DNA of 44,783 nucleotides, from positions 1 to 44,783 of the IMG/VR virus record IMGVR_UViG_3300020202_000113; one strand, given 5' to 3'. The notes beneath the pieces were generated by a model. It saw nothing but the letters and a program-made list of their open reading frames with translations. It had not been told where the DNA came from and did not search any database. This document shows, piece by piece, positions 1-44,783 of this stretch (positions are counted from its first letter, which is position 1; each line of letters opens with the position of its first letter). Both the position numbers and the translations under genes were made by a program. Source of the DNA: a virus.

Positions 1-149
1 CCAAGTCGCCCCGTTATTAGTGTAATATTGCACTGTAGGGGCGGCACCGGCATACCCAACTATAATTACCGTCGAACCATTAGTCGCGATATCGTATAGC
101 CCAGGGTTACTGCCATCAAAAGCCGTGGTCCGTATAGTCCAGGTCACCA
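1..149. repeat. Terminal overlap of the window, left copy (matches 44635-44783)
   Basis: Bases 1-149 match 44635-44783 with one difference: T at 23 against G at 44657. Both copies lie inside the same tail gene and keep its frame. This is best explained by a circular or circularly permuted assembly opened inside a gene, not by the natural terminal repeat, which is expected next to the terminase gene. Confidence 0.9.
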
Positions 150-480
150 AGTCAGGGGAGGTACTAACCGCGATATTTGTCGGGCCGCGGCCAATGGCAA
201 TCCAGACCGAACCATGTTTGATGATGCGGGCTACAGAATAGCCACTGCCCTCAAAGCCGGTCGTTATCGTAGTCCAGGTGAGGCCATCGGCAGACCGCTT
301 GCAGACACCATCCGCACACCCAGCGAGGACCCAAAGGCGGTCATTGGTGAACCACTCTAGATGGTTTGCCCCACTCGTCATTCCGGGGATGGCATCAGTC
401 TGGGTAAAGTTAGAACCATTCAGGGATGAGCCGAGCCGCGTTCCGCTAGTTGGCACAACCAGATAACGAGGGCGTGGCAT
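1..480 (-). CDS. Propeller-like tail/fibre protein, N-terminal part (gene cut by window ends)
   Basis: This is the first half of a gene of about 320 codons that continues at 44152-44783. The two parts join in the same frame through the 149-base overlap of the window ends. The ATG at 478-480 overlaps by one base the TAA of the preceding gene. The protein repeats units such as SADGLTW, SPDLVTW and TNNGATW, the S-x-D-G-x-x-W style of BNR/sialidase-like beta-propellers common in phage tail proteins. There is no catalytic motif I can recognise. Its position among the tail genes suggests a fibre-tip or receptor-contact protein; that role is inferred. Confidence 0.7.
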   Translation of the reverse strand, partial: MPRPRYLVVPTSGTRLGSSLNGSNFTQTDAIPGMTSGANHLEWFTNDRLWVLAGCADGVCKRSADGLTWTTITTGFEGSGYSVARIIKHGSVWIAIGRGPTNIAVSTSPDLVTWTIRTTAFDGSNPGLYDIATNGSTVIIVGYAGAAPTVQYYTNNGATW

Positions 481-845
481 TAGACGAACCCTGTTGCCGG
501 CGGGAACATATGAATCTTGTTGCTCGCTGCGTGGTACTTGCCGCCCACCACATCTATCTTGTTGGCGGTCGTAGTGAGCGTGGGGGCTCCATTATCGCCC
601 CAATCATAAATGGCGTTCCAAGTGATCGTGCGGCTGCCGGTCGCGTCTTGCTTAATGCGAAAGATGAGCGTTTGGCCGTCGGTCAGGTTAGTTGGAGCCG
701 CCATCGTGCGGTTACCACCTAGGGTGACATCAAACACATCACCCAGAGCCGCATTAACAGAAATGGTAGCACCATCACTAAGAGCCACTCGACCTTGCGG
801 GTAGAGACCCGAGACCATCCCCTTAGGGGGCTTTGTAGTAGCCAT
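480..845 (-). CDS. Small tail-associated protein (121 aa)
   Basis: The 121-residue protein is rich in beta-type sequence and holds a stretch, DGQTLIFRIKQDATGSRTI, that resembles small modules found at the ends of phage fibre genes. No enzyme motif is visible. It sits one base after the fibre gene and overlaps the next tail gene by one base (TAATG), so the three genes are probably translated together. A role as a fibre-associated or receptor-contact protein is inferred from this place. No signal peptide or membrane segment is present. Confidence 0.7.
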   Translation of the reverse strand: MATTKPPKGMVSGLYPQGRVALSDGATISVNAALGDVFDVTLGGNRTMAAPTNLTDGQTLIFRIKQDATGSRTITWNAIYDWGDNGAPTLTTTANKIDVVGGKYHAASNKIHMFPPATGFV

Positions 846-846
846 C

Positions 847-2043
847 TTAGAGCGCCTTGATGATGAAGTTCACAACCAGCGAGGGCTGCATGTTATTGTG
901 GGCCGTCGCCGGATTGTTGCCGGCGTTGCCGGTCGTTCGATTCACATCCGGAGCCCCGTCCACACGCAGCACCGAGTTGTTACCAGTGGTGGAGACACCG
1001 TGGGTGGCGATAGTGTGACTGTGTTCCGGAATTTCGGCCAGCGCCAGGGAGTGAGTCTCAGCACCAACCGTAGCGCCACGAGTGCGCGCGGTTAGGCCCG
1101 TACCCGTGCCTGCACCAATCGGGGTGCGACCCCGAAGGTCAGGAAGATTAAAGGTCGTCGTGTTGTTCCCGGCGCCAAAGGTAGTGCCGAGGAGGGCGAA
1201 GAGACTAGCGTAGGTTATACGACTCACAGCCGCGCCGTCACAGATAAGCCATTCTGCCGAGGGCGCAGAAGCGCCACTATAGGGCATTACCACACCAAGG
1301 GGCATGAGCTTCACGAGGACATCAGCTCCGAGCTTGGCCAGCGTCACGGCCCCATCTGCGATCTTCGCGGTGGAGACGGCGCTGTTGGCCAGCTTGCTGG
1401 TCGTGACGTTGCCGTCAGCCATCTTTGCGGAGGTCACCGAGCCGTTAGCCAGCGAGGCATAGAAGTACGGGATCGTCGGGCTCTGGATAACTTCAACATC
1501 CGAGACATCGCTCGGGATGGCCGAAGAGAAGACCAGGGTCACCCCGTCGCCGTCGAGCGAATAGGTGTCCTTGTGCTGAACTACACCATCGAAAGTGACG
1601 ACGGTGTTGTCTACCGAACCCGGGCTCTCTGAGAGCTCCAGCTCCGTGGTCACTCCGGCGGTGAAGTCGTCACCGGCATCGAAGTGGTCTCGGGTGATCT
1701 GGAGGTTCTCCTCGTCCTCGGGAGTCGAGGCGTCTTCGAGGAGCTCCTGGATCAGGTAGAAGAGCTGATTCGAGTCGAGGTCAACATCATCGGCGTCCAA
1801 GATGGCGCCGTTGGTGAAGTCCACGAGACGGTCTTCGCTAGGGGTAGAGCGTTGAATCTTGATTTCCGCCCCGTTGTCGGGGGCTTCATCGAACTGGATC
1901 TGGGTATCACTGAGCCAGGTAAAATCTTCGGTCTCGACTCCATCCACAAGGACGTGAACGTGGCTTCTCGAAATGAACGGGAAGGTCACGTTGTAGTCAG
2001 TCTCAGAGCCGTCACCGTCATAATTGACGTAGGAAAGGGCCAT
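847..2043 (-). CDS. Tail fibre protein, T7 gp17-like N-terminus with tail-collar domain
   Basis: Residues 1 to about 125 resemble the T7 gp17 N-terminal domain that attaches the fibre to the tail (opening MALSYVNYDGDGSETDYNV, then RSTPSEDRLVDF and DLDSNQLFYLIQE). Residues about 198-240 hold four short repeats of the form A-x-G-x-V-x-x-x-K, a shaft-like linker. Residues about 247-310 are a phage tail-collar domain (GVVMPYSG, WLICDGA, FNLPDLRGRTPIG). The end is a short NFIIKAL strand. It is shorter than T7 gp17 (553 aa), and the following small proteins may supply distal parts. Confidence 0.93.
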   Translation of the reverse strand: MALSYVNYDGDGSETDYNVTFPFISRSHVHVLVDGVETEDFTWLSDTQIQFDEAPDNGAEIKIQRSTPSEDRLVDFTNGAILDADDVDLDSNQLFYLIQELLEDASTPEDEENLQITRDHFDAGDDFTAGVTTELELSESPGSVDNTVVTFDGVVQHKDTYSLDGDGVTLVFSSAIPSDVSDVEVIQSPTIPYFYASLANGSVTSAKMADGNVTTSKLANSAVSTAKIADGAVTLAKLGADVLVKLMPLGVVMPYSGASAPSAEWLICDGAAVSRITYASLFALLGTTFGAGNNTTTFNLPDLRGRTPIGAGTGTGLTARTRGATVGAETHSLALAEIPEHSHTIATHGVSTTGNNSVLRVDGAPDVNRTTGNAGNNPATAHNNMQPSLVVNFIIKAL

Positions 2044-2072
2044 TGAATGGGGCCTTGCGGGAAATGGAGGTA

Positions 2073-2097
2073 GCCACCCCAGGTAGACTGAGGTGGC
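2073..2097 (-). other. Hairpin upstream of the tail fibre gene
   Basis: Read on the minus strand, this spacer forms a 10-bp stem with one U-G pair and a 5-nt loop. It lies between the large internal virion gene and the fibre gene. No U-run follows, so it looks more like an RNA-processing or mRNA-stability element than an intrinsic terminator. Confidence 0.5.
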
Positions 2098-2127
2098 CCC
2101 TTACGTGGAGTCGAGTTGTTAAACTAG

Positions 2128-5100
2128 TTAATTACCGAGTAGGTCTTGAAGGGCGTCGGGCCCCTGCCGCTGGATCGCCTTAACATTTCGGGCGTCCGTG
2201 CGGATATCAGCGTCAAGATTCGGATACTCTTTGCGGAGACGGCGCATACAGGCTTCGAGGTATTCACCACGAATCGCCTGAACGCGCTTCACCTTGGCAG
2301 AGTCGTACTCATTCGTGCCCTCAGGAAGGTTCTTGTATCGCTCGGACTGAATCTCGTGAGCGAGCCGTTCCTTCATCGTATAGCGCCCCTTCCGCTCGAT
2401 GGAGTGGAGCTCCATGAGGCGGTCGTAAGCGTCCTGCCCCTTTTCATTCAGGTACTTGGTCAGGTCGATGCCGCCCTTGGTGCCCATTTTATGGCTGGGC
2501 TTGGTAAAGGCATGCTCCAGCCTGGCCAGCTCGTCCTTCACGTTGTCGTGGAGGTCTGTGGAGTAGGCGATGGGAGCGACGCTATCGGGGCCGAAGCCAG
2601 CCGGGTACTTGATCGGCTCACCGAAGATATTGCGCTTCGGAGGGAGCTTCTCGGACAGTCCGGGAGTACGGGCGTAGATGGCATCCATCAACCCGCGAAC
2701 TTCTCGCATGGTGTCGTCACCGGCCCCGACCACGCCAGCCACCTGCTTAAAGGCGCTGGGGACGTGGGAGCCGGCACGGGACTGCGCCCAGTGTTGGAAC
2801 CGAGCGGGGCCATCTCGATGTGATTGGTCCACCGCTTCAATGAACTCTGCGAGTCCCCTGAAGTACGTCTTCGAGGTCAAATTCCGGGCCACCGCAGCGC
2901 CCATAGCAAGAGCTATGTCGGTCCGCGACTGCTCGTCCATGTACCCGTGGGCTTCACTGAAGTCGGCCGCGAGGCCAAACATCATGCCGTAGGGGTCCAT
3001 GCGGGAGTAGTCGACGTAGGTGTCTCCGACCTTGATGGAGTAGGGGCGCCATCCAGTTGCCTGGAGAGCGGCCTTCTCGTTCGGGTCGGCCGGGCCGCGC
3101 CCAGTCAGCTTACCTTCCAGCGTGAGGGCAATCGCAGAGGTCCAGAGGGCACCACCGGTGGCCCACATGCCACGAGCCGCCGCCGCCCGCTGCCCACCTG
3201 CGGCGAGCTCCGCGCGGTACGTCTTCATCGCCAGATTGAGGCCCGGCGTGTGCCAGCCCACTTCCTTGATGATGTTCGTCGGGGTCCGAATGAACGGAAG
3301 GATCAGACGAGCCCACGGATGTTTGGCCTGCACGGTCGTGGAGAGCGTGTTGGCGAAGCTGTTGGGATGGAGGTCCTCGGTGAAGGTCGAGATGCGGGCC
3401 TCGTGGAGAGCACCCTCATCGACCCCAGTACCGGTCTTGTCAAAGGCGCCAGCAACACGCGCCTCGATGTAGGTCGCGAGGGTGTCGCCCTTCATGCCCT
3501 TCTGCATGCCCTCTCGCGTTGCCATCGAGTAGACGTTGGCGCGATAGTTCATCTGCTTGAAGAACTCGTCGGCGGTCAGCAGCATGCGCGTCGGGATGCG
3601 CACCACGGTGCCCGTCCAGTTGGCGACGGCTCCCATGAAGGAGTTCTCGTTCCACCCGAAGGCTTTCGCTGAGATGGCCTTTCGGGGCCCCTCGGTCTTG
3701 AGTGAGCGGGGGTCGAGGATGGACTCCTCGGTCCTGAAGGCTTTGCACGCGAGGGCGAGGCTATCCTTGATGGCCTTCACCTGGCCCACGTAGGTGTCGA
3801 AGCCTTCCGAGAGGTTGCCACCCACCATCTTCTCCAGGGGGCGCAGGCCCGACTGGATCATGTTGGAGGTCAGGTTGACCAAGTGGGTCTTGGGGCCACT
3901 GAGGATGGAGTTGATCCAGTACTCAGTATAGGCGTTGAAGGACTTCAGGACTGCGGAAGGTGGCCGAAGAATCTTCGCAGTGGCCGTAACGTCGCCACCA
4001 GAGGCGATGATGGCCTTGATCTGGGCCGTGGAGATGTCGGCATCAGCCGAGAGTCCCCACTGGCGGGTGCCACGGGCCTGGGCAGTGCGGATAGGAAGGA
4101 GAATGTTCTCCATTTCCGCAAGCTTCTGGACCATGGTGTTGATCCTGGAGCGGTCAGTGGTCACGCCGTTATCGAGGGCGCGCGCTTCCTTCCAGACGGC
4201 TTGGGCAAGGCCCTGCATCTGGCGGCGAGCCGCAAAGACCATTCCAGCTTGCCGGTTGGCGTCCTTCGAGAGGACCGCCAGGTTGGTCCAGAGTTCCTCG
4301 GGAGTGGTACCGAGGGCATCTGCGATGTCGACCGTCTCCTTCCAGGTCTGGATGCCGCCGACCTTCTTTTCGATCTGCGGCGCGAGCTTCTCGGCCGTCA
4401 GCTCAAGGACCTGGCGCATGGTGCCGGGACCTTCGATCTTCTCGTGGTTGAGGAGACCGGTGATGCGGTCCACGGGGAAGTCAGCCTGGTCAGTGAGCTC
4501 CTTGATGATGGAGTCAGCGTCTTCTTGGGCGAGAGACTCGGGGGTGGGCGGAGCCTTGGGAGCTCCAGCCTCGGGGGCCTCGGCCTTCGCCTGAGCCTTG
4601 GCTTGTGCCTCCTCCAACTCATCGGCCACTTCAGCGGCAGCCTTCCGGGCCTCTTCCTCGCCACCCTTCTGGCGAGCTTCACGAATCCTCTTCACACCCT
4701 TCACGACAAGAATAAGGCCATCCACAGCGGCCCCGAGGGTGGCGCCCTCAAGAAAGGCCTTCAGGCGGCCCTCTGCCTCCGAATCATTCGGGTCCGCAGC
4801 GAGGTACTCGGTGATGGGGTTGGCGAGCGACGGGTAGGCCTCGATGAGGTTCGAGAGGCGCTCCTCAGTGGGGTCGAAGGCGATGGCCTCCGCCGCCCCA
4901 CCCTGGACCGTCAGACGTGCAGCCGTTACGCCCTTGCCGGCCTTCTGAAGCAGGTTCATCGCCTGCATTACCTTGCCGGCGCCGATCATTCCGACCGTGA
5001 ACTGCCCGATGCTTTCCCCGATCTTACCTGCAACGCTTTCAGGCGCGGTTGGAGCGGGGATAGAATCAATAGCCGTTTCGGTGGCCTTGCCCTGTTCCTG

Positions 5101-5508
5101 AATCTTCTTACCGCCCGCAGACTCACGCATGTCATCAGGCATGAACATGCGGCCCGATGCGACGCTAAGGCCAAACTTTGCCGTCTCCTTAGCGCCCTTG
5201 ATGGCGCCCCCAGTGACGTTCTTAGCGCCACTTGCGAGGTCACTGCCAGCTTCAGCCAGGTTGTCGAGGAGAGCCTCCGGCTGCGCCTCGCCGGTGGGCT
5301 TGGGAGCGTAGTCGGGATCGTTGATGGTGCTATGGGTGCCGGCCTTCTTCGCTGCCTTGGAGTTCTTGTCCGCCTCGGCTTCCTCCGGCGTCATAAGCGT
5401 CTCAGGGTCTACACCATCGAGAGGGATTTCATCCGGCAGGGGAAGGGGCTCGAACTCATCGTTACCGCCCGCAGGAGGCGTCGGGTCATTAATTGTCGGG
5501 CGGTCCAT
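2128..5508 (-). CDS. Large internal virion / DNA ejection protein (gp16-like position)
   Basis: The 1126-residue protein sits where T7 encodes gp16, after gp14- and gp15-like genes and before the fibre gene. Proteins of this position form part of the inner core and the channel that carries DNA across the host envelope. It has a disordered acidic N-terminus, alanine/glycine-rich hydrophobic stretches near residues 170-280, an Ala-Lys-Glu coiled stretch near 290-320, and a segment NSILSGPKTHLVNLTSN seen in large phage ejection proteins. I do not see the N-terminal lytic transglycosylase motif of T7 gp16 (1318 aa). The functional call rests mainly on gene order and size. Confidence 0.78.
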   Translation of the reverse strand: MDRPTINDPTPPAGGNDEFEPLPLPDEIPLDGVDPETLMTPEEAEADKNSKAAKKAGTHSTINDPDYAPKPTGEAQPEALLDNLAEAGSDLASGAKNVTGGAIKGAKETAKFGLSVASGRMFMPDDMRESAGGKKIQEQGKATETAIDSIPAPTAPESVAGKIGESIGQFTVGMIGAGKVMQAMNLLQKAGKGVTAARLTVQGGAAEAIAFDPTEERLSNLIEAYPSLANPITEYLAADPNDSEAEGRLKAFLEGATLGAAVDGLILVVKGVKRIREARQKGGEEEARKAAAEVADELEEAQAKAQAKAEAPEAGAPKAPPTPESLAQEDADSIIKELTDQADFPVDRITGLLNHEKIEGPGTMRQVLELTAEKLAPQIEKKVGGIQTWKETVDIADALGTTPEELWTNLAVLSKDANRQAGMVFAARRQMQGLAQAVWKEARALDNGVTTDRSRINTMVQKLAEMENILLPIRTAQARGTRQWGLSADADISTAQIKAIIASGGDVTATAKILRPPSAVLKSFNAYTEYWINSILSGPKTHLVNLTSNMIQSGLRPLEKMVGGNLSEGFDTYVGQVKAIKDSLALACKAFRTEESILDPRSLKTEGPRKAISAKAFGWNENSFMGAVANWTGTVVRIPTRMLLTADEFFKQMNYRANVYSMATREGMQKGMKGDTLATYIEARVAGAFDKTGTGVDEGALHEARISTFTEDLHPNSFANTLSTTVQAKHPWARLILPFIRTPTNIIKEVGWHTPGLNLAMKTYRAELAAGGQRAAAARGMWATGGALWTSAIALTLEGKLTGRGPADPNEKAALQATGWRPYSIKVGDTYVDYSRMDPYGMMFGLAADFSEAHGYMDEQSRTDIALAMGAAVARNLTSKTYFRGLAEFIEAVDQSHRDGPARFQHWAQSRAGSHVPSAFKQVAGVVGAGDDTMREVRGLMDAIYARTPGLSEKLPPKRNIFGEPIKYPAGFGPDSVAPIAYSTDLHDNVKDELARLEHAFTKPSHKMGTKGGIDLTKYLNEKGQDAYDRLMELHSIERKGRYTMKERLAHEIQSERYKNLPEGTNEYDSAKVKRVQAIRGEYLEACMRRLRKEYPNLDADIRTDARNVKAIQRQGPDALQDLLGN

Positions 5509-5523
5509 TGCGTGTTCGATACC

Positions 5524-7284
5524 TTACTTGTTAGGTTCAGACTTAGGTTTGCGGGAGAGAGCAAGCTGGGCCAGGTAGAGCTTCTTGGGCTCGATACCCA
5601 GGCGGTCTGCAAGGCGCTTGATGGCGCCGCTGGTCCCGCGGGACTCATTGTATTCCATGACAGCCTTGTTCATGGAGTCGCCCTCGAAGATGAGGTCTCG
5701 CTGCCAATCGACGGCAGCCGGGTCGACAATGAAGGCACTATTCTGGTCCACCTTGACCTTGGCCCCCTCAAGGGCCTCGCCTGCGTAGACACCGAGGAGC
5801 GTCTTCTGCATCTCCACGGCGTACTTCAGAACGTCCCCTTCAGTGGCCTCGGGGTGAGACTTCTTGTAGGACATCAGGTAGTTGAGGAACTCGTTCTGAG
5901 CCCGAGTCGCGTTGATCGCGTTGGACTCCTTGAAGTCCAGGTCGTTGCCTCGAATGGTCTGGCCGAGGGCTCGGTGGAGCTCCTGAACGGTAGAGTCACG
6001 GAGCGTGGAGCGGAACTCTTTGGCTCGCTCTAGATTCTCAGCCAGCTTGGTAGCGGTCTGCTTGCTGATCTTGCCCTTACGCTGGGCTTCCATGACTTTG
6101 GCCAGGGAGCCGTTGCCTCCGAAGACCTCCGCCGTCATCTCGACAACGGTGTCCTGGTCCTCAACGATATTGTCGGCCCCATTAATGTGCGCCTGGCGCC
6201 AGCCGTAGGCCTCTTGGGCCGCCTTCGGGTCGACCTCAGCGAGCTGCTGGAGCTCCTGGGAGACATCGGCACCGGGGTCGGTGTTGATCTTCTGAAAGAT
6301 GGAACGCTGGCCGGCATCAATCGCCGCCTCGCGCTCTTCCTTCGCCTTCTCGGCGTTGATGCGGTCACGCTCATCAAGGCCCCGGAAAATAGACTCTTCA
6401 GTTTCCCGGCGGAGGTCCTTCACGAACCCGATCTGGCCGAGAGTGTTCTTGCCATCTCGCCCCGCTGGAATCTGGTCCAGGAGGTCGAGGTAACTGGAGT
6501 CGAGGGTGAGGAGTGCCTTACGAGCGATGGCCCCGGCCATGATCTGGTTGCTGCGAGTACCATCGAGACCATTGAGGTACTGGTCCTGAACGAGCCCGTG
6601 GATGGTCTTCGCGTAGAACTCGGGGGAGCCGCCGGACTGCTCCATGTTATCTAAGAGGAGGCCAATCTCCGTGTCAGTGTTTTGCTCCACCTGAAGGAGG
6701 ATGGCCTGGTCACGGGCCGTGCGGTGGTGTGACAACAGGTTGGATTGGCTGCGCTCTACTGAGGGCGTGAAGATGCGCGCTACCTCGGGGTCGCCGGGAT
6801 CGGCCCCAACCCCCTCCATGTACTTCTCGGTGAAGCCACCAACGAAGTCGGAGATGTCATCCTCGTTACGCGAGTCACTCCGGGCGTAGGCCTCACGGAG
6901 CGCCTGGTCGTACTTCTCCGCCTCGATGCGGTACACCTGCTGGCGCATGCCTTGCAGGAACCACGGATTGCGGGCAGCGGGGAGCTCACCCCGAGCCACG
7001 GCCTCACGGAGGGCCTTCCGGTTCTGAAGGCGCTTATCAGCCAGGATGGCCTGCTCGCCCTCGGAAAGTTCCTTGTTGGTCTGCTCGGCATGCTGGATGT
7101 CAGCAGCCGCGAAGAGGGATGGAGAAAGGTCCTTCAAGGCCGCGGCAAGCTGGTCGAGCTGAGACGGGCCTTGGGCGCGTGGAATCTCGTCGGGGCGATG
7201 GAACGTGTCCACCGGAGTGGCCCTGGGAGTCAGCGGCGCTGGCCCCGGAAGAGGACCCACCTGAACACGATTCTTAGGCATCAT
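5524..7284 (-). CDS. Internal virion protein, gp15-like
   Basis: The 586-residue protein is highly charged and mostly helical, as expected for the T7 gp15 class of inner-core proteins (T7 gp15 is 747 aa). An N-terminal proline-rich leader is followed by long helices, including KAKEEREAAIDAGQRSI. The start is one of two adjacent ATG codons; the first overlaps the TAA of the gp14-like gene by one base. It stands between gp14-like and gp16-like genes, so a role in the ejected core complex is likely. Sequence recognition alone is weak. Confidence 0.78.
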   Translation of the reverse strand: MMPKNRVQVGPLPGPAPLTPRATPVDTFHRPDEIPRAQGPSQLDQLAAALKDLSPSLFAAADIQHAEQTNKELSEGEQAILADKRLQNRKALREAVARGELPAARNPWFLQGMRQQVYRIEAEKYDQALREAYARSDSRNEDDISDFVGGFTEKYMEGVGADPGDPEVARIFTPSVERSQSNLLSHHRTARDQAILLQVEQNTDTEIGLLLDNMEQSGGSPEFYAKTIHGLVQDQYLNGLDGTRSNQIMAGAIARKALLTLDSSYLDLLDQIPAGRDGKNTLGQIGFVKDLRRETEESIFRGLDERDRINAEKAKEEREAAIDAGQRSIFQKINTDPGADVSQELQQLAEVDPKAAQEAYGWRQAHINGADNIVEDQDTVVEMTAEVFGGNGSLAKVMEAQRKGKISKQTATKLAENLERAKEFRSTLRDSTVQELHRALGQTIRGNDLDFKESNAINATRAQNEFLNYLMSYKKSHPEATEGDVLKYAVEMQKTLLGVYAGEALEGAKVKVDQNSAFIVDPAAVDWQRDLIFEGDSMNKAVMEYNESRGTSGAIKRLADRLGIEPKKLYLAQLALSRKPKSEPNK

Positions 7285-7847
7285 TAACCCGTAGTGCGGC
7301 CACTCGGAGTGGCGGTGGTGTAGCGGTAGCGGTTGTAGGCATCGAGGCCCTGACCAGCCATCTGGATACCAGCAGCGAGATAGGACGGTCGCTCAAGGGG
7401 AGCTCGGCGGGTGGCAATGGTGCGATCCACAGCACCGGCTCGGAGCCCAAGGAGCTCGGCCGTCGACTGCGCCTGGTCCATCTCAAGGTTCTGCTTCACC
7501 GCGTCGCTATAGCCCGCCTCCTGGCGGTAGAAGTCCTGGATGAGAGCATCCACGGAAAGACCAGCAGCGCCGGCCTCACCGGCCGAGACGCGCGCCGTAG
7601 CACGGGCCTGGGCCGCCTTCTTGCTGTTCTCCAGGAGCTCTTGGGCAGCCGCACTGGCGTTCTGCTGGTCACGGAGGCGAACCTGCCCCGCCTGCTGCTT
7701 GAAGGTCTCGGCCGCTAAGGCGGCGCCCTCATCAGCGGCGCGCTGGTTGATGCGGTTCTGCTCTTGGACGTTTTGGTCGGTCGAATAGACGGTGTAAGCG
7801 GTCGTGCCCAGTGCGAGGACTAGACCGGCTGCGGCGAGGGTACACAT
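7284..7847 (-). CDS. Internal virion protein, gp14-like
   Basis: The 187-residue protein begins with a short hydrophobic segment (LAAAGLVLALGTTAY), followed by an Ala/Gln/Glu-rich helical body and a C-terminal part with QMAGQGLDAYNRYR. This layout is typical of the T7 gp14 class, which enters the outer membrane during ejection. The ATG lies 28 bases inside the end of the gp13-like gene, and the stop overlaps the next start by one base, so coupled translation of the core genes is likely. Confidence 0.82.
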   Translation of the reverse strand: MCTLAAAGLVLALGTTAYTVYSTDQNVQEQNRINQRAADEGAALAAETFKQQAGQVRLRDQQNASAAAQELLENSKKAAQARATARVSAGEAGAAGLSVDALIQDFYRQEAGYSDAVKQNLEMDQAQSTAELLGLRAGAVDRTIATRRAPLERPSYLAAGIQMAGQGLDAYNRYRYTTATPSGRTTG

Positions 7848-8317
7848 GGTGAATTATCAATCCTAACGAACTCAAAGAATGGTCTCTGCTCGACACCGAG
7901 GCGTTCGTGCTTGTGGATGGCCATGAAGCCAAATCGCTTCAGCCACCGGATGTGAACTTCGTTCCGGCAGTCCACCACGTTCCACAGGAAGGGATACTTC
8001 AGGTGGAACTGGTGGAGATACGGAAGGGTGCCACGGAGGAAGTCCGTCTTGATGGACAACAGGGCGTCTGAGCCAAGGAGCCACACAGCGGCCTCTAAGG
8101 GGTCCATCAGGGGATGGTGGTAGATACCAAACATCCCGATGACGGAGCCGTCGTCAGCCACTATGGAGTAGGTCTCGGTTCCATCCCGAACGCTCTCGGT
8201 GAGAACGGTCTCGGGTGGCTGGGCGAGTAGCGCCTGCATCTCTTGCAGGTCGGCCTTACGCAGGCGCGGGGCGAGAGCACGGGCATCTTCTAGAGTGGCT
8301 GGACGGACGCTAGGCAC
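7820..8317 (-). CDS. gp13-like internal virion protein A (DUF2833-type, acetyltransferase-like fold)
   Basis: I chose the GTG at 8315-8317, which overlaps the end of the gp12-like gene; it gives 165 residues opening MPSVRPATLEDARALAPRL. The frame stays open upstream, but only as a shadow of gp12. The body carries the DUF2833 pattern: an N-terminal R-x-A-T-x-x-D, VIGMFGIYHHP in the middle, and RNEVHIRWLKRFGF near the end. Proteins of this family occupy the gp13 position in T7-like phages and are needed for infectious particles. The fold resembles N-acetyltransferases, but enzymatic activity is not established. Confidence 0.82.
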   Translation of the reverse strand: MPSVRPATLEDARALAPRLRKADLQEMQALLAQPPETVLTESVRDGTETYSIVADDGSVIGMFGIYHHPLMDPLEAAVWLLGSDALLSIKTDFLRGTLPYLHQFHLKYPFLWNVVDCRNEVHIRWLKRFGFMAIHKHERLGVEQRPFFEFVRIDNSPCVPSPQPV

Positions 8318-10931
8318 GCTGACTCCTCTGGGTGAAGAACCCCTCCCAGGTGGCCGTAGTGAACCGGCACGGGAGGTGGGAATCGGAGATGAGGCGAACG
8401 ACAACAACCTGCGAATCACCTGGGCACAGGACGCGATGTTTGCCCGCCGCCAGGTATGCTTCACCAGCAGCAGCGACACCGAGCGAAACACTATTGAACG
8501 GCTTCACCATGGTGTCCCGACCGGGCAGGATGACGTGGGCCTCAAAGTAGGCCGTCGAGTCGAACCCAACGGTCAGGTTCCTGATCTGGTACTTCCCATC
8601 GATGATCGGGGTCTCGCCGCCATTCGGGCCGGGCTGCCGAAGGACCGGCTTCGAGAATTCGAGCATAGCCTCGTAGGGCTGCCCGATGAACACCTTGGTG
8701 GAGCTGTAGTCGCCCTCAGCAAGGATCATGGTGCCAGTCTGGTCGACGGTCTGGATGGACATGCCCTCGTAGTAGTCATCATCACCAGCCCGGACCACCA
8801 CACGCATGGTGGAGGTAATCTCGTAGGGCAGGGTCCAAGTGGTCATGTCCGAGGTAGCGTCGTAAGAGACAGTGACCTGCGTCTCATCGAGACGGCGATC
8901 TAGACCGATTACGAATCGGGAGTCCTCGTCAGTCTGACCGGCCTGGAACTCCATCGATTCGAGGTGGTAGCCATCGTCGCGTTGGACCACGAAGTACAGG
9001 GTGGATTCGATGAAGTCGGCCGAGAGGACTTGGCAGCCTTCCTCGAACAGGTACTTCGACCACGAGGACTGAACCTTCTGGTCGTTGATCCAGTAGTACT
9101 TGTAGATGTAGAAGCCGTGCTCCAGGTCGTCGGTGATGGCGATCACCACGTCCTCACTGGTGCAGGCCGCGAGCTTAGTGATGGTTCCTGAGATGTACTT
9201 GGGGACATGCCCGGTTACGTCGGAAGCGCCCTTGGTGTTCGACCCGTTCGCCTGAACGAAGTACTCCCGGAGGCCCGAGAAGGCGCCGCGCGGGAAGGCG
9301 AAGTAGACATTGTCACCAGCGCCCACAGGGCGGGCATCAAGACTCGACTGGTAGTCAGTGGTCTGGTTGATGACGGCTGTGGTGGGCGTGAGAAGGCCAT
9401 CCGCCGTGAACACAAGCTGGGCCTGGTCAGCGAAGAGCAAGAGCTCCTCGTGGAACGGCAGGGCGTGCTTCAGGGTTGCCACCTGGGTCTGGGTAGAGGC
9501 CAGGTCGATGGGGTCGGTATCCAAGGCGGTGGCCACGGACTCCCGGAAGAAGTTGAAGAAGTCACCCTGGACGGTGGTAACCACATTCTCCTGCGTGAGG
9601 ACCCCTAGGCGGTCCCTGAAGAAGAAGATGTCCTGGATGGTGTTGCCGATGAATGACGGGTCGGGGCACGACTCGGTGTCGCCCACCTCTCGACCACTCC
9701 ACTCTCCCTCGCGGAAGGTGAACGTGCCGTCCGACTCTCGGACCAACACATGGGGCATGGTGGTGGTATCGAGCGTGGTCTCGACAGTGGGACCGATGGT
9801 CTCCACCCAATTGCCGTTGGAGAAGGTCTGGTTCGCTTCGAGGGGCACGAACTCCACGTAGTAGTCGTCTGCTGCCTGGGCCGTATCGCCAACCACCTTG
9901 GTCACGAAGCCCGCGGGGGCCACAACCGGGAGGTCGGTGAACCGCTGCACCTTGTCGGTGGCCACCTTCATGGCCTGGTTGCCGTAGGTGTCCTCTACCG
10001 AGATGTCGATGGCGGTGCCGCTGTTCTTCTCGATGTAGATTGAGGAGCCGACCCGGGTGAACGTATAGTTGTCCGTGAAGTCGGCGGCGGAAGACGTGAT
10101 GTCGTGGCTAGTGAGATTCGAGGCAGTCCCACTGATGTCCGAGTCTAGGCGGATGGCGCTATTATTTACCTTGGCCAGGATGGCGTAGGTACCAGGAACA
10201 GCTCCGGTTCCCCCGGTGATGGTGATGGTGTCCCCAGCGTGCCAGACGTAGTTGGTGAAGGCGTTCGTCTGAGTAAGAACGTAGGTCCCAAGGAAGGGGT
10301 AGTTCTGGTAGAAGTCGGCAGTGGTCACCACGGTGCTGGTGTTGTCACCGAGGTTATCGATGAGGCCCTCTGCGATGACATCGGTCTGGATGTCAGCGAG
10401 CACGGTTGCCGAGGTCGTATAGGAGGTCGCCTCGACACCATCGATTTTGATGATGTAGGTGGTGCCGTACTGGCCCTGCTTCACGGAGACCAGGGCCTTG
10501 CCCAGGTTGCTATCCGAGGTGTCGCCGCTCATGGCGGCTTCGATCCCGGAGTTCACGATGAAGGTGTAGTCGGCCACCGTCACGGCGCGCATCTGACTAC
10601 GGGGAGTGGTGGTGTTGAGGTACTCTTTCCCGTCTGGGAAGGCTACCGTCTTCGCGGTTCCATCGATCCCGAAGACCTTCAGGTCGCCATCAGTCACGAT
10701 CACCTTGTAACGCTCTGAGGCGCTTCGGTTGATCGTGTGGATGAAGGCATCACTAACGTCGCTGGTCCCGAGGCGAGCAATATGCTTTGACGGGCTACGC
10801 TTGCCGAGCCCTTCCACGATGGAGCTGTAGGCGTTCTCTTGTGCCTCAAGCTCGGACGTAAGGCGAACTGCGGGGGCCTGCTGGGAGACACCACCAACCA
10901 GGCTGGGGACAGGGAAACTCAGCAGCGGCAT
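8310..10931 (-). CDS. Tail tubular protein B, gp12-like
   Basis: The 873-residue protein matches the T7 gp12 class in size (794 aa in T7), position and N-terminus (FPVPSLVGGVSQQAPAVRL, then ENAYSSIVEGLGKRSPSKHI). Six copies form the tail nozzle through which DNA leaves and on which fibres sit. Conserved family features include DPSFIGNTIQDIFFFRDRLG and a central ALDTDPIDLASTQTQVATLKHALPF-like region. The start overlaps the gp11-like stop (TAATG). Confidence 0.95.
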   Translation of the reverse strand: MPLLSFPVPSLVGGVSQQAPAVRLTSELEAQENAYSSIVEGLGKRSPSKHIARLGTSDVSDAFIHTINRSASERYKVIVTDGDLKVFGIDGTAKTVAFPDGKEYLNTTTPRSQMRAVTVADYTFIVNSGIEAAMSGDTSDSNLGKALVSVKQGQYGTTYIIKIDGVEATSYTTSATVLADIQTDVIAEGLIDNLGDNTSTVVTTADFYQNYPFLGTYVLTQTNAFTNYVWHAGDTITITGGTGAVPGTYAILAKVNNSAIRLDSDISGTASNLTSHDITSSAADFTDNYTFTRVGSSIYIEKNSGTAIDISVEDTYGNQAMKVATDKVQRFTDLPVVAPAGFVTKVVGDTAQAADDYYVEFVPLEANQTFSNGNWVETIGPTVETTLDTTTMPHVLVRESDGTFTFREGEWSGREVGDTESCPDPSFIGNTIQDIFFFRDRLGVLTQENVVTTVQGDFFNFFRESVATALDTDPIDLASTQTQVATLKHALPFHEELLLFADQAQLVFTADGLLTPTTAVINQTTDYQSSLDARPVGAGDNVYFAFPRGAFSGLREYFVQANGSNTKGASDVTGHVPKYISGTITKLAACTSEDVVIAITDDLEHGFYIYKYYWINDQKVQSSWSKYLFEEGCQVLSADFIESTLYFVVQRDDGYHLESMEFQAGQTDEDSRFVIGLDRRLDETQVTVSYDATSDMTTWTLPYEITSTMRVVVRAGDDDYYEGMSIQTVDQTGTMILAEGDYSSTKVFIGQPYEAMLEFSKPVLRQPGPNGGETPIIDGKYQIRNLTVGFDSTAYFEAHVILPGRDTMVKPFNSVSLGVAAAGEAYLAAGKHRVLCPGDSQVVVVRLISDSHLPCRFTTATWEGFFTQRSQRA

Positions 10932-11524
10932 TAGGACCCCTGGCGATCAAGCGCCCGATAGACTGAGTAGTTGTTGAAGATGGTGTGGTCGGTGTTCTCG
11001 CCCTCGGCCTCTTCGAAGGCCATCTTGGCCTCGCGCTCTTCTTGGTCCGTGAACGCATTCAGCGTCTCAGAGCCAACGAACTTGGCCTGCATCAGGCGAG
11101 CCGCCTTGATGGTGATGTATCGGCGGGCGATGGGCGGAAGGGAATCAAAAGGAAGCAGGAGCACCACCTCGGCCCTCACCGTGTCGGTGAAAACATCCGT
11201 GTGGTTCTTGCGGTCGTAAAGTTGGGTGCCTCGCTGAACGAGGTCGTAGTCACCGGTGTCGTTATCATCATCCCGGTCAACGCGCACAATGTTGGCGGCC
11301 AGTGTAATCAAGCCGTCTTCATCAGGGACCAAGGGGTAGTCACGTTCGGTGTTGAATTGCCAGCCATGTTCTTGAATGGCGTGGGAGGTATCACTGAGGA
11401 TACCCTGGGCGATTTCAACCTCAGGCACCGACCCAGCGTCGAGGGCCGACACCGGAGCCTCGCCAATGGCGCGCAGCATCACGTTGACCGCATCGAGCTC
11501 GGAAAGGGGAGTTTCAAGGGGCAT
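10931..11524 (-). CDS. Tail tubular protein A, gp11-like
   Basis: The 197-residue protein has the size and signature of the T7 gp11 class (196 aa): LDAVNVMLRAIGEAPVSAL at the start, HAIQEHGWQFNTERDYPL in the middle and ARLMQAKFVGSE later. It forms the ring that joins the portal to the gp12 nozzle. It is the first tail gene after the terminator at 11545-11589 and overlaps gp12 by one base. A good ribosome site lies upstream (AGGAAACCCTCATG). Confidence 0.94.
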   Translation of the reverse strand: MPLETPLSELDAVNVMLRAIGEAPVSALDAGSVPEVEIAQGILSDTSHAIQEHGWQFNTERDYPLVPDEDGLITLAANIVRVDRDDDNDTGDYDLVQRGTQLYDRKNHTDVFTDTVRAEVVLLLPFDSLPPIARRYITIKAARLMQAKFVGSETLNAFTDQEEREAKMAFEEAEGENTDHTIFNNYSVYRALDRQGS

Positions 11525-11544
11525 GAGGGTTTCCTAAAGAGGCG

Positions 11545-11589
11545 AAAAAATACCCCGTGGAGAACTCGGTTAGGAGCTCCCCACGGGGT
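11545..11589 (-). terminator. Intrinsic terminator after the capsid unit
   Basis: On the minus strand the spacer folds into a 16-bp stem with two G-U pairs (arms 11574-11589 and 11552-11567) and a 6-nt loop, followed by A and a run of six U. This is a textbook factor-independent terminator between the capsid-associated gene and tail tube A. T7 has its T-phi terminator at the same place, just after capsid gene 10, so it probably lets capsid be made in excess over tail proteins. Confidence 0.93.
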
Positions 11590-11606
11590 GTATTTAGAGA
11601 CGAGAC

Positions 11607-11990
11607 TTAGGCGTCCGTACGACCAGCGAGAGCAACGCCCTCAAGGAACACTTTGCAGCTAGCGCCGTCCGTGGAGGTGCCCGAAAGGACAACCTTCATG
11701 TAGGGCATGAGCTGGACAGTGGTCCCAGTCGAGACCGCGCCGCCACCGACCTGCGCCACCGACAGAGCGGTGGAGTTATCGGCCTTGACGAGGGCCCGGT
11801 ACGAGTCGCTCGCATGGAGCTTGCCGTGGATGGCCACGGTGCAGGTATCCGAGGCGTGAGCGGCGATGACCACCGAGAGGTGGGCCCAGCCGCGCCCCTC
11901 ACGGGGCACCTGAATCTGCTTGGCAACGGGCGTGCCGTCGAACGGGTCGCCGTCGAACAGGATCACGCCATCAGCGGGGAGAAGGTCCAT
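11607..11990 (-). CDS. Capsid-linked small protein, possibly a head decoration protein
   Basis: The 127-residue protein lies five bases after the capsid gene and before the terminator, so it is transcribed with capsid at high level. It looks like a beta-rich structural protein: alternating hydrophobic and polar residues, Gly/Ser/Thr-rich turns, and a hydrophobic central strand LSVVIAAHA. There are no catalytic motifs. I do not recognise a family. Its place suggests a capsid decoration or cement protein; a minor tail adaptor is the alternative. Confidence 0.68.
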   Translation of the reverse strand: MDLLPADGVILFDGDPFDGTPVAKQIQVPREGRGWAHLSVVIAAHASDTCTVAIHGKLHASDSYRALVKADNSTALSVAQVGGGAVSTGTTVQLMPYMKVVLSGTSTDGASCKVFLEGVALAGRTDA

Positions 11991-11995
11991 TTGGA

Positions 11996-12952
11996 TTACG
12001 CCTTCTTCATCTCAAGGGCGCACTCGGGGCGGAGCTTGCCGTGACCGCAGACGATCTTAGCGACCACCAGGGTGCCCTGACGGCTCACCTGATACTCGGT
12101 CTCCATCGCCAGGTCGCGGACCTTGACGGTGCCCACCGCACCACGCTGCCAGCAGATACCGCGGGTATTGCTGAAGTCGCCGTGGTAAGTGTTGTGGGGA
12201 GCGGGGCTCTCCTCAGCGATGTTCGTGGTCGGGACGTGGTTGCTCTTCAGAATCTGGAAGCCAGCGAGACGGCCGACATCACCATCCTGAATCGAACCCG
12301 AGCCGCCCCAGTCCTTGTTATGGATCTTGGTGTAGCGGGCCAGCAGCTTGAACTGGGCGGGCTTGAGGGCGCAGAAGCGATCCTCCTCAGGCACGTCCTT
12401 CTCGTCCATCGCCGCCTGGGCGTCGAACAGCATGTTGTAGATAGCCTCACCATCGGTGTCGATGGCGGCGTCCGTCAGAGCGGTACCACCGTTACCACCA
12501 GTCACGTTGGCCGACTCACGGGCAGTCAGGGCGATCTTCTGGAGGATGTGCTTGTCGACCTTCACCGAGAGCGAGCGGGAGAGCTGAGTCGTGAACTCGG
12601 CCTTCGCATCGTAGTGGGTCAGCATCTCATCGAAGTTGGCGATGAAGACGTCAGCCAGCAGGGGCCGGTCGACGTTGATCGTCACCTCGTTGGTGTTGAT
12701 ATCGTTGGTACCGAGGAGCTGGGCGCCCACAGCGTGGTAGCCAGCGGTGGCCTTACCGGTCGCAACGAACTGCGCGGTCTTGCCGGAGTTGATCGTGTGG
12801 ACCCGAGTCAGGCCCATGGCGATGTTCTTCTCTTCGAAGGCGGAGAGAATCTCACCGGCCCAAACCTTGAGGAACAGCGCGTAGTCATTGGCGAACGTAC
12901 CGTCGTTGCCAGAATTGATTGAGCCAAAGCGGCTCGGAGTGGCATCAGCCAT
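11996..12952 (-). CDS. Major capsid protein, gp10-like
   Basis: The 318-residue protein is of the T7 gp10 class (345 aa), with family features: N-terminal NDYALFLKVWAGEILSAFEE, GKTAQFVATGKATAGYHAVG, and VDRPLLADVFIANFDEMLTHYD. It builds the HK97-fold icosahedral shell. The C-terminus GHGKLRPECAL also fits gp10 relatives. No strong Shine-Dalgarno is seen directly before the ATG (TTTTCTAACAAATG). Unusually, the gene is separated from scaffold by 1.7 kb that includes tRNAs and a large untranslated stretch; in T7 the two are adjacent. Confidence 0.95.
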   Translation of the reverse strand: MADATPSRFGSINSGNDGTFANDYALFLKVWAGEILSAFEEKNIAMGLTRVHTINSGKTAQFVATGKATAGYHAVGAQLLGTNDINTNEVTINVDRPLLADVFIANFDEMLTHYDAKAEFTTQLSRSLSVKVDKHILQKIALTARESANVTGGNGGTALTDAAIDTDGEAIYNMLFDAQAAMDEKDVPEEDRFCALKPAQFKLLARYTKIHNKDWGGSGSIQDGDVGRLAGFQILKSNHVPTTNIAEESPAPHNTYHGDFSNTRGICWQRGAVGTVKVRDLAMETEYQVSRQGTLVVAKIVCGHGKLRPECALEMKKA

Positions 12953-13319
12953 TTGTTAGAAAACTTTCGGAATGAAGTAGAGAGGGAGCTCTCGACCTCA
13001 CACCCGCACAAGCACAGAGATTGTCCGTTCAGGCTGCCCGCAGGTAGCCCTTCAGGGTCACGTTCCGTTCGTGTGTAGAGAATCTTTAGACGCTTCAGGG
13101 GCGTCGAGCCGCCGAATAAAAATTCAGCGCGGCTATTTTAATGAATGATCCCGAGGAGTGCGCGTACACCCGGCTTCAGGCCCTAGGCAGCCATCCGCGG
13201 CTCTCGGGGTTCATGCTGGGTTGGTCCTGTCCGTACCAGCAGCTACTTCCCAGGATGCCCGAGCTTATTTAGCGACGTATTTGCTCACCGTCGTGCTGGT
13301 TCTCGCGGAATCCCAGCAG
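12953..13319 (-). other. Untranslated structured leader between tRNA-Asn and capsid gene
   Basis: No convincing gene is present in this 367-base stretch. The minus-strand RNA has several strong hairpins: two independent TGCTGG/CCAGCA stems (13206-13315), a 10-bp stem with a U4 loop just upstream of 13085 (arms contain GCCG/CGGC and CUGAAU/AUUCGG), GACGC/GCGTC next to it, a CCC-UGAA-GGG hairpin, and GAGAG/CTCTC about 25 bases before the capsid ATG. It may be the 3' part of the structured RNA, a tRNA 3' trailer, or a leader that controls capsid translation. Confidence 0.55.
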
Positions 13320-13395
13320 TGGCTCCAGGGCTTGGATTCGAACCAAGGGCCAACGGATTAACAGTCCGCCGCTCTACCAACTGAGCTACCCTGAA
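13320..13395 (-). tRNA. tRNA-Asn (anticodon GTT)
   Basis: A complete 76-nt cloverleaf is visible on the minus strand. The acceptor stem TTCAGGG pairs with CCCTGGA (one U-G), the D arm has GCTC/GAGC, the anticodon stem is GCGGA/TCCGT around loop CTGTTAA with anticodon GTT, and the T arm is CTTGG-TTCGAAT-CCAAG. G73 and a genome-encoded CCA follow. It lies 45 bases downstream of tRNA-Trp in the same direction. Confidence 0.94.
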
Positions 13396-13440
13396 ATAAC
13401 AACCCGCATCACTTACCCTCACTCAGCGGGAACTAGAGCC

Positions 13441-13517
13441 TGGCACGCACAGGATGGAATCGAACCACCAACCAGCAGGTTTGGAATCTGCCGCTCTGCC
13501 AATTGAGCTACTGTGGT
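13441..13517 (-). tRNA. tRNA-Trp (anticodon CCA), acceptor stem with a bulged C
   Basis: The minus strand gives a 77-nt cloverleaf: D arm GCTC/GAGC, anticodon loop TTCCAAA (anticodon CCA), T arm GGTGG-TTCGATT-CCATC, G73 and encoded CCA. Two oddities are seen. The 3' acceptor strand has one extra C, so ACCACAG pairs with CTGTG-(C)-GT. Position 31-39 of the anticodon stem is an A-C mismatch. It could be functional with a bulge, decayed, or carry a one-base sequence error. Confidence 0.85.
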
Positions 13518-14205
13518 ATGTGGACCCCACGCTGGGAACAGAGGTCCGTTACGTCATCCCCGAACTCTTGCCATGGTCCGCACGTCCCGTGTTGATAGCT
13601 CCCACGGGGGAGTTGAAAAACGATAGAAGTACCGACCAGGGCCAATCCCGGAAAACCGGTATGAACCCCAGCCGGTCTTCATTTAAGAGACCACTTGGTT
13701 CCTTGTGGTTACCTACATACGGTTCTTTAGGCGACCGCAGCCCAACCCGAAGGAGACAGGTATCTAGGACGTAGGTGACCCCGAAGTGGTCGTGAAGAAT
13801 GTCCCGCTCCACGGGGAGACGGGGCCGGCAAGGCACGTGACCTTACCGGGGCGAAGAAAAGTTCTCACGTAGCTGGCTGTTCCAGCGGCCTCGGTAAGGT
13901 TACCCGGCCGTAAGCGAGAAGAATGGCACCGCCTCTCCGGAGGTTAATCCGGAAATTATTTTTTAGCCCACAGGCAGGAGCGAGGCGGGTGAGGGTGTGC
14001 CGTCCTGGTTCTCCAGCCTCAGCCAACTGAGGTGCCCACGCCGGGGCATGACGACTATCTTTGGTGCTACACTTCGCTCCTCTCGGAGGGGTCACAGATG
14101 TAGCCAACTGCCGGTGCGGCCGCACCTCCCGGAAAATGCCACTTGGCGTTACCCTCCTGAGAGCCGGGTTGCTCTCGGTGGATTATCCCGCGTTACCGGG
14201 CCTCT
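13518..14205 (-). ncRNA. Candidate giant structured RNA next to the tRNAs (GOLLD/ROOL-like setting)
   Basis: About 690 bases between the lipoprotein gene and tRNA-Trp hold no convincing protein gene but many hairpins. Several make sense only on the minus strand: CTCC-GAGA-GGAG with a GNRA loop (14077-14088), GACC(A)C-UUCG-GGGUC with a UUCG loop (13777-13791), and a 9-bp stem with a U-G pair (13825-13849) that has a C-A mismatch on the plus strand. Other stems: 14017-14032, 14113-14126, 14159-14176, 13690-13709. The motif GGUAAC recurs four times. Known giant phage RNAs (GOLLD, ROOL) have this size and lie by tRNAs; membership in either family is inference. Confidence 0.55.
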
Positions 14206-14676
14206 TTAGATTTTAGGAAGCGGAGGATTATCCTTCTGCTTCTTCTTGCGCTTACGCTGAACCTGAACACCGACGCCAGTCGCCGCCATTGTAGCCAGGG
14301 CAACCGCCGTATTCTCATTGAAGCCAATGCCGTTGATGACCGAAGACAGGATTCCACCAGCGCCTGGGACGTAGGTGTTCGCCAGCATCTTGGCCAGCGT
14401 CTCTAGCGACCCCGCCACTTTATCGAGGGCCGGCACCGACACGACGGTCTTCGCCTGACTCTCGGAGGTGTCGTCTCGGGTCTTCTTCTGCGTGGTCACC
14501 TCGGTGATCTTCACGTCGATCGCCTGGCCACCTTCAGTGCCAACCTTATGGGTCACCTTGGTGGTCTCGGTCGTCTCATCCCGGTGCGCCTGGCTCTGCT
14601 TAGCTTCGTCACGGGTAAAGCACCCGGTCATAAGCGCGACAACAACTAGCACCGGCAGCAACGGGATGAGTTTCAT
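14206..14676 (-). CDS. Predicted lipoprotein with C-terminal hydrophobic segment
   Basis: The 156-residue protein starts with a clear lipoprotein signal peptide: MKL, hydrophobic core LPVLVVVALM, then lipobox MTGC with the lipid-carrying Cys at residue 19. A charged Thr/Lys-rich middle follows, then a hydrophobic stretch (about 105-140) and a very basic tail QRKRKKKQK. It is therefore likely anchored in the host envelope. It is not a virion protein by any signature I know, yet sits in the head operon between scaffold and the structured RNA. Possible roles are superinfection exclusion or lysis; neither is shown. Confidence 0.75.
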   Translation of the reverse strand: MKLIPLLPVLVVVALMTGCFTRDEAKQSQAHRDETTETTKVTHKVGTEGGQAIDVKITEVTTQKKTRDDTSESQAKTVVSVPALDKVAGSLETLAKMLANTYVPGAGGILSSVINGIGFNENTAVALATMAATGVGVQVQRKRKKKQKDNPPLPKI

Positions 14677-14684
14677 AGTGGTCC

Positions 14685-15536
14685 TTACCAGACGCCCTTG
14701 GCGCTAATCTTGATCTTGGCGAACACGCGATCGCGCTCCGCTTGACTGGTCTTGTACTTCGCGGTCTTCATGTCAGCGAGAATCTCGTCGCGGTGGGAGT
14801 AACCGGTCATCGTATCACCGGCCTTCGAGCCGCTGATTTGGCGGCTGGGCTCATTTTGGCCCGCAGCCGTCCACTTCTGGTGGATACCCTGGAAGGCCAG
14901 CTTGATGGCCTCGTGGTTACCACTCTCGATGGTCTTGTTGAGCGCTTCTTTCTCGGGGTCGGAGAGGTTCTCGGCGCTCCAGCGGTGCATCTCAGCGAAC
15001 TTCTCGGCACCACCAGCGACCCCGTGGAGGTCGTTCATGCGAACATCAGCGATAGCCTTCTGGCCCTCGATGTAGGTGTCCACCATCTGCTTGGTGATGC
15101 CCACGCTCTCCAGCTTCTTGAGGCTCTCGGGGGAGAGCTCGCCCTTCTGCTGGAACTCGGCGTTGAGCTCGTCCATCTTGAGCCCAGCTGAGGTCACGGC
15201 CTGCTCGGCCGTCTTCTGCTCGGGAGTCACCTCGGGGAGCTTCAGGGCCTCAGTGCCCTTGGGAGCCTCGGTCTTGGTCTGCTCGCCCGGCTTCTCAGCG
15301 GTCTTCGCCTCGGGCTGCTTCGCGCTGCCCATCTTCTTCTCAAGCTCGGAGTAGGCCTTCGCCAGATCCTCGGGGCTCTTGAACTTCGGGTCCAGCCACG
15401 CGGGCCGCTCGCCCTCACCGGTCTTCACCTGGGTGATACCATTACGGGCCTGCTGGGTGAGCTTCTCCATGGCCTCGGGGCTGGGGATACCAGCGGGAGG
15501 CGGGGGCGTCACATCGACTCGAACAACTTCACCCAT
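14685..15536 (-). CDS. Scaffolding (capsid assembly) protein, gp9-like
   Basis: Starting at the ATG 15534-15536 (ribosome site AGAGGA nine bases upstream) the protein has 283 residues, close to T7 gp9 (307 aa). It is acidic, helical and Lys/Glu-rich, with the family pattern ARPAWLDPKFKSPEDLAKAY-like near residue 45 (here RPAWLDPKFKSPEDLAKAYS) and ISGSKAGDTMTGYSH near the C-terminus. It guides capsid assembly and is lost from the mature head. It follows portal and the 66-aa gene. Confidence 0.9.
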   Translation of the reverse strand: MGEVVRVDVTPPPPAGIPSPEAMEKLTQQARNGITQVKTGEGERPAWLDPKFKSPEDLAKAYSELEKKMGSAKQPEAKTAEKPGEQTKTEAPKGTEALKLPEVTPEQKTAEQAVTSAGLKMDELNAEFQQKGELSPESLKKLESVGITKQMVDTYIEGQKAIADVRMNDLHGVAGGAEKFAEMHRWSAENLSDPEKEALNKTIESGNHEAIKLAFQGIHQKWTAAGQNEPSRQISGSKAGDTMTGYSHRDEILADMKTAKYKTSQAERDRVFAKIKISAKGVW

Positions 15537-15537
15537 T

Positions 15538-15738
15538 TTAGTAATCCTCTCGAATCGTGCCATTAGGCATGACCGTGCGGCGGGGGCCGATAGACGACGC
15601 CGCGACTTCCGCAACAACTGGGGTCACATTGGGGGCAACCGGAGCAGGAGCTTCAGGGGCCTGAATATTTTGAGCTTCACTAGGAGCCGGGGTTATCGCC
15701 GTATTAGGCGGCACCGGCGTCTGGCGCTTGCGCGGCAT
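15538..15738 (-). CDS. Proline-rich 66-aa protein between portal and scaffold
   Basis: The short protein starts at ATG 15736-15738, inside the last 35 bases of the portal gene, and its TAA lies one base before the scaffold ATG, so it fits the operon exactly. It is rich in Pro, Ala and Val with a basic start (MPRKRQ) and an ending MPNGTIREDY. No family is recognised. It could be a small assembly factor. The tight fit is the main reason to accept it. Confidence 0.65.
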   Translation of the reverse strand: MPRKRQTPVPPNTAITPAPSEAQNIQAPEAPAPVAPNVTPVVAEVAASSIGPRRTVMPNGTIREDY

Positions 15739-17320
15739 TCGATTGGTTACCTTGGGGGTTATTCTTCGCCATCTCGGTCATCGCCTTGATGACGTGCGGA
15801 GCAACGTTCTGGAGCGCGGCCTTCTGTTGAGCCTGCGCCTGGGCCTCAGTCACTTCCTCTTCGGTCCTGATGAGACCCTTCTTGTCTATCCCCAGCGCAG
15901 TAGCGCGGCGGGCGAACAAGTCGGAATAGTTCACGTACCGCTCGACCACCTCAGGCCCGTACTGGGCGACGCCACCGATAAACATATCGAGGCGCTGGAG
16001 GTCGGAGCCACGCGACAGGGCTTCAAGGCCAGTCACGATGGTGGGGCGAACAATGCCCTTCGGGAGCGGCTTCAGGCGCCCCTGCTTGACCATCTGGGAG
16101 ACCAGACGGTTCACGAGGGGGAGCTGGAACTCTTGGGCAAGGAGCGAGTAGACGCCACCGAGGGCAGACTCCAGCTCGGCGGCGTGAAGGCGAATCTCTT
16201 CCGCAGTCACACGCTCCGCATCGCGGGTAGTGGACATGAGGAAGGACGCTTCTAGGTCGGCCTTGACGCTGTTGAACGTGTCGTGGGCCGTACGGAAGTC
16301 GTTGTACTTCTCCATCTGGAGAACAGTGACATCGTCCCGCTTGCCGGTGCGGACCGCTCCATTCGGAGCTTCAGCCACGGTCTTCTGCTTGGTCACCCCG
16401 TTGGGGTTCACGAAGAAGATGACCTTCGAGGCAGCTACAGAGCCTTCTACGATGGCCTGCCGTAGACCGTCAGCACTGCGGAGGTCACCTGAGAGGTGCT
16501 CGACGTGGCCTCGGCCGTAGTCCTCACCGTCGATCTTAACCCAGCGAAGAGGGATGTAGGGAGAGGCATCGATGGGGTAAGCGCCATCAGAATCAGGGAC
16601 CTTAACGGCCTTGATTTCCTGGTAGGTGATAAATCGCTTTCCATCCCGCTTGATGCAGGTGTGGAGCTTGATGGTCTTCTCGGTGTCCTTGCACTTGGCA
16701 TCAACCTGCTCTCGCATCTCAGCGGGGACGGACGAGCGGCCGATCATCTCCTGAGTGATAATCTCAAGGACCTGACCCATGCCGTCACGGAGGACCACGT
16801 AGGAGTCCAGGTGGTAGACCTTCATGCCGCCCTTGGAGGGCAGGTAGGCCAGGGCATTACCAGCGACGATGAGATGGAGGATCGCTTCGAACGCGGAGAC
16901 ACGGGTAGTCCCGGTCTCGACCTCGTTCATGATTTCCTTCTCGTAGAGAGCGAGGCCCTCTTCGAGCTTGGTCTTGAGCGACTTGTCCTTGCCGAGCTTA
17001 TCGAGCTCGGACTGGGAGATGAGGAAGCGGAAGAACGGAGTGTTGGCCGGCAGCAGGGCCAGCAGGAGCTTGGCTCCCAGGTTGTTCACCCCTCGGGAGC
17101 CGATCGACTGCCACGGCTTGTACAGCTTCGTGGTCGAGTTGTGGCCCTCAGGGGGCAACAGGCTCGGGATGGTGTACTTGCTGGCCTCTCGGGCTCGGTC
17201 CAGGAAGGGGCGGCGGATAGCTGCTAGCTCTTCGTACCGGGCCTCCAGGCCTTCGGGCTTATCGGAAGGCGTGCTGCCCCCGGCCCCCTCGGATGAGGAG
17301 TGCTTCTTAATGGTTCCCAT
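15704..17320 (-). CDS. Portal (head-tail connector) protein, gp8-like
   Basis: At 538 residues the protein equals T7 gp8 (536 aa). Family features include RRPFLDRAREASKYTIPSL near the start, NLGAKLLLALLPANTPFFR, and TAEEIRLHAAELESALGGVY in the second half. Twelve copies form the ring at the vertex where DNA enters and leaves. Downstream genes are the 66-aa protein and scaffold. The Ala/Gln-rich C-terminus overlaps the next gene by 35 bases. Confidence 0.96.
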   Translation of the reverse strand: MGTIKKHSSSEGAGGSTPSDKPEGLEARYEELAAIRRPFLDRAREASKYTIPSLLPPEGHNSTTKLYKPWQSIGSRGVNNLGAKLLLALLPANTPFFRFLISQSELDKLGKDKSLKTKLEEGLALYEKEIMNEVETGTTRVSAFEAILHLIVAGNALAYLPSKGGMKVYHLDSYVVLRDGMGQVLEIITQEMIGRSSVPAEMREQVDAKCKDTEKTIKLHTCIKRDGKRFITYQEIKAVKVPDSDGAYPIDASPYIPLRWVKIDGEDYGRGHVEHLSGDLRSADGLRQAIVEGSVAASKVIFFVNPNGVTKQKTVAEAPNGAVRTGKRDDVTVLQMEKYNDFRTAHDTFNSVKADLEASFLMSTTRDAERVTAEEIRLHAAELESALGGVYSLLAQEFQLPLVNRLVSQMVKQGRLKPLPKGIVRPTIVTGLEALSRGSDLQRLDMFIGGVAQYGPEVVERYVNYSDLFARRATALGIDKKGLIRTEEEVTEAQAQAQQKAALQNVAPHVIKAMTEMAKNNPQGNQSNAAQAPDAGAA

Positions 17321-17332
17321 TGAGGTTGCCCT

Positions 17333-17527
17333 TTAGGGAACGTTGAGGCCGGTGCCGTTACCCCTCGGGACCATCAGGTCTCGGAGGCCACGGCTCTTCG
17401 GGCGCAGCAGCAGCTTGTCCTTAGTCGCCGGGTCGAGGACCGGAGCGGTTGGGGAAGGCTGGGGCGGGGGAGGAGGCGGGGGAGGGAGAGGCGTAGGTCG
17501 GGGAGCCCGGGGCTTACTCGTACACAT
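17333..17527 (-). CDS. Short poly-proline protein upstream of portal
   Basis: Starting at ATG 17525-17527 (ribosome site GAGGCG upstream) the product has 64 residues: MCTSKP, a run of eight prolines, then ATKDKLLLRPKSRGLRDLM and a closing GTGLNVP. Small proteins with an early Cys, a proline run and a basic L-R-rich end lie just before portal in many podophages, so this is probably a genuine conserved virion or assembly protein. Its function is unknown. Confidence 0.72.
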   Translation of the reverse strand: MCTSKPRAPRPTPLPPPPPPPPQPSPTAPVLDPATKDKLLLRPKSRGLRDLMVPRGNGTGLNVP

Positions 17528-17543
17528 AGCGACTGGCGCCTCA

Positions 17544-17759
17544 CTATTCGGATTGGTCTTGGTCGCCCTCTTCAGCCGGGTCATCCTCCGCCTTCTGGGC
17601 GGTGTAGACTTCTCGGAGCCACTTGATGAGCGCGCGCTGGCCACCGTAGTGCATCAGCTCGTCTATGGTCTGGCCGGGCATGATGGGCTTTTCGGGGTAC
17701 AGCCGTTCGAGCTCTATGAGGAGGTCTTCGGGGACCTCTGGGAATGCATCAGCATCCAT
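17544..17759 (-). CDS. Conserved small phage protein (71 aa)
   Basis: I prefer the ATG at 17757-17759 because AGGTGG stands about ten bases upstream; a longer frame begins at 17786. The product is acidic (opening MDADAFPEVPEDLLIELERL) with GQRALIKWLREVY in the second half and an Asp/Glu tail. Similar small proteins occur between the replication and portal genes of T7-like phages. It is the first gene after an AT-rich gap and so may open the late transcript. Confidence 0.7.
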   Translation of the reverse strand: MDADAFPEVPEDLLIELERLYPEKPIMPGQTIDELMHYGGQRALIKWLREVYTAQKAEDDPAEEGDQDQSE

Positions 17760-17761
17760 TG

Positions 17762-17869
17762 GGATACCACCTAAGTATAAGTACACAGGGGGTGGGGTGG
17801 CTGTAGGGGCATTAATGGGGGCCTACTTACAACCACTCCACTATTTATAACATCCCATGTGTTATGTAT
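17762..17869 (-). promoter_or_regulatory. AT-rich spacer, possible promoter before the structural genes
   Basis: The spacer between the dNMP kinase stop and the late genes is AT-rich and has TATAAA and TTATACTTAGGT on the minus strand. The second string recurs exactly before the gene at 38733-38975. A promoter for the late genes is expected here, but I cannot assign it to the phage or the host polymerase. Confidence 0.35.
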
Positions 17870-18430
17870 TTAAAGACGTACGTCTTCCACTAAAGTAGCT
17901 ACCGACGCCGCCAAATCATCTAAAGTACCATCATTCACGAGTTCGTAAGCCATAGGAGTATCGTCCAACAGGCCTTCTGACTCGTGCCCCTCTAGCGCCG
18001 TGACTCCCGGTCGAACCACTCGAACAGTGATCCCACCGGCCTCCGTCAGGGCCTCAAGCTCGTTCGGAAAGCGCATGTCGTCCACCACCACGCTGTGGCC
18101 TTTCACCATCTCCGCCCGGATGCGGTTAATGGCGATGTCGGTCCACACCTTGGGGTGAACGATACGCCGCCCCCACTCGGTCCCGAGGGTCTGGAAGAGG
18201 TACCGCGGGGAGCGACCCAGGCCGGGGATGGGGAGCTCCTTCAGGTCCCCCTCGATGTACCTAGGCATCTCCAGGGTGGGGATGCCGAAGTCATAGAGCA
18301 TCCGCGTGACCATGAGCTTGAGGGTCTGGGCCAGTTTGATCGGCACAAAGCCCCGAGAGACCAACATGCGGGCCACTTCAGATTTCCCGCAGGATGGTGC
18401 GCAGGAGTACAGAGCGATAAGGTCAGGCAT
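17870..18430 (-). CDS. Deoxynucleoside monophosphate kinase-like protein
   Basis: The 186-residue protein has a P-loop near residues 11-18 (APSCGKSEVA) and a second region RYLFQTLGTEWGR followed by VVVDDMRFPNELEAL, the pattern of phage dNMP kinases of the T4/T5 type. These convert dNMPs from degraded host DNA into dNDPs for phage synthesis. The P-loop has Ser-Cys where many relatives have Gly-Ala/Ser. It follows the exonuclease cluster, which fits recycling of host nucleotides. The ATG lies inside the end of the zinc-knuckle gene. Confidence 0.87.
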   Translation of the reverse strand: MPDLIALYSCAPSCGKSEVARMLVSRGFVPIKLAQTLKLMVTRMLYDFGIPTLEMPRYIEGDLKELPIPGLGRSPRYLFQTLGTEWGRRIVHPKVWTDIAINRIRAEMVKGHSVVVDDMRFPNELEALTEAGGITVRVVRPGVTALEGHESEGLLDDTPMAYELVNDGTLDDLAASVATLVEDVRL

Positions 18431-18635
18431 TTCGCACCACCACTTTCGCCTTGGGCCGGCATGCCGCGGAAATGGCTTGTCGACACGGGCGGCAAACGTG
18501 CTTCAAGTCATGGCTTTCGTATGACTGGGCCGGAGCCCCCATCGACAAGACAACATGACAGGGGGCGTCATCCCAGTAAGAGCCGGTGAACTCCTCGCGG
18601 CAAACGTCGCAGAAGGTCTGAATTTTTTGGCTCAC
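18423..18635 (-). CDS. Small protein with two CxxC pairs (zinc-knuckle type)
   Basis: A GTG at 18633-18635 overlaps the stop of the preceding 33-aa gene (GTGA) and gives 70 residues. Two cysteine pairs are visible, CDVC near residue 9 and CRPC near residue 49, spaced as in a zinc ribbon, with a further CR near the end. The C-terminus is basic. It overlaps the kinase start by eight bases. Nucleic-acid binding is possible. No family is recognised. Confidence 0.65.
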   Translation of the reverse strand: MSQKIQTFCDVCREEFTGSYWDDAPCHVVLSMGAPAQSYESHDLKHVCRPCRQAISAACRPKAKVVVRNA

Positions 18636-18733
18636 TTGATCTTTCCCAGGTAGACCCCGAGGGCCAGGCAAGTGGCCAGCAGGGTGGTGAGGATGGTGAG
18701 GACCTTGAAGTAGAAGTAGAAGAGTGACCTCAC
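18632..18733 (-). CDS. Tiny single-span membrane protein (33 aa)
   Basis: The GTG at 18731-18733 overlaps the upstream stop and the TGA overlaps the next GTG, so it forms a perfect link in a chain of overlapping genes. The 33 residues are almost entirely one hydrophobic helix (VLTILTTLLATCLALGVYL) with a basic end GKIK. Tiny membrane proteins at this place are known in T7-like phages, but function cannot be read from it. Confidence 0.55.
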   Translation of the reverse strand: MRSLFYFYFKVLTILTTLLATCLALGVYLGKIK

Positions 18734-18960
18734 ACGGTCCTCCACTCGCGGATGCGATAGGCCATCTCACCGTACTGCTTCTTGACCCAGTTATCCGCGG
18801 CCTCTTCGGTGAAGAAATTGGGTGAGAAATCCCAAGAGTCCTCACTGGGCTTGATGCCATTATCCAGCGGACGATGCCAATCCGAGAAGATGCGTCCGAA
18901 GTCCACCTGAACACGGTACTTCGTTCCATCAGTCTGAATGCGGTAGGGAATGCGCTTCAC
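18730..18960 (-). CDS. Hypothetical 76-aa protein after the exonuclease
   Basis: The GTG at 18958-18960 overlaps the exonuclease TGA. The product is 76 residues, aromatic-rich (FGRIFSDWHRPLDNG, EDSWDFSPNFF) and charged, with no membrane segment. It has no recognised family. The overlap on both sides with neighbours suggests real, coupled translation. Its place between exonuclease and kinase matches the small 6.x genes of T7. Confidence 0.65.
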   Translation of the reverse strand: MKRIPYRIQTDGTKYRVQVDFGRIFSDWHRPLDNGIKPSEDSWDFSPNFFTEEAADNWVKKQYGEMAYRIREWRTV

Positions 18961-19736
18961 GCAGCCTCCTTCTGACCCTTCGGCGGTTGCCAAGGGATCG
19001 GTCTCTTGTTGATGAAGTCGTAGTCCTCAGCCCGGCAGATGCGGGCCACCTGTGCTTGCACCAGGGCATCCGCCTCAGTCAGCCCCTTCGCCACAAATTG
19101 TGCCACCACGAGTTCCCAGAGCGTCTGGTCCGCTGTTTGCTTAGTAAGCGCTCTCTGCGCCTTTGCGCGGCCGATACCAGGGCAGCCACTATAACCATCC
19201 GTGGGGTCACCTGTAAGCGTCTGCTGCATGTGGTAATAATCAGCCCGCTCTCTGCTGATTTCGATGGTTCCATGGTTAGGATGTCCTGGATTAAAAAGGA
19301 GCCCCGGAACGTTCTTCATGTCCTTATCAATGGATATGATGATGCGCTCCCCCGAGATGAGGTCATTGTCCCCCATCGTGGAAAGAATGCCCATCACGTC
19401 GTCGGCTTCGAGCATGGGCCGCTGGAAGACCTCGTAGGACTCGTGCAGGTACTTCCTCAGCTCGAACAGCAGGGCCGGCTTGATGGTGTTCTTCCGGTTG
19501 GCCTTGTAGCTGGGGAGGATTTCCTTGCGGAAGTTCTGGGAGTCCGAGAGGCAGACGATGAGGCGATCCGCGCCGAGCATCTTCTTCAGAGCTCGGTAGC
19601 GGTCATCGATCTGCTTCTTGGCTTCCTCTGAGTCGGCGGACTTGGACTCGATGCCGTCACCCCAATCGACTTTCGTCTCGCAACGAGAGGCGATCTGGTA
19701 GGCGTCGATGTCCCCGTCGATGAGGAGGGTTCTCAC
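18957..19736 (-). CDS. 5'-3' exonuclease, T7 gp6-like
   Basis: Using the GTG at 19734-19736, which overlaps the upstream TGA, the protein has 259 residues (T7 gp6 has 300). It shows the FEN/5'-nuclease pattern: LLIDGDIDAY at the start, LEADDVMGI near residue 115, IISIDKDMKNVPG, and a helix-hairpin-helix-like TGDPTDGYSGCPGIGRAKA. The acidic residues bind the two metal ions. It degrades host DNA and removes RNA primers. It follows DNA polymerase as in T7. Confidence 0.92.
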   Translation of the reverse strand: MRTLLIDGDIDAYQIASRCETKVDWGDGIESKSADSEEAKKQIDDRYRALKKMLGADRLIVCLSDSQNFRKEILPSYKANRKNTIKPALLFELRKYLHESYEVFQRPMLEADDVMGILSTMGDNDLISGERIIISIDKDMKNVPGLLFNPGHPNHGTIEISRERADYYHMQQTLTGDPTDGYSGCPGIGRAKAQRALTKQTADQTLWELVVAQFVAKGLTEADALVQAQVARICRAEDYDFINKRPIPWQPPKGQKEAA

Positions 19737-19906
19737 TTGAACTCCACCGGGACAAATTCCACGGCTACGCAGCAATGGTAGCCCCTCTCGTGGTAACCAG
19801 CGATTGCCTTCTTGATCTGCGCGCCCGTTCCCTCCGCAACCACGGTTTGTTCTTGGGTGCAATAGACGCCGAACTTATGGCGAATCTTTATGGGGGTGCG
19901 CTTCAT
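19733..19906 (-). CDS. Hypothetical 57-aa protein upstream of the exonuclease
   Basis: A frame from ATG 19904-19906 to TGA 19733-19735 fills the gap between two genes; its stop overlaps the exonuclease GTG and its start overlaps the upstream stop. The product is basic at the start (MKRTPIKIRHKFGVYC) and has Cys residues and an Ala/Gly-rich middle (AEGTGAQIKKAIAGYHERG). No family is recognised. Confidence 0.65.
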   Translation of the reverse strand: MKRTPIKIRHKFGVYCTQEQTVVAEGTGAQIKKAIAGYHERGYHCCVAVEFVPVEFK

Positions 19907-20175
19907 GCGATGTCCTTGTGTGGGAGAAGCTCAGTCCCCGGCACCTGCCGGTTGAGCTCGTGAACGAAGCCGAACCACTTGATGATCCAAGCGCTTTCGA
20001 TGCCCTTGTCCGTGTAGAGAGCCCCGGCTCGTTCGAAGACCGGGGGCATCCACGTAACATGGACCGGCTGCCCAACCCACCTGCGCTCAGCAAGGCGGCA
20101 GCCGTAGGGCGGCTTCCAGAGGCGTTTCTCGTTCAGTCGCTCGGCATACTCGTACTCAGCGGCGGTAAGGACCAC
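19903..20175 (-). CDS. Hypothetical 90-aa protein
   Basis: The product begins at a GTG (20173-20175) with AGGCG upstream. It is rich in Trp, Tyr and Arg (KRLWKPPYGC, SAWIIKWFGFVHELNRQVPG) and lacks a membrane segment. The start overlaps the end of the tiny membrane gene by 20 bases and the stop overlaps the next ATG. No family or function is recognised. Confidence 0.6.
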   Translation of the reverse strand: MVLTAAEYEYAERLNEKRLWKPPYGCRLAERRWVGQPVHVTWMPPVFERAGALYTDKGIESAWIIKWFGFVHELNRQVPGTELLPHKDIA

Positions 20176-20305
20176 GGAGACGCCTTTCAGTCTGCTTCCG
20201 GTCCCATCTCTCGATGAGCCGAGAGAGCACCGCTAGCCACGCCAGAGCGCCGATAGCAGCGATCCCGAGGGTGCAGAGAGCGCAGTCGCGAAAGAACTGC
20301 TTCAC
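20156..20305 (-). CDS. Tiny membrane protein (49 aa)
   Basis: A GTG at 20303-20305 overlaps the stop of the preceding membrane gene (GTGA). The 49 residues comprise a short basic lead (MKQFFRDC), one hydrophobic helix (TLGIAAIGALAWLAVL) and a strongly basic tail ending GPYRR. It follows another single-span protein; the two could act together, for example as an envelope-acting pair. This pairing is inferred. Confidence 0.55.
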   Translation of the reverse strand: MKQFFRDCALCTLGIAAIGALAWLAVLSRLIERWDRKQTERRLRGPYRR

Positions 20306-20502
20306 TTCTCCTCCAGAGGCTCGAACAGATTGATCGGCTTCATGTCGTGGTACGGCTGAAGGCGGAGGGTGAACTCTCGCTGCTGGGCCGACTCAGGGGA
20401 CTGGAAGACCGTCCTGTAGTTAACGTTCAGGTCGTACTGGAAGTAAACGCAGAGGAGGTAACCCAGGGCCACCAGGGCCAGGGCCTTGAGGATAGAGCGC
20501 AT
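20302..20502 (-). CDS. Small membrane-anchored protein (66 aa)
   Basis: The N-terminus MRSILKALALVALGYLLCVYF is a hydrophobic anchor or uncleaved signal; the remaining 45 residues are polar and acidic at the end (FEPLEEK) and would face the periplasm. The upstream ribosome site is AAAGAAC. It lies right after the HNH gene. Function is unknown; an inner-membrane spanin-like role cannot be excluded but there is no coiled coil. Confidence 0.62.
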   Translation of the reverse strand: MRSILKALALVALGYLLCVYFQYDLNVNYRTVFQSPESAQQREFTLRLQPYHDMKPINLFEPLEEK

Positions 20503-20521
20503 ATAGTTCTTTCTTGTGATG

Positions 20522-20857
20522 TTATTGAAGAAGGGCGGACTTCACCGCCTGCTCATACCAATCAGCAACCGCCCGAATCTGGTTCGGAGAGGCGTTCTGT
20601 TTGATCGTGTTAGCGAGCTTGCTGATAACGACGACGTTGCCCCTGACGTAGCCCATCTCGGGGACCAGGCGGTCCAACTGAGGCGAGCCGTCGTGGGCTA
20701 CCCCAATGCCCGGCACCAGCGGGATGCCGAGAGCTGGGCAGTGGGTAGGAATCACGATGTCTTCCAGGGTCAGGTTGAACGGTAGGTTCGCGGCCCGAGC
20801 CCTGGCTCTCGCTGCGCTAATGAGTCTCAGCCCAATTTCCGCCGATCTTGTATTCAC
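20522..20857 (-). CDS. HNH endonuclease-like protein
   Basis: The likely GTG at 20855-20857 lies inside the end of the DNA polymerase gene and gives 111 residues; the start is uncertain because no ribosome site is clear. The C-terminal half has the phage HNH pattern: THCPALGIPL, then SPQLDRLVPEMGYVRGNVVV and ISKLANTIK with the conserved Asp-Arg and Asn residues. Such free-standing enzymes often sit next to DNA polymerase genes and act as homing nucleases. It has only one Cys, so it probably lacks a zinc site. Confidence 0.75.
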   Translation of the reverse strand: MNTRSAEIGLRLISAARARARAANLPFNLTLEDIVIPTHCPALGIPLVPGIGVAHDGSPQLDRLVPEMGYVRGNVVVISKLANTIKQNASPNQIRAVADWYEQAVKSALLQ

Positions 20858-22724
20858 CCGCGAGCGGGCAGAGGGAATCGAAGCAGACGCCGGCCTTCGC
20901 AATCGCCGCTGCCGCCGCTTTGCCAACGTCATCGGCAATTTCCTTTCGGGCACTGATCTGCCACTCGTCATGCACCATGGCACAGAAGCCCCAGTCCTTG
21001 CCGTGAACCCACCCACGAGCGGTGAGGTCATCGTAAAGGAACTTGGTGGCCTTCTTCATGACCACTGCCTCGAACCCCTGTAACAACCCCGCGAGCCCGA
21101 AGTGGGCATTCTCGCAAGGAATCCTCCGGCCATCCAAGCCGGTAATCGATCCGGTTTCCTTCACGCGGCGCTCAAGCTCGTTCTTCAGATGTTTGAAGGC
21201 GGGGAAGTTCTTGAGGAACTTCGCCCTGAGCTCGGTGCCGGTGGCCTTGTTCTTCCCGACGATCTTGCCGATCTTCGGGTCACCAGCCCCCAGGAGGTAG
21301 GCGTAGATGAAGGTCTTGGCCACGTCGCGGGTCTCAATGATCCCCTCGGTGGCCTTCATGTTGGCCGTGTGAACGTCACCGGTGGTGACCAGCTCAACGT
21401 ACTTCCCACCGTCCCAGCGGGCCAGGTAGTGAGAGAGAGCGCGAAGCTGGATGCCGGAGGCGTCGGCACCGACGAGGACATGGCCCTCATTAGGGACGAA
21501 GAGCGCGCGGCACTCGTAACCGTAGTGACCAGCACTGCCCATGATGGGGTGCTTGTCCTTGCCGATCATGACCGAAGGAATCTGGCCCATGTTCGGTCGC
21601 TTGTGGCTGCACCGGGAGGTCCAGGTGCCCATCGTATCTACCTCGCCGTGCATCCGGCCATCGGCCTTTACCAGCTTGAGCCAAGCGTTGTCGCCCTCGG
21701 CCACCTGACCGAGCTGCTTGGCCACCATGAGGTACTCCGTCAGGAGCTTCGCCTCGGGGTAGTCGAGACCGCTGAGGATGGCCTCATCGATCTGGGGCTT
21801 GCCGCCGTCAGTGAAGACCTTGGGCTTCCAGCCGCGTTCCTTCAGGGCTCGGGCGATGTGGTCGCGGGAGCCGGGATTAAAGGGCGTATGCTTCTTCTTT
21901 AAGGGGCCAGGGCGTATGTTCTTTGCCTTAGCCTTCTGGGCCGCCCCCTTCGTCGGGTACTGCCTCGTGACTTCACTGACAGTGCCACGCGCAAAACCAT
22001 TCTCGCTGAGGATCGTGCCTTCGTAATACTCCGGCGTCTTCATGTCCTCCCACCAGCCGGGGAAAGTGGTCTGAAGTTGGGCTTCCAACTCCAACTTCCT
22101 CTTCACCAACTCTGCATGCAGCTTGTGGGCCGCGGGCTCATCGAACCGGAAGCCATGCTGCTCCATCTCGAACATGACCTGGGCGAAGTCGTGCTCGACC
22201 TGGATGGCCTCTTCAGAGAACTTCTTCGACTGGATCAGCTTCCAGAGCGCGGCGGTAGGTCCGTCCACGTCCTGTACGCAGTAGTCGAGCATCTCCTTGG
22301 TGAACTCCTTCCAGTCGGCGGTCTTTCCGAAATCACCCTTACGGGCCTTGAGGCGCCAACCCCAGGCTTCTAGGGAGTGGGCACCTGTGAGGTTCTTGGG
22401 GAACCCCTCGACGCGGGCCTTCTTGTCGAGCTCGGCCAGGTTGGGCCAGATGAGCTTGGCGAGGAGGAAGGTGTCCCGAACCTTGCCCTTTGGCTTGAAC
22501 CATGGGTAGAACTTCTGAATGACCGGGATGTCGAAGCGGATGATGTTGTGGCCAACAATAACGTCGGCCTCCATCAATTTCCGAAGGAGCGGCTCAATAC
22601 CTCCGTCGCTAGCAACCCCAATATGACTAGCCCCGGCCTCTGGGTCACAGGCCACCAAGCAGTGGATCTTGGTGACCTTCTCCAGCAGTCCGTCAGTTTC
22701 GATGTCAAAGAGAAGGGTCGTCAC
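20817..22724 (-). CDS. DNA polymerase, family A, T7 gp5-like
   Basis: I chose the GTG at 22722-22724, which overlaps the upstream TGA; it gives 635 residues (T7 gp5 has 704) and puts the exonuclease motif FDIETDGLL at residues 6-14. Polymerase motifs follow: LVGADASGIQLRALSHYL (motif A), RDVAKTFIYAYLLGAGD (motif B) and MVHDEWQ with H585-D586-E587 (motif C). All proofreading and polymerase acidic residues looked for are present. It copies phage DNA with the primase-helicase. Confidence 0.95.
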   Translation of the reverse strand: MTTLLFDIETDGLLEKVTKIHCLVACDPEAGASHIGVASDGGIEPLLRKLMEADVIVGHNIIRFDIPVIQKFYPWFKPKGKVRDTFLLAKLIWPNLAELDKKARVEGFPKNLTGAHSLEAWGWRLKARKGDFGKTADWKEFTKEMLDYCVQDVDGPTAALWKLIQSKKFSEEAIQVEHDFAQVMFEMEQHGFRFDEPAAHKLHAELVKRKLELEAQLQTTFPGWWEDMKTPEYYEGTILSENGFARGTVSEVTRQYPTKGAAQKAKAKNIRPGPLKKKHTPFNPGSRDHIARALKERGWKPKVFTDGGKPQIDEAILSGLDYPEAKLLTEYLMVAKQLGQVAEGDNAWLKLVKADGRMHGEVDTMGTWTSRCSHKRPNMGQIPSVMIGKDKHPIMGSAGHYGYECRALFVPNEGHVLVGADASGIQLRALSHYLARWDGGKYVELVTTGDVHTANMKATEGIIETRDVAKTFIYAYLLGAGDPKIGKIVGKNKATGTELRAKFLKNFPAFKHLKNELERRVKETGSITGLDGRRIPCENAHFGLAGLLQGFEAVVMKKATKFLYDDLTARGWVHGKDWGFCAMVHDEWQISARKEIADDVGKAAAAAIAKAGVCFDSLCPLAGEYKIGGNWAETH

Positions 22725-23263
22725 GCCGGCAACCTCAGGGTCCAATCTTGGTACCTTTCCTTCAGCCTGCCCCACCGCTGCATGCTCCTCGCCAGGTCCC
22801 GGTCATCCCGGCAGCGAACGAGCGTGAAGGTATGGTTCTGCTGGTCCTTCTCGTACTCCGGGGTGGTGTAGATGGTCTCACCGTCGAAGCCGATCTGGCA
22901 GATGCCGAAGTCGTGGCGCTGGATGGTGAAGACCGGCTCCACCTTCCGATTCATCACCACCACCTGCACCGGCGCTGGGTGCAACGGGGAGACGAACTCG
23001 TGGACACACACCACGCCCTCGAACTGCATGTACTGGGCCACGTGCCGGGGCACGACCACCTTGCGGTGGGTGTAGCCGATAAGGCACTCGCACAGCTTCG
23101 CCAGGTACATGGGCTGGTCCTGGATGAAGATGTCCACGTCCTTGACCGACTCGGCCCGACCGTTGAGCCAGTCGCGCAGGGCGCCCCCGGCGGCGAGGGC
23201 CTCGGGGAAGCCGCCGACGTGGAGGCGCAGCAGGGTGTGCGCGATGAAGTTCATGATGTGCAT
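22721..23263 (-). CDS. Nucleotidyltransferase-like protein (Pol-beta fold)
   Basis: The 180-residue protein has AAGGALRDWLNGRA followed by KDVDIFI, the G-G/D-x-D signature of nucleotidyltransferases such as CCA-adding enzymes and related phage proteins. The middle has DFGICQIGFDGETIYTT, a feature of the phage branch. It lacks the tRNA-binding C-terminal domains of a full CCA enzyme. Given the phage tRNAs and an RNA ligase, RNA end modification is one possible role; an antitoxin-like or toxin-like role is another. The ribosome site AAGGAC precedes the ATG. Confidence 0.75.
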   Translation of the reverse strand: MHIMNFIAHTLLRLHVGGFPEALAAGGALRDWLNGRAESVKDVDIFIQDQPMYLAKLCECLIGYTHRKVVVPRHVAQYMQFEGVVCVHEFVSPLHPAPVQVVVMNRKVEPVFTIQRHDFGICQIGFDGETIYTTPEYEKDQQNHTFTLVRCRDDRDLARSMQRWGRLKERYQDWTLRLPA

Positions 23264-23265
23264 GG

Positions 23266-23568
23266 CTAGTCCTTCTTCGCGTCCCTAGCCTTGGCCTTGG
23301 TGACGAGCTCCGTGATCTTGTCTCGGTGCTCGACGAAACGTGCGAGCCCACGCGCAGCTCGACGGTCGAGTCCGGTGTGGTTCTCTCGACGGTGACTGGA
23401 GGCGCGCTCCTTGACTAGCTCGCCCTTGTTCTTCAGCCGCCTGGAGCGATTCGGGGTCTTAGCTCCGACCAGCTTGCAGAAGAGCCTGATGCGAAGGGGA
23501 ACTGCACGGATATCGTCCGTGTAAATAGTTTCCCCCATGTCATCCACGAAAGCCGGGATGCGGTCCAT
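23266..23568 (-). CDS. Hypothetical basic protein (100 aa)
   Basis: The start has a good ribosome site (AAAGGACAATC before ATG). The first 30 residues are mixed (MDRIPAFVDDMGETIYTDD); the rest is rich in Arg and Lys, with RSRRLKNKGELVKER and GLDRRAARGLARFVEHRDK, so RNA or DNA binding is possible. It lies between primase-helicase and the nucleotidyltransferase, all closely spaced. No family is recognised. Confidence 0.65.
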   Translation of the reverse strand: MDRIPAFVDDMGETIYTDDIRAVPLRIRLFCKLVGAKTPNRSRRLKNKGELVKERASSHRRENHTGLDRRAARGLARFVEHRDKITELVTKAKARDAKKD

Positions 23569-23589
23569 GATTGTCCTTTGGTTGGTGTG

Positions 23590-25224
23590 TTAGAAGGCGG
23601 GCTTCTCGTCGGCACCGGCCGGGAAGAAGTCCTCGGTCACCTCGGAGAGGCGCGCCGTCTTGTCGTCGTACTTGAGCTGCCCCGCCACCCCGGCTTGGCC
23701 GGTCCAGCGGTTCTTCAGAATGCGGATGGTGGTCAGGTTGCTCTTCTCGGTAGATTGCTGGTCACGCTCCAGGCCGATCACGAGGTCCGAGAGCTGGCCG
23801 ATGGCGGCCGACCCACGGAGTTGCGCGAGACTGGTCTGGGCCCCCTCTTCATGGCCCCTGCCCTCTGGCCGCTTGAGGTGACTCACAAGGATCATCCCCA
23901 CGCCCGTCTCTTGAACGAGGGATCGAAGAGCCGTCATCGTGTTATCAATTAGTCGTCGCTCATCTCCGTCTCCATTTCCGGAGACCACGATGGAGAGGTG
24001 GTCGAGAACGATCCATCCACAATTACAACCGCGAGCCAGGTAACGAACCTTAGAAACAAGGTTGTCACTATCGAGACTGCCGAAGTGGTCATACAGATAG
24101 CAATGACCAGACCCAACAGTCCCATCGAAAGCCTTTCGAAGGTCTTCATCGGACACTCCTTCGCGGGACAGATGGAGGGGTTTGTTGAGCTCGATACCGA
24201 TAAGGCCTAAGGCCGTCCTCTTGGTGCTCTCTTCAAGCGCGATGTACCCGACGGTCTCACCACGCTTCATGAGGTAGTGAGCAATCTCGCGGCACACCTG
24301 ACTCTTCCCGATCCCTGACCCCGCGGTGAACGTCACGAGCTCCCCGCGGCGCATGCCTCGGGTCTTCTCGTTCAGCTTCTCCCACGGGTAGGGCACCGAG
24401 ACGACGTGATCTTCCTTGCTGATGGCGTCCCAGAGGTCGACACCAGCCACGATCCCGTCGGGGCGGAACGTCTTAGCGTTCCACATGGCCGTTAGGACTT
24501 CAGCCCCACGCCCCGCCTGGAGCATCTCGTTGGCGTCTTTCAGGGGGAGCTGGGCGATCTTGGCCTGGCCGGGCCGCAGCAGCGCCGCGCATTCCTTGGC
24601 GGCCGGGATGCCGTGCTCGTCGTTGTCGAACATGAAGACAACCGACTCGAAGCCTTCCAACCACCCGAGGGCCTTCTGGATTGCCTTCTTGGCCCCCTGC
24701 GCCCCGTTCGGTACGGACACCACGGGCCACCGGTTATTCTGAAGCTGGCTCACTGAGAGGGCGTCGATTTCCCCCTCTGTGATGACTACCATCTTGCCGC
24801 TGTTGCCCCAAAGCCACTGGCCGTAGAGACCGGCGGACTTCATGTCACCAAGAGCGATGAAGTCCTTGTCGGCGGTGCGGACCTTCTGAGCGATGACCTG
24901 GCCCTGATCGTTGCAGTAGTTAGCTACTTGAACATCCTGGCCCTTAAACTCTGAGACGTGGTAGCGCCACTTCTTACACGTCTCCTCCGAGAGCTTGCGC
25001 TTCTCGATAGCCATGGGCTCACCGAGCGGGATGAGGTCCCCCGACATTTTCTTCCTTTGAGTGTGAGGTTGGGCGCTGGGCTCCGAGCCGTGCTCGTAGT
25101 GCCCGCACCCGAAGCAGTAGCCGTGACCGTCTGTGTAGCGCCCGAGGTTGTCATTCGAGCCACACGCGGGGCACGGCTCGTGGCCAATGCAGGTGGAGCT
25201 ATCGTTTGAGGAAGTACCGTGCAT
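23590..25224 (-). CDS. DNA primase-helicase, T7 gp4-like
   Basis: From ATG 25222-25224 the protein has 544 residues (T7 gp4 has 566). The N-terminus has a four-cysteine zinc finger (C18, C21, C37, C40). The primase TOPRIM region shows VVITEGEIDALSVSQL and VVFMFDNDEHG. The helicase part has Walker A AGSGIGKSQV and Walker B WIVLDHLSIVV, followed by RGSAAIGQLSDLVIGLERDQ. It makes RNA primers and unwinds DNA as a hexamer. The acidic C-terminus is short but ends in Phe, as in T7 gp4, where it contacts the polymerase. Confidence 0.95.
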   Translation of the reverse strand: MHGTSSNDSSTCIGHEPCPACGSNDNLGRYTDGHGYCFGCGHYEHGSEPSAQPHTQRKKMSGDLIPLGEPMAIEKRKLSEETCKKWRYHVSEFKGQDVQVANYCNDQGQVIAQKVRTADKDFIALGDMKSAGLYGQWLWGNSGKMVVITEGEIDALSVSQLQNNRWPVVSVPNGAQGAKKAIQKALGWLEGFESVVFMFDNDEHGIPAAKECAALLRPGQAKIAQLPLKDANEMLQAGRGAEVLTAMWNAKTFRPDGIVAGVDLWDAISKEDHVVSVPYPWEKLNEKTRGMRRGELVTFTAGSGIGKSQVCREIAHYLMKRGETVGYIALEESTKRTALGLIGIELNKPLHLSREGVSDEDLRKAFDGTVGSGHCYLYDHFGSLDSDNLVSKVRYLARGCNCGWIVLDHLSIVVSGNGDGDERRLIDNTMTALRSLVQETGVGMILVSHLKRPEGRGHEEGAQTSLAQLRGSAAIGQLSDLVIGLERDQQSTEKSNLTTIRILKNRWTGQAGVAGQLKYDDKTARLSEVTEDFFPAGADEKPAF

Positions 25225-25435
25225 AGGTCTTCCCCTTGGCGTCACGCCGCATTTCAGTACGGAACTTGTAGCCGTCGCGCTTCAGGTCGTAGATACGAGC
25301 CCCGAGGCGCCAGCAGCGAAACATTCCAACGGCCTCCAGCGGGCTAATGCCACGCCGCTTGCCGGTGACCGGATCGGTCTGGTGGAGGTAGGCGAGAATC
25401 TCGTCCTTCTGGGAAACTTTAGCGACCATCGTCAT
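25199..25435 (-). CDS. Small helix-turn-helix protein (78 aa)
   Basis: The ATG at 25433-25435 overlaps the stop of the lysozyme-like gene (ATGA). The 78 residues follow the pattern of small phage HTH proteins: KDEILAYLHQTDPVTGKRRGISPLEA, then WRLGARIYDLKRDGYKFRTE and a basic end. The middle probably forms a winged helix that binds DNA. It overlaps the primase-helicase start by 26 bases. It may tune transcription or act in replication. Confidence 0.75.
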   Translation of the reverse strand: MTMVAKVSQKDEILAYLHQTDPVTGKRRGISPLEAVGMFRCWRLGARIYDLKRDGYKFRTEMRRDAKGKTYARYFLKR

Positions 25436-25821
25436 TCGATGGTTCCTTTCAGTTGAGTCACAACGGCCTCGGGGATCACGGTATTGAACTCCAGAGTTGC
25501 CTCGGGGTATTCCTGCCGGAGCTCCATCACGAGGTCCTTGAGGGATGAACTTTGCTCGATGGTGAAGGGCGGCTCGCCCATTCCTCCGACCAAACAAATA
25601 GAAACCGTCAGAGCATTCAGCCGGGTACCGAGACCCATGGCGTGGTTCTCGTAATCACGCCCCTTCTCAATCTGACCGCTACGCCTGATGACGAAGTGGT
25701 GGAGACACTCGAACCAGCCAGCCTTGCGATGGCGGAGGTCGAGCTCTTTGAGGGTGAGGTCTTCGGTAGGCTGGGTGTTGGATGCGGTGACGGTGATGAA
25801 GTCAGTACGCAGACGCTTCAC
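25432..25821 (-). CDS. T7 lysozyme-like protein lacking the amidase residues
   Basis: The 129-residue product (GTG start, overlapping the previous stop) aligns through most of T7 gp3.5: RKAGWFECLHHFVIRRSG, IEKGRD and TVSICLVGG are clear family matches. In T7 the enzyme binds zinc through His17, His122 and Cys130 and uses Tyr46 and Lys128. Here the aligned residues are Thr12, Asn113, Val120, His41 and Glu118, so every key residue is changed and the protein is truncated. Amidase activity is therefore unlikely. T7 lysozyme also binds and inhibits its RNA polymerase; that role may be what is kept. The latter is inference. Confidence 0.85.
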   Translation of the reverse strand: MKRLRTDFITVTASNTQPTEDLTLKELDLRHRKAGWFECLHHFVIRRSGQIEKGRDYENHAMGLGTRLNALTVSICLVGGMGEPPFTIEQSSSLKDLVMELRQEYPEATLEFNTVIPEAVVTQLKGTIE

Positions 25822-26093
25822 ACCCGCTCTCCCGGCACAATTATCGAGCCACCCCAGCGGTAAACGCGTGTCCCTTTGCCAGGAAGCTTAGTGACTTCGA
25901 GGGTTAGGCCGTTGTGGCGCGTGAGGAATGAAGCAAGGCCGCGAGTGGCCTGAAACTTTAGCCTCTCAACGAGTTCCTTCTCACCACACTGGTTTACTAG
26001 TTCTTCGCGGACTTCAGAAAAGGACTCAAAGCGCCGAAGTAGACCAGCTTCCTGGAGTAATTCGTATGCCTCAGTTACGGTTGGTTGGCTCAT
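25818..26093 (-). CDS. Hypothetical 91-aa protein between endonuclease I and the lysozyme-like gene
   Basis: From ATG 26091-26093 the product has 91 residues, beginning MSQPTVTEAYELLQEAGLL. The N-terminal half is helical and may be a winged-helix or HTH domain (EAYELLQEAGLLRRFESF); the C-terminal half has strands (GLTLEVTKLPGKGTRVYRW). It overlaps endonuclease I by 23 bases and the next GTG by four. No family is recognised. Confidence 0.65.
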   Translation of the reverse strand: MSQPTVTEAYELLQEAGLLRRFESFSEVREELVNQCGEKELVERLKFQATRGLASFLTRHNGLTLEVTKLPGKGTRVYRWGGSIIVPGERV

Positions 26094-26484
26094 CGATCCA
26101 CTCTTTCGGGATGTGCTTATCCGCGAACTTGAAGCCGTTCTTGATGCACCAATCGGCGTAGGTGGTGGCAGACCCCTTGTTGATCCGGTTCCGGGAGTTC
26201 CCGAAGACAAACCGAATATCAATTTCGGGGTGCTGTGCCTTCACTAAGAGGTGCTTCTTCCGGTCCTCGGCGATGAGGTACCCCTTGGTCTCAATGAAGA
26301 TTCCATTGGGGAGGCGGAAGTCGGGGTGGTACTTGTGCCGCTTCGCCGGCTTCTCGTACTCGATGACTTCGACCTCATACTCAACAGGAACGCCCAGGGC
26401 TTTTAGCTCCTGGGCGATCCGCTCCTCGAACCCGGACTTGTAGGCCGCGCTAGAAGTTGCCGCGCTGCTTCTTGGTCGTGTCAT
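26071..26484 (-). CDS. Endonuclease I (Holliday junction resolvase), T7 gp3-like
   Basis: From ATG 26482-26484 the product has 137 residues. Catalytic residues fall exactly at the T7 numbers: Glu20, Asp55, Glu65 and Lys67, in GFEERIAQELK and YHPDFRLPNGIFIETKGYL; this supports the chosen start. The enzyme cuts four-way junctions and branched DNA and helps degrade host DNA. The gene overlaps the end of the ssDNA-binding protein gene and lies in the T7 order (2.5, 3, 3.5, 4). Confidence 0.94.
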   Translation of the reverse strand: MTRPRSSAATSSAAYKSGFEERIAQELKALGVPVEYEVEVIEYEKPAKRHKYHPDFRLPNGIFIETKGYLIAEDRKKHLLVKAQHPEIDIRFVFGNSRNRINKGSATTYADWCIKNGFKFADKHIPKEWIDEPTNRN

Positions 26485-27154
26485 CGGGCTTCCCCTCAGG
26501 GGCCGCAGTCTCGTCCTTGAAAGGCTCGGGAGCGGCCTCGGGCTTCTCCTCGGCGTGCTCGTAACCCTCCTCCTGGGCGAATCCGAAGCGGCTGGCGTTG
26601 CCACTGCCGCGGGTCACGAGGTCGATCACCTGCACCGCCTCCAGGCGGAAGCTGGCGCCGGCCTTCTTGTCGGCCGCGGCGAAGTACGGCGTGATCTGGT
26701 AGGCAACCTTGATCTGGCTGCCGCCCCACACGTCGACCTTGATGGGCTTACCCTTGGCGTCGAACATCGGGACGTTGAGCTTCTTCTTCTCATCCGTCTT
26801 CTTGTCCGTGTAGCCACCGTTCATCTTGAAGGCGATGAGGTAGTAGCCGGTGGGCTGGTCGTTATCGTCCTTGTCCAGGGCGTAGGCAGGCTCGGCCTTC
26901 TGGATAACAATGGCCTTGCCCTTCGAGTCGGTCTTGCCCTTGTGCAGCTCCACCTGCTCCTGGTAGGACTCTTCGGCCACTTTCTCGGCCTTGGCGAGGA
27001 TGGCCTCGGCCTCCTCCTTGGTCAGGCGCAGCTTCACGCTGTACTCGCCGTGGTCCTTCTTGAACTTGAAGTCTGGCTCAGAGAGCCTGGGGAAGACGGC
27101 GGTGCCCACGGGGGTGGTGAATCGCTCGTACTTCTTCTTGGGGTTGGTAGGCAT
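26450..27154 (-). CDS. Single-stranded DNA-binding protein, gp2.5-like
   Basis: The 234-residue protein matches T7 gp2.5 (232 aa) in size, position and layout: an OB-type core with FTTPVGTAVFPRLSEPDF and an acidic region toward the C-terminus (HAEEKPEAAPEPFKDE). It ends in Phe, as gp2.5 does, but the last residues are basic (TTKKQRGNF), which is unusual because gp2.5 ends in an acidic patch plus Phe. It coats single strands and organises the replisome. The start overlaps the upstream stop by one base. Confidence 0.88.
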   Translation of the reverse strand: MPTNPKKKYERFTTPVGTAVFPRLSEPDFKFKKDHGEYSVKLRLTKEEAEAILAKAEKVAEESYQEQVELHKGKTDSKGKAIVIQKAEPAYALDKDDNDQPTGYYLIAFKMNGGYTDKKTDEKKKLNVPMFDAKGKPIKVDVWGGSQIKVAYQITPYFAAADKKAGASFRLEAVQVIDLVTRGSGNASRFGFAQEEGYEHAEEKPEAAPEPFKDETAAPEGKPDDTTKKQRGNF

Positions 27155-27420
27155 TAGAAACTAATCCTAGTATTGGTGACGTCGAACATACCCACCGCGT
27201 TCTTCGGGTGGTTAGCAACAACCTTTTGAAGGGCGGAGTACAGCTCGCCCCCCGTGTATGGCAGCCCCGCGTACTCCCAATTTTTCTTGTTCGTACTTCC
27301 GAGGAGCATCTTGATGAAGAGTGCCTCATCGGGGGTAAGGGTCAGGACCACCTGAGTCTCCTGCTCCTCAACCTCCTTCATGACGAGGCGAGTGGTCGTC
27401 TGAGTCGTGGCCGTAGCCAT
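27154..27420 (-). CDS. Hypothetical 88-aa protein
   Basis: The gene fits by one-base overlaps (TAATG) on both sides between ligase and ssDNA-binding protein. The product has a Thr-rich start, a stretch TQVVLTLTPDEALFIKMLL typical of small phage or host proteins with a helix in the middle, and YTGGELYSALQKVV. No function is recognised. The place suggests a small replication-region protein. Confidence 0.65.
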   Translation of the reverse strand: MATATTQTTTRLVMKEVEEQETQVVLTLTPDEALFIKMLLGSTNKKNWEYAGLPYTGGELYSALQKVVANHPKNAVGMFDVTNTRISF

Positions 27421-27971
27421 TAGTTATTTCCTTTGGGTTTCTCGTCATCAACCAGCGTCTTCTTGAAGCGCTGCTTTGATGCGGTGTGATAAATGACGAT
27501 GCCTTCGGGGCTCATGAAGCCTTGCGCAGCCTCCGAACCGTGATTCTCCAAAGACCACAGGGCATCGGTGATCGCCTCTTCTAAGAAGTCCCCGACGTAT
27601 AGAGTAGGAACCACACCACAGCACTTGGGAGCGGTCTCGGTATTCCACCTGCCCACGTTGAAGAGGGAGAATCGCTTCTCCTTCAGACCGTAGCCCCGCT
27701 GAATGCCAAGGCCCCACCACTCACCGTAGTGTCTACCTGGCCCCAGCTTCAGGAGCTCCTCCTGGTTCTCCGTGGCCCACTTGCAGAATCCGAAGTTGTC
27801 ATTGTCCAGAGTAAGCCAGCGATTTCGGCTGCCGACCTTCATGGTCAGGCCGTCCTCGCTGATGTAGACCTGGGCGTTGGTGCCGTCGATCTTTTCGGTT
27901 ATAACAATCTCCCGCGAGAGCCGGGGGATTTTCTCGAACGCCACAAAGGGGACTTCGAGAGTCGTATCCAT
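27420..27971 (-). CDS. RNA-ligase-family (nucleotidyltransferase) ligase, short form
   Basis: The 183-residue protein carries the covalent nucleotidyltransferase motifs: motif I EKIDGTN with Lys27 as AMP acceptor, a middle GEWWGLGIQRGY (motif III region), motif IV SPEGIVIYH and motif V KQRFKKT. These fit the Rnl2/T4-like RNA ligase family better than T7 DNA ligase (359 aa), and no separate DNA ligase is seen. It could seal DNA nicks in T7 gp1.3 position or repair RNA; two phage tRNAs make RNA repair plausible. Transcription may start at the promoter-like site just upstream. Confidence 0.82.
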   Translation of the reverse strand: MDTTLEVPFVAFEKIPRLSREIVITEKIDGTNAQVYISEDGLTMKVGSRNRWLTLDNDNFGFCKWATENQEELLKLGPGRHYGEWWGLGIQRGYGLKEKRFSLFNVGRWNTETAPKCCGVVPTLYVGDFLEEAITDALWSLENHGSEAAQGFMSPEGIVIYHTASKQRFKKTLVDDEKPKGNN

Positions 27972-27984
27972 AATGCCTTTCTAA

Positions 27985-28012
27985 GTTCTATAACATAGCA
28001 ACTTCGATGAAA
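27985..28012 (-). promoter_or_regulatory. Promoter-like site upstream of the ligase gene
   Basis: The short gap after the RNA polymerase stop has a half site of the early palindrome and an extended -10-like string TGCTATGTT on the minus strand, with TTGCTT 18 bases before TATGTT. The same TGCTATGTT stands at 37985-37993. It may start transcription of the replication genes. Confidence 0.35.
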
Positions 28013-28013
28013 A

Positions 28014-30575
28014 TTAAGCAAAGAAGAAGTCGGACTGGAGCACCAGGTTGATGTCCAGGGACCCCTTCTTCGGCAGCGGAGGAAGCTCGATGCCCTCCGG
28101 CAGCCCCTTCTGAATCTCATCTCGGAAGTCCTTCAGGACATCCTGCTGATACATCTGGCAGAACGCCTGCCGGAGACACTCACGTAGCGCATCGGTGTCC
28201 GCTGCGTGGGTGCCGTAGCTATCATGAATCATTGCGAACGACTCGATGCCGAAGGCGGCCGCGGCATCCACCGTGAACATGAGGGCCGCTGCGTCCAAGC
28301 TATGGACGAAGTTCGGGCTGATGCCCTGGGCCTGCCGCCGCTTATCGATGCTCTCCGCCAGCTCCTCTTCGAGGATCAGCTTCACCACCGAGCCACCAAT
28401 CGTCGTATCCACCCGCCGCTTGTTCACATTGGGGTACGCCTGCTGCACCTTGAACCCGCTGGGGGCCGTCCAGTTCAACGGGCGAGACTCCTTAGAGACG
28501 ATCTGGCTGACCTTCTGAAGCCAATTCATGGCATCCCGAGCCGCCACCACGGTCTCCTGGATGGCATCCCAGAGGAGCCCCGCAAGGAACTGGCAGGCGC
28601 GGAAGAGCTCCTTCGAGTCACTGAAGGGGTTCAGCAGGCCTGGCTCGTTCTTGAGGCGCTCCGTGACGTGCTCAATAAGGTACTTCCGAGCGCTGTGCCG
28701 GGTGCCGCCGTAGGGCACCACCATCACGGGCCTCTTCGCCGTCTTTCGAGTGATCCCGAAGGTCAACCAGACGTGGGCGAGGGTAGACCCGTTGGCCTTC
28801 AGCTTCTCGATGGTCCGCTCCGCCACCAAGGCATAGATGTCGCGCGGCTTGTCACTGGGGACAAGGTTCGTCGCGGCGCCGCCCACAGGGTCACGAAGCA
28901 TGGCCGAGAAGTGCTGGAGGCCATTGCAGCTCCCGTCGAGTGCGATGGGCAAGTGAGAGACGAAGCCGAAGCCACGCTCCACGAAGCCAGCCCACTCGAT
29001 GCAGAAGGCCAAGAACTGCCACGCCTTCTCCCCGTTGTCCGCCATCACCCACCACCGGTAATCCAAGGGTGCCTTAGCGGACATCACAATGCGCTCTTGG
29101 TTCTCCCTGACCCACTGCACGCGGTCCTCTAGGGACACCTTGTCGTAGCCCCACAGGTTAGCCCCGTGGATAGCAAGCCAGTCGGCTGCCCGCTGATCCA
29201 GGATGGGCTTCCCCTGGGCGAAGGTCAGGAGCCCCTTCGAGATGTCGTGCCCCTGGGGATTCAGGCCCACGGGTACCGAGTACACGCGCCCTCGGAAGTC
29301 GAGGGTGTACGGGAAATAGATGGCCGCTTCAGAGGCGAACTTCTCAGCCATCCGGATGGTCTGCTCGACCTGAAGGCGCTTCGAACCGAGCTTGAAGTTG
29401 GCCTTCATGACCGCGCTGGCCTGCCGCTTCCACTTGTCGCGCGCTTCCTTGTTGGTGTCGATGTCGAGCGGCTTACTGGGCTTCGGCTCGTTCTCGCGGG
29501 GCGGCATGTCACCGACCACCGCGTTGGAGTTACGCCACACCTCCACCATGGCCTCAAGGACCGGCCGGTTGACCTTCCAGGGGGTATTCTGGATGGCGTT
29601 GAGAGAGCTGTAGACGAGACCGAGGTCGGTCGAGCGAAGCTCCTCCTGGTAGTGTTTGTTACGGGACTTCACCAGCTTGAGGCGCGAGAGTGGGTGATTC
29701 TCCGGGCTGGAGCCACCTTCGTTCCGCTTCGACAGCGTTTCGCTCGTCACCTGAGCCCCACCCCCTCCACCGAGGTACCCACCACCAGACGGCTTCGTCC
29801 AGGGCACCGGAGGGATAATCATCGGCTGGTACAGGGCACACATGAGCTCGCCGTAGCCAGTCTTGTTCTTGATCCACTCCAGGGTCGTCTCGGTGGCCGC
29901 GAGGTAGTACTCCTTCTTGCCCCGGTTCACAAACATCTGGGTGGTCACCACGCCGGTGGAGGCTTCGACAATCTCAATGAGCTTGATGCCCAGGTGCAGC
30001 TTGTCGGAAGCAGCCCAGTCCTCCCAAGGCACCCCCTTCTTGTTCATGGCATGGATGAGCACCTGACGCTTGTAGGCGTAGTGCGAAGAGTCCTTGTTGA
30101 GGCGCTCGGCGATGGTCAGGGCATAGCCCCTCAGGCTGCCCTCCTGGCCGGTCTTGGGGTTGATCGCCTTGGCCTCTTCGAAGGCCTGGAAGCGAACCTC
30201 GTCTTCGATCATCCCCCCGAGACGCACGGCCACGGCCTGAAGACGCTGCCGGCGGGTGATCCCGTCGAGGACCGCCTTGGCTGCCATGAAAGCGGCCACC
30301 TCCGGTTCGATGAGCTCCAGGTACCGGACTGCGATGGCTCGGGCAGCTCGCCCGTCCTTCTTCACCAGAGCGATGAAGCCCTCGATGCCCTTGGTAACTG
30401 GCTCGATGGTGGTCGTCAGGAGGTGGTGTCCGTAGCAGGTCTCCGTCTCCCGGTTGTGGAGCTGGGCCTCGGTGATCGCGGTACGGAAGCGGCGAACGCC
30501 CTGGGCCCGCATGTCGGCCTCAAGGGCCAGCTCCCGTTCGATAAGTGGGTCTGCGTTGAGAGTCTCGGTCGTCAT
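28014..30575 (-). CDS. Single-subunit DNA-directed RNA polymerase, T7 gp1-like
   Basis: From ATG 30573-30575 (GGGAG upstream) the protein has 853 residues (T7 RNAP 883). The catalytic residues are all visible: Asp547 in DGSCNGLQHFSAML, Arg610 and Lys614 in RKTAKRPVM, Tyr622 in VPYGG, and His784-Asp785 in HDSYGT. The specificity region after FKVQQAYPNVNKRR is shorter than in T7, so its promoters should differ from TAATACGACTCACTATA. The frame upstream of this ATG only covers arm-type att repeats. It transcribes the middle and late genes. Confidence 0.96.
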   Translation of the reverse strand: MTTETLNADPLIERELALEADMRAQGVRRFRTAITEAQLHNRETETCYGHHLLTTTIEPVTKGIEGFIALVKKDGRAARAIAVRYLELIEPEVAAFMAAKAVLDGITRRQRLQAVAVRLGGMIEDEVRFQAFEEAKAINPKTGQEGSLRGYALTIAERLNKDSSHYAYKRQVLIHAMNKKGVPWEDWAASDKLHLGIKLIEIVEASTGVVTTQMFVNRGKKEYYLAATETTLEWIKNKTGYGELMCALYQPMIIPPVPWTKPSGGGYLGGGGGAQVTSETLSKRNEGGSSPENHPLSRLKLVKSRNKHYQEELRSTDLGLVYSSLNAIQNTPWKVNRPVLEAMVEVWRNSNAVVGDMPPRENEPKPSKPLDIDTNKEARDKWKRQASAVMKANFKLGSKRLQVEQTIRMAEKFASEAAIYFPYTLDFRGRVYSVPVGLNPQGHDISKGLLTFAQGKPILDQRAADWLAIHGANLWGYDKVSLEDRVQWVRENQERIVMSAKAPLDYRWWVMADNGEKAWQFLAFCIEWAGFVERGFGFVSHLPIALDGSCNGLQHFSAMLRDPVGGAATNLVPSDKPRDIYALVAERTIEKLKANGSTLAHVWLTFGITRKTAKRPVMVVPYGGTRHSARKYLIEHVTERLKNEPGLLNPFSDSKELFRACQFLAGLLWDAIQETVVAARDAMNWLQKVSQIVSKESRPLNWTAPSGFKVQQAYPNVNKRRVDTTIGGSVVKLILEEELAESIDKRRQAQGISPNFVHSLDAAALMFTVDAAAAFGIESFAMIHDSYGTHAADTDALRECLRQAFCQMYQQDVLKDFRDEIQKGLPEGIELPPLPKKGSLDINLVLQSDFFFA

Positions 30576-30611
30576 GTGGCGGTTCTCCCAGCATGAATGG
30601 GGGGCTATCTG

Positions 30612-30643
30612 CGTGGCAACCCTGTGGCAAGCTGTCTGCCACA
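30612..30643. other. Arm-type integrase-site candidates (polymerase side)
   Basis: Three copies of the octamer-like CGTGGCAA/TGTGGCA motif are seen at 30612-30619, 30623-30630 and, inverted, 30637-30643. The same motif occurs six times on the other side of the attP core. Direct TGTGGCA repeats on both sides are what arm-type sites of a lambda-type integrase look like. Confidence 0.6.
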
Positions 30644-30754
30644 TGGTATCTCATTGCAGATTCTATGTATCGCATCTCGGTTAGTCAATCGGCACCTTTC
30701 GCCTTATCCTATCAACATGTTACGATGATATTGAACAACCTATGTGACTGAGCC

Positions 30755-30800
30755 TCAGATTTTGGCTCTCTCATTCCTGGTTCGAATCCAGGCGGGGTAA
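30755..30800 (+). other. attP core candidate: 3' part of a tRNA gene
   Basis: The plus strand has a full T arm CCTGG-TTCGAAT-CCAGG (30776-30792), then the acceptor strand CGGGGTA and a likely discriminator A, preceded by an anticodon-arm-like ATTTTGGCTCTCTCATT. No 5' half is present, so it is not a working tRNA. Phages that integrate in tRNA genes carry just such a 3' copy to restore the host gene. It lies between integrase and RNA polymerase. The tRNA type cannot be fixed; a Gln-type anticodon (TTG) is possible. Confidence 0.8.
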
Positions 30801-30810
30801 TTGTTACCCC
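30794..30810. other. Short inverted repeat at the attP core edge
   Basis: GGGGTAA and TTACCCC form a 7-bp perfect stem with a 3-base loop exactly at the end of the tRNA-like segment, and three bases of CTT follow. It may be a terminator for the host tRNA after integration or for integrase transcription. Confidence 0.5.
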
Positions 30811-30819
30811 TTGTAGCTA

Positions 30820-31986
30820 CTAGCTTGCCTGCCGCTCGGGTGCTTCCGGTGTGGCAAGCGCAGGTGCCTTTTGTGGCAGATTTGTGGCAACCTGTGGCAT
30901 CGGTGTGGCGTGTGGCAAGGTCTGCTGGCTGGAGACGGTATCTCTTTCCGGCTCCAAGACCCGCATGGCCTCCACGAACTGCTTCGCACCCAGCTTGGCG
31001 TACACCATCGTCTGGGTGATCGTCTCGTGCCCCATCAGGTCCTTGATGGTGTTGATGGGCACCCCGCGCTGGGCCAGGCGGGTGCCGAAGGTGTGGCGGA
31101 GGCAGTAGGGCACGAAGTCCTGGTCATCCTCCAGGCCCATCGCAGCCCGCACCTGCTCCCACGCATCGCCGTACCGCTGCCACTGGTAGGGAAAGAGATA
31201 GCCCTTGGGGAAGGCCAGGCAGCGCCGCTCCAGAATCGCCCTGACCCGCTTGGTCATCGGGATCGACCGGATGCCGGCCTTGGTCTTACTCTCCAGGACG
31301 TTCACGGTGTTGTTCCTGAAGTCCACCCACTGGCCCGTCATCTTCTTGGTCTCACTGGGGCGCATGCCCGTGTCGAGCATGACAATGGTCCAGTCCACCA
31401 TGTCTGCCTTCCCCCGCTGGGTCAGCAGACGGAGGATGATCCCCTCCTCGTTCTTCTCGTCGTTGAGGTAGCGAACACGGCCTCGGGTGGACTTCTTGAT
31501 CCCCAGGACCGGCTTGAAGGGCACTCCCCCTCGCTGGTGGGCGATCTTGAAGACCATGCTCAGTGCCACCAAGGCGTGGTTGATGGTCGCCTGGCTGTTG
31601 CCCTTCTTGAGTAGTGCCTTCTTGAAGCCATCCACGGCGTCCGTGTTGATGTCCCCGAGGCGCTTGTCGCGGCCGAAGTAGGCCTCTACGACCTTCTGCT
31701 TGGTCTTGTAGAAGGCTTCGCTCTTGGTGCCGTTCCAGTGGACCTCGAAGGTTTTATCGAAGGCCTCGCCAAGGGTCCAGGTGGTGGGGACTACAGGGGC
31801 GGCCTGGGTGACCGGCTGGGGAGCGGCGGACTCACCGTTCTTCTGGCGCCACTCCTGGATGAGCTGGGCCTTGAGCTCGACCTCTTTGTCCTTGGCCTCG
31901 GGCTCCGTCCCAACCGTGGCGAACTTGCGCGCGCCCTTGTAGGCGACGTTCACCTCGTAGCTGTCACCACGCTTGCGGTAGCCCAT
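30820..31986 (-). CDS. int: Tyrosine-type integrase
   Basis: The 388-residue protein has the catalytic set of tyrosine recombinases: Arg209 in DTGMRPSE, Lys236 in KTKAG, Arg297-His298 in YCLRHTF, His320 in LMGHET and Tyr329 in MVYAKL. The N-terminus has a short arm-binding-like domain (KRGDSYEVNVAYKGARKFATV) and a core-binding helical domain (about 70-165). The last 40 residues are low-complexity (LPHATPMPQVATNLPQ) because the DNA there carries arm-type TGTGGCA repeats. It should insert the genome at the tRNA-like attP just downstream. Reading starts three bases after the 71-aa gene. Confidence 0.95.
   Translation of the reverse strand: MGYRKRGDSYEVNVAYKGARKFATVGTEPEAKDKEVELKAQLIQEWRQKNGESAAPQPVTQAAPVVPTTWTLGEAFDKTFEVHWNGTKSEAFYKTKQKVVEAYFGRDKRLGDINTDAVDGFKKALLKKGNSQATINHALVALSMVFKIAHQRGGVPFKPVLGIKKSTRGRVRYLNDEKNEEGIILRLLTQRGKADMVDWTIVMLDTGMRPSETKKMTGQWVDFRNNTVNVLESKTKAGIRSIPMTKRVRAILERRCLAFPKGYLFPYQWQRYGDAWEQVRAAMGLEDDQDFVPYCLRHTFGTRLAQRGVPINTIKDLMGHETITQTMVYAKLGAKQFVEAMRVLEPERDTVSSQQTLPHATPMPQVATNLPQKAPALATPEAPERQAS
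30850..30918. repeat. Six TGTGGCA-type repeats, arm-type sites inside the int coding end
   Basis: Copies start at 30850, 30872, 30883, 30893, 30904 and 30911, mostly at 10-11 base spacing, so they would face one side of the helix. They form the end of the integrase coding sequence and lie about 90 bases from the attP core. Arm-type binding of the integrase's own N-terminus is the likely role. Confidence 0.72.
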
Positions 31987-31989
31987 GGG

Positions 31990-32205
31990 TCACCTCGTCA
32001 TTGTGATTGCTAAAGCAAAGGGCCCGACGTGAGAGCGGACCAGGAAAGTCCCGTGTTCGTCGCGGCGGTAGCTGAGGATGCCCTTCTTGGAGAGCCCCTT
32101 CAGTTCCTCCTCGAAGCGGTGTTCATCCACACCTGAATCGGTCCGGATAGTCCAGGTACCATCTTCGCCAGGTGCCGTGAGACGTACCTTGTCGCCTTCT
32201 CCCAT
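31990..32205 (-). CDS. Hypothetical 71-aa protein before integrase
   Basis: The gene has a good ribosome site (AAGGAGCGTGAGCT before ATG) and lies between the winged-helix regulator and integrase with three-base gaps, so the three are one operon. The product has DKVRLTAPGEDGTWTIRTDSG and FEEELKGLSKKGILSYRRDEHG, a beta-hairpin/helix pattern with no known family. A recombination directionality factor is conceivable by position only. Confidence 0.65.
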   Translation of the reverse strand: MGEGDKVRLTAPGEDGTWTIRTDSGVDEHRFEEELKGLSKKGILSYRRDEHGTFLVRSHVGPFALAITMTR

Positions 32206-32208
32206 AGC

Positions 32209-32538
32209 TCACGCTCCTTGTAGTGCCTTCTGTATCTTATTGACCAGCGCCTTCCCGGCGGGAGTCAGGGAATAGACCTTCTCCCGCTCACTCGTAGAGG
32301 AAATTTCCTTCTTCAAGAGGCCTGCGCCGACAAACCGAGCGAGCTGGCCCGAAATGATGGCCTGGCCACGCCCCAGCTTGTTCCCCAGGTCCTCTTGCCG
32401 GACATCCTTCTGATCGTCGCCACTCAGCAGGACGAGCGTCAGAAGGGTCTCCGCCTGACCGACAGTGGTCTCCTCTCGGGCCGTTCGAATAGCCTCAAGG
32501 GCTTCGAGGAGGTTCTCCAAGGGGGAGTTCTTGGGCAT
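32209..32538 (-). CDS. Winged-helix transcriptional regulator (MarR-like)
   Basis: From ATG 32536-32538 (GGAAG upstream) the product has 109 residues. It shows a winged-helix core: VRQEDLGNKLGRGQAIISGQLARFVGAGLLKK as helices 2-3, then STSEREKVYSLTPAGKALVNKIQ as wing and final helix, the pattern of MarR/PadR-like regulators. It starts an operon with integrase, and faces a plus-strand repressor-like gene. It may control lysogeny or integration. Confidence 0.78.
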   Translation of the reverse strand: MPKNSPLENLLEALEAIRTAREETTVGQAETLLTLVLLSGDDQKDVRQEDLGNKLGRGQAIISGQLARFVGAGLLKKEISSTSEREKVYSLTPAGKALVNKIQKALQGA

Positions 32539-32710
32539 TGGTCGGCTTCCAGTTTCTCGGGGTAAGGACGGCATGGATGAACGCGAGCCTAACGAAGTAC
32601 TCGCCTTTGTATCGCATACCAGAGATGATCCTACCGGAAAGGCTATGGGATGCGACACACTCAACATAAAGGTCTCCGATAAACGGAAGGTGGAAGGTAC
32701 GGGACACCAT
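32495..32710 (-). CDS. Possible 71-aa protein overlapping the regulator start
   Basis: A frame with ATG 32708-32710 and an AAAGGG string upstream runs 44 bases into the regulator gene. The product has VRLAFIHAVLTPRNWKPTNA and FIGDLYVECVASHS but no known family. It may be real and translationally coupled, or just leader sequence of the regulator. Confidence 0.3.
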   Translation of the reverse strand: MVSRTFHLPFIGDLYVECVASHSLSGRIISGMRYKGEYFVRLAFIHAVLTPRNWKPTNAQELPLGEPPRSP

Positions 32711-32958
32711 AGAGAGGCCCTTTCGGGCAATCCACTTTCACGCCAGTGGGCGGGCGTTGGCCTAGTGGTCCTCGGCCGCAACCGAGGTATGGGGTCGCTA
32801 GGCTGCTAGGGTCCATTGTGACCCAGGCATTGCAGGTCAAGGGAATGGCGATGAACTGTACTTAGAATGTCACACAAATTTGTGGGCGTCAAGTGATGTC
32901 GCCCACAAAAGGCAATTCGTTCTCGGCGAACCCTATACGGGGCCGTAAGCTGGGACGA
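32539..32958. promoter_or_regulatory. Divergent control region between two regulator genes
   Basis: This 420-base stretch separates the minus-strand regulator/integrase operon from the plus-strand HTH gene. It has a 6-bp hairpin CCTCGG/CCGAGG near 32771-32788, a perfect 12-base palindrome CACAAATTTGTG near 32875-32886, and a 10-base inverted repeat TTTGTGGGCG/CGCCCACAAA overlapping it (about 32879-32909). A TATAC string follows near 32933. These look like operators and promoters of a switch. One weak coding frame is listed separately. Confidence 0.55.
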
Positions 32959-33237
32959 ATGGATCGTTTCAGCCATCTGCTCATGGGGTATGTTGCCGAC
33001 AAGCAATGGACCTTGACGACCTTCTCGCTGAAGGTGAAGCGATCGAAGAACTACGCCACGGGCCTCATCAACAAGCGCCATAAGCCGCCTCTGGAAGACT
33101 TGCCTATGTGGGGGCAAGTCCTTGGTTTGAACGCGGCGCAGTACGCTGAGTTCGAAGAGGAAGCCTGGCTGGTTCATGCCCCACCTCCACTGGTTGCTCG
33201 GTACCGGGAGCTGAAGAAGAAGCTCAAGACGCCGTAG
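32959..33237 (+). CDS. Small XRE-like helix-turn-helix protein, candidate lysogeny repressor
   Basis: This is the only convincing plus-strand gene. I prefer the ATG at 32959 (92 residues, MDRFSHLLMGYVADK); a longer frame from 32893 would begin inside the inverted repeat. The sequence FSLKVKRSKNYATGLINKRHKPPLEDLPMW fits the recognition helix and following helix of XRE/Cro-CI HTH domains, then LGLNAAQYAEFEEEAW as helix 5. The end is basic (RYRELKKKLKTP). Divergent placement next to integrase and a palindromic region fits a repressor; that role is inferred. Confidence 0.72.
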   Translation: MDRFSHLLMGYVADKQWTLTTFSLKVKRSKNYATGLINKRHKPPLEDLPMWGQVLGLNAAQYAEFEEEAWLVHAPPPLVARYRELKKKLKTP

Positions 33238-33288
33238 GCATGTGCTCATGGTGTTGTACGGGTCTCGTCGTTGCGTGTTGGTGCGGGC

Positions 33289-33492
33289 CTAAGGTAACTC
33301 GTCTATGATGGCGGAGGCGATCCGCTCTCTTGCCGCTTGCGCTTCGTCCAGGTTGTCAGCATCGAGGAGCTCGTGCTGGTGGTCCTTAAGGATCGCCTCG
33401 ATGCGGTACTTCATGGACCGCTTCGGCTGGAAGACGTAGGTCGAGCCCGAGGGCAGGTTGGGGTCGAAGGTCGGCTCAGGCTGCTGAGACAT
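33289..33492 (-). CDS. Hypothetical 67-aa protein
   Basis: The gene converges on the repressor-like gene. The product starts MSQQPEPTFDPNLPSG with a flexible lead and continues with a helical RSMKYRIEAILKDHQHELLDADNLDEAQAARERI-like region, acidic at the end. No family is recognised. It overlaps the preceding gene by 17 bases and may be the last gene of the early operon. Confidence 0.6.
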   Translation of the reverse strand: MSQQPEPTFDPNLPSGSTYVFQPKRSMKYRIEAILKDHQHELLDADNLDEAQAARERIASAIIDELP

Positions 33493-33799
33493 GGAACCTC
33501 GTCCCGTTGCTCGGCGTCTGCCCGGGTCTGCCCGGCTTGCACATGGTGGTCACCTCAAGCCACGCGAGGATCGCCTCATCCTCGCTCATGCCCCCAGGCG
33601 AGAAGAACTTGGTGCGCAGCTTGGTGAGCCGTACCGCCTCTCCGTGGGTACGCGACTTGTTGATGGCCAGGCGGAAGGCTTTCTTGATCTCGTTGCGCTT
33701 CTTGTCAGGGAACTTGGCGGGATCGTGGTTGTTGGTGGTCACCTCAGGAAGAACCGAGGTTGCCAGGCCGGCGTAGGAAGTGAGACGTGTGGTGGTCAT
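33476..33799 (-). CDS. Hypothetical 107-aa protein
   Basis: The product is basic in the middle (KKRNEIKKAFRLAINKSRTHGEA) and has SPGGMSEDEAILAWLEV. It lies ten bases after the next upstream gene, in the same direction, but its ribosome site is weak. No family is recognised. DNA binding is possible from the basic helix. Confidence 0.6.
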   Translation of the reverse strand: MTTTRLTSYAGLATSVLPEVTTNNHDPAKFPDKKRNEIKKAFRLAINKSRTHGEAVRLTKLRTKFFSPGGMSEDEAILAWLEVTTMCKPGRPGQTPSNGTRFHVSAA

Positions 33800-33809
33800 T
33801 GGGTGTCTT

Positions 33810-34244
33810 TCACTTGCTCATCTTGTTGACGAAGATGCGGATGTTCTTGGCGACGGAGGATGGCTTGGCCTTCCTTCCAAGCTCGCGGCCTCCGTAGTCT
33901 TCCGTGTTCTGCCGATGCGGACAGAAAAGATGATCGGCCTGCCCCCGGGTGAGGCCAAAGAACTTCTCGGCCGCTAGAAAGGATGGGCGAGGGGCCAGCC
34001 AATCTCGCCCAGGCTGCCCCTTTCTAAGCGCGATTTCGAAATCCCCATCCAAGATGTCGAACTTGAAGTTCCGAGGAAAAGCAATCGGGCATTCCCCCAG
34101 AGCACACCCAGCGGTCCCGCAACTCACCTTCGGGTCCCCACTGGCGACTATGTTGAAGTCGAACTTCTTGTGGCCCCTGTAGTCCGACTCCAGGTGTTCG
34201 GCCAGTTTGAGGAGGCGCTTACGGTAGACGGAGGCAAGAGACAT
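33810..34244 (-). CDS. Hypothetical 144-aa protein of a phage-type cysteine-containing family
   Basis: The product starts MSLASVYRKRLLKLAEHLE and has SCGTAGCALGECPIAFP, a Cys-rich signature seen in small phage proteins that act on unknown targets, then FFGLTRGQADHLF. No domain is certain. A ribosome site AAAGGACC precedes the ATG. Early position suggests a host-takeover role. Confidence 0.68.
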   Translation of the reverse strand: MSLASVYRKRLLKLAEHLESDYRGHKKFDFNIVASGDPKVSCGTAGCALGECPIAFPRNFKFDILDGDFEIALRKGQPGRDWLAPRPSFLAAEKFFGLTRGQADHLFCPHRQNTEDYGGRELGRKAKPSSVAKNIRIFVNKMSK

Positions 34245-34280
34245 TGGATGGTCCTTTCGGTTGGGTTAGAGACTTGTGGT

Positions 34281-34303
34281 GTCGGCACTTCACGGCTGCC
34301 GAC
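34281..34303 (-). other. Hairpin between early genes
   Basis: GTCGGCA and TGCCGAC form a 7-bp perfect stem with a 9-base loop in the 77-base gap between two early genes. No U-run follows, so it is probably a processing or stability element. Confidence 0.45.
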
Positions 34304-34321
34304 AGACCTTTGGCGTATCGC

Positions 34322-34654
34322 TTAGAGGTACTTCTCGATGCGATCCGCGATCTGCTTGAAGGTGCGCCTATTCGTGTCGTTGTGATGCGTCGCGCTATGC
34401 TTCCCGAGCTGCGGGTTGCCCTCACCCTGCGTCAGACCAGCCCACTCCTTCACTTCGTCGGGAAGTAAGCCCGAAGCTTCAAGGTACTCCGTCGTATCCT
34501 CGAACGCCGGCTTCTTGTTCACTTCTCGGCTGTGCAGGTCGCACAGCACGCCAAGGCAGCAGTAGCCGTTCTTGGTCTTGAGGGCCCCGCGCCCCTGCTT
34601 GTACTTCCCGCTGCGGAGCGCCTTCACCCACTTGGCCTTCACTCGCTTGTCCAT
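34322..34654 (-). CDS. Conserved phage/host-associated protein (110 aa)
   Basis: The pattern KWVKALRSGKYKQGRGALK, YCCLGVLCDL, YLEASGLLPDEVKEWAGL and FKQIADRIEKYL is widespread among phage and plasmid proteins of unknown function. The upstream site AAAAGGAAAC is a strong ribosome site. The gap before it carries a sequence similar to the early promoters. Function is unknown. Confidence 0.78.
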   Translation of the reverse strand: MDKRVKAKWVKALRSGKYKQGRGALKTKNGYCCLGVLCDLHSREVNKKPAFEDTTEYLEASGLLPDEVKEWAGLTQGEGNPQLGKHSATHHNDTNRRTFKQIADRIEKYL

Positions 34655-34739
34655 GAGATGTTTCCTTTTTGAAGAGTTGTTTGGTTGATACGATGTGATT
34701 GATATGTCTATGTGTTTGCCGTTTACTTGAGGATCAGGG
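34655..34739 (-). promoter_or_regulatory. Possible early promoter with half-site
   Basis: The 85-base gap has ACACATAGACATATCAATCAC on the minus strand, sharing the ACACATAG lead of the early promoters at 35502-35530, 38050-38076 and 37985-38016. The palindrome itself is not complete here. A ribosome site AAAAGGAAAC ends the gap. Confidence 0.35.
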
Positions 34740-34913
34740 CTACTCTGCCTTATAGTACCGCTCCCCCATGATCCGGCCCTTGCGGTCCACGTCCCTCATC
34801 CCGAGCATCGGCCCGGTGCGCACCAAGCGGCCCGTGCGGTCGTCCTTGAGGTAACGGTAGATGGGCTCTGAGTGGCTGTAGGTGGAACCGCTGTAGTGAG
34901 TGCGGAGTGCCAT
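34740..34913 (-). CDS. Hypothetical 57-aa protein
   Basis: The ATG at 34911-34913 overlaps the pentapeptide gene's TAA by one base. The product is basic and Tyr/Arg-rich (THYSGSTYSHSEPIYRYLK, RKGRIMGERYYKAE). No family is recognised. Confidence 0.6.
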   Translation of the reverse strand: MALRTHYSGSTYSHSEPIYRYLKDDRTGRLVRTGPMLGMRDVDRKGRIMGERYYKAE

Positions 34914-35452
34914 TAGTTGTAGTCCTTCGCTTCCGCCTTGGTGATGAAGAAGTGGATGCCCGGCGCGCACTCCTGCTGCCAGTTCGGGTCGAACTCCATG
35001 GTGGGCACCACGACATCTCCGACACGATACATGAAGTCCCGGTCATAGTCGCTCCGGGCTTCGATCAGCGGGCTCCCATCCGCGGCCTCGATGCTGATGA
35101 CAACAGCACGCTCGGCCCGGCACTTGCGACCGAAAGCACTGGACCGCGCTGCATCGGCCGGGATGCGGAGCTTGACGATGGCCCCCTCGCGGCACTTCTT
35201 ATAGCCGATGATGTCACCCTCAGGGAGGATGCGGGTCTTCGCGATGACCAGGTCCGCCCCCTTGGCGCCCGCGAGGTTGGCGCCCGCGAGGTTGGCGCCC
35301 GCGAGGTTGGCGCCCGCGAGGTTGGCGCCCGCGAGGTTGGCGCCCGCGAGGTTGGCGCCCGCGAGGTTGGCGCGCGCGCCTGAAGGGTCACCCTGAAGCC
35401 ACTTCTTGTGCTTCTCAAGGATACCGGGGAGGTCTTGGGAGGTGATCGTCAT
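34913..35452 (-). CDS. Pentapeptide-repeat protein with DUF5758-type C-terminus
   Basis: The 179-residue protein has seven identical ANLAG pentapeptide units (about residues 28-63), then a C-terminal domain with GDIIGYKKCREGAIVKL, RSSAFGRKCRAERAVV and ECAPGIHFFITKAEA, the DUF5758 pattern often fused to pentapeptides in phages. Pentapeptides form a rod-like helix, in some cases mimicking DNA. Here the rod is very short. A sigma70-like promoter with an operator-like palindrome lies upstream. Function is unknown; a decoy or anti-host role is possible. Confidence 0.82.
   Translation of the reverse strand: MTITSQDLPGILEKHKKWLQGDPSGARANLAGANLAGANLAGANLAGANLAGANLAGANLAGAKGADLVIAKTRILPEGDIIGYKKCREGAIVKLRIPADAARSSAFGRKCRAERAVVISIEAADGSPLIEARSDYDRDFMYRVGDVVVPTMEFDPNWQQECAPGIHFFITKAEAKDYN
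35264..35370 (-). repeat. Seven identical 15-base repeats in the pentapeptide gene
   Basis: The unit GCGAACCTCGCCGGC (minus strand) is repeated seven times without a single difference, including wobble positions. Protein-level selection would allow drift, so recent slippage or unequal exchange is likely. Each change of copy number adds or removes exactly five residues and keeps frame. Confidence 0.95.
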
Positions 35453-35501
35453 GTGTAATCTCCGGGAGATGGTGAAGGTTATTAGCGATCGCGTATGCTA
35501 T

Positions 35502-35530
35502 CGTATAGCACTTGCTATGTGTAGAGTCAA
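35502..35530 (-). promoter_or_regulatory. Early promoter with embedded palindrome
   Basis: On the minus strand TTGACT (35525-35530) and TATACG (35502-35507) stand 17 bases apart, a good sigma70 layout with an extended TGC before the -10. The perfect 14-base palindrome ATAGCA-AG-TGCTAT (35505-35518) lies across the spacer and -10, the classic place for a repressor operator. It would drive the pentapeptide gene. Confidence 0.68.
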
Positions 35531-35931
35531 CGGGAAATCCGGAAGGCGAGCCCCCAGAGGTCATCGATGGTCCGCGGAGTGCCCTTGTGCCAGTGCTTCG
35601 CGCCCATGACCTTCAGACCCCAAGCGAAGAACATCGCGAGCCCCTTCATGGCCACTCGCTTGCCTACCCATTGGCCCTTCACGCTCTCATGGAGGGCCAC
35701 TTTGTATTCCGCATCGCGCTTCTTCCGTTCCTCTTCAGGCCCACCAACGAGGTAATCCAAGTCGTGCTGCTCGGCTGCCGCATGGCCGCCCGGCGTGGGG
35801 ATCGAAAAGGGAGACGTAAAGGACCAGCGGTAGACCTTGATGGTGCGCGGTCCGGTGCCATTAATGAGGCCGCGACGACGGAGTGCGGCGAGGAGGTGGG
35901 GCGGGAGGTCGGAAAGGAGGAGGCGGCTCAT
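35527..35931 (-). CDS. HD-motif protein (DUF1353-like or phospholipase-A2-like)
   Basis: The 134-residue protein has SPFSIPTPGGHAAAEQHDLDY: a Pro/Gly-rich lead and then HDLDY. This resembles either DUF1353 phage proteins (H-D-x-L-Y) or the HDxxY core of PLA2-like domains. After it come ERKKRDAEYKVALHESV and a hydrophobic helix GLAMFFAWGLKVMGA. Its ATG overlaps the coiled-coil gene stop (ATGA). DUF1353 relatives often sit near lysis or tail genes; here it is early. Function is open. Confidence 0.6.
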   Translation of the reverse strand: MSRLLLSDLPPHLLAALRRRGLINGTGPRTIKVYRWSFTSPFSIPTPGGHAAAEQHDLDYLVGGPEEERKKRDAEYKVALHESVKGQWVGKRVAMKGLAMFFAWGLKVMGAKHWHKGTPRTIDDLWGLAFRISR

Positions 35932-36986
35932 GCCCCCTCCGCGCAGTCGGGGCAGGGCGCGAATCTCGCGTGCCCGTTAATCCCCTCTGGTGGCGCGTAG
36001 ACACGACGCTGATCCCAGCACGTCTTACACTGCACCGGCGGGATGGGCGCCTTCCCCTCCCCGGCCGGGATGGCGAGGGCTGCTTCAATCCGAGCCATAA
36101 GTGCATCCCGTATTGCGATTGCCTCGGCGATGTAGTGGTCCGGATCGTACTGACCAACATAGCCACGGGCTTCCTCCAATAGCGCCCTCATCGCCTCCCG
36201 CCCGCGCTCGGCTGCAATGGCCCGCTGTTCCTGACCATTCGCCATGCGTTCGGCTTCCGCACACTGTGCCTGGGCATCGTCGCGTTCCTTGATGGCGGCG
36301 TCACGCTCGTCGATGATCGCGCGTCTGGCAGACTCCGAGTAATTGAACGCGGCTATCTTCCGCTTGGCCTCTGCCAGTTCCGCCCTCGCCTCGTCGCGCT
36401 CCTCCTGAGCATTCTCAAGCGCGCCAAGGCAATCGTCCCTGGTCTGACGTAGCCCCTTGATGTTGTCGCGGGCGTCCTCGAAATTACGTTCCGCCCTCTC
36501 CCTCGCCGCCCTCGCCTCGTCGCGCTGCTTGCAAGCCAGATAGAGTTCATTCTCCAGCCCGCCAGCGATCTTGCCCGACTCGGCTATCTCCTTGATGGCG
36601 AGGTCGCGGGCAGCCTCCGCCTTCTCCTTCGCCGCCCTCGCCTCGTCGCGCTCGGATTCGGCCTTCTCGGCACGCTCGCGGTAGTTGCGTTCCGATCGCT
36701 CCAGCACTGCGACCCATTCGATGAACTTCTCAATGCGCGCCCGCTCGTCGGCTAGCTGCTGCTCTAGCTCAGCGGCCTCGAATATCGTTCGATAGAAGAC
36801 CGGGATTTCATCCCAGGTCCGAGCGCGGTCCACGTAGTACAGCACCGCGGTCCAGTGGTGCGGGTCCTCCCGCTGAAGCCGTTGCAGCATCTCCGAGCCA
36901 CAGGCCCTGGCGACGCGCCGGGAAATCTCGGGCACAGGGAACTGGGAGGCCTTACCGCCGTCGCTGCGCTGGTCGTCGGTGGTCAT
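35928..36986 (-). CDS. Long coiled-coil protein with C-terminal CxxC zinc knuckle
   Basis: From ATG 36984-36986, with ribosome site AAGGAG, the product has 352 residues. The body (about 70-290) is a long coiled coil rich in Glu, Arg and Ala (ERDEARAAKEKAEAARDLA repeats). The last 35 residues have two Cys pairs, CKTC and CPDC, a zinc-ribbon or DnaJ-like knuckle. Such proteins occur in the early regions of several phages. It may bridge protein partners or bind nucleic acid. No enzyme motif is seen. Confidence 0.75.
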   Translation of the reverse strand: MTTDDQRSDGGKASQFPVPEISRRVARACGSEMLQRLQREDPHHWTAVLYYVDRARTWDEIPVFYRTIFEAAELEQQLADERARIEKFIEWVAVLERSERNYRERAEKAESERDEARAAKEKAEAARDLAIKEIAESGKIAGGLENELYLACKQRDEARAARERAERNFEDARDNIKGLRQTRDDCLGALENAQEERDEARAELAEAKRKIAAFNYSESARRAIIDERDAAIKERDDAQAQCAEAERMANGQEQRAIAAERGREAMRALLEEARGYVGQYDPDHYIAEAIAIRDALMARIEAALAIPAGEGKAPIPPVQCKTCWDQRRVYAPPEGINGHARFAPCPDCAEGA

Positions 36987-36991
36987 GATGT

Positions 36992-37093
36992 TTACTCCTT
37001 CCGAGTCCAGTTGGTCTTGCAGGCACACACCAGACAGCCTACAAGGGCAGCCAGGGCGACACCTAGGAGGATGAAGGCGGGGAGGGCGCTCAC
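36992..37093 (-). CDS. Tiny membrane protein (33 aa)
   Basis: GTG 37091-37093 overlaps the stop of the upstream 57-aa gene (GTGA). The 33 residues are one hydrophobic helix (SALPAFILLGVALAALVGCL) ending with Cys residues and a short basic tail. The stop is just before the ribosome site of the coiled-coil gene. Evidence is the overlap and the clear membrane helix. Confidence 0.5.
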   Translation of the reverse strand: MSALPAFILLGVALAALVGCLVCACKTNWTRKE

Positions 37094-37263
37094 GGGTGTA
37101 CCGTGTAGAGCTCTAAATCGGTTGGCCACCGCTGTGAGAACGGAACGCATCTGAAGCGCCACCCACCGATGTTTGCAAGAACGACCGAATGCGGAATGCC
37201 ACGCTCCTTGGTGAGTTCCTTAGCTGTCTTCTTGAGGTCCCTGATGTAGTCGGTGATTATCAT
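37090..37263 (-). CDS. Hypothetical 57-aa protein
   Basis: ATG 37261-37263 to TGA 37090-37092 fills the gap after the next early gene. The product is helical and basic at the start (MIITDYIRDLKKTAKELTKERG) with a beta-type end (GGWRFRCVPFSQRW). A GAGG ribosome site lies 11 bases upstream. No family is recognised. Confidence 0.6.
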   Translation of the reverse strand: MIITDYIRDLKKTAKELTKERGIPHSVVLANIGGWRFRCVPFSQRWPTDLELYTVHP

Positions 37264-37267
37264 GTGG

Positions 37268-37513
37268 CTACGCCCTCAACCAATCGCACGGCTGGACCCA
37301 CACGTACGACCCATCCCGCAAGACCCCACCATAGAGCACTTCGGGGTACCACGAGAGGCGCGTCGCGAATGCCCGAGCGGCCTTGGCGTGGTTCTGCTCC
37401 ACGTTGAGCTCGTGATCCCAAGGGAGAATCAGGCGGCCGGCCTGAGCCTTGGCCACGATGCGGGCACCCTTGTAATTGGTGGGTGGGAGGAAGCTGGTTT
37501 GGATGGATTGCAT
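37268..37513 (-). CDS. Conserved small phage protein (81 aa)
   Basis: The product opens MQSIQTSFLPPTNYKGARI and has LILPWDHELNVEQNHAKAARAFATRLSW, a pattern shared by many phage and plasmid proteins of unknown role. It has a ribosome site AAGGGAACG. It is one of the first genes in the early block, upstream of which is a promoter-like site with a half palindrome. Confidence 0.72.
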   Translation of the reverse strand: MQSIQTSFLPPTNYKGARIVAKAQAGRLILPWDHELNVEQNHAKAARAFATRLSWYPEVLYGGVLRDGSYVWVQPCDWLRA

Positions 37514-37524
37514 ACGCGTTCCCT

Positions 37525-37560
37525 TGTTGATAGTTGATATATGATTGACGTTGCTATGTA
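37525..37560 (-). promoter_or_regulatory. Promoter-like site with half palindrome
   Basis: The gap has ATACATAGCAACGTCAATCAT on the minus strand, which shares the CATAGCAA lead of the other early sites but not the second half of the palindrome. It may drive the 81-aa gene. Confidence 0.35.
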
Positions 37561-37779
37561 TCAGCCCAAGCCGTTCCGAAGCTTGAATCGCGCCAGCATG
37601 CTCCGGTACGGCTCGACAGCCTTGGGGGCCACTTCAGCAACCACTTGCGGTTGCGCTTGCTCGTCTATCTCGATGGCCTCCCAGGGTTCAGCTAGGAGCC
37701 CTGCATCGGTTAGGTCGATGGACACGGCATCGGCCGTGGGATCGATAGCCGAACAAGGGAACGCGAGCGGCTTGGACAT
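37561..37779 (-). CDS. Hypothetical acidic protein (72 aa)
   Basis: The product is acidic with SKPLAFPCSAIDPTADAVS at the start, a Glu/Val-rich middle (EAIEIDEQAQPQVVAEVAP) and a short basic end (MLARFKLRNGLG). The ribosome site is AAGGAG. It is an early gene; acidic early proteins sometimes inhibit host enzymes by DNA mimicry. Function is not known. Confidence 0.65.
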   Translation of the reverse strand: MSKPLAFPCSAIDPTADAVSIDLTDAGLLAEPWEAIEIDEQAQPQVVAEVAPKAVEPYRSMLARFKLRNGLG

Positions 37780-37806
37780 GGTGTGCTCCTTGTTCCGGTA
37801 TTGGGA

Positions 37807-37956
37807 TCAGTAGGCGCCGAGCTTCTTCAGGGCACGCTTGTTCGTCTGCGCCTCGTCCAGGTAGCGCCGGGCCTGTCTGCGGCAGTATTCGCTGTGCTGG
37901 CTGAGGTGGCGCTTGCGGAAGAAGGCGAGGGCGAGGTGTTCGATCTCAGCGACCAT
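37807..37956 (-). CDS. Hypothetical basic protein (49 aa), first early gene
   Basis: I prefer ATG 37954-37956 with GGAG upstream; a longer frame from 37995 would begin inside the promoter. The product has helical basic sequence AFFRKRHLSQHSEYCRRQARRYLDE. It is the first gene after the control region and so should be expressed at once on entry. No family is recognised. Confidence 0.62.
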   Translation of the reverse strand: MVAEIEHLALAFFRKRHLSQHSEYCRRQARRYLDEAQTNKRALKKLGAY

Positions 37957-37984
37957 GGGCTGCTCCGTTGGGTGGATGAACGAA

Positions 37985-38016
37985 ACATAGCACATGCAAT
38001 GTGTTAGCTAGTCCAA
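37985..38016 (-). promoter_or_regulatory. Early promoter with near-perfect palindrome
   Basis: On the minus strand TTGGAC and an extended -10-like TGCTATGTT are present. Between and over them lies ATTGCA-TG-TGCTAT (37987-38000), one mismatch from the palindrome at 35505-35518. It would drive the 49-aa gene and the operon behind it. Confidence 0.5.
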
Positions 38017-38049
38017 TTCTAGGTGAGCATGGATTGAGTGTGTGATACC

Positions 38050-38076
38050 ATAGTACTTGCTATGTGTTGTCATTGG
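38050..38076 (-). promoter_or_regulatory. Early promoter-like site with near-perfect palindrome
   Basis: ATAGCA-AG-TACTAT (38050-38063, minus strand) is one pair away from the perfect palindrome, and ATGACA lies just upstream. It shares ACACATAGCAAGT with 35502-35524. It is the outermost copy, where T7 has its strong early host promoters. Confidence 0.5.
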
Positions 38077-38099
38077 GGTTACGACGATGCCTCCTAGTG

Positions 38100-38225
38100 G
38101 CCTTAGAATGCCTTCAGGAGCCCTTGAGGACTACTTGAGGGGCAACGGTGGGTAGGCCTGGCCTGTGGCCTTGGTGAGGCTGCTGGGTGGCTTGCTGGGG
38201 CACCGTGCAGTGGTACTTGAGGTGA
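38100..38225 (-). repeat. Heptamer array (CCTCAAG type) near the genome end
   Basis: The minus strand has three CCTCAAG (near 38215, 38133, 38122), plus CCTGAAGG and TCTAAGG variants in one direction. In T7, CCTAAAG arrays lie next to both terminal repeats. There is no gene here. Confidence 0.5.
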
Positions 38226-38523
38226 ACCCCAAGTGGGAGGCGGGTGGCTAGGCAGGACCAAAAACGACTGATTACACCCCATCTCGCACGTTCACGAACA
38301 ACGCCACTGCGTCACTGCCCACCCAATGGGCGTAGCTGCACCAGCAATGTACCATGGAGACAGAGGCATCATCTATAGTGTCCCGTAGGGATGGCAGTGG
38401 GTTACGTCACCGTGCCACACCTAGGCGTGCCTGATGCCACAGGAATGATGCCCTTGCCGGCCTACACGGGCGAGGCCCCGGGGTACGGGGGGAACTCGCC
38501 TCCAATCGTATCGATATAGGCTC
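38226..38523. other. Gene-free stretch, candidate terminal repeat
   Basis: About 300 bases without any credible gene lie between two heptamer arrays and beside the early promoters. I see no tRNA or strong hairpin. In T7-like phages the direct terminal repeat sits at exactly this place; when assembled as a circle it collapses to one copy. This is inferred from position only. Confidence 0.45.
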
Positions 38524-38721
38524 TCACATTTTTGCCCAAAATAGTCCCACCCAATACCACCCTAAGGCCACCTCAAGTGCCACCGCAGTCCACATCATGA
38601 TCCACTTATGCTTCCTCTGAGGTTGCCCTTCAGTGGTCCTAGCGTCCCTCCAGAGGGCCCATACAGCCAGCCCTACGGCAAGCAGGATAGGCACCCCGTA
38701 GAGCTGCTCAGTGGTCAACAT
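38524..38721 (-). CDS. Small membrane protein (65 aa)
   Basis: Two hydrophobic helices are seen: YGVPILLAVGLAVWALW (about 9-25) and WIMMWTAVALEVALGWYWVGLF (about 40-61), with a charged loop between (RDARTTEGQPQRKHK). It is near the place of T7 gene 19.5. A two-helix small protein could be a holin-like or other membrane protein. Function is unknown. Confidence 0.62.
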   Translation of the reverse strand: MLTTEQLYGVPILLAVGLAVWALWRDARTTEGQPQRKHKWIMMWTAVALEVALGWYWVGLFWAKM

Positions 38722-38732
38722 GAAGGAGACTT

Positions 38733-38975
38733 CTAGGGATCGTCGAAGTCATCGCTAGGGTCGAATCCCCGACCCTCGGTAGGGAACTCTTCCCCCTCAG
38801 AAACCTTTGCGTTCTTATCATCCTCCTCCCAACTCAAGACCTGTCCCATGATCCCGTGAAGGACCCATATCAGGTCCAACTTGGAGACACCTTGAGTGTC
38901 ATGAAGATAACGACAGGAGCGAGTTAGGTTTAGGCCTAAGGTGACTAAGGGGGAATCTTGGTTAGGAGTACCCAT
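38733..38975 (-). CDS. Hypothetical acidic protein (80 aa)
   Basis: The product has LVTLGLNLTRSCRYLHDTQG and VLHGIMGQVLSW, then a strongly acidic tail (EEDDKNAKVSEGEEFP). The start is preceded by TTATACTTAGGT, as before the 71-aa gene at 17544-17759. No family is recognised. Confidence 0.6.
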   Translation of the reverse strand: MGTPNQDSPLVTLGLNLTRSCRYLHDTQGVSKLDLIWVLHGIMGQVLSWEEDDKNAKVSEGEEFPTEGRGFDPSDDFDDP

Positions 38976-39285
38976 GGTATATATCTACCTAAGTATAATA
39001 TTGGGGATACTATATAATAATTATCAACCTAGGTAGCACCTTAGGGTTCTACTTTAGGGTTCACCTTAGAGTACTACTTAAGTGTATACCTTAGATAGCA
39101 ACCTTAGGGGTGTGTCGAACCCCAATGGGGCCCGGAAGGGTTCACATTGGGGATACGATCATATCTGTGATGCTATGATACTAAGGCTAGGAGGCCCTAG
39201 GATCAACGATCTAGGCTCGGGGGTACCCAGGTTATGGGTTCGACCTCCGAGGGCTTTAAATCGCCTAGGATCGGCTTCCCGCTCC
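38976..39285. other. Gene-free spacer after terminase with repeats and hairpins
   Basis: The 310-base spacer has no credible gene. It has an AT-rich part (38976-39025), a heptamer array (39027-39110), an 8-base inverted repeat CCCCAATG/CATTGGGG (39120-39152), a hairpin CCTAGATC/GATCCTAGG near 39199-39217 and a second CCTAGGATC copy near 39262. The repeats suggest packaging or end-processing signals close to the terminase gene. Confidence 0.55.
39027..39110 (-). repeat. Heptamer array, CCTAAGG type
   Basis: Seven copies of an ACCTTAGGG-like unit start at 39027, 39038, 39051, 39063, 39076, 39088 and 39101, with 11-13 base spacing. On the minus strand they read CCTAAGG, TCTAAGG and CCTAAAG, very like the CCTAAAG arrays next to the T7 terminal repeats. 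Confidence 0.68.
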
Positions 39286-40965
39286 CTAGTCCTGGGTCAG
39301 CCAGGTTCGTTCCTCTACAGCATCGGGGCCGAGGAGGTGTTCCATGAACTCCCAAACCTCTCTATTCTTACCATCCTCTTCTGCCTGAGCCATCTGCTCG
39401 TCCACATCCTGGGCCATGACTTCGACCCAATGGGCGACCCCCATGGCTAGGGCTTCGAGGCGGTCATCTTTCTTAAGTGCCCCGCGATCCTTTGTAATGC
39501 GGGTCATCTGGTAGAGCCCGGAGTAGCTTTGGGCTGACTCCATGGCGTACCCTTGGATGGACCGGTGGTCTTCCAGGACCAACCGACGATCGATCACCAG
39601 GCGATGAGCGTTCATGACCGGCTCCAAGGAGTCGATAATGCGCTTCTCCTTCTGGCCGGTGTGGTGGACCTCCTCCACGGAGCAATTGTGGTGCTTCCGG
39701 AGGACGGGCTTGAAGAGCTCGGTGAACATGCCGTCACCGAAGTTGGACTCGATGAGGACCTCGTTCACCTTCTGCTTCTTGGCGATCAAGGCGAGCTGTT
39801 CGAGGGTGGCGGGGTCGTAGCCTCCGATGAGGCCGCCCCACTCCACGGCGTAGATGAGGCCGTTGAGGACCTTGGTGACTGCGTAACCGGTCTCGTCCTT
39901 ACCCCGACCCGAGGGGTCAATGGTCAGGACGGAGCCGGTGTACGGCATCCAGGCCCCCTCCGCGATCTTCATGGGCCGATAGAGGCGATCCCCGGAGAAC
40001 CCTGGGTTGGGCAGCTCGTTGTCCGTAAGGTCCGGGGCAGCGGCCCAGATGACCTTCGGCGGGCCCACCTCGGTGTTGAGGTTCATGACCATCAGGTCAG
40101 CGAGCTTCAACGGGTAGCGGGTCGCGTCCGAGAGGCTCGTATCCAGCATGAACTGGAGGGCGAAGCCGCTGCGGGCGTACTCCATCTCTTTCGAGAGGAG
40201 GACATCTTCATCGAAGCGTTCGGGCTCAGTGGGAGCACCGACGATCTTCGGGTTCTTTATCAGGTCATCTTGCAGGAGAGGTGCAAGTTCGCCCTGATAG
40301 GCAGCCCGAAGGCGTTCATTGGGGTATCTGGCGGGCCAGATGCGGATGCGATAGCCCTTCGCGGGCAAGGCCCGGTAGATGCTATCCTCGCATTGCGGCG
40401 TACCGAGGTAGATAACCCGACCACCAGGCTTCAAGATAGCGCCGAACTCTTCGGTCGCGGTCTTGAGCTTCTCACGCATCATCTGCGTCTGGGAGTTCTG
40501 GGCGGTCTCGATGTCGTCGGCTAGGATCAGGTCAGCACGGGAGCCCGTAAGCTGGCCAGTGATGCCTAAGGACTTAACCGAAGGGTCACGCGCAGGCCGC
40601 GCAGGACCTACATCGAATTGCACCTTGGCTTCACGCTGGTCGGCGCGGGGTGCCAGATGCTGAAGGAAAGGGACCGTCTGGATGATCTGAAGGCAGAAGG
40701 TTGAAGTGTTGTCCGCATGGGCCTTGGAGGCCGAGACCACCATGATCTTGAGATTGGGGTCTCGCCACAGGAGCCACACGATGAAGGCAGCGGTTACCCA
40801 AGTCTTTCCGACACCACGGAAGGCCTCCAGCATGTCCTTTGGGGAACCATGCTGGAGGAACTTCGCCATGTCGTTCTGAATACGGGTGGGCTTGGGAAGA
40901 CCAAGGTGCTGCCAGACTTCACTTAGGAACTTTTGGAAATCACCTTTGAGGGCTTCCTCATCCAT
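39286..40965 (-). CDS. Terminase large subunit, T7 gp19-like
   Basis: From ATG 40963-40965 the protein has 559 residues (T7 gp19 has 586). The ATPase has Walker A AFRGVGKTW (about 48-56) and Walker B LILADDIE (about 146-153); the nuclease part has VLTIDPSGRGKDETGYAV and LIESNFGDGMF with conserved acids. It drives DNA into the prohead and cuts concatemers. No small terminase subunit is recognised upstream, where T7 has gp18. Confidence 0.95.
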   Translation of the reverse strand: MDEEALKGDFQKFLSEVWQHLGLPKPTRIQNDMAKFLQHGSPKDMLEAFRGVGKTWVTAAFIVWLLWRDPNLKIMVVSASKAHADNTSTFCLQIIQTVPFLQHLAPRADQREAKVQFDVGPARPARDPSVKSLGITGQLTGSRADLILADDIETAQNSQTQMMREKLKTATEEFGAILKPGGRVIYLGTPQCEDSIYRALPAKGYRIRIWPARYPNERLRAAYQGELAPLLQDDLIKNPKIVGAPTEPERFDEDVLLSKEMEYARSGFALQFMLDTSLSDATRYPLKLADLMVMNLNTEVGPPKVIWAAAPDLTDNELPNPGFSGDRLYRPMKIAEGAWMPYTGSVLTIDPSGRGKDETGYAVTKVLNGLIYAVEWGGLIGGYDPATLEQLALIAKKQKVNEVLIESNFGDGMFTELFKPVLRKHHNCSVEEVHHTGQKEKRIIDSLEPVMNAHRLVIDRRLVLEDHRSIQGYAMESAQSYSGLYQMTRITKDRGALKKDDRLEALAMGVAHWVEVMAQDVDEQMAQAEEDGKNREVWEFMEHLLGPDAVEERTWLTQD

Positions 40966-40970
40966 ACCTA

Positions 40971-41696
40971 TTACGCAGCGCCCTTGATGAGGCCGGCGTT
41001 CACCAGAGCGGTGCGCATGGCGTTCACCAGGGTGACCAGCTCGATGACCTTCTGGGCCACGTCGGACTGGTTCTGGCACATGACGCGAATCTCAGCGAGG
41101 AGAGTGTTGAACTCCGCCTCGGTGGGGTCCTCGCCACCGGTCAGGTCGGCCTGGGTCGTGGTAGCAGCCAGGGTGTCGTCGTGGGTGCCCGAGAGGCCCG
41201 TCGAGTCGGTCAGGGTCGCACTAATAGCGGCCTGAGCGGCGCCCGAGGGCTGCACGATCGGGGCGGCGTTCCAGAAGCCGATCTTCTGAGTGACCGCGGT
41301 GCCGATCTTGGAGCCGGTCGTGGTGTCGGCGGCAATGTTCGCAGCGTCCGCCATCGTGAGGCCCGCGCAGGCAGCGATGGTCTGACCCGAGGGAGCCATG
41401 ATGTCGGTCGGCTCGAAGGTCACGCGAAGGCGAGCGAGCTCACCAATCTCGTTGATCTTGCAGTAGCGGGTGACCGAAGCCGTGGTCACGGTGACCGTCA
41501 GGGTGTCCCCAGCGGCAACCTCGGTCATGCTGGCGTAGGCCTGCGAGTCGGACGCCGAGTAGGCCCAGGGCTTCTCACACCGGAAGGTGTAGACGCCGGG
41601 CTCGGGGCAGACGAAGCCGACGCCGTTGCTGGTCGAGAGGATGATGGGAGAGAGAGTAGCCGCCGCGGTGGACGCAGCGATAGTCGTGAGAGCCAT
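40971..41696 (-). CDS. Phage structural protein with head-fibre-like C-terminus
   Basis: The 241-residue protein has a beta-rich N-terminal part (IILSTSNGVGFVCPEPGVYTF) and a C-terminal part with IGFWNAAPIVQPSGAAQAA and AEFNTLLAEIRVMC, a motif shared with phage head-fibre and capsid-spike proteins (often IGFFGxxPVxQ). It lies between the spike-like gene and terminase. It may be a head fibre or a tail component. Confidence 0.68.
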   Translation of the reverse strand: MALTTIAASTAAATLSPIILSTSNGVGFVCPEPGVYTFRCEKPWAYSASDSQAYASMTEVAAGDTLTVTVTTASVTRYCKINEIGELARLRVTFEPTDIMAPSGQTIAACAGLTMADAANIAADTTTGSKIGTAVTQKIGFWNAAPIVQPSGAAQAAISATLTDSTGLSGTHDDTLAATTTQADLTGGEDPTEAEFNTLLAEIRVMCQNQSDVAQKVIELVTLVNAMRTALVNAGLIKGAA

Positions 41697-41708
41697 TGAA
41701 GGAGACCT

Positions 41709-43592
41709 TTAGGGAGCTGAAGTATTCGCGTGAAGAATCTGAATGTGGGAATGGGGGAGCACGGAATCCGAGTAGCCGAACCATACCCACCCATCGATGT
41801 AGCGCGCACTACCGGTTAAATTACCAATGCTGAGGCTGGTTTCCGCGGCGTACGGAGGGTTCAGAGTGGTGTCGGGCGTGCCGAGCGCACAGTTGTGCCA
41901 TACGTTGACGGAGGTCGTATCCCAGGAGCCAGCGAGCGTGCCGATGGCGCGGTTCACGAGCGCCGAGGCGATCTGTGCCGGTTGTGTTCCCCCGGCATCG
42001 CCACGGCCGAAGTTGATAATTCCAACAGGAGTAACCTGGATCAGCAGGTTTGTGTTCGTGGTGATGCCAGACAGGGCGGTCGTAGTACCGGCCTGACCGG
42101 CAACGCTTGGAGAAACCGACCAGAGATTCGGAATGATAACGCCGTAGACGGTGCCCTGGGTGGCGCTCGGGGTGAACGCCACCGTCATATCGTCAGCAGT
42201 ACGCTGTCCCGCCGTCGCGCTGGTTGCCCAATAACTTGTGGCGGTTGTTCCATATTCGACCTGGCTACCAAATAGGTAAACTCCGCTAACACCATCGCCA
42301 CTGTAGGAGCTCACCGTGTCGCCGGTCGAAAGGCGCACAAAGGACCGGATCGTTGTGCTAGTATCTGAGGTGACAGTAACGACGCAGCGATACCAACCAT
42401 TTCCGACGGACGTGATTGACTTTGAGACCAGCGTGAATCCCGCCCCGCCTGACGAGTTACTACCGGCGACTCCGTTGCCTAGGTCGAAATAAGCTCCAGC
42501 CGAGTTGGCCGAAGCGTTGTCCGCCAGCGATAGCAGAATCCAGGTGCGCTCCGCCGCCTTGGCGTAGACCGAGGTGGTGAAGGTCAGCGATGCGGCCGCC
42601 TTCGTGATCGCCGATGTGGTGACCACATGCGTGCTACTCGCAGTATTGTCCTCGGTCAGCTTGTCGGCGGTTAAATTGCCCGTCAGCGGGTCGGCGACCA
42701 CGTTCGCCGTGGCGGAACTGCGCGTCTTGGTCCAAGTTGAGCTGGTGAGGCCCTCAGACGACAGGGCCATGTTGCGGTTGAGAATCGTTGAAGTCGGGAA
42801 AGCAGCTTGTTCGAGCTGGAGACCCCAGAGATATACACCACTGGTCGAATCACCGGCGTAGCTGATCGTCCCCGTGTTCTCCATCGCGCATAGGACGCGA
42901 ATGGTCGTGGTGGCGCTACTGGTAGCTGAGAGAGTAATGCGATTCCATCCGCTACCGGCGTCAGTGATGGTGTAGCCGTTGGTGCCGCCAATGGTGGTAA
43001 CCGACCAGCCTGTACCAAAAGCCGTTGGTGCTGTGACGAGGGTTCCGCCTACTGGACTGACGGTGATATAGACACCGTTACTTGTGGTGCCGTCATCAAC
43101 CTGGAGTCGAAAGTGTCGAGTTCCTACAGCATTCTTGATGTACACACTCACTGTGTAGTCAAGAGCTGATGCAGCCTTATTAATGTTCTGGCTGACCGAA
43201 TGCAGGCCTGTACCTGAGCCCTCAACGAGGCTATCAGCCACAGTTTCGCCGTTAGGAGCCGCAACTACATCTGCGGTGATTGTCGGTGATCCGCTACCAG
43301 CCGTCATGCGCTCAAAGTGCTCGCCCGTCCCGGCTGCCACGAGATTGGTTCGGTTAATCTCGATTAGGTCGGCCTGGTAGGTCGTCCCCCCGACTGTAAT
43401 TGGGCGCTGCCGGCGTTGATTAACCAGCTTGATCGTATTATTGTACGGGTCGTATGCACTCGTGGTGCGCGAAAAGGTCGTCGGCTGGGCGTTGAGGCTA
43501 GTAAGGTTCGCCAGAGACATCACCAAACCAATGGTGCGCCTCTTGGGGTAGACGATAAAGTAGTCATCGTCCTCATCGGTGGTGATGCTCAT
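41709..43592 (-). CDS. Tail spike or fibre protein with carbohydrate-binding-like repeats
   Basis: The 627-residue protein has a short acidic N-terminus and at least two copies of a beta-sandwich module with YTVSVYIKNA/FTTSVYAKAA, NGWYRCVVTVTSDT and SGVYLFGSQVEYG, as in carbohydrate-binding modules of phage spikes. A C-terminal part (VWHNCALGTPDTT, YIDGWVWFGYSD) looks LamG-like. It probably binds host surface sugars. No catalytic motif for depolymerase is seen, though one cannot be excluded. Confidence 0.78.
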   Translation of the reverse strand: MSITTDEDDDYFIVYPKRRTIGLVMSLANLTSLNAQPTTFSRTTSAYDPYNNTIKLVNQRRQRPITVGGTTYQADLIEINRTNLVAAGTGEHFERMTAGSGSPTITADVVAAPNGETVADSLVEGSGTGLHSVSQNINKAASALDYTVSVYIKNAVGTRHFRLQVDDGTTSNGVYITVSPVGGTLVTAPTAFGTGWSVTTIGGTNGYTITDAGSGWNRITLSATSSATTTIRVLCAMENTGTISYAGDSTSGVYLWGLQLEQAAFPTSTILNRNMALSSEGLTSSTWTKTRSSATANVVADPLTGNLTADKLTEDNTASSTHVVTTSAITKAAASLTFTTSVYAKAAERTWILLSLADNASANSAGAYFDLGNGVAGSNSSGGAGFTLVSKSITSVGNGWYRCVVTVTSDTSTTIRSFVRLSTGDTVSSYSGDGVSGVYLFGSQVEYGTTATSYWATSATAGQRTADDMTVAFTPSATQGTVYGVIIPNLWSVSPSVAGQAGTTTALSGITTNTNLLIQVTPVGIINFGRGDAGGTQPAQIASALVNRAIGTLAGSWDTTSVNVWHNCALGTPDTTLNPPYAAETSLSIGNLTGSARYIDGWVWFGYSDSVLPHSHIQILHANTSAP

Positions 43593-43595
43593 TGA

Positions 43596-43880
43596 TTACT
43601 TTCGAACGGCCATGCTCAGAGTCCCATCGGCCGAGACGCGCTTGAAGTAGAGCGTCTGGGTGTCCCCACGGTTCAGCTTAATGGGGAACGGCCAGTTGGC
43701 CGGGACGGGGAAATACGTGCCACCCGAGGTGTAGGCGTACTGCCAGTCCTGGGTGCAGGTGCAGATAATCTCTCTGCGGCTAGCGTTCTTGGTGAACTCG
43801 TAAGACTTCTCAGCGGAGGTCAGGGAAAGGGCAGAAAGCACCTTGCCCACCGTCTCCACGGTGTCAGTACCATCAGGCAT
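43596..43880 (-). CDS. Hypothetical 94-aa structural-region protein
   Basis: The product has VGKVLSALSLTSAEKSYEF, then CTCTQDWQYAYTSGGTYFPVP and LNRGDTQTLYFKRVSADG, a beta-rich pattern like small virion proteins. It stands three bases before the spike gene. No membrane segment is present. Family is not recognised. Confidence 0.66.
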   Translation of the reverse strand: MPDGTDTVETVGKVLSALSLTSAEKSYEFTKNASRREIICTCTQDWQYAYTSGGTYFPVPANWPFPIKLNRGDTQTLYFKRVSADGTLSMAVRK

Positions 43881-43911
43881 GTTTATTCTTCTTATATATA
43901 AATGAAAAACG

Positions 43912-44139
43912 TTATTTACTCATGAACCAGCTAGAGACGAACGCGACCAGAGCAGAGACCACTCCAGCAGCACCTACGGTGCGCGAGTGTGTGTGCTCAA
44001 TGGTATCGAGACGCTTCTCGTGGTCCTGTTGGGAAGCCAAGAAGCCGTCTAGCTTCTCGTCCATGGCCTTTTGGTTGGCCATGATCTGACCTAGAAGGAA
44101 CGGAACGGAACCCTCTGGCTTATCTTCATCGGATGGCAT
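43912..44139 (-). CDS. Holin-like protein with coiled coil and C-terminal membrane helix
   Basis: The 75-residue protein has a helical charged body (MANQKAMDEKLDGFLASQQD, HEKRLDTIEHTHSR) and a single C-terminal membrane helix (AAGVVSALVAFVSSWFM) with a basic end SK. This is the layout of XhlA-type hemolysin/holin-associated proteins. It lies where T7 has its holin gene 17.5. The holin role is inferred. Confidence 0.68.
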   Translation of the reverse strand: MPSDEDKPEGSVPFLLGQIMANQKAMDEKLDGFLASQQDHEKRLDTIEHTHSRTVGAAGVVSALVAFVSSWFMSK

Positions 44140-44151
44140 AGGGGGTTCCTG

Positions 44152-44783
44152 TTACAAGAGAGGCAAGAGCTGCCCCGGAGAAGTGGGGATGGCCCCAATT
44201 CCTCGGACTAAGACTCCACCAACGCCGGCATCAACAGCCGTTGTCCATACCGTACCGGTACGGTCGGAAAGAGAGACCTTACCAGAGGCGTCACCCGCCG
44301 CGAAGGCGTGGGTGGTGTCTAGAGCGCGGGCAAGGCTGCCGGTGTAAATATCACCGGTTAGACCATGTCCTGTTCGTTCTGTCCAATTAGTGCCGTTGGT
44401 GGAGGTCCAAAGTTTGTTTGCAGTGGTTGCTAAAATGACACCATTGGCGTAACTCAAATCAATAATCTGATCTGCTACAGGTGGGGTTTGGGAGGACCAA
44501 TTGATTCCATCCGGGCTTGTATAAACAGTACCTAGACCGCCAGCACCCCCCGCAACCATGAATAATCCCGCCGCCGAAGAGTACGTCGCGGCATTTAAAT
44601 TTGTTACACCAACTCCAAAAGTGAGAGAGGTTGTCCAAGTCGCCCCGTTATTAGTGGAATATTGCACTGTAGGGGCGGCACCGGCATACCCAACTATAAT
44701 TACCGTCGAACCATTAGTCGCGATATCGTATAGCCCAGGGTTACTGCCATCAAAAGCCGTGGTCCGTATAGTCCAGGTCACCA
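44152..44783 (-). CDS. Propeller-like tail/fibre protein, C-terminal part (joins 1-480)
   Basis: This is the second part of the gene that begins at 480 and continues over the ends of the window. Its residues repeat STNNGATWTTSL, SPDGINWSSQTP and STNGTNWTERTG, as in the first half. The frame agrees across the 149-base overlap. The gene ends at a TAG just before the holin-like gene. The two overlap copies differ at one codon, TAC (Tyr) against TCC (Ser). Confidence 0.7.
   Translation of the reverse strand, partial: VTWTIRTTAFDGSNPGLYDIATNGSTVIIVGYAGAAPTVQYSTNNGATWTTSLTFGVGVTNLNAATYSSAAGLFMVAGGAGGLGTVYTSPDGINWSSQTPPVADQIIDLSYANGVILATTANKLWTSTNGTNWTERTGHGLTGDIYTGSLARALDTTHAFAAGDASGKVSLSDRTGTVWTTAVDAGVGGVLVRGIGAIPTSPGQLLPLL

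Follow-up and report, generated by a model that had tools for sequence, protein, structure and literature searches.

A conserved candidate structured RNA between the scaffold and capsid genes of two related T7-like phages

The window analysed here is the whole of a 44,783-base virus contig, IMGVR_UViG_3300020202_000113, which belongs to a T7-like phage. Its gene set comprises a T7-type RNA polymerase, a T7-type primase-helicase, a family A DNA polymerase, a tyrosine integrase and T7-type scaffold, capsid and tail proteins. Judged by RNA polymerase and capsid, the closest cultured phages are T7-like phages of Mesorhizobium, Rhizobium, Bordetella, Pseudomonas and Roseobacter, at 38-50% identity. 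The late genes are encoded by the minus strand and run from portal through scaffold, lipoprotein, the region studied here, tRNA-Trp and tRNA-Asn to capsid (Table 1). Inspection by eye shows a lipobox (LMTGC) near the N terminus of the lipoprotein and a hydrophobic stretch near its C terminus, and an acceptor end of tRNA-Trp that pairs poorly, possibly with a bulged C, and is followed by an encoded GCCA. An earlier, sequence-only reading of the locus held that scaffold and capsid genes are normally adjacent in such phages and that the stretch before tRNA-Trp lacks a convincing gene. The first statement is half true, since the gap ranges from about 190 to 1950 nt among the relatives that we fetched, and the long gaps mostly hold lysis-type genes. 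The second was borne out: PHROG and Pfam searches of 13518-14205 returned no protein match, and in the relative described below its frames do not stay open. Rfam searches of the window, this relative and eight further relatives, at gathering as well as lax thresholds, returned tRNAs only.

A scan with the scaffold protein identified one relative, IMGVR_UViG_3300045391_000106 (L054; full contig L134), whose capsid and scaffold proteins are 81% and 74% identical to those of the window. L054 carries two conserved blocks, A and B, at the same place between the scaffold and capsid genes. Together they form a conserved core of about 285 nt. The RNA of L054 is compact, about 350 nt long (approximately 2362-2712), and its block A starts about 10 nt past the upstream stop codon. 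The flanking genes of the two phages are 71-72% identical at the DNA level. In a flanking alignment of 9.2 kb the best 77-nt window reaches an identity of 0.909, compared to 0.935 for block A, whereas the identity of block B is equalled by 10-21% of the 150-nt flanking windows. Within the blocks no reading frame is kept open in both phages except for short stretches; the frames are interrupted and shifted. The linker between the blocks has predicted helices of its own, including ACCUUACCGAGG/CCCCGGUAAGGU, and is without an alignable counterpart in L054. Likewise, neither terminal arm of the window RNA has comparative support.

Table 1. Coordinates of the proposed RNA, its parts and its neighbours (window coordinates unless L134 is given).
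Feature	Position	Strand	Remarks
Proposed RNA, whole	13518..14205	-	Upper bound of ~690 nt, from the lipoprotein gene end to the tRNA-Trp 5' end
5' extension	14107..14205	-	~100 nt; absent from L054; folding only
Block A, conserved domain 1	14106-13996	-	93.5% identical to L054 over 77 nt; predicted fold: hairpin GCUACR/YGUAGC, single strand ACCAAAGAUA, tight four-way junction
Variable linker A-B	13788..13995	-	~210 nt here, ~90-100 nt in L054; single-sequence folding only
Block B, conserved domain 2	13787-13618	-	79% identical to L054 over 150 nt; predicted fold: three-way junction, short hairpin, long irregular hairpin
3' extension, block B to tRNA-Trp	13518..13617	-	~100 nt; absent from L054; folding only
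tRNA-Trp (CCA anticodon)	13445..13517	-	ARAGORN and Rfam tRNA; 5' end abuts the RNA
tRNA-Asn (GUU)	13320..13395	-	ARAGORN
Lipoprotein gene, 156 aa	14206..14676	-	Upstream of the RNA; no PHROG or Pfam family
Capsid gene 5' leader	12953..13142	-	~75% identical to L054, with covariation; separate from the RNA
HNH/endonuclease VII-like gene	L134 2733-3167		Directly after the RNA, in place of the tRNAs; PHROG 3322, E=1e-33

The four-way junction of block A is closed by GUCGUS/SACGGC and holds the hairpins UGCCC/GGGYA, CCUCAG-UUGG-CUGAGG and CUGG-AGAA-CCAG; the single strand ACCAAAGAUA ahead of it is conserved in L054. The three-way junction of block B consists of ACCUAC/GUAGGU, of GUCC/GGGC together with ACCUG/CGGGU, and of UGCGGU/ACCGUA, which carries the loop CGCCUAAAGA. 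It is accompanied by the short hairpin CCAC-AAGGAACCAA-GUGG, whose loop has ten bases, and by the long irregular hairpin, which ends in CCGG-UUUU-CCGG and has a conserved internal loop. Moreover, block B contains a loop pair, UCCUU/AAGGA, that is invariant in both phages.

The helices of both blocks are kept by double-sided changes between the two sequences. In block A all 27 pairs are kept in both phages, two of them with changes on both sides. In block B 97% of the 74 pair cells remain paired; five of the hand-set pairs are changed on both sides (A-U/C-G, U-G/G-C, C-G/U-A, U-G/G-U and G-C/A-U), compared to 2.5 in shuffles and none when the partners are slid by 1-3 columns; the RNAalifold structure of the block gives seven such pairs. 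Shuffle controls were modest (11/500 for block B, 144/500 for block A). Scored against column-shuffled alignments, block B is better kept on the transcribed strand, with a z of -4.8 sense and -1.0 antisense. Block A scores nearly as well antisense (-4.1) as sense (-4.6) and does not discriminate, so that the strand call rests on block B. Independent changes are few because there are only two sequences, and we regard their covariation as good but not final support for a structured RNA. The stems thus covary as the sequence-only reading would have it, and a conserved protein, which would have spoken against it, did not turn up in the form of either a family match or a frame kept in L054. What had been proposed, a minus-strand structured RNA beside phage tRNAs, is upheld by conservation and compensatory changes in the sole relative L054. 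We consider the minus strand of 13518-14205 to encode a real structured RNA, and the argument for it is comparative and does not come from the cues on which it was first proposed.

Those cues fared unevenly. That the region is "packed with hairpins" carries no weight, since its folding energy is ordinary for this genome: in 120-nt windows of the minus strand its mean z is -1.17, compared to a genome mean of -0.65 (sd 1.18), and it is not among the 20 lowest-scoring stretches. Folded whole, the 688 nt give a z of -2.25 on the minus and -3.03 on the plus strand. GGUAAC, said to recur four times, was dropped as a repeated motif, its count being no higher than chance; 60% of the 688-nt windows of the genome carry some hexamer at least four times. 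The GAGA hairpin does exist, as CUCC-GAGA-GGAG at 14084 and on the minus strand only, and a C(UUCG)G loop can be read at approximately 13786, but both sit in arms that L054 lacks or has replaced. The U-G pair in GUCGU/ACGGC is readable as described. A tRNA-like domain, suggested by the D-arm lookalike CCUC-AGUUGGCU-GAGG, was rejected because there is no T loop and the arm lengths are wrong.

The neighbours of the RNA differ between the two phages. Upstream lies the lipoprotein gene in the window versus a holin-like gene and overlapping Rz/Rz1-like genes in L054 (roles assigned by eye); the lipoprotein is possibly a one-protein spanin that stands in for the Rz/Rz1-like pair. Downstream, the two tRNAs of the window are replaced by the HNH/endonuclease VII-like gene, a possible homing endonuclease, and a tRNA search of the L054 contig found none. 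Since the neighbouring genes differ on both sides, the RNA appears to be a unit of its own that is kept independently. Location near tRNAs, a trait of GOLLD RNAs, is therefore present in the window and absent in L054, and neither "giant" nor "beside tRNAs" survives as a lasting trait: the L054 RNA measures about 350 nt and is followed by an endonuclease gene. This phage, LUZ100 and RHEph01, which have different hosts, all carry a tRNA-Asn (GUU) in the scaffold-capsid gap (window 13320-13395; L157, 2640-2715; L161, 2746-2819), which suggests a conserved tRNA place. LUZ100 and RHEph01 are integrase-bearing T7-like phages that resemble the window in late gene order and in having a structured capsid leader. 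They differ in that covariance models R1 and R2, whose founders are the RNAs of the window and L054, find no convincing match in them despite the tRNA-Asn. Because the RNA occurs without a tRNA in L054, and the tRNA-Asn without the RNA in LUZ100 and RHEph01, RNA, tRNAs and endonuclease appear to be separable items within one exchangeable interval. The scaffold-capsid gap of T7-like phages thus serves as an exchange place for tRNAs, an endonuclease, lysis genes and structured RNAs.

To our knowledge, very few classes of large structured phage RNAs have been described. ROOL forms an RNA-only nanocage with a conserved kissing loop, and both GOLLD and ROOL are suspected to act late in infection as RNA scaffolds or RNA-protein particles. 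GOLLD, found in phages and prophages and frequently close to tRNAs, is a large structured RNA composed of conserved and variable parts; it forms an RNA-only nanocage and rises at lysis (PMC12286853). ROOL is likewise phage-borne, structured and often found near tRNA islands (PMC12286853). The RNA of the window shares this genre, being phage-borne, structured, several hundred nucleotides long, close to tRNAs and made of conserved and variable parts, and the sequence-only reading had left it between GOLLD, ROOL and a new class. It is improbable that it is a strongly diverged relative of either. The GOLLD model (RF02032; gathering threshold 150 bits, model length 416) found no match at E<=10 in sensitive scans of the window or of L054 1800-3400. 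Neither did the ROOL model (RF03087; 99.1 bits, length 574) at E<=10, the sensitivity of this search resting on standard cmscan runs, as the control genomes are without ROOL. Moreover, the short form of about 350 nt is well under both model lengths, the core of the RNA is a two-block structure of about 285 nt, and its second member is not tied to tRNAs. In the absence of a match the RNA is filed as neither, and a new class is favoured. A ribozyme, or what remains of a mobile, intron-like element that moves together with an HNH-type endonuclease, is brought to mind by the endonuclease gene directly after the RNA in L054, an arrangement also known from group I introns, and by AAAGAUAGUC, which by eye resembles the S segment of a group I intron. 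This explanation is slightly less probable still: group I and group II intron models have no match at E<=10 in the window or L054, AAAGAUAGUC has no partner GACUA segment upstream, the position is intergenic with no interrupted gene around the RNA, and the copy in the window is without an endonuclease. A group I intron proper was rejected on the same grounds (no model match, no GACUA partner, no split gene).

That the region is a GC-rich spacer or contains an unnoticed small gene, and has no function as RNA, would agree with its single-sequence folding, which is no better than in much of the genome; we think it very improbable, given that block A is conserved beyond any comparable flanking stretch, that pairs change on both sides and that the frames are not kept. 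The alternative to be taken most seriously, though still rather unlikely, is a cis-acting element of the late mRNA that governs transcript stability, processing or termination where the lysis genes give way to the capsid gene and that does not exist as a separate RNA. The RNA lies inside a co-oriented late gene block, the leader of the capsid gene is structured too, LUZ100 has a phage promoter as well as three mapped RNA ends in the corresponding interval, and local control of transcripts is described for the capsid genes of T7-like phages (PMC10134795). Yet about 470 nt of unrelated cargo separate the RNA from the capsid leader in both phages, immediately downstream lies a tRNA gene in the window and an endonuclease gene in L054, most relatives are without the RNA, and its size and multi-domain fold go beyond what a processing signal calls for.

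The explanation that we prefer is a free-standing, non-coding structured RNA of the late region, with two conserved domains, a variable linker and, in the phage of the window, extra arms, to which we assign a probability of about 0.5. Conservation and covariation in one relative, the lack of a kept reading frame and the exchange of both sets of neighbours are its observed basis. Such an RNA fits no described family and looks, by comparison of sequences, like a new, two-member class of phage RNA. More tentatively, this would be a novel type of large phage RNA that shares no ancestry with GOLLD or ROOL and whose two-domain core with exchangeable arms works in free form, as an RNA machine or a scaffold, in the late phase of infection by integrase-bearing T7-like phages.

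The free-standing RNA would be transcribed with the late genes through read-through of the phage RNA polymerase. A search for LUZ100-type promoters near the RNA found none above the shuffled background, and intrinsic terminators and sigma-70 promoters occur at chance level only. As the RNA region abuts the 5' end of tRNA-Trp, cleavage there by RNase P would free the 3' side of the RNA and so produce its 3' end. A parallel may exist in LUZ100, whose terminator annotations, by our reading of the record and of PMC10134795, span -60..+40 around a mapped RNA 3' end. Applied to T16 of LUZ100, this reading places the end in the T run of T16. For T14 (20769-20868) the end computes to about 20829, 2 nt ahead of the tRNA-Asn at 20831, which is consistent with a cut at a tRNA 5' end in this interval. 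This single end could also be a weak terminator, as a CUCCGU/ACGGAG hairpin precedes it; LUZ100 itself is without the RNA. In the proposed RNA the folded domains A and B are joined by the linker, which varies in length and sequence, and the window phage adds its arms. The unchanged loops ACCAAAGAUA, CGCCUAAAGA, AAGGAACCAA and CAUA/GAUU may make tertiary contacts or bind a partner, and UCCUU and AAGGA of block B may form a loop-loop contact; taken together, they suggest a compact tertiary fold. The RNA would act on its own and not through its neighbours. Its task is best guessed, by analogy with GOLLD and ROOL, which is not evidence, to be that of a late-infection scaffold or RNA-protein particle. 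The compact relative of about 350 nt belongs to the T7-like group, whose transcription is well studied, and would offer a tractable model in which a deletion can be tested; moreover, minimal core (about 350 nt) and enlarged form can be compared directly.

Further members were sought in several ways. Viral contigs were scanned six times with DNA patterns and 84,980 genomes once; only L054/L134 was recovered, and the other hits that were checked were protein-coding chance matches. Used together on 49 sources, R1 and R2 recovered only the two founders, as did R2 alone on 50 whole virus records. Neither model matched L153 or L154, nor was there a convincing match in seven cultured phage loci. By BLASTN, neither RNA gave more than weak chance matches to cultured phages, and the same held for the L054 RNA and plasmids. 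The RNA class is rare in the collections searched.

The capsid leader is a different matter. In most T7-like relatives a hairpin with the pattern RCC-stem-UGCG-stem-GAYAAYC precedes the capsid start codon by about 67-95 nt (window 12953-13100, minus strand; L060 3466-3514; L079 6767-6817; L156 2898-2947; L160 2908-2958; L161 2900-2950; and others). Across 24 sequences 99% of the pair cells are kept, and there are 25 cells with double-sided changes compared to 5.3 in shuffles. Searched with a covariance model of the hairpin (R3), most of the records show about one copy per genome, immediately ahead of the capsid gene; two weak hits of R3 lie elsewhere, one in Lo5R7ANS and one in BB8 on the opposite strand. 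R3 misses the enlarged form that is present in the window, L054 and LUZ100. The Rfam searches gave no match for the hairpin. It is a capsid-specific, strongly covarying RNA element across T7-like phages.

Two further features of the window lie outside the late region. In the early region, the minus-strand gene at 34913-35452, whose protein matches PHROG 9562 and others, contains tandem 15-base repeats (35275-35390) that encode a pentapeptide-type repeat, about ANLAG. Finally, a partly palindromic motif resembling ACATAGCA-N-TGCTATG is found at minus-strand 5' positions 30668, 35520, 37559, 38002, 38065 and 39015; its copies are intergenic, around the RNA polymerase and integrase region, which makes it a candidate repressor operator.
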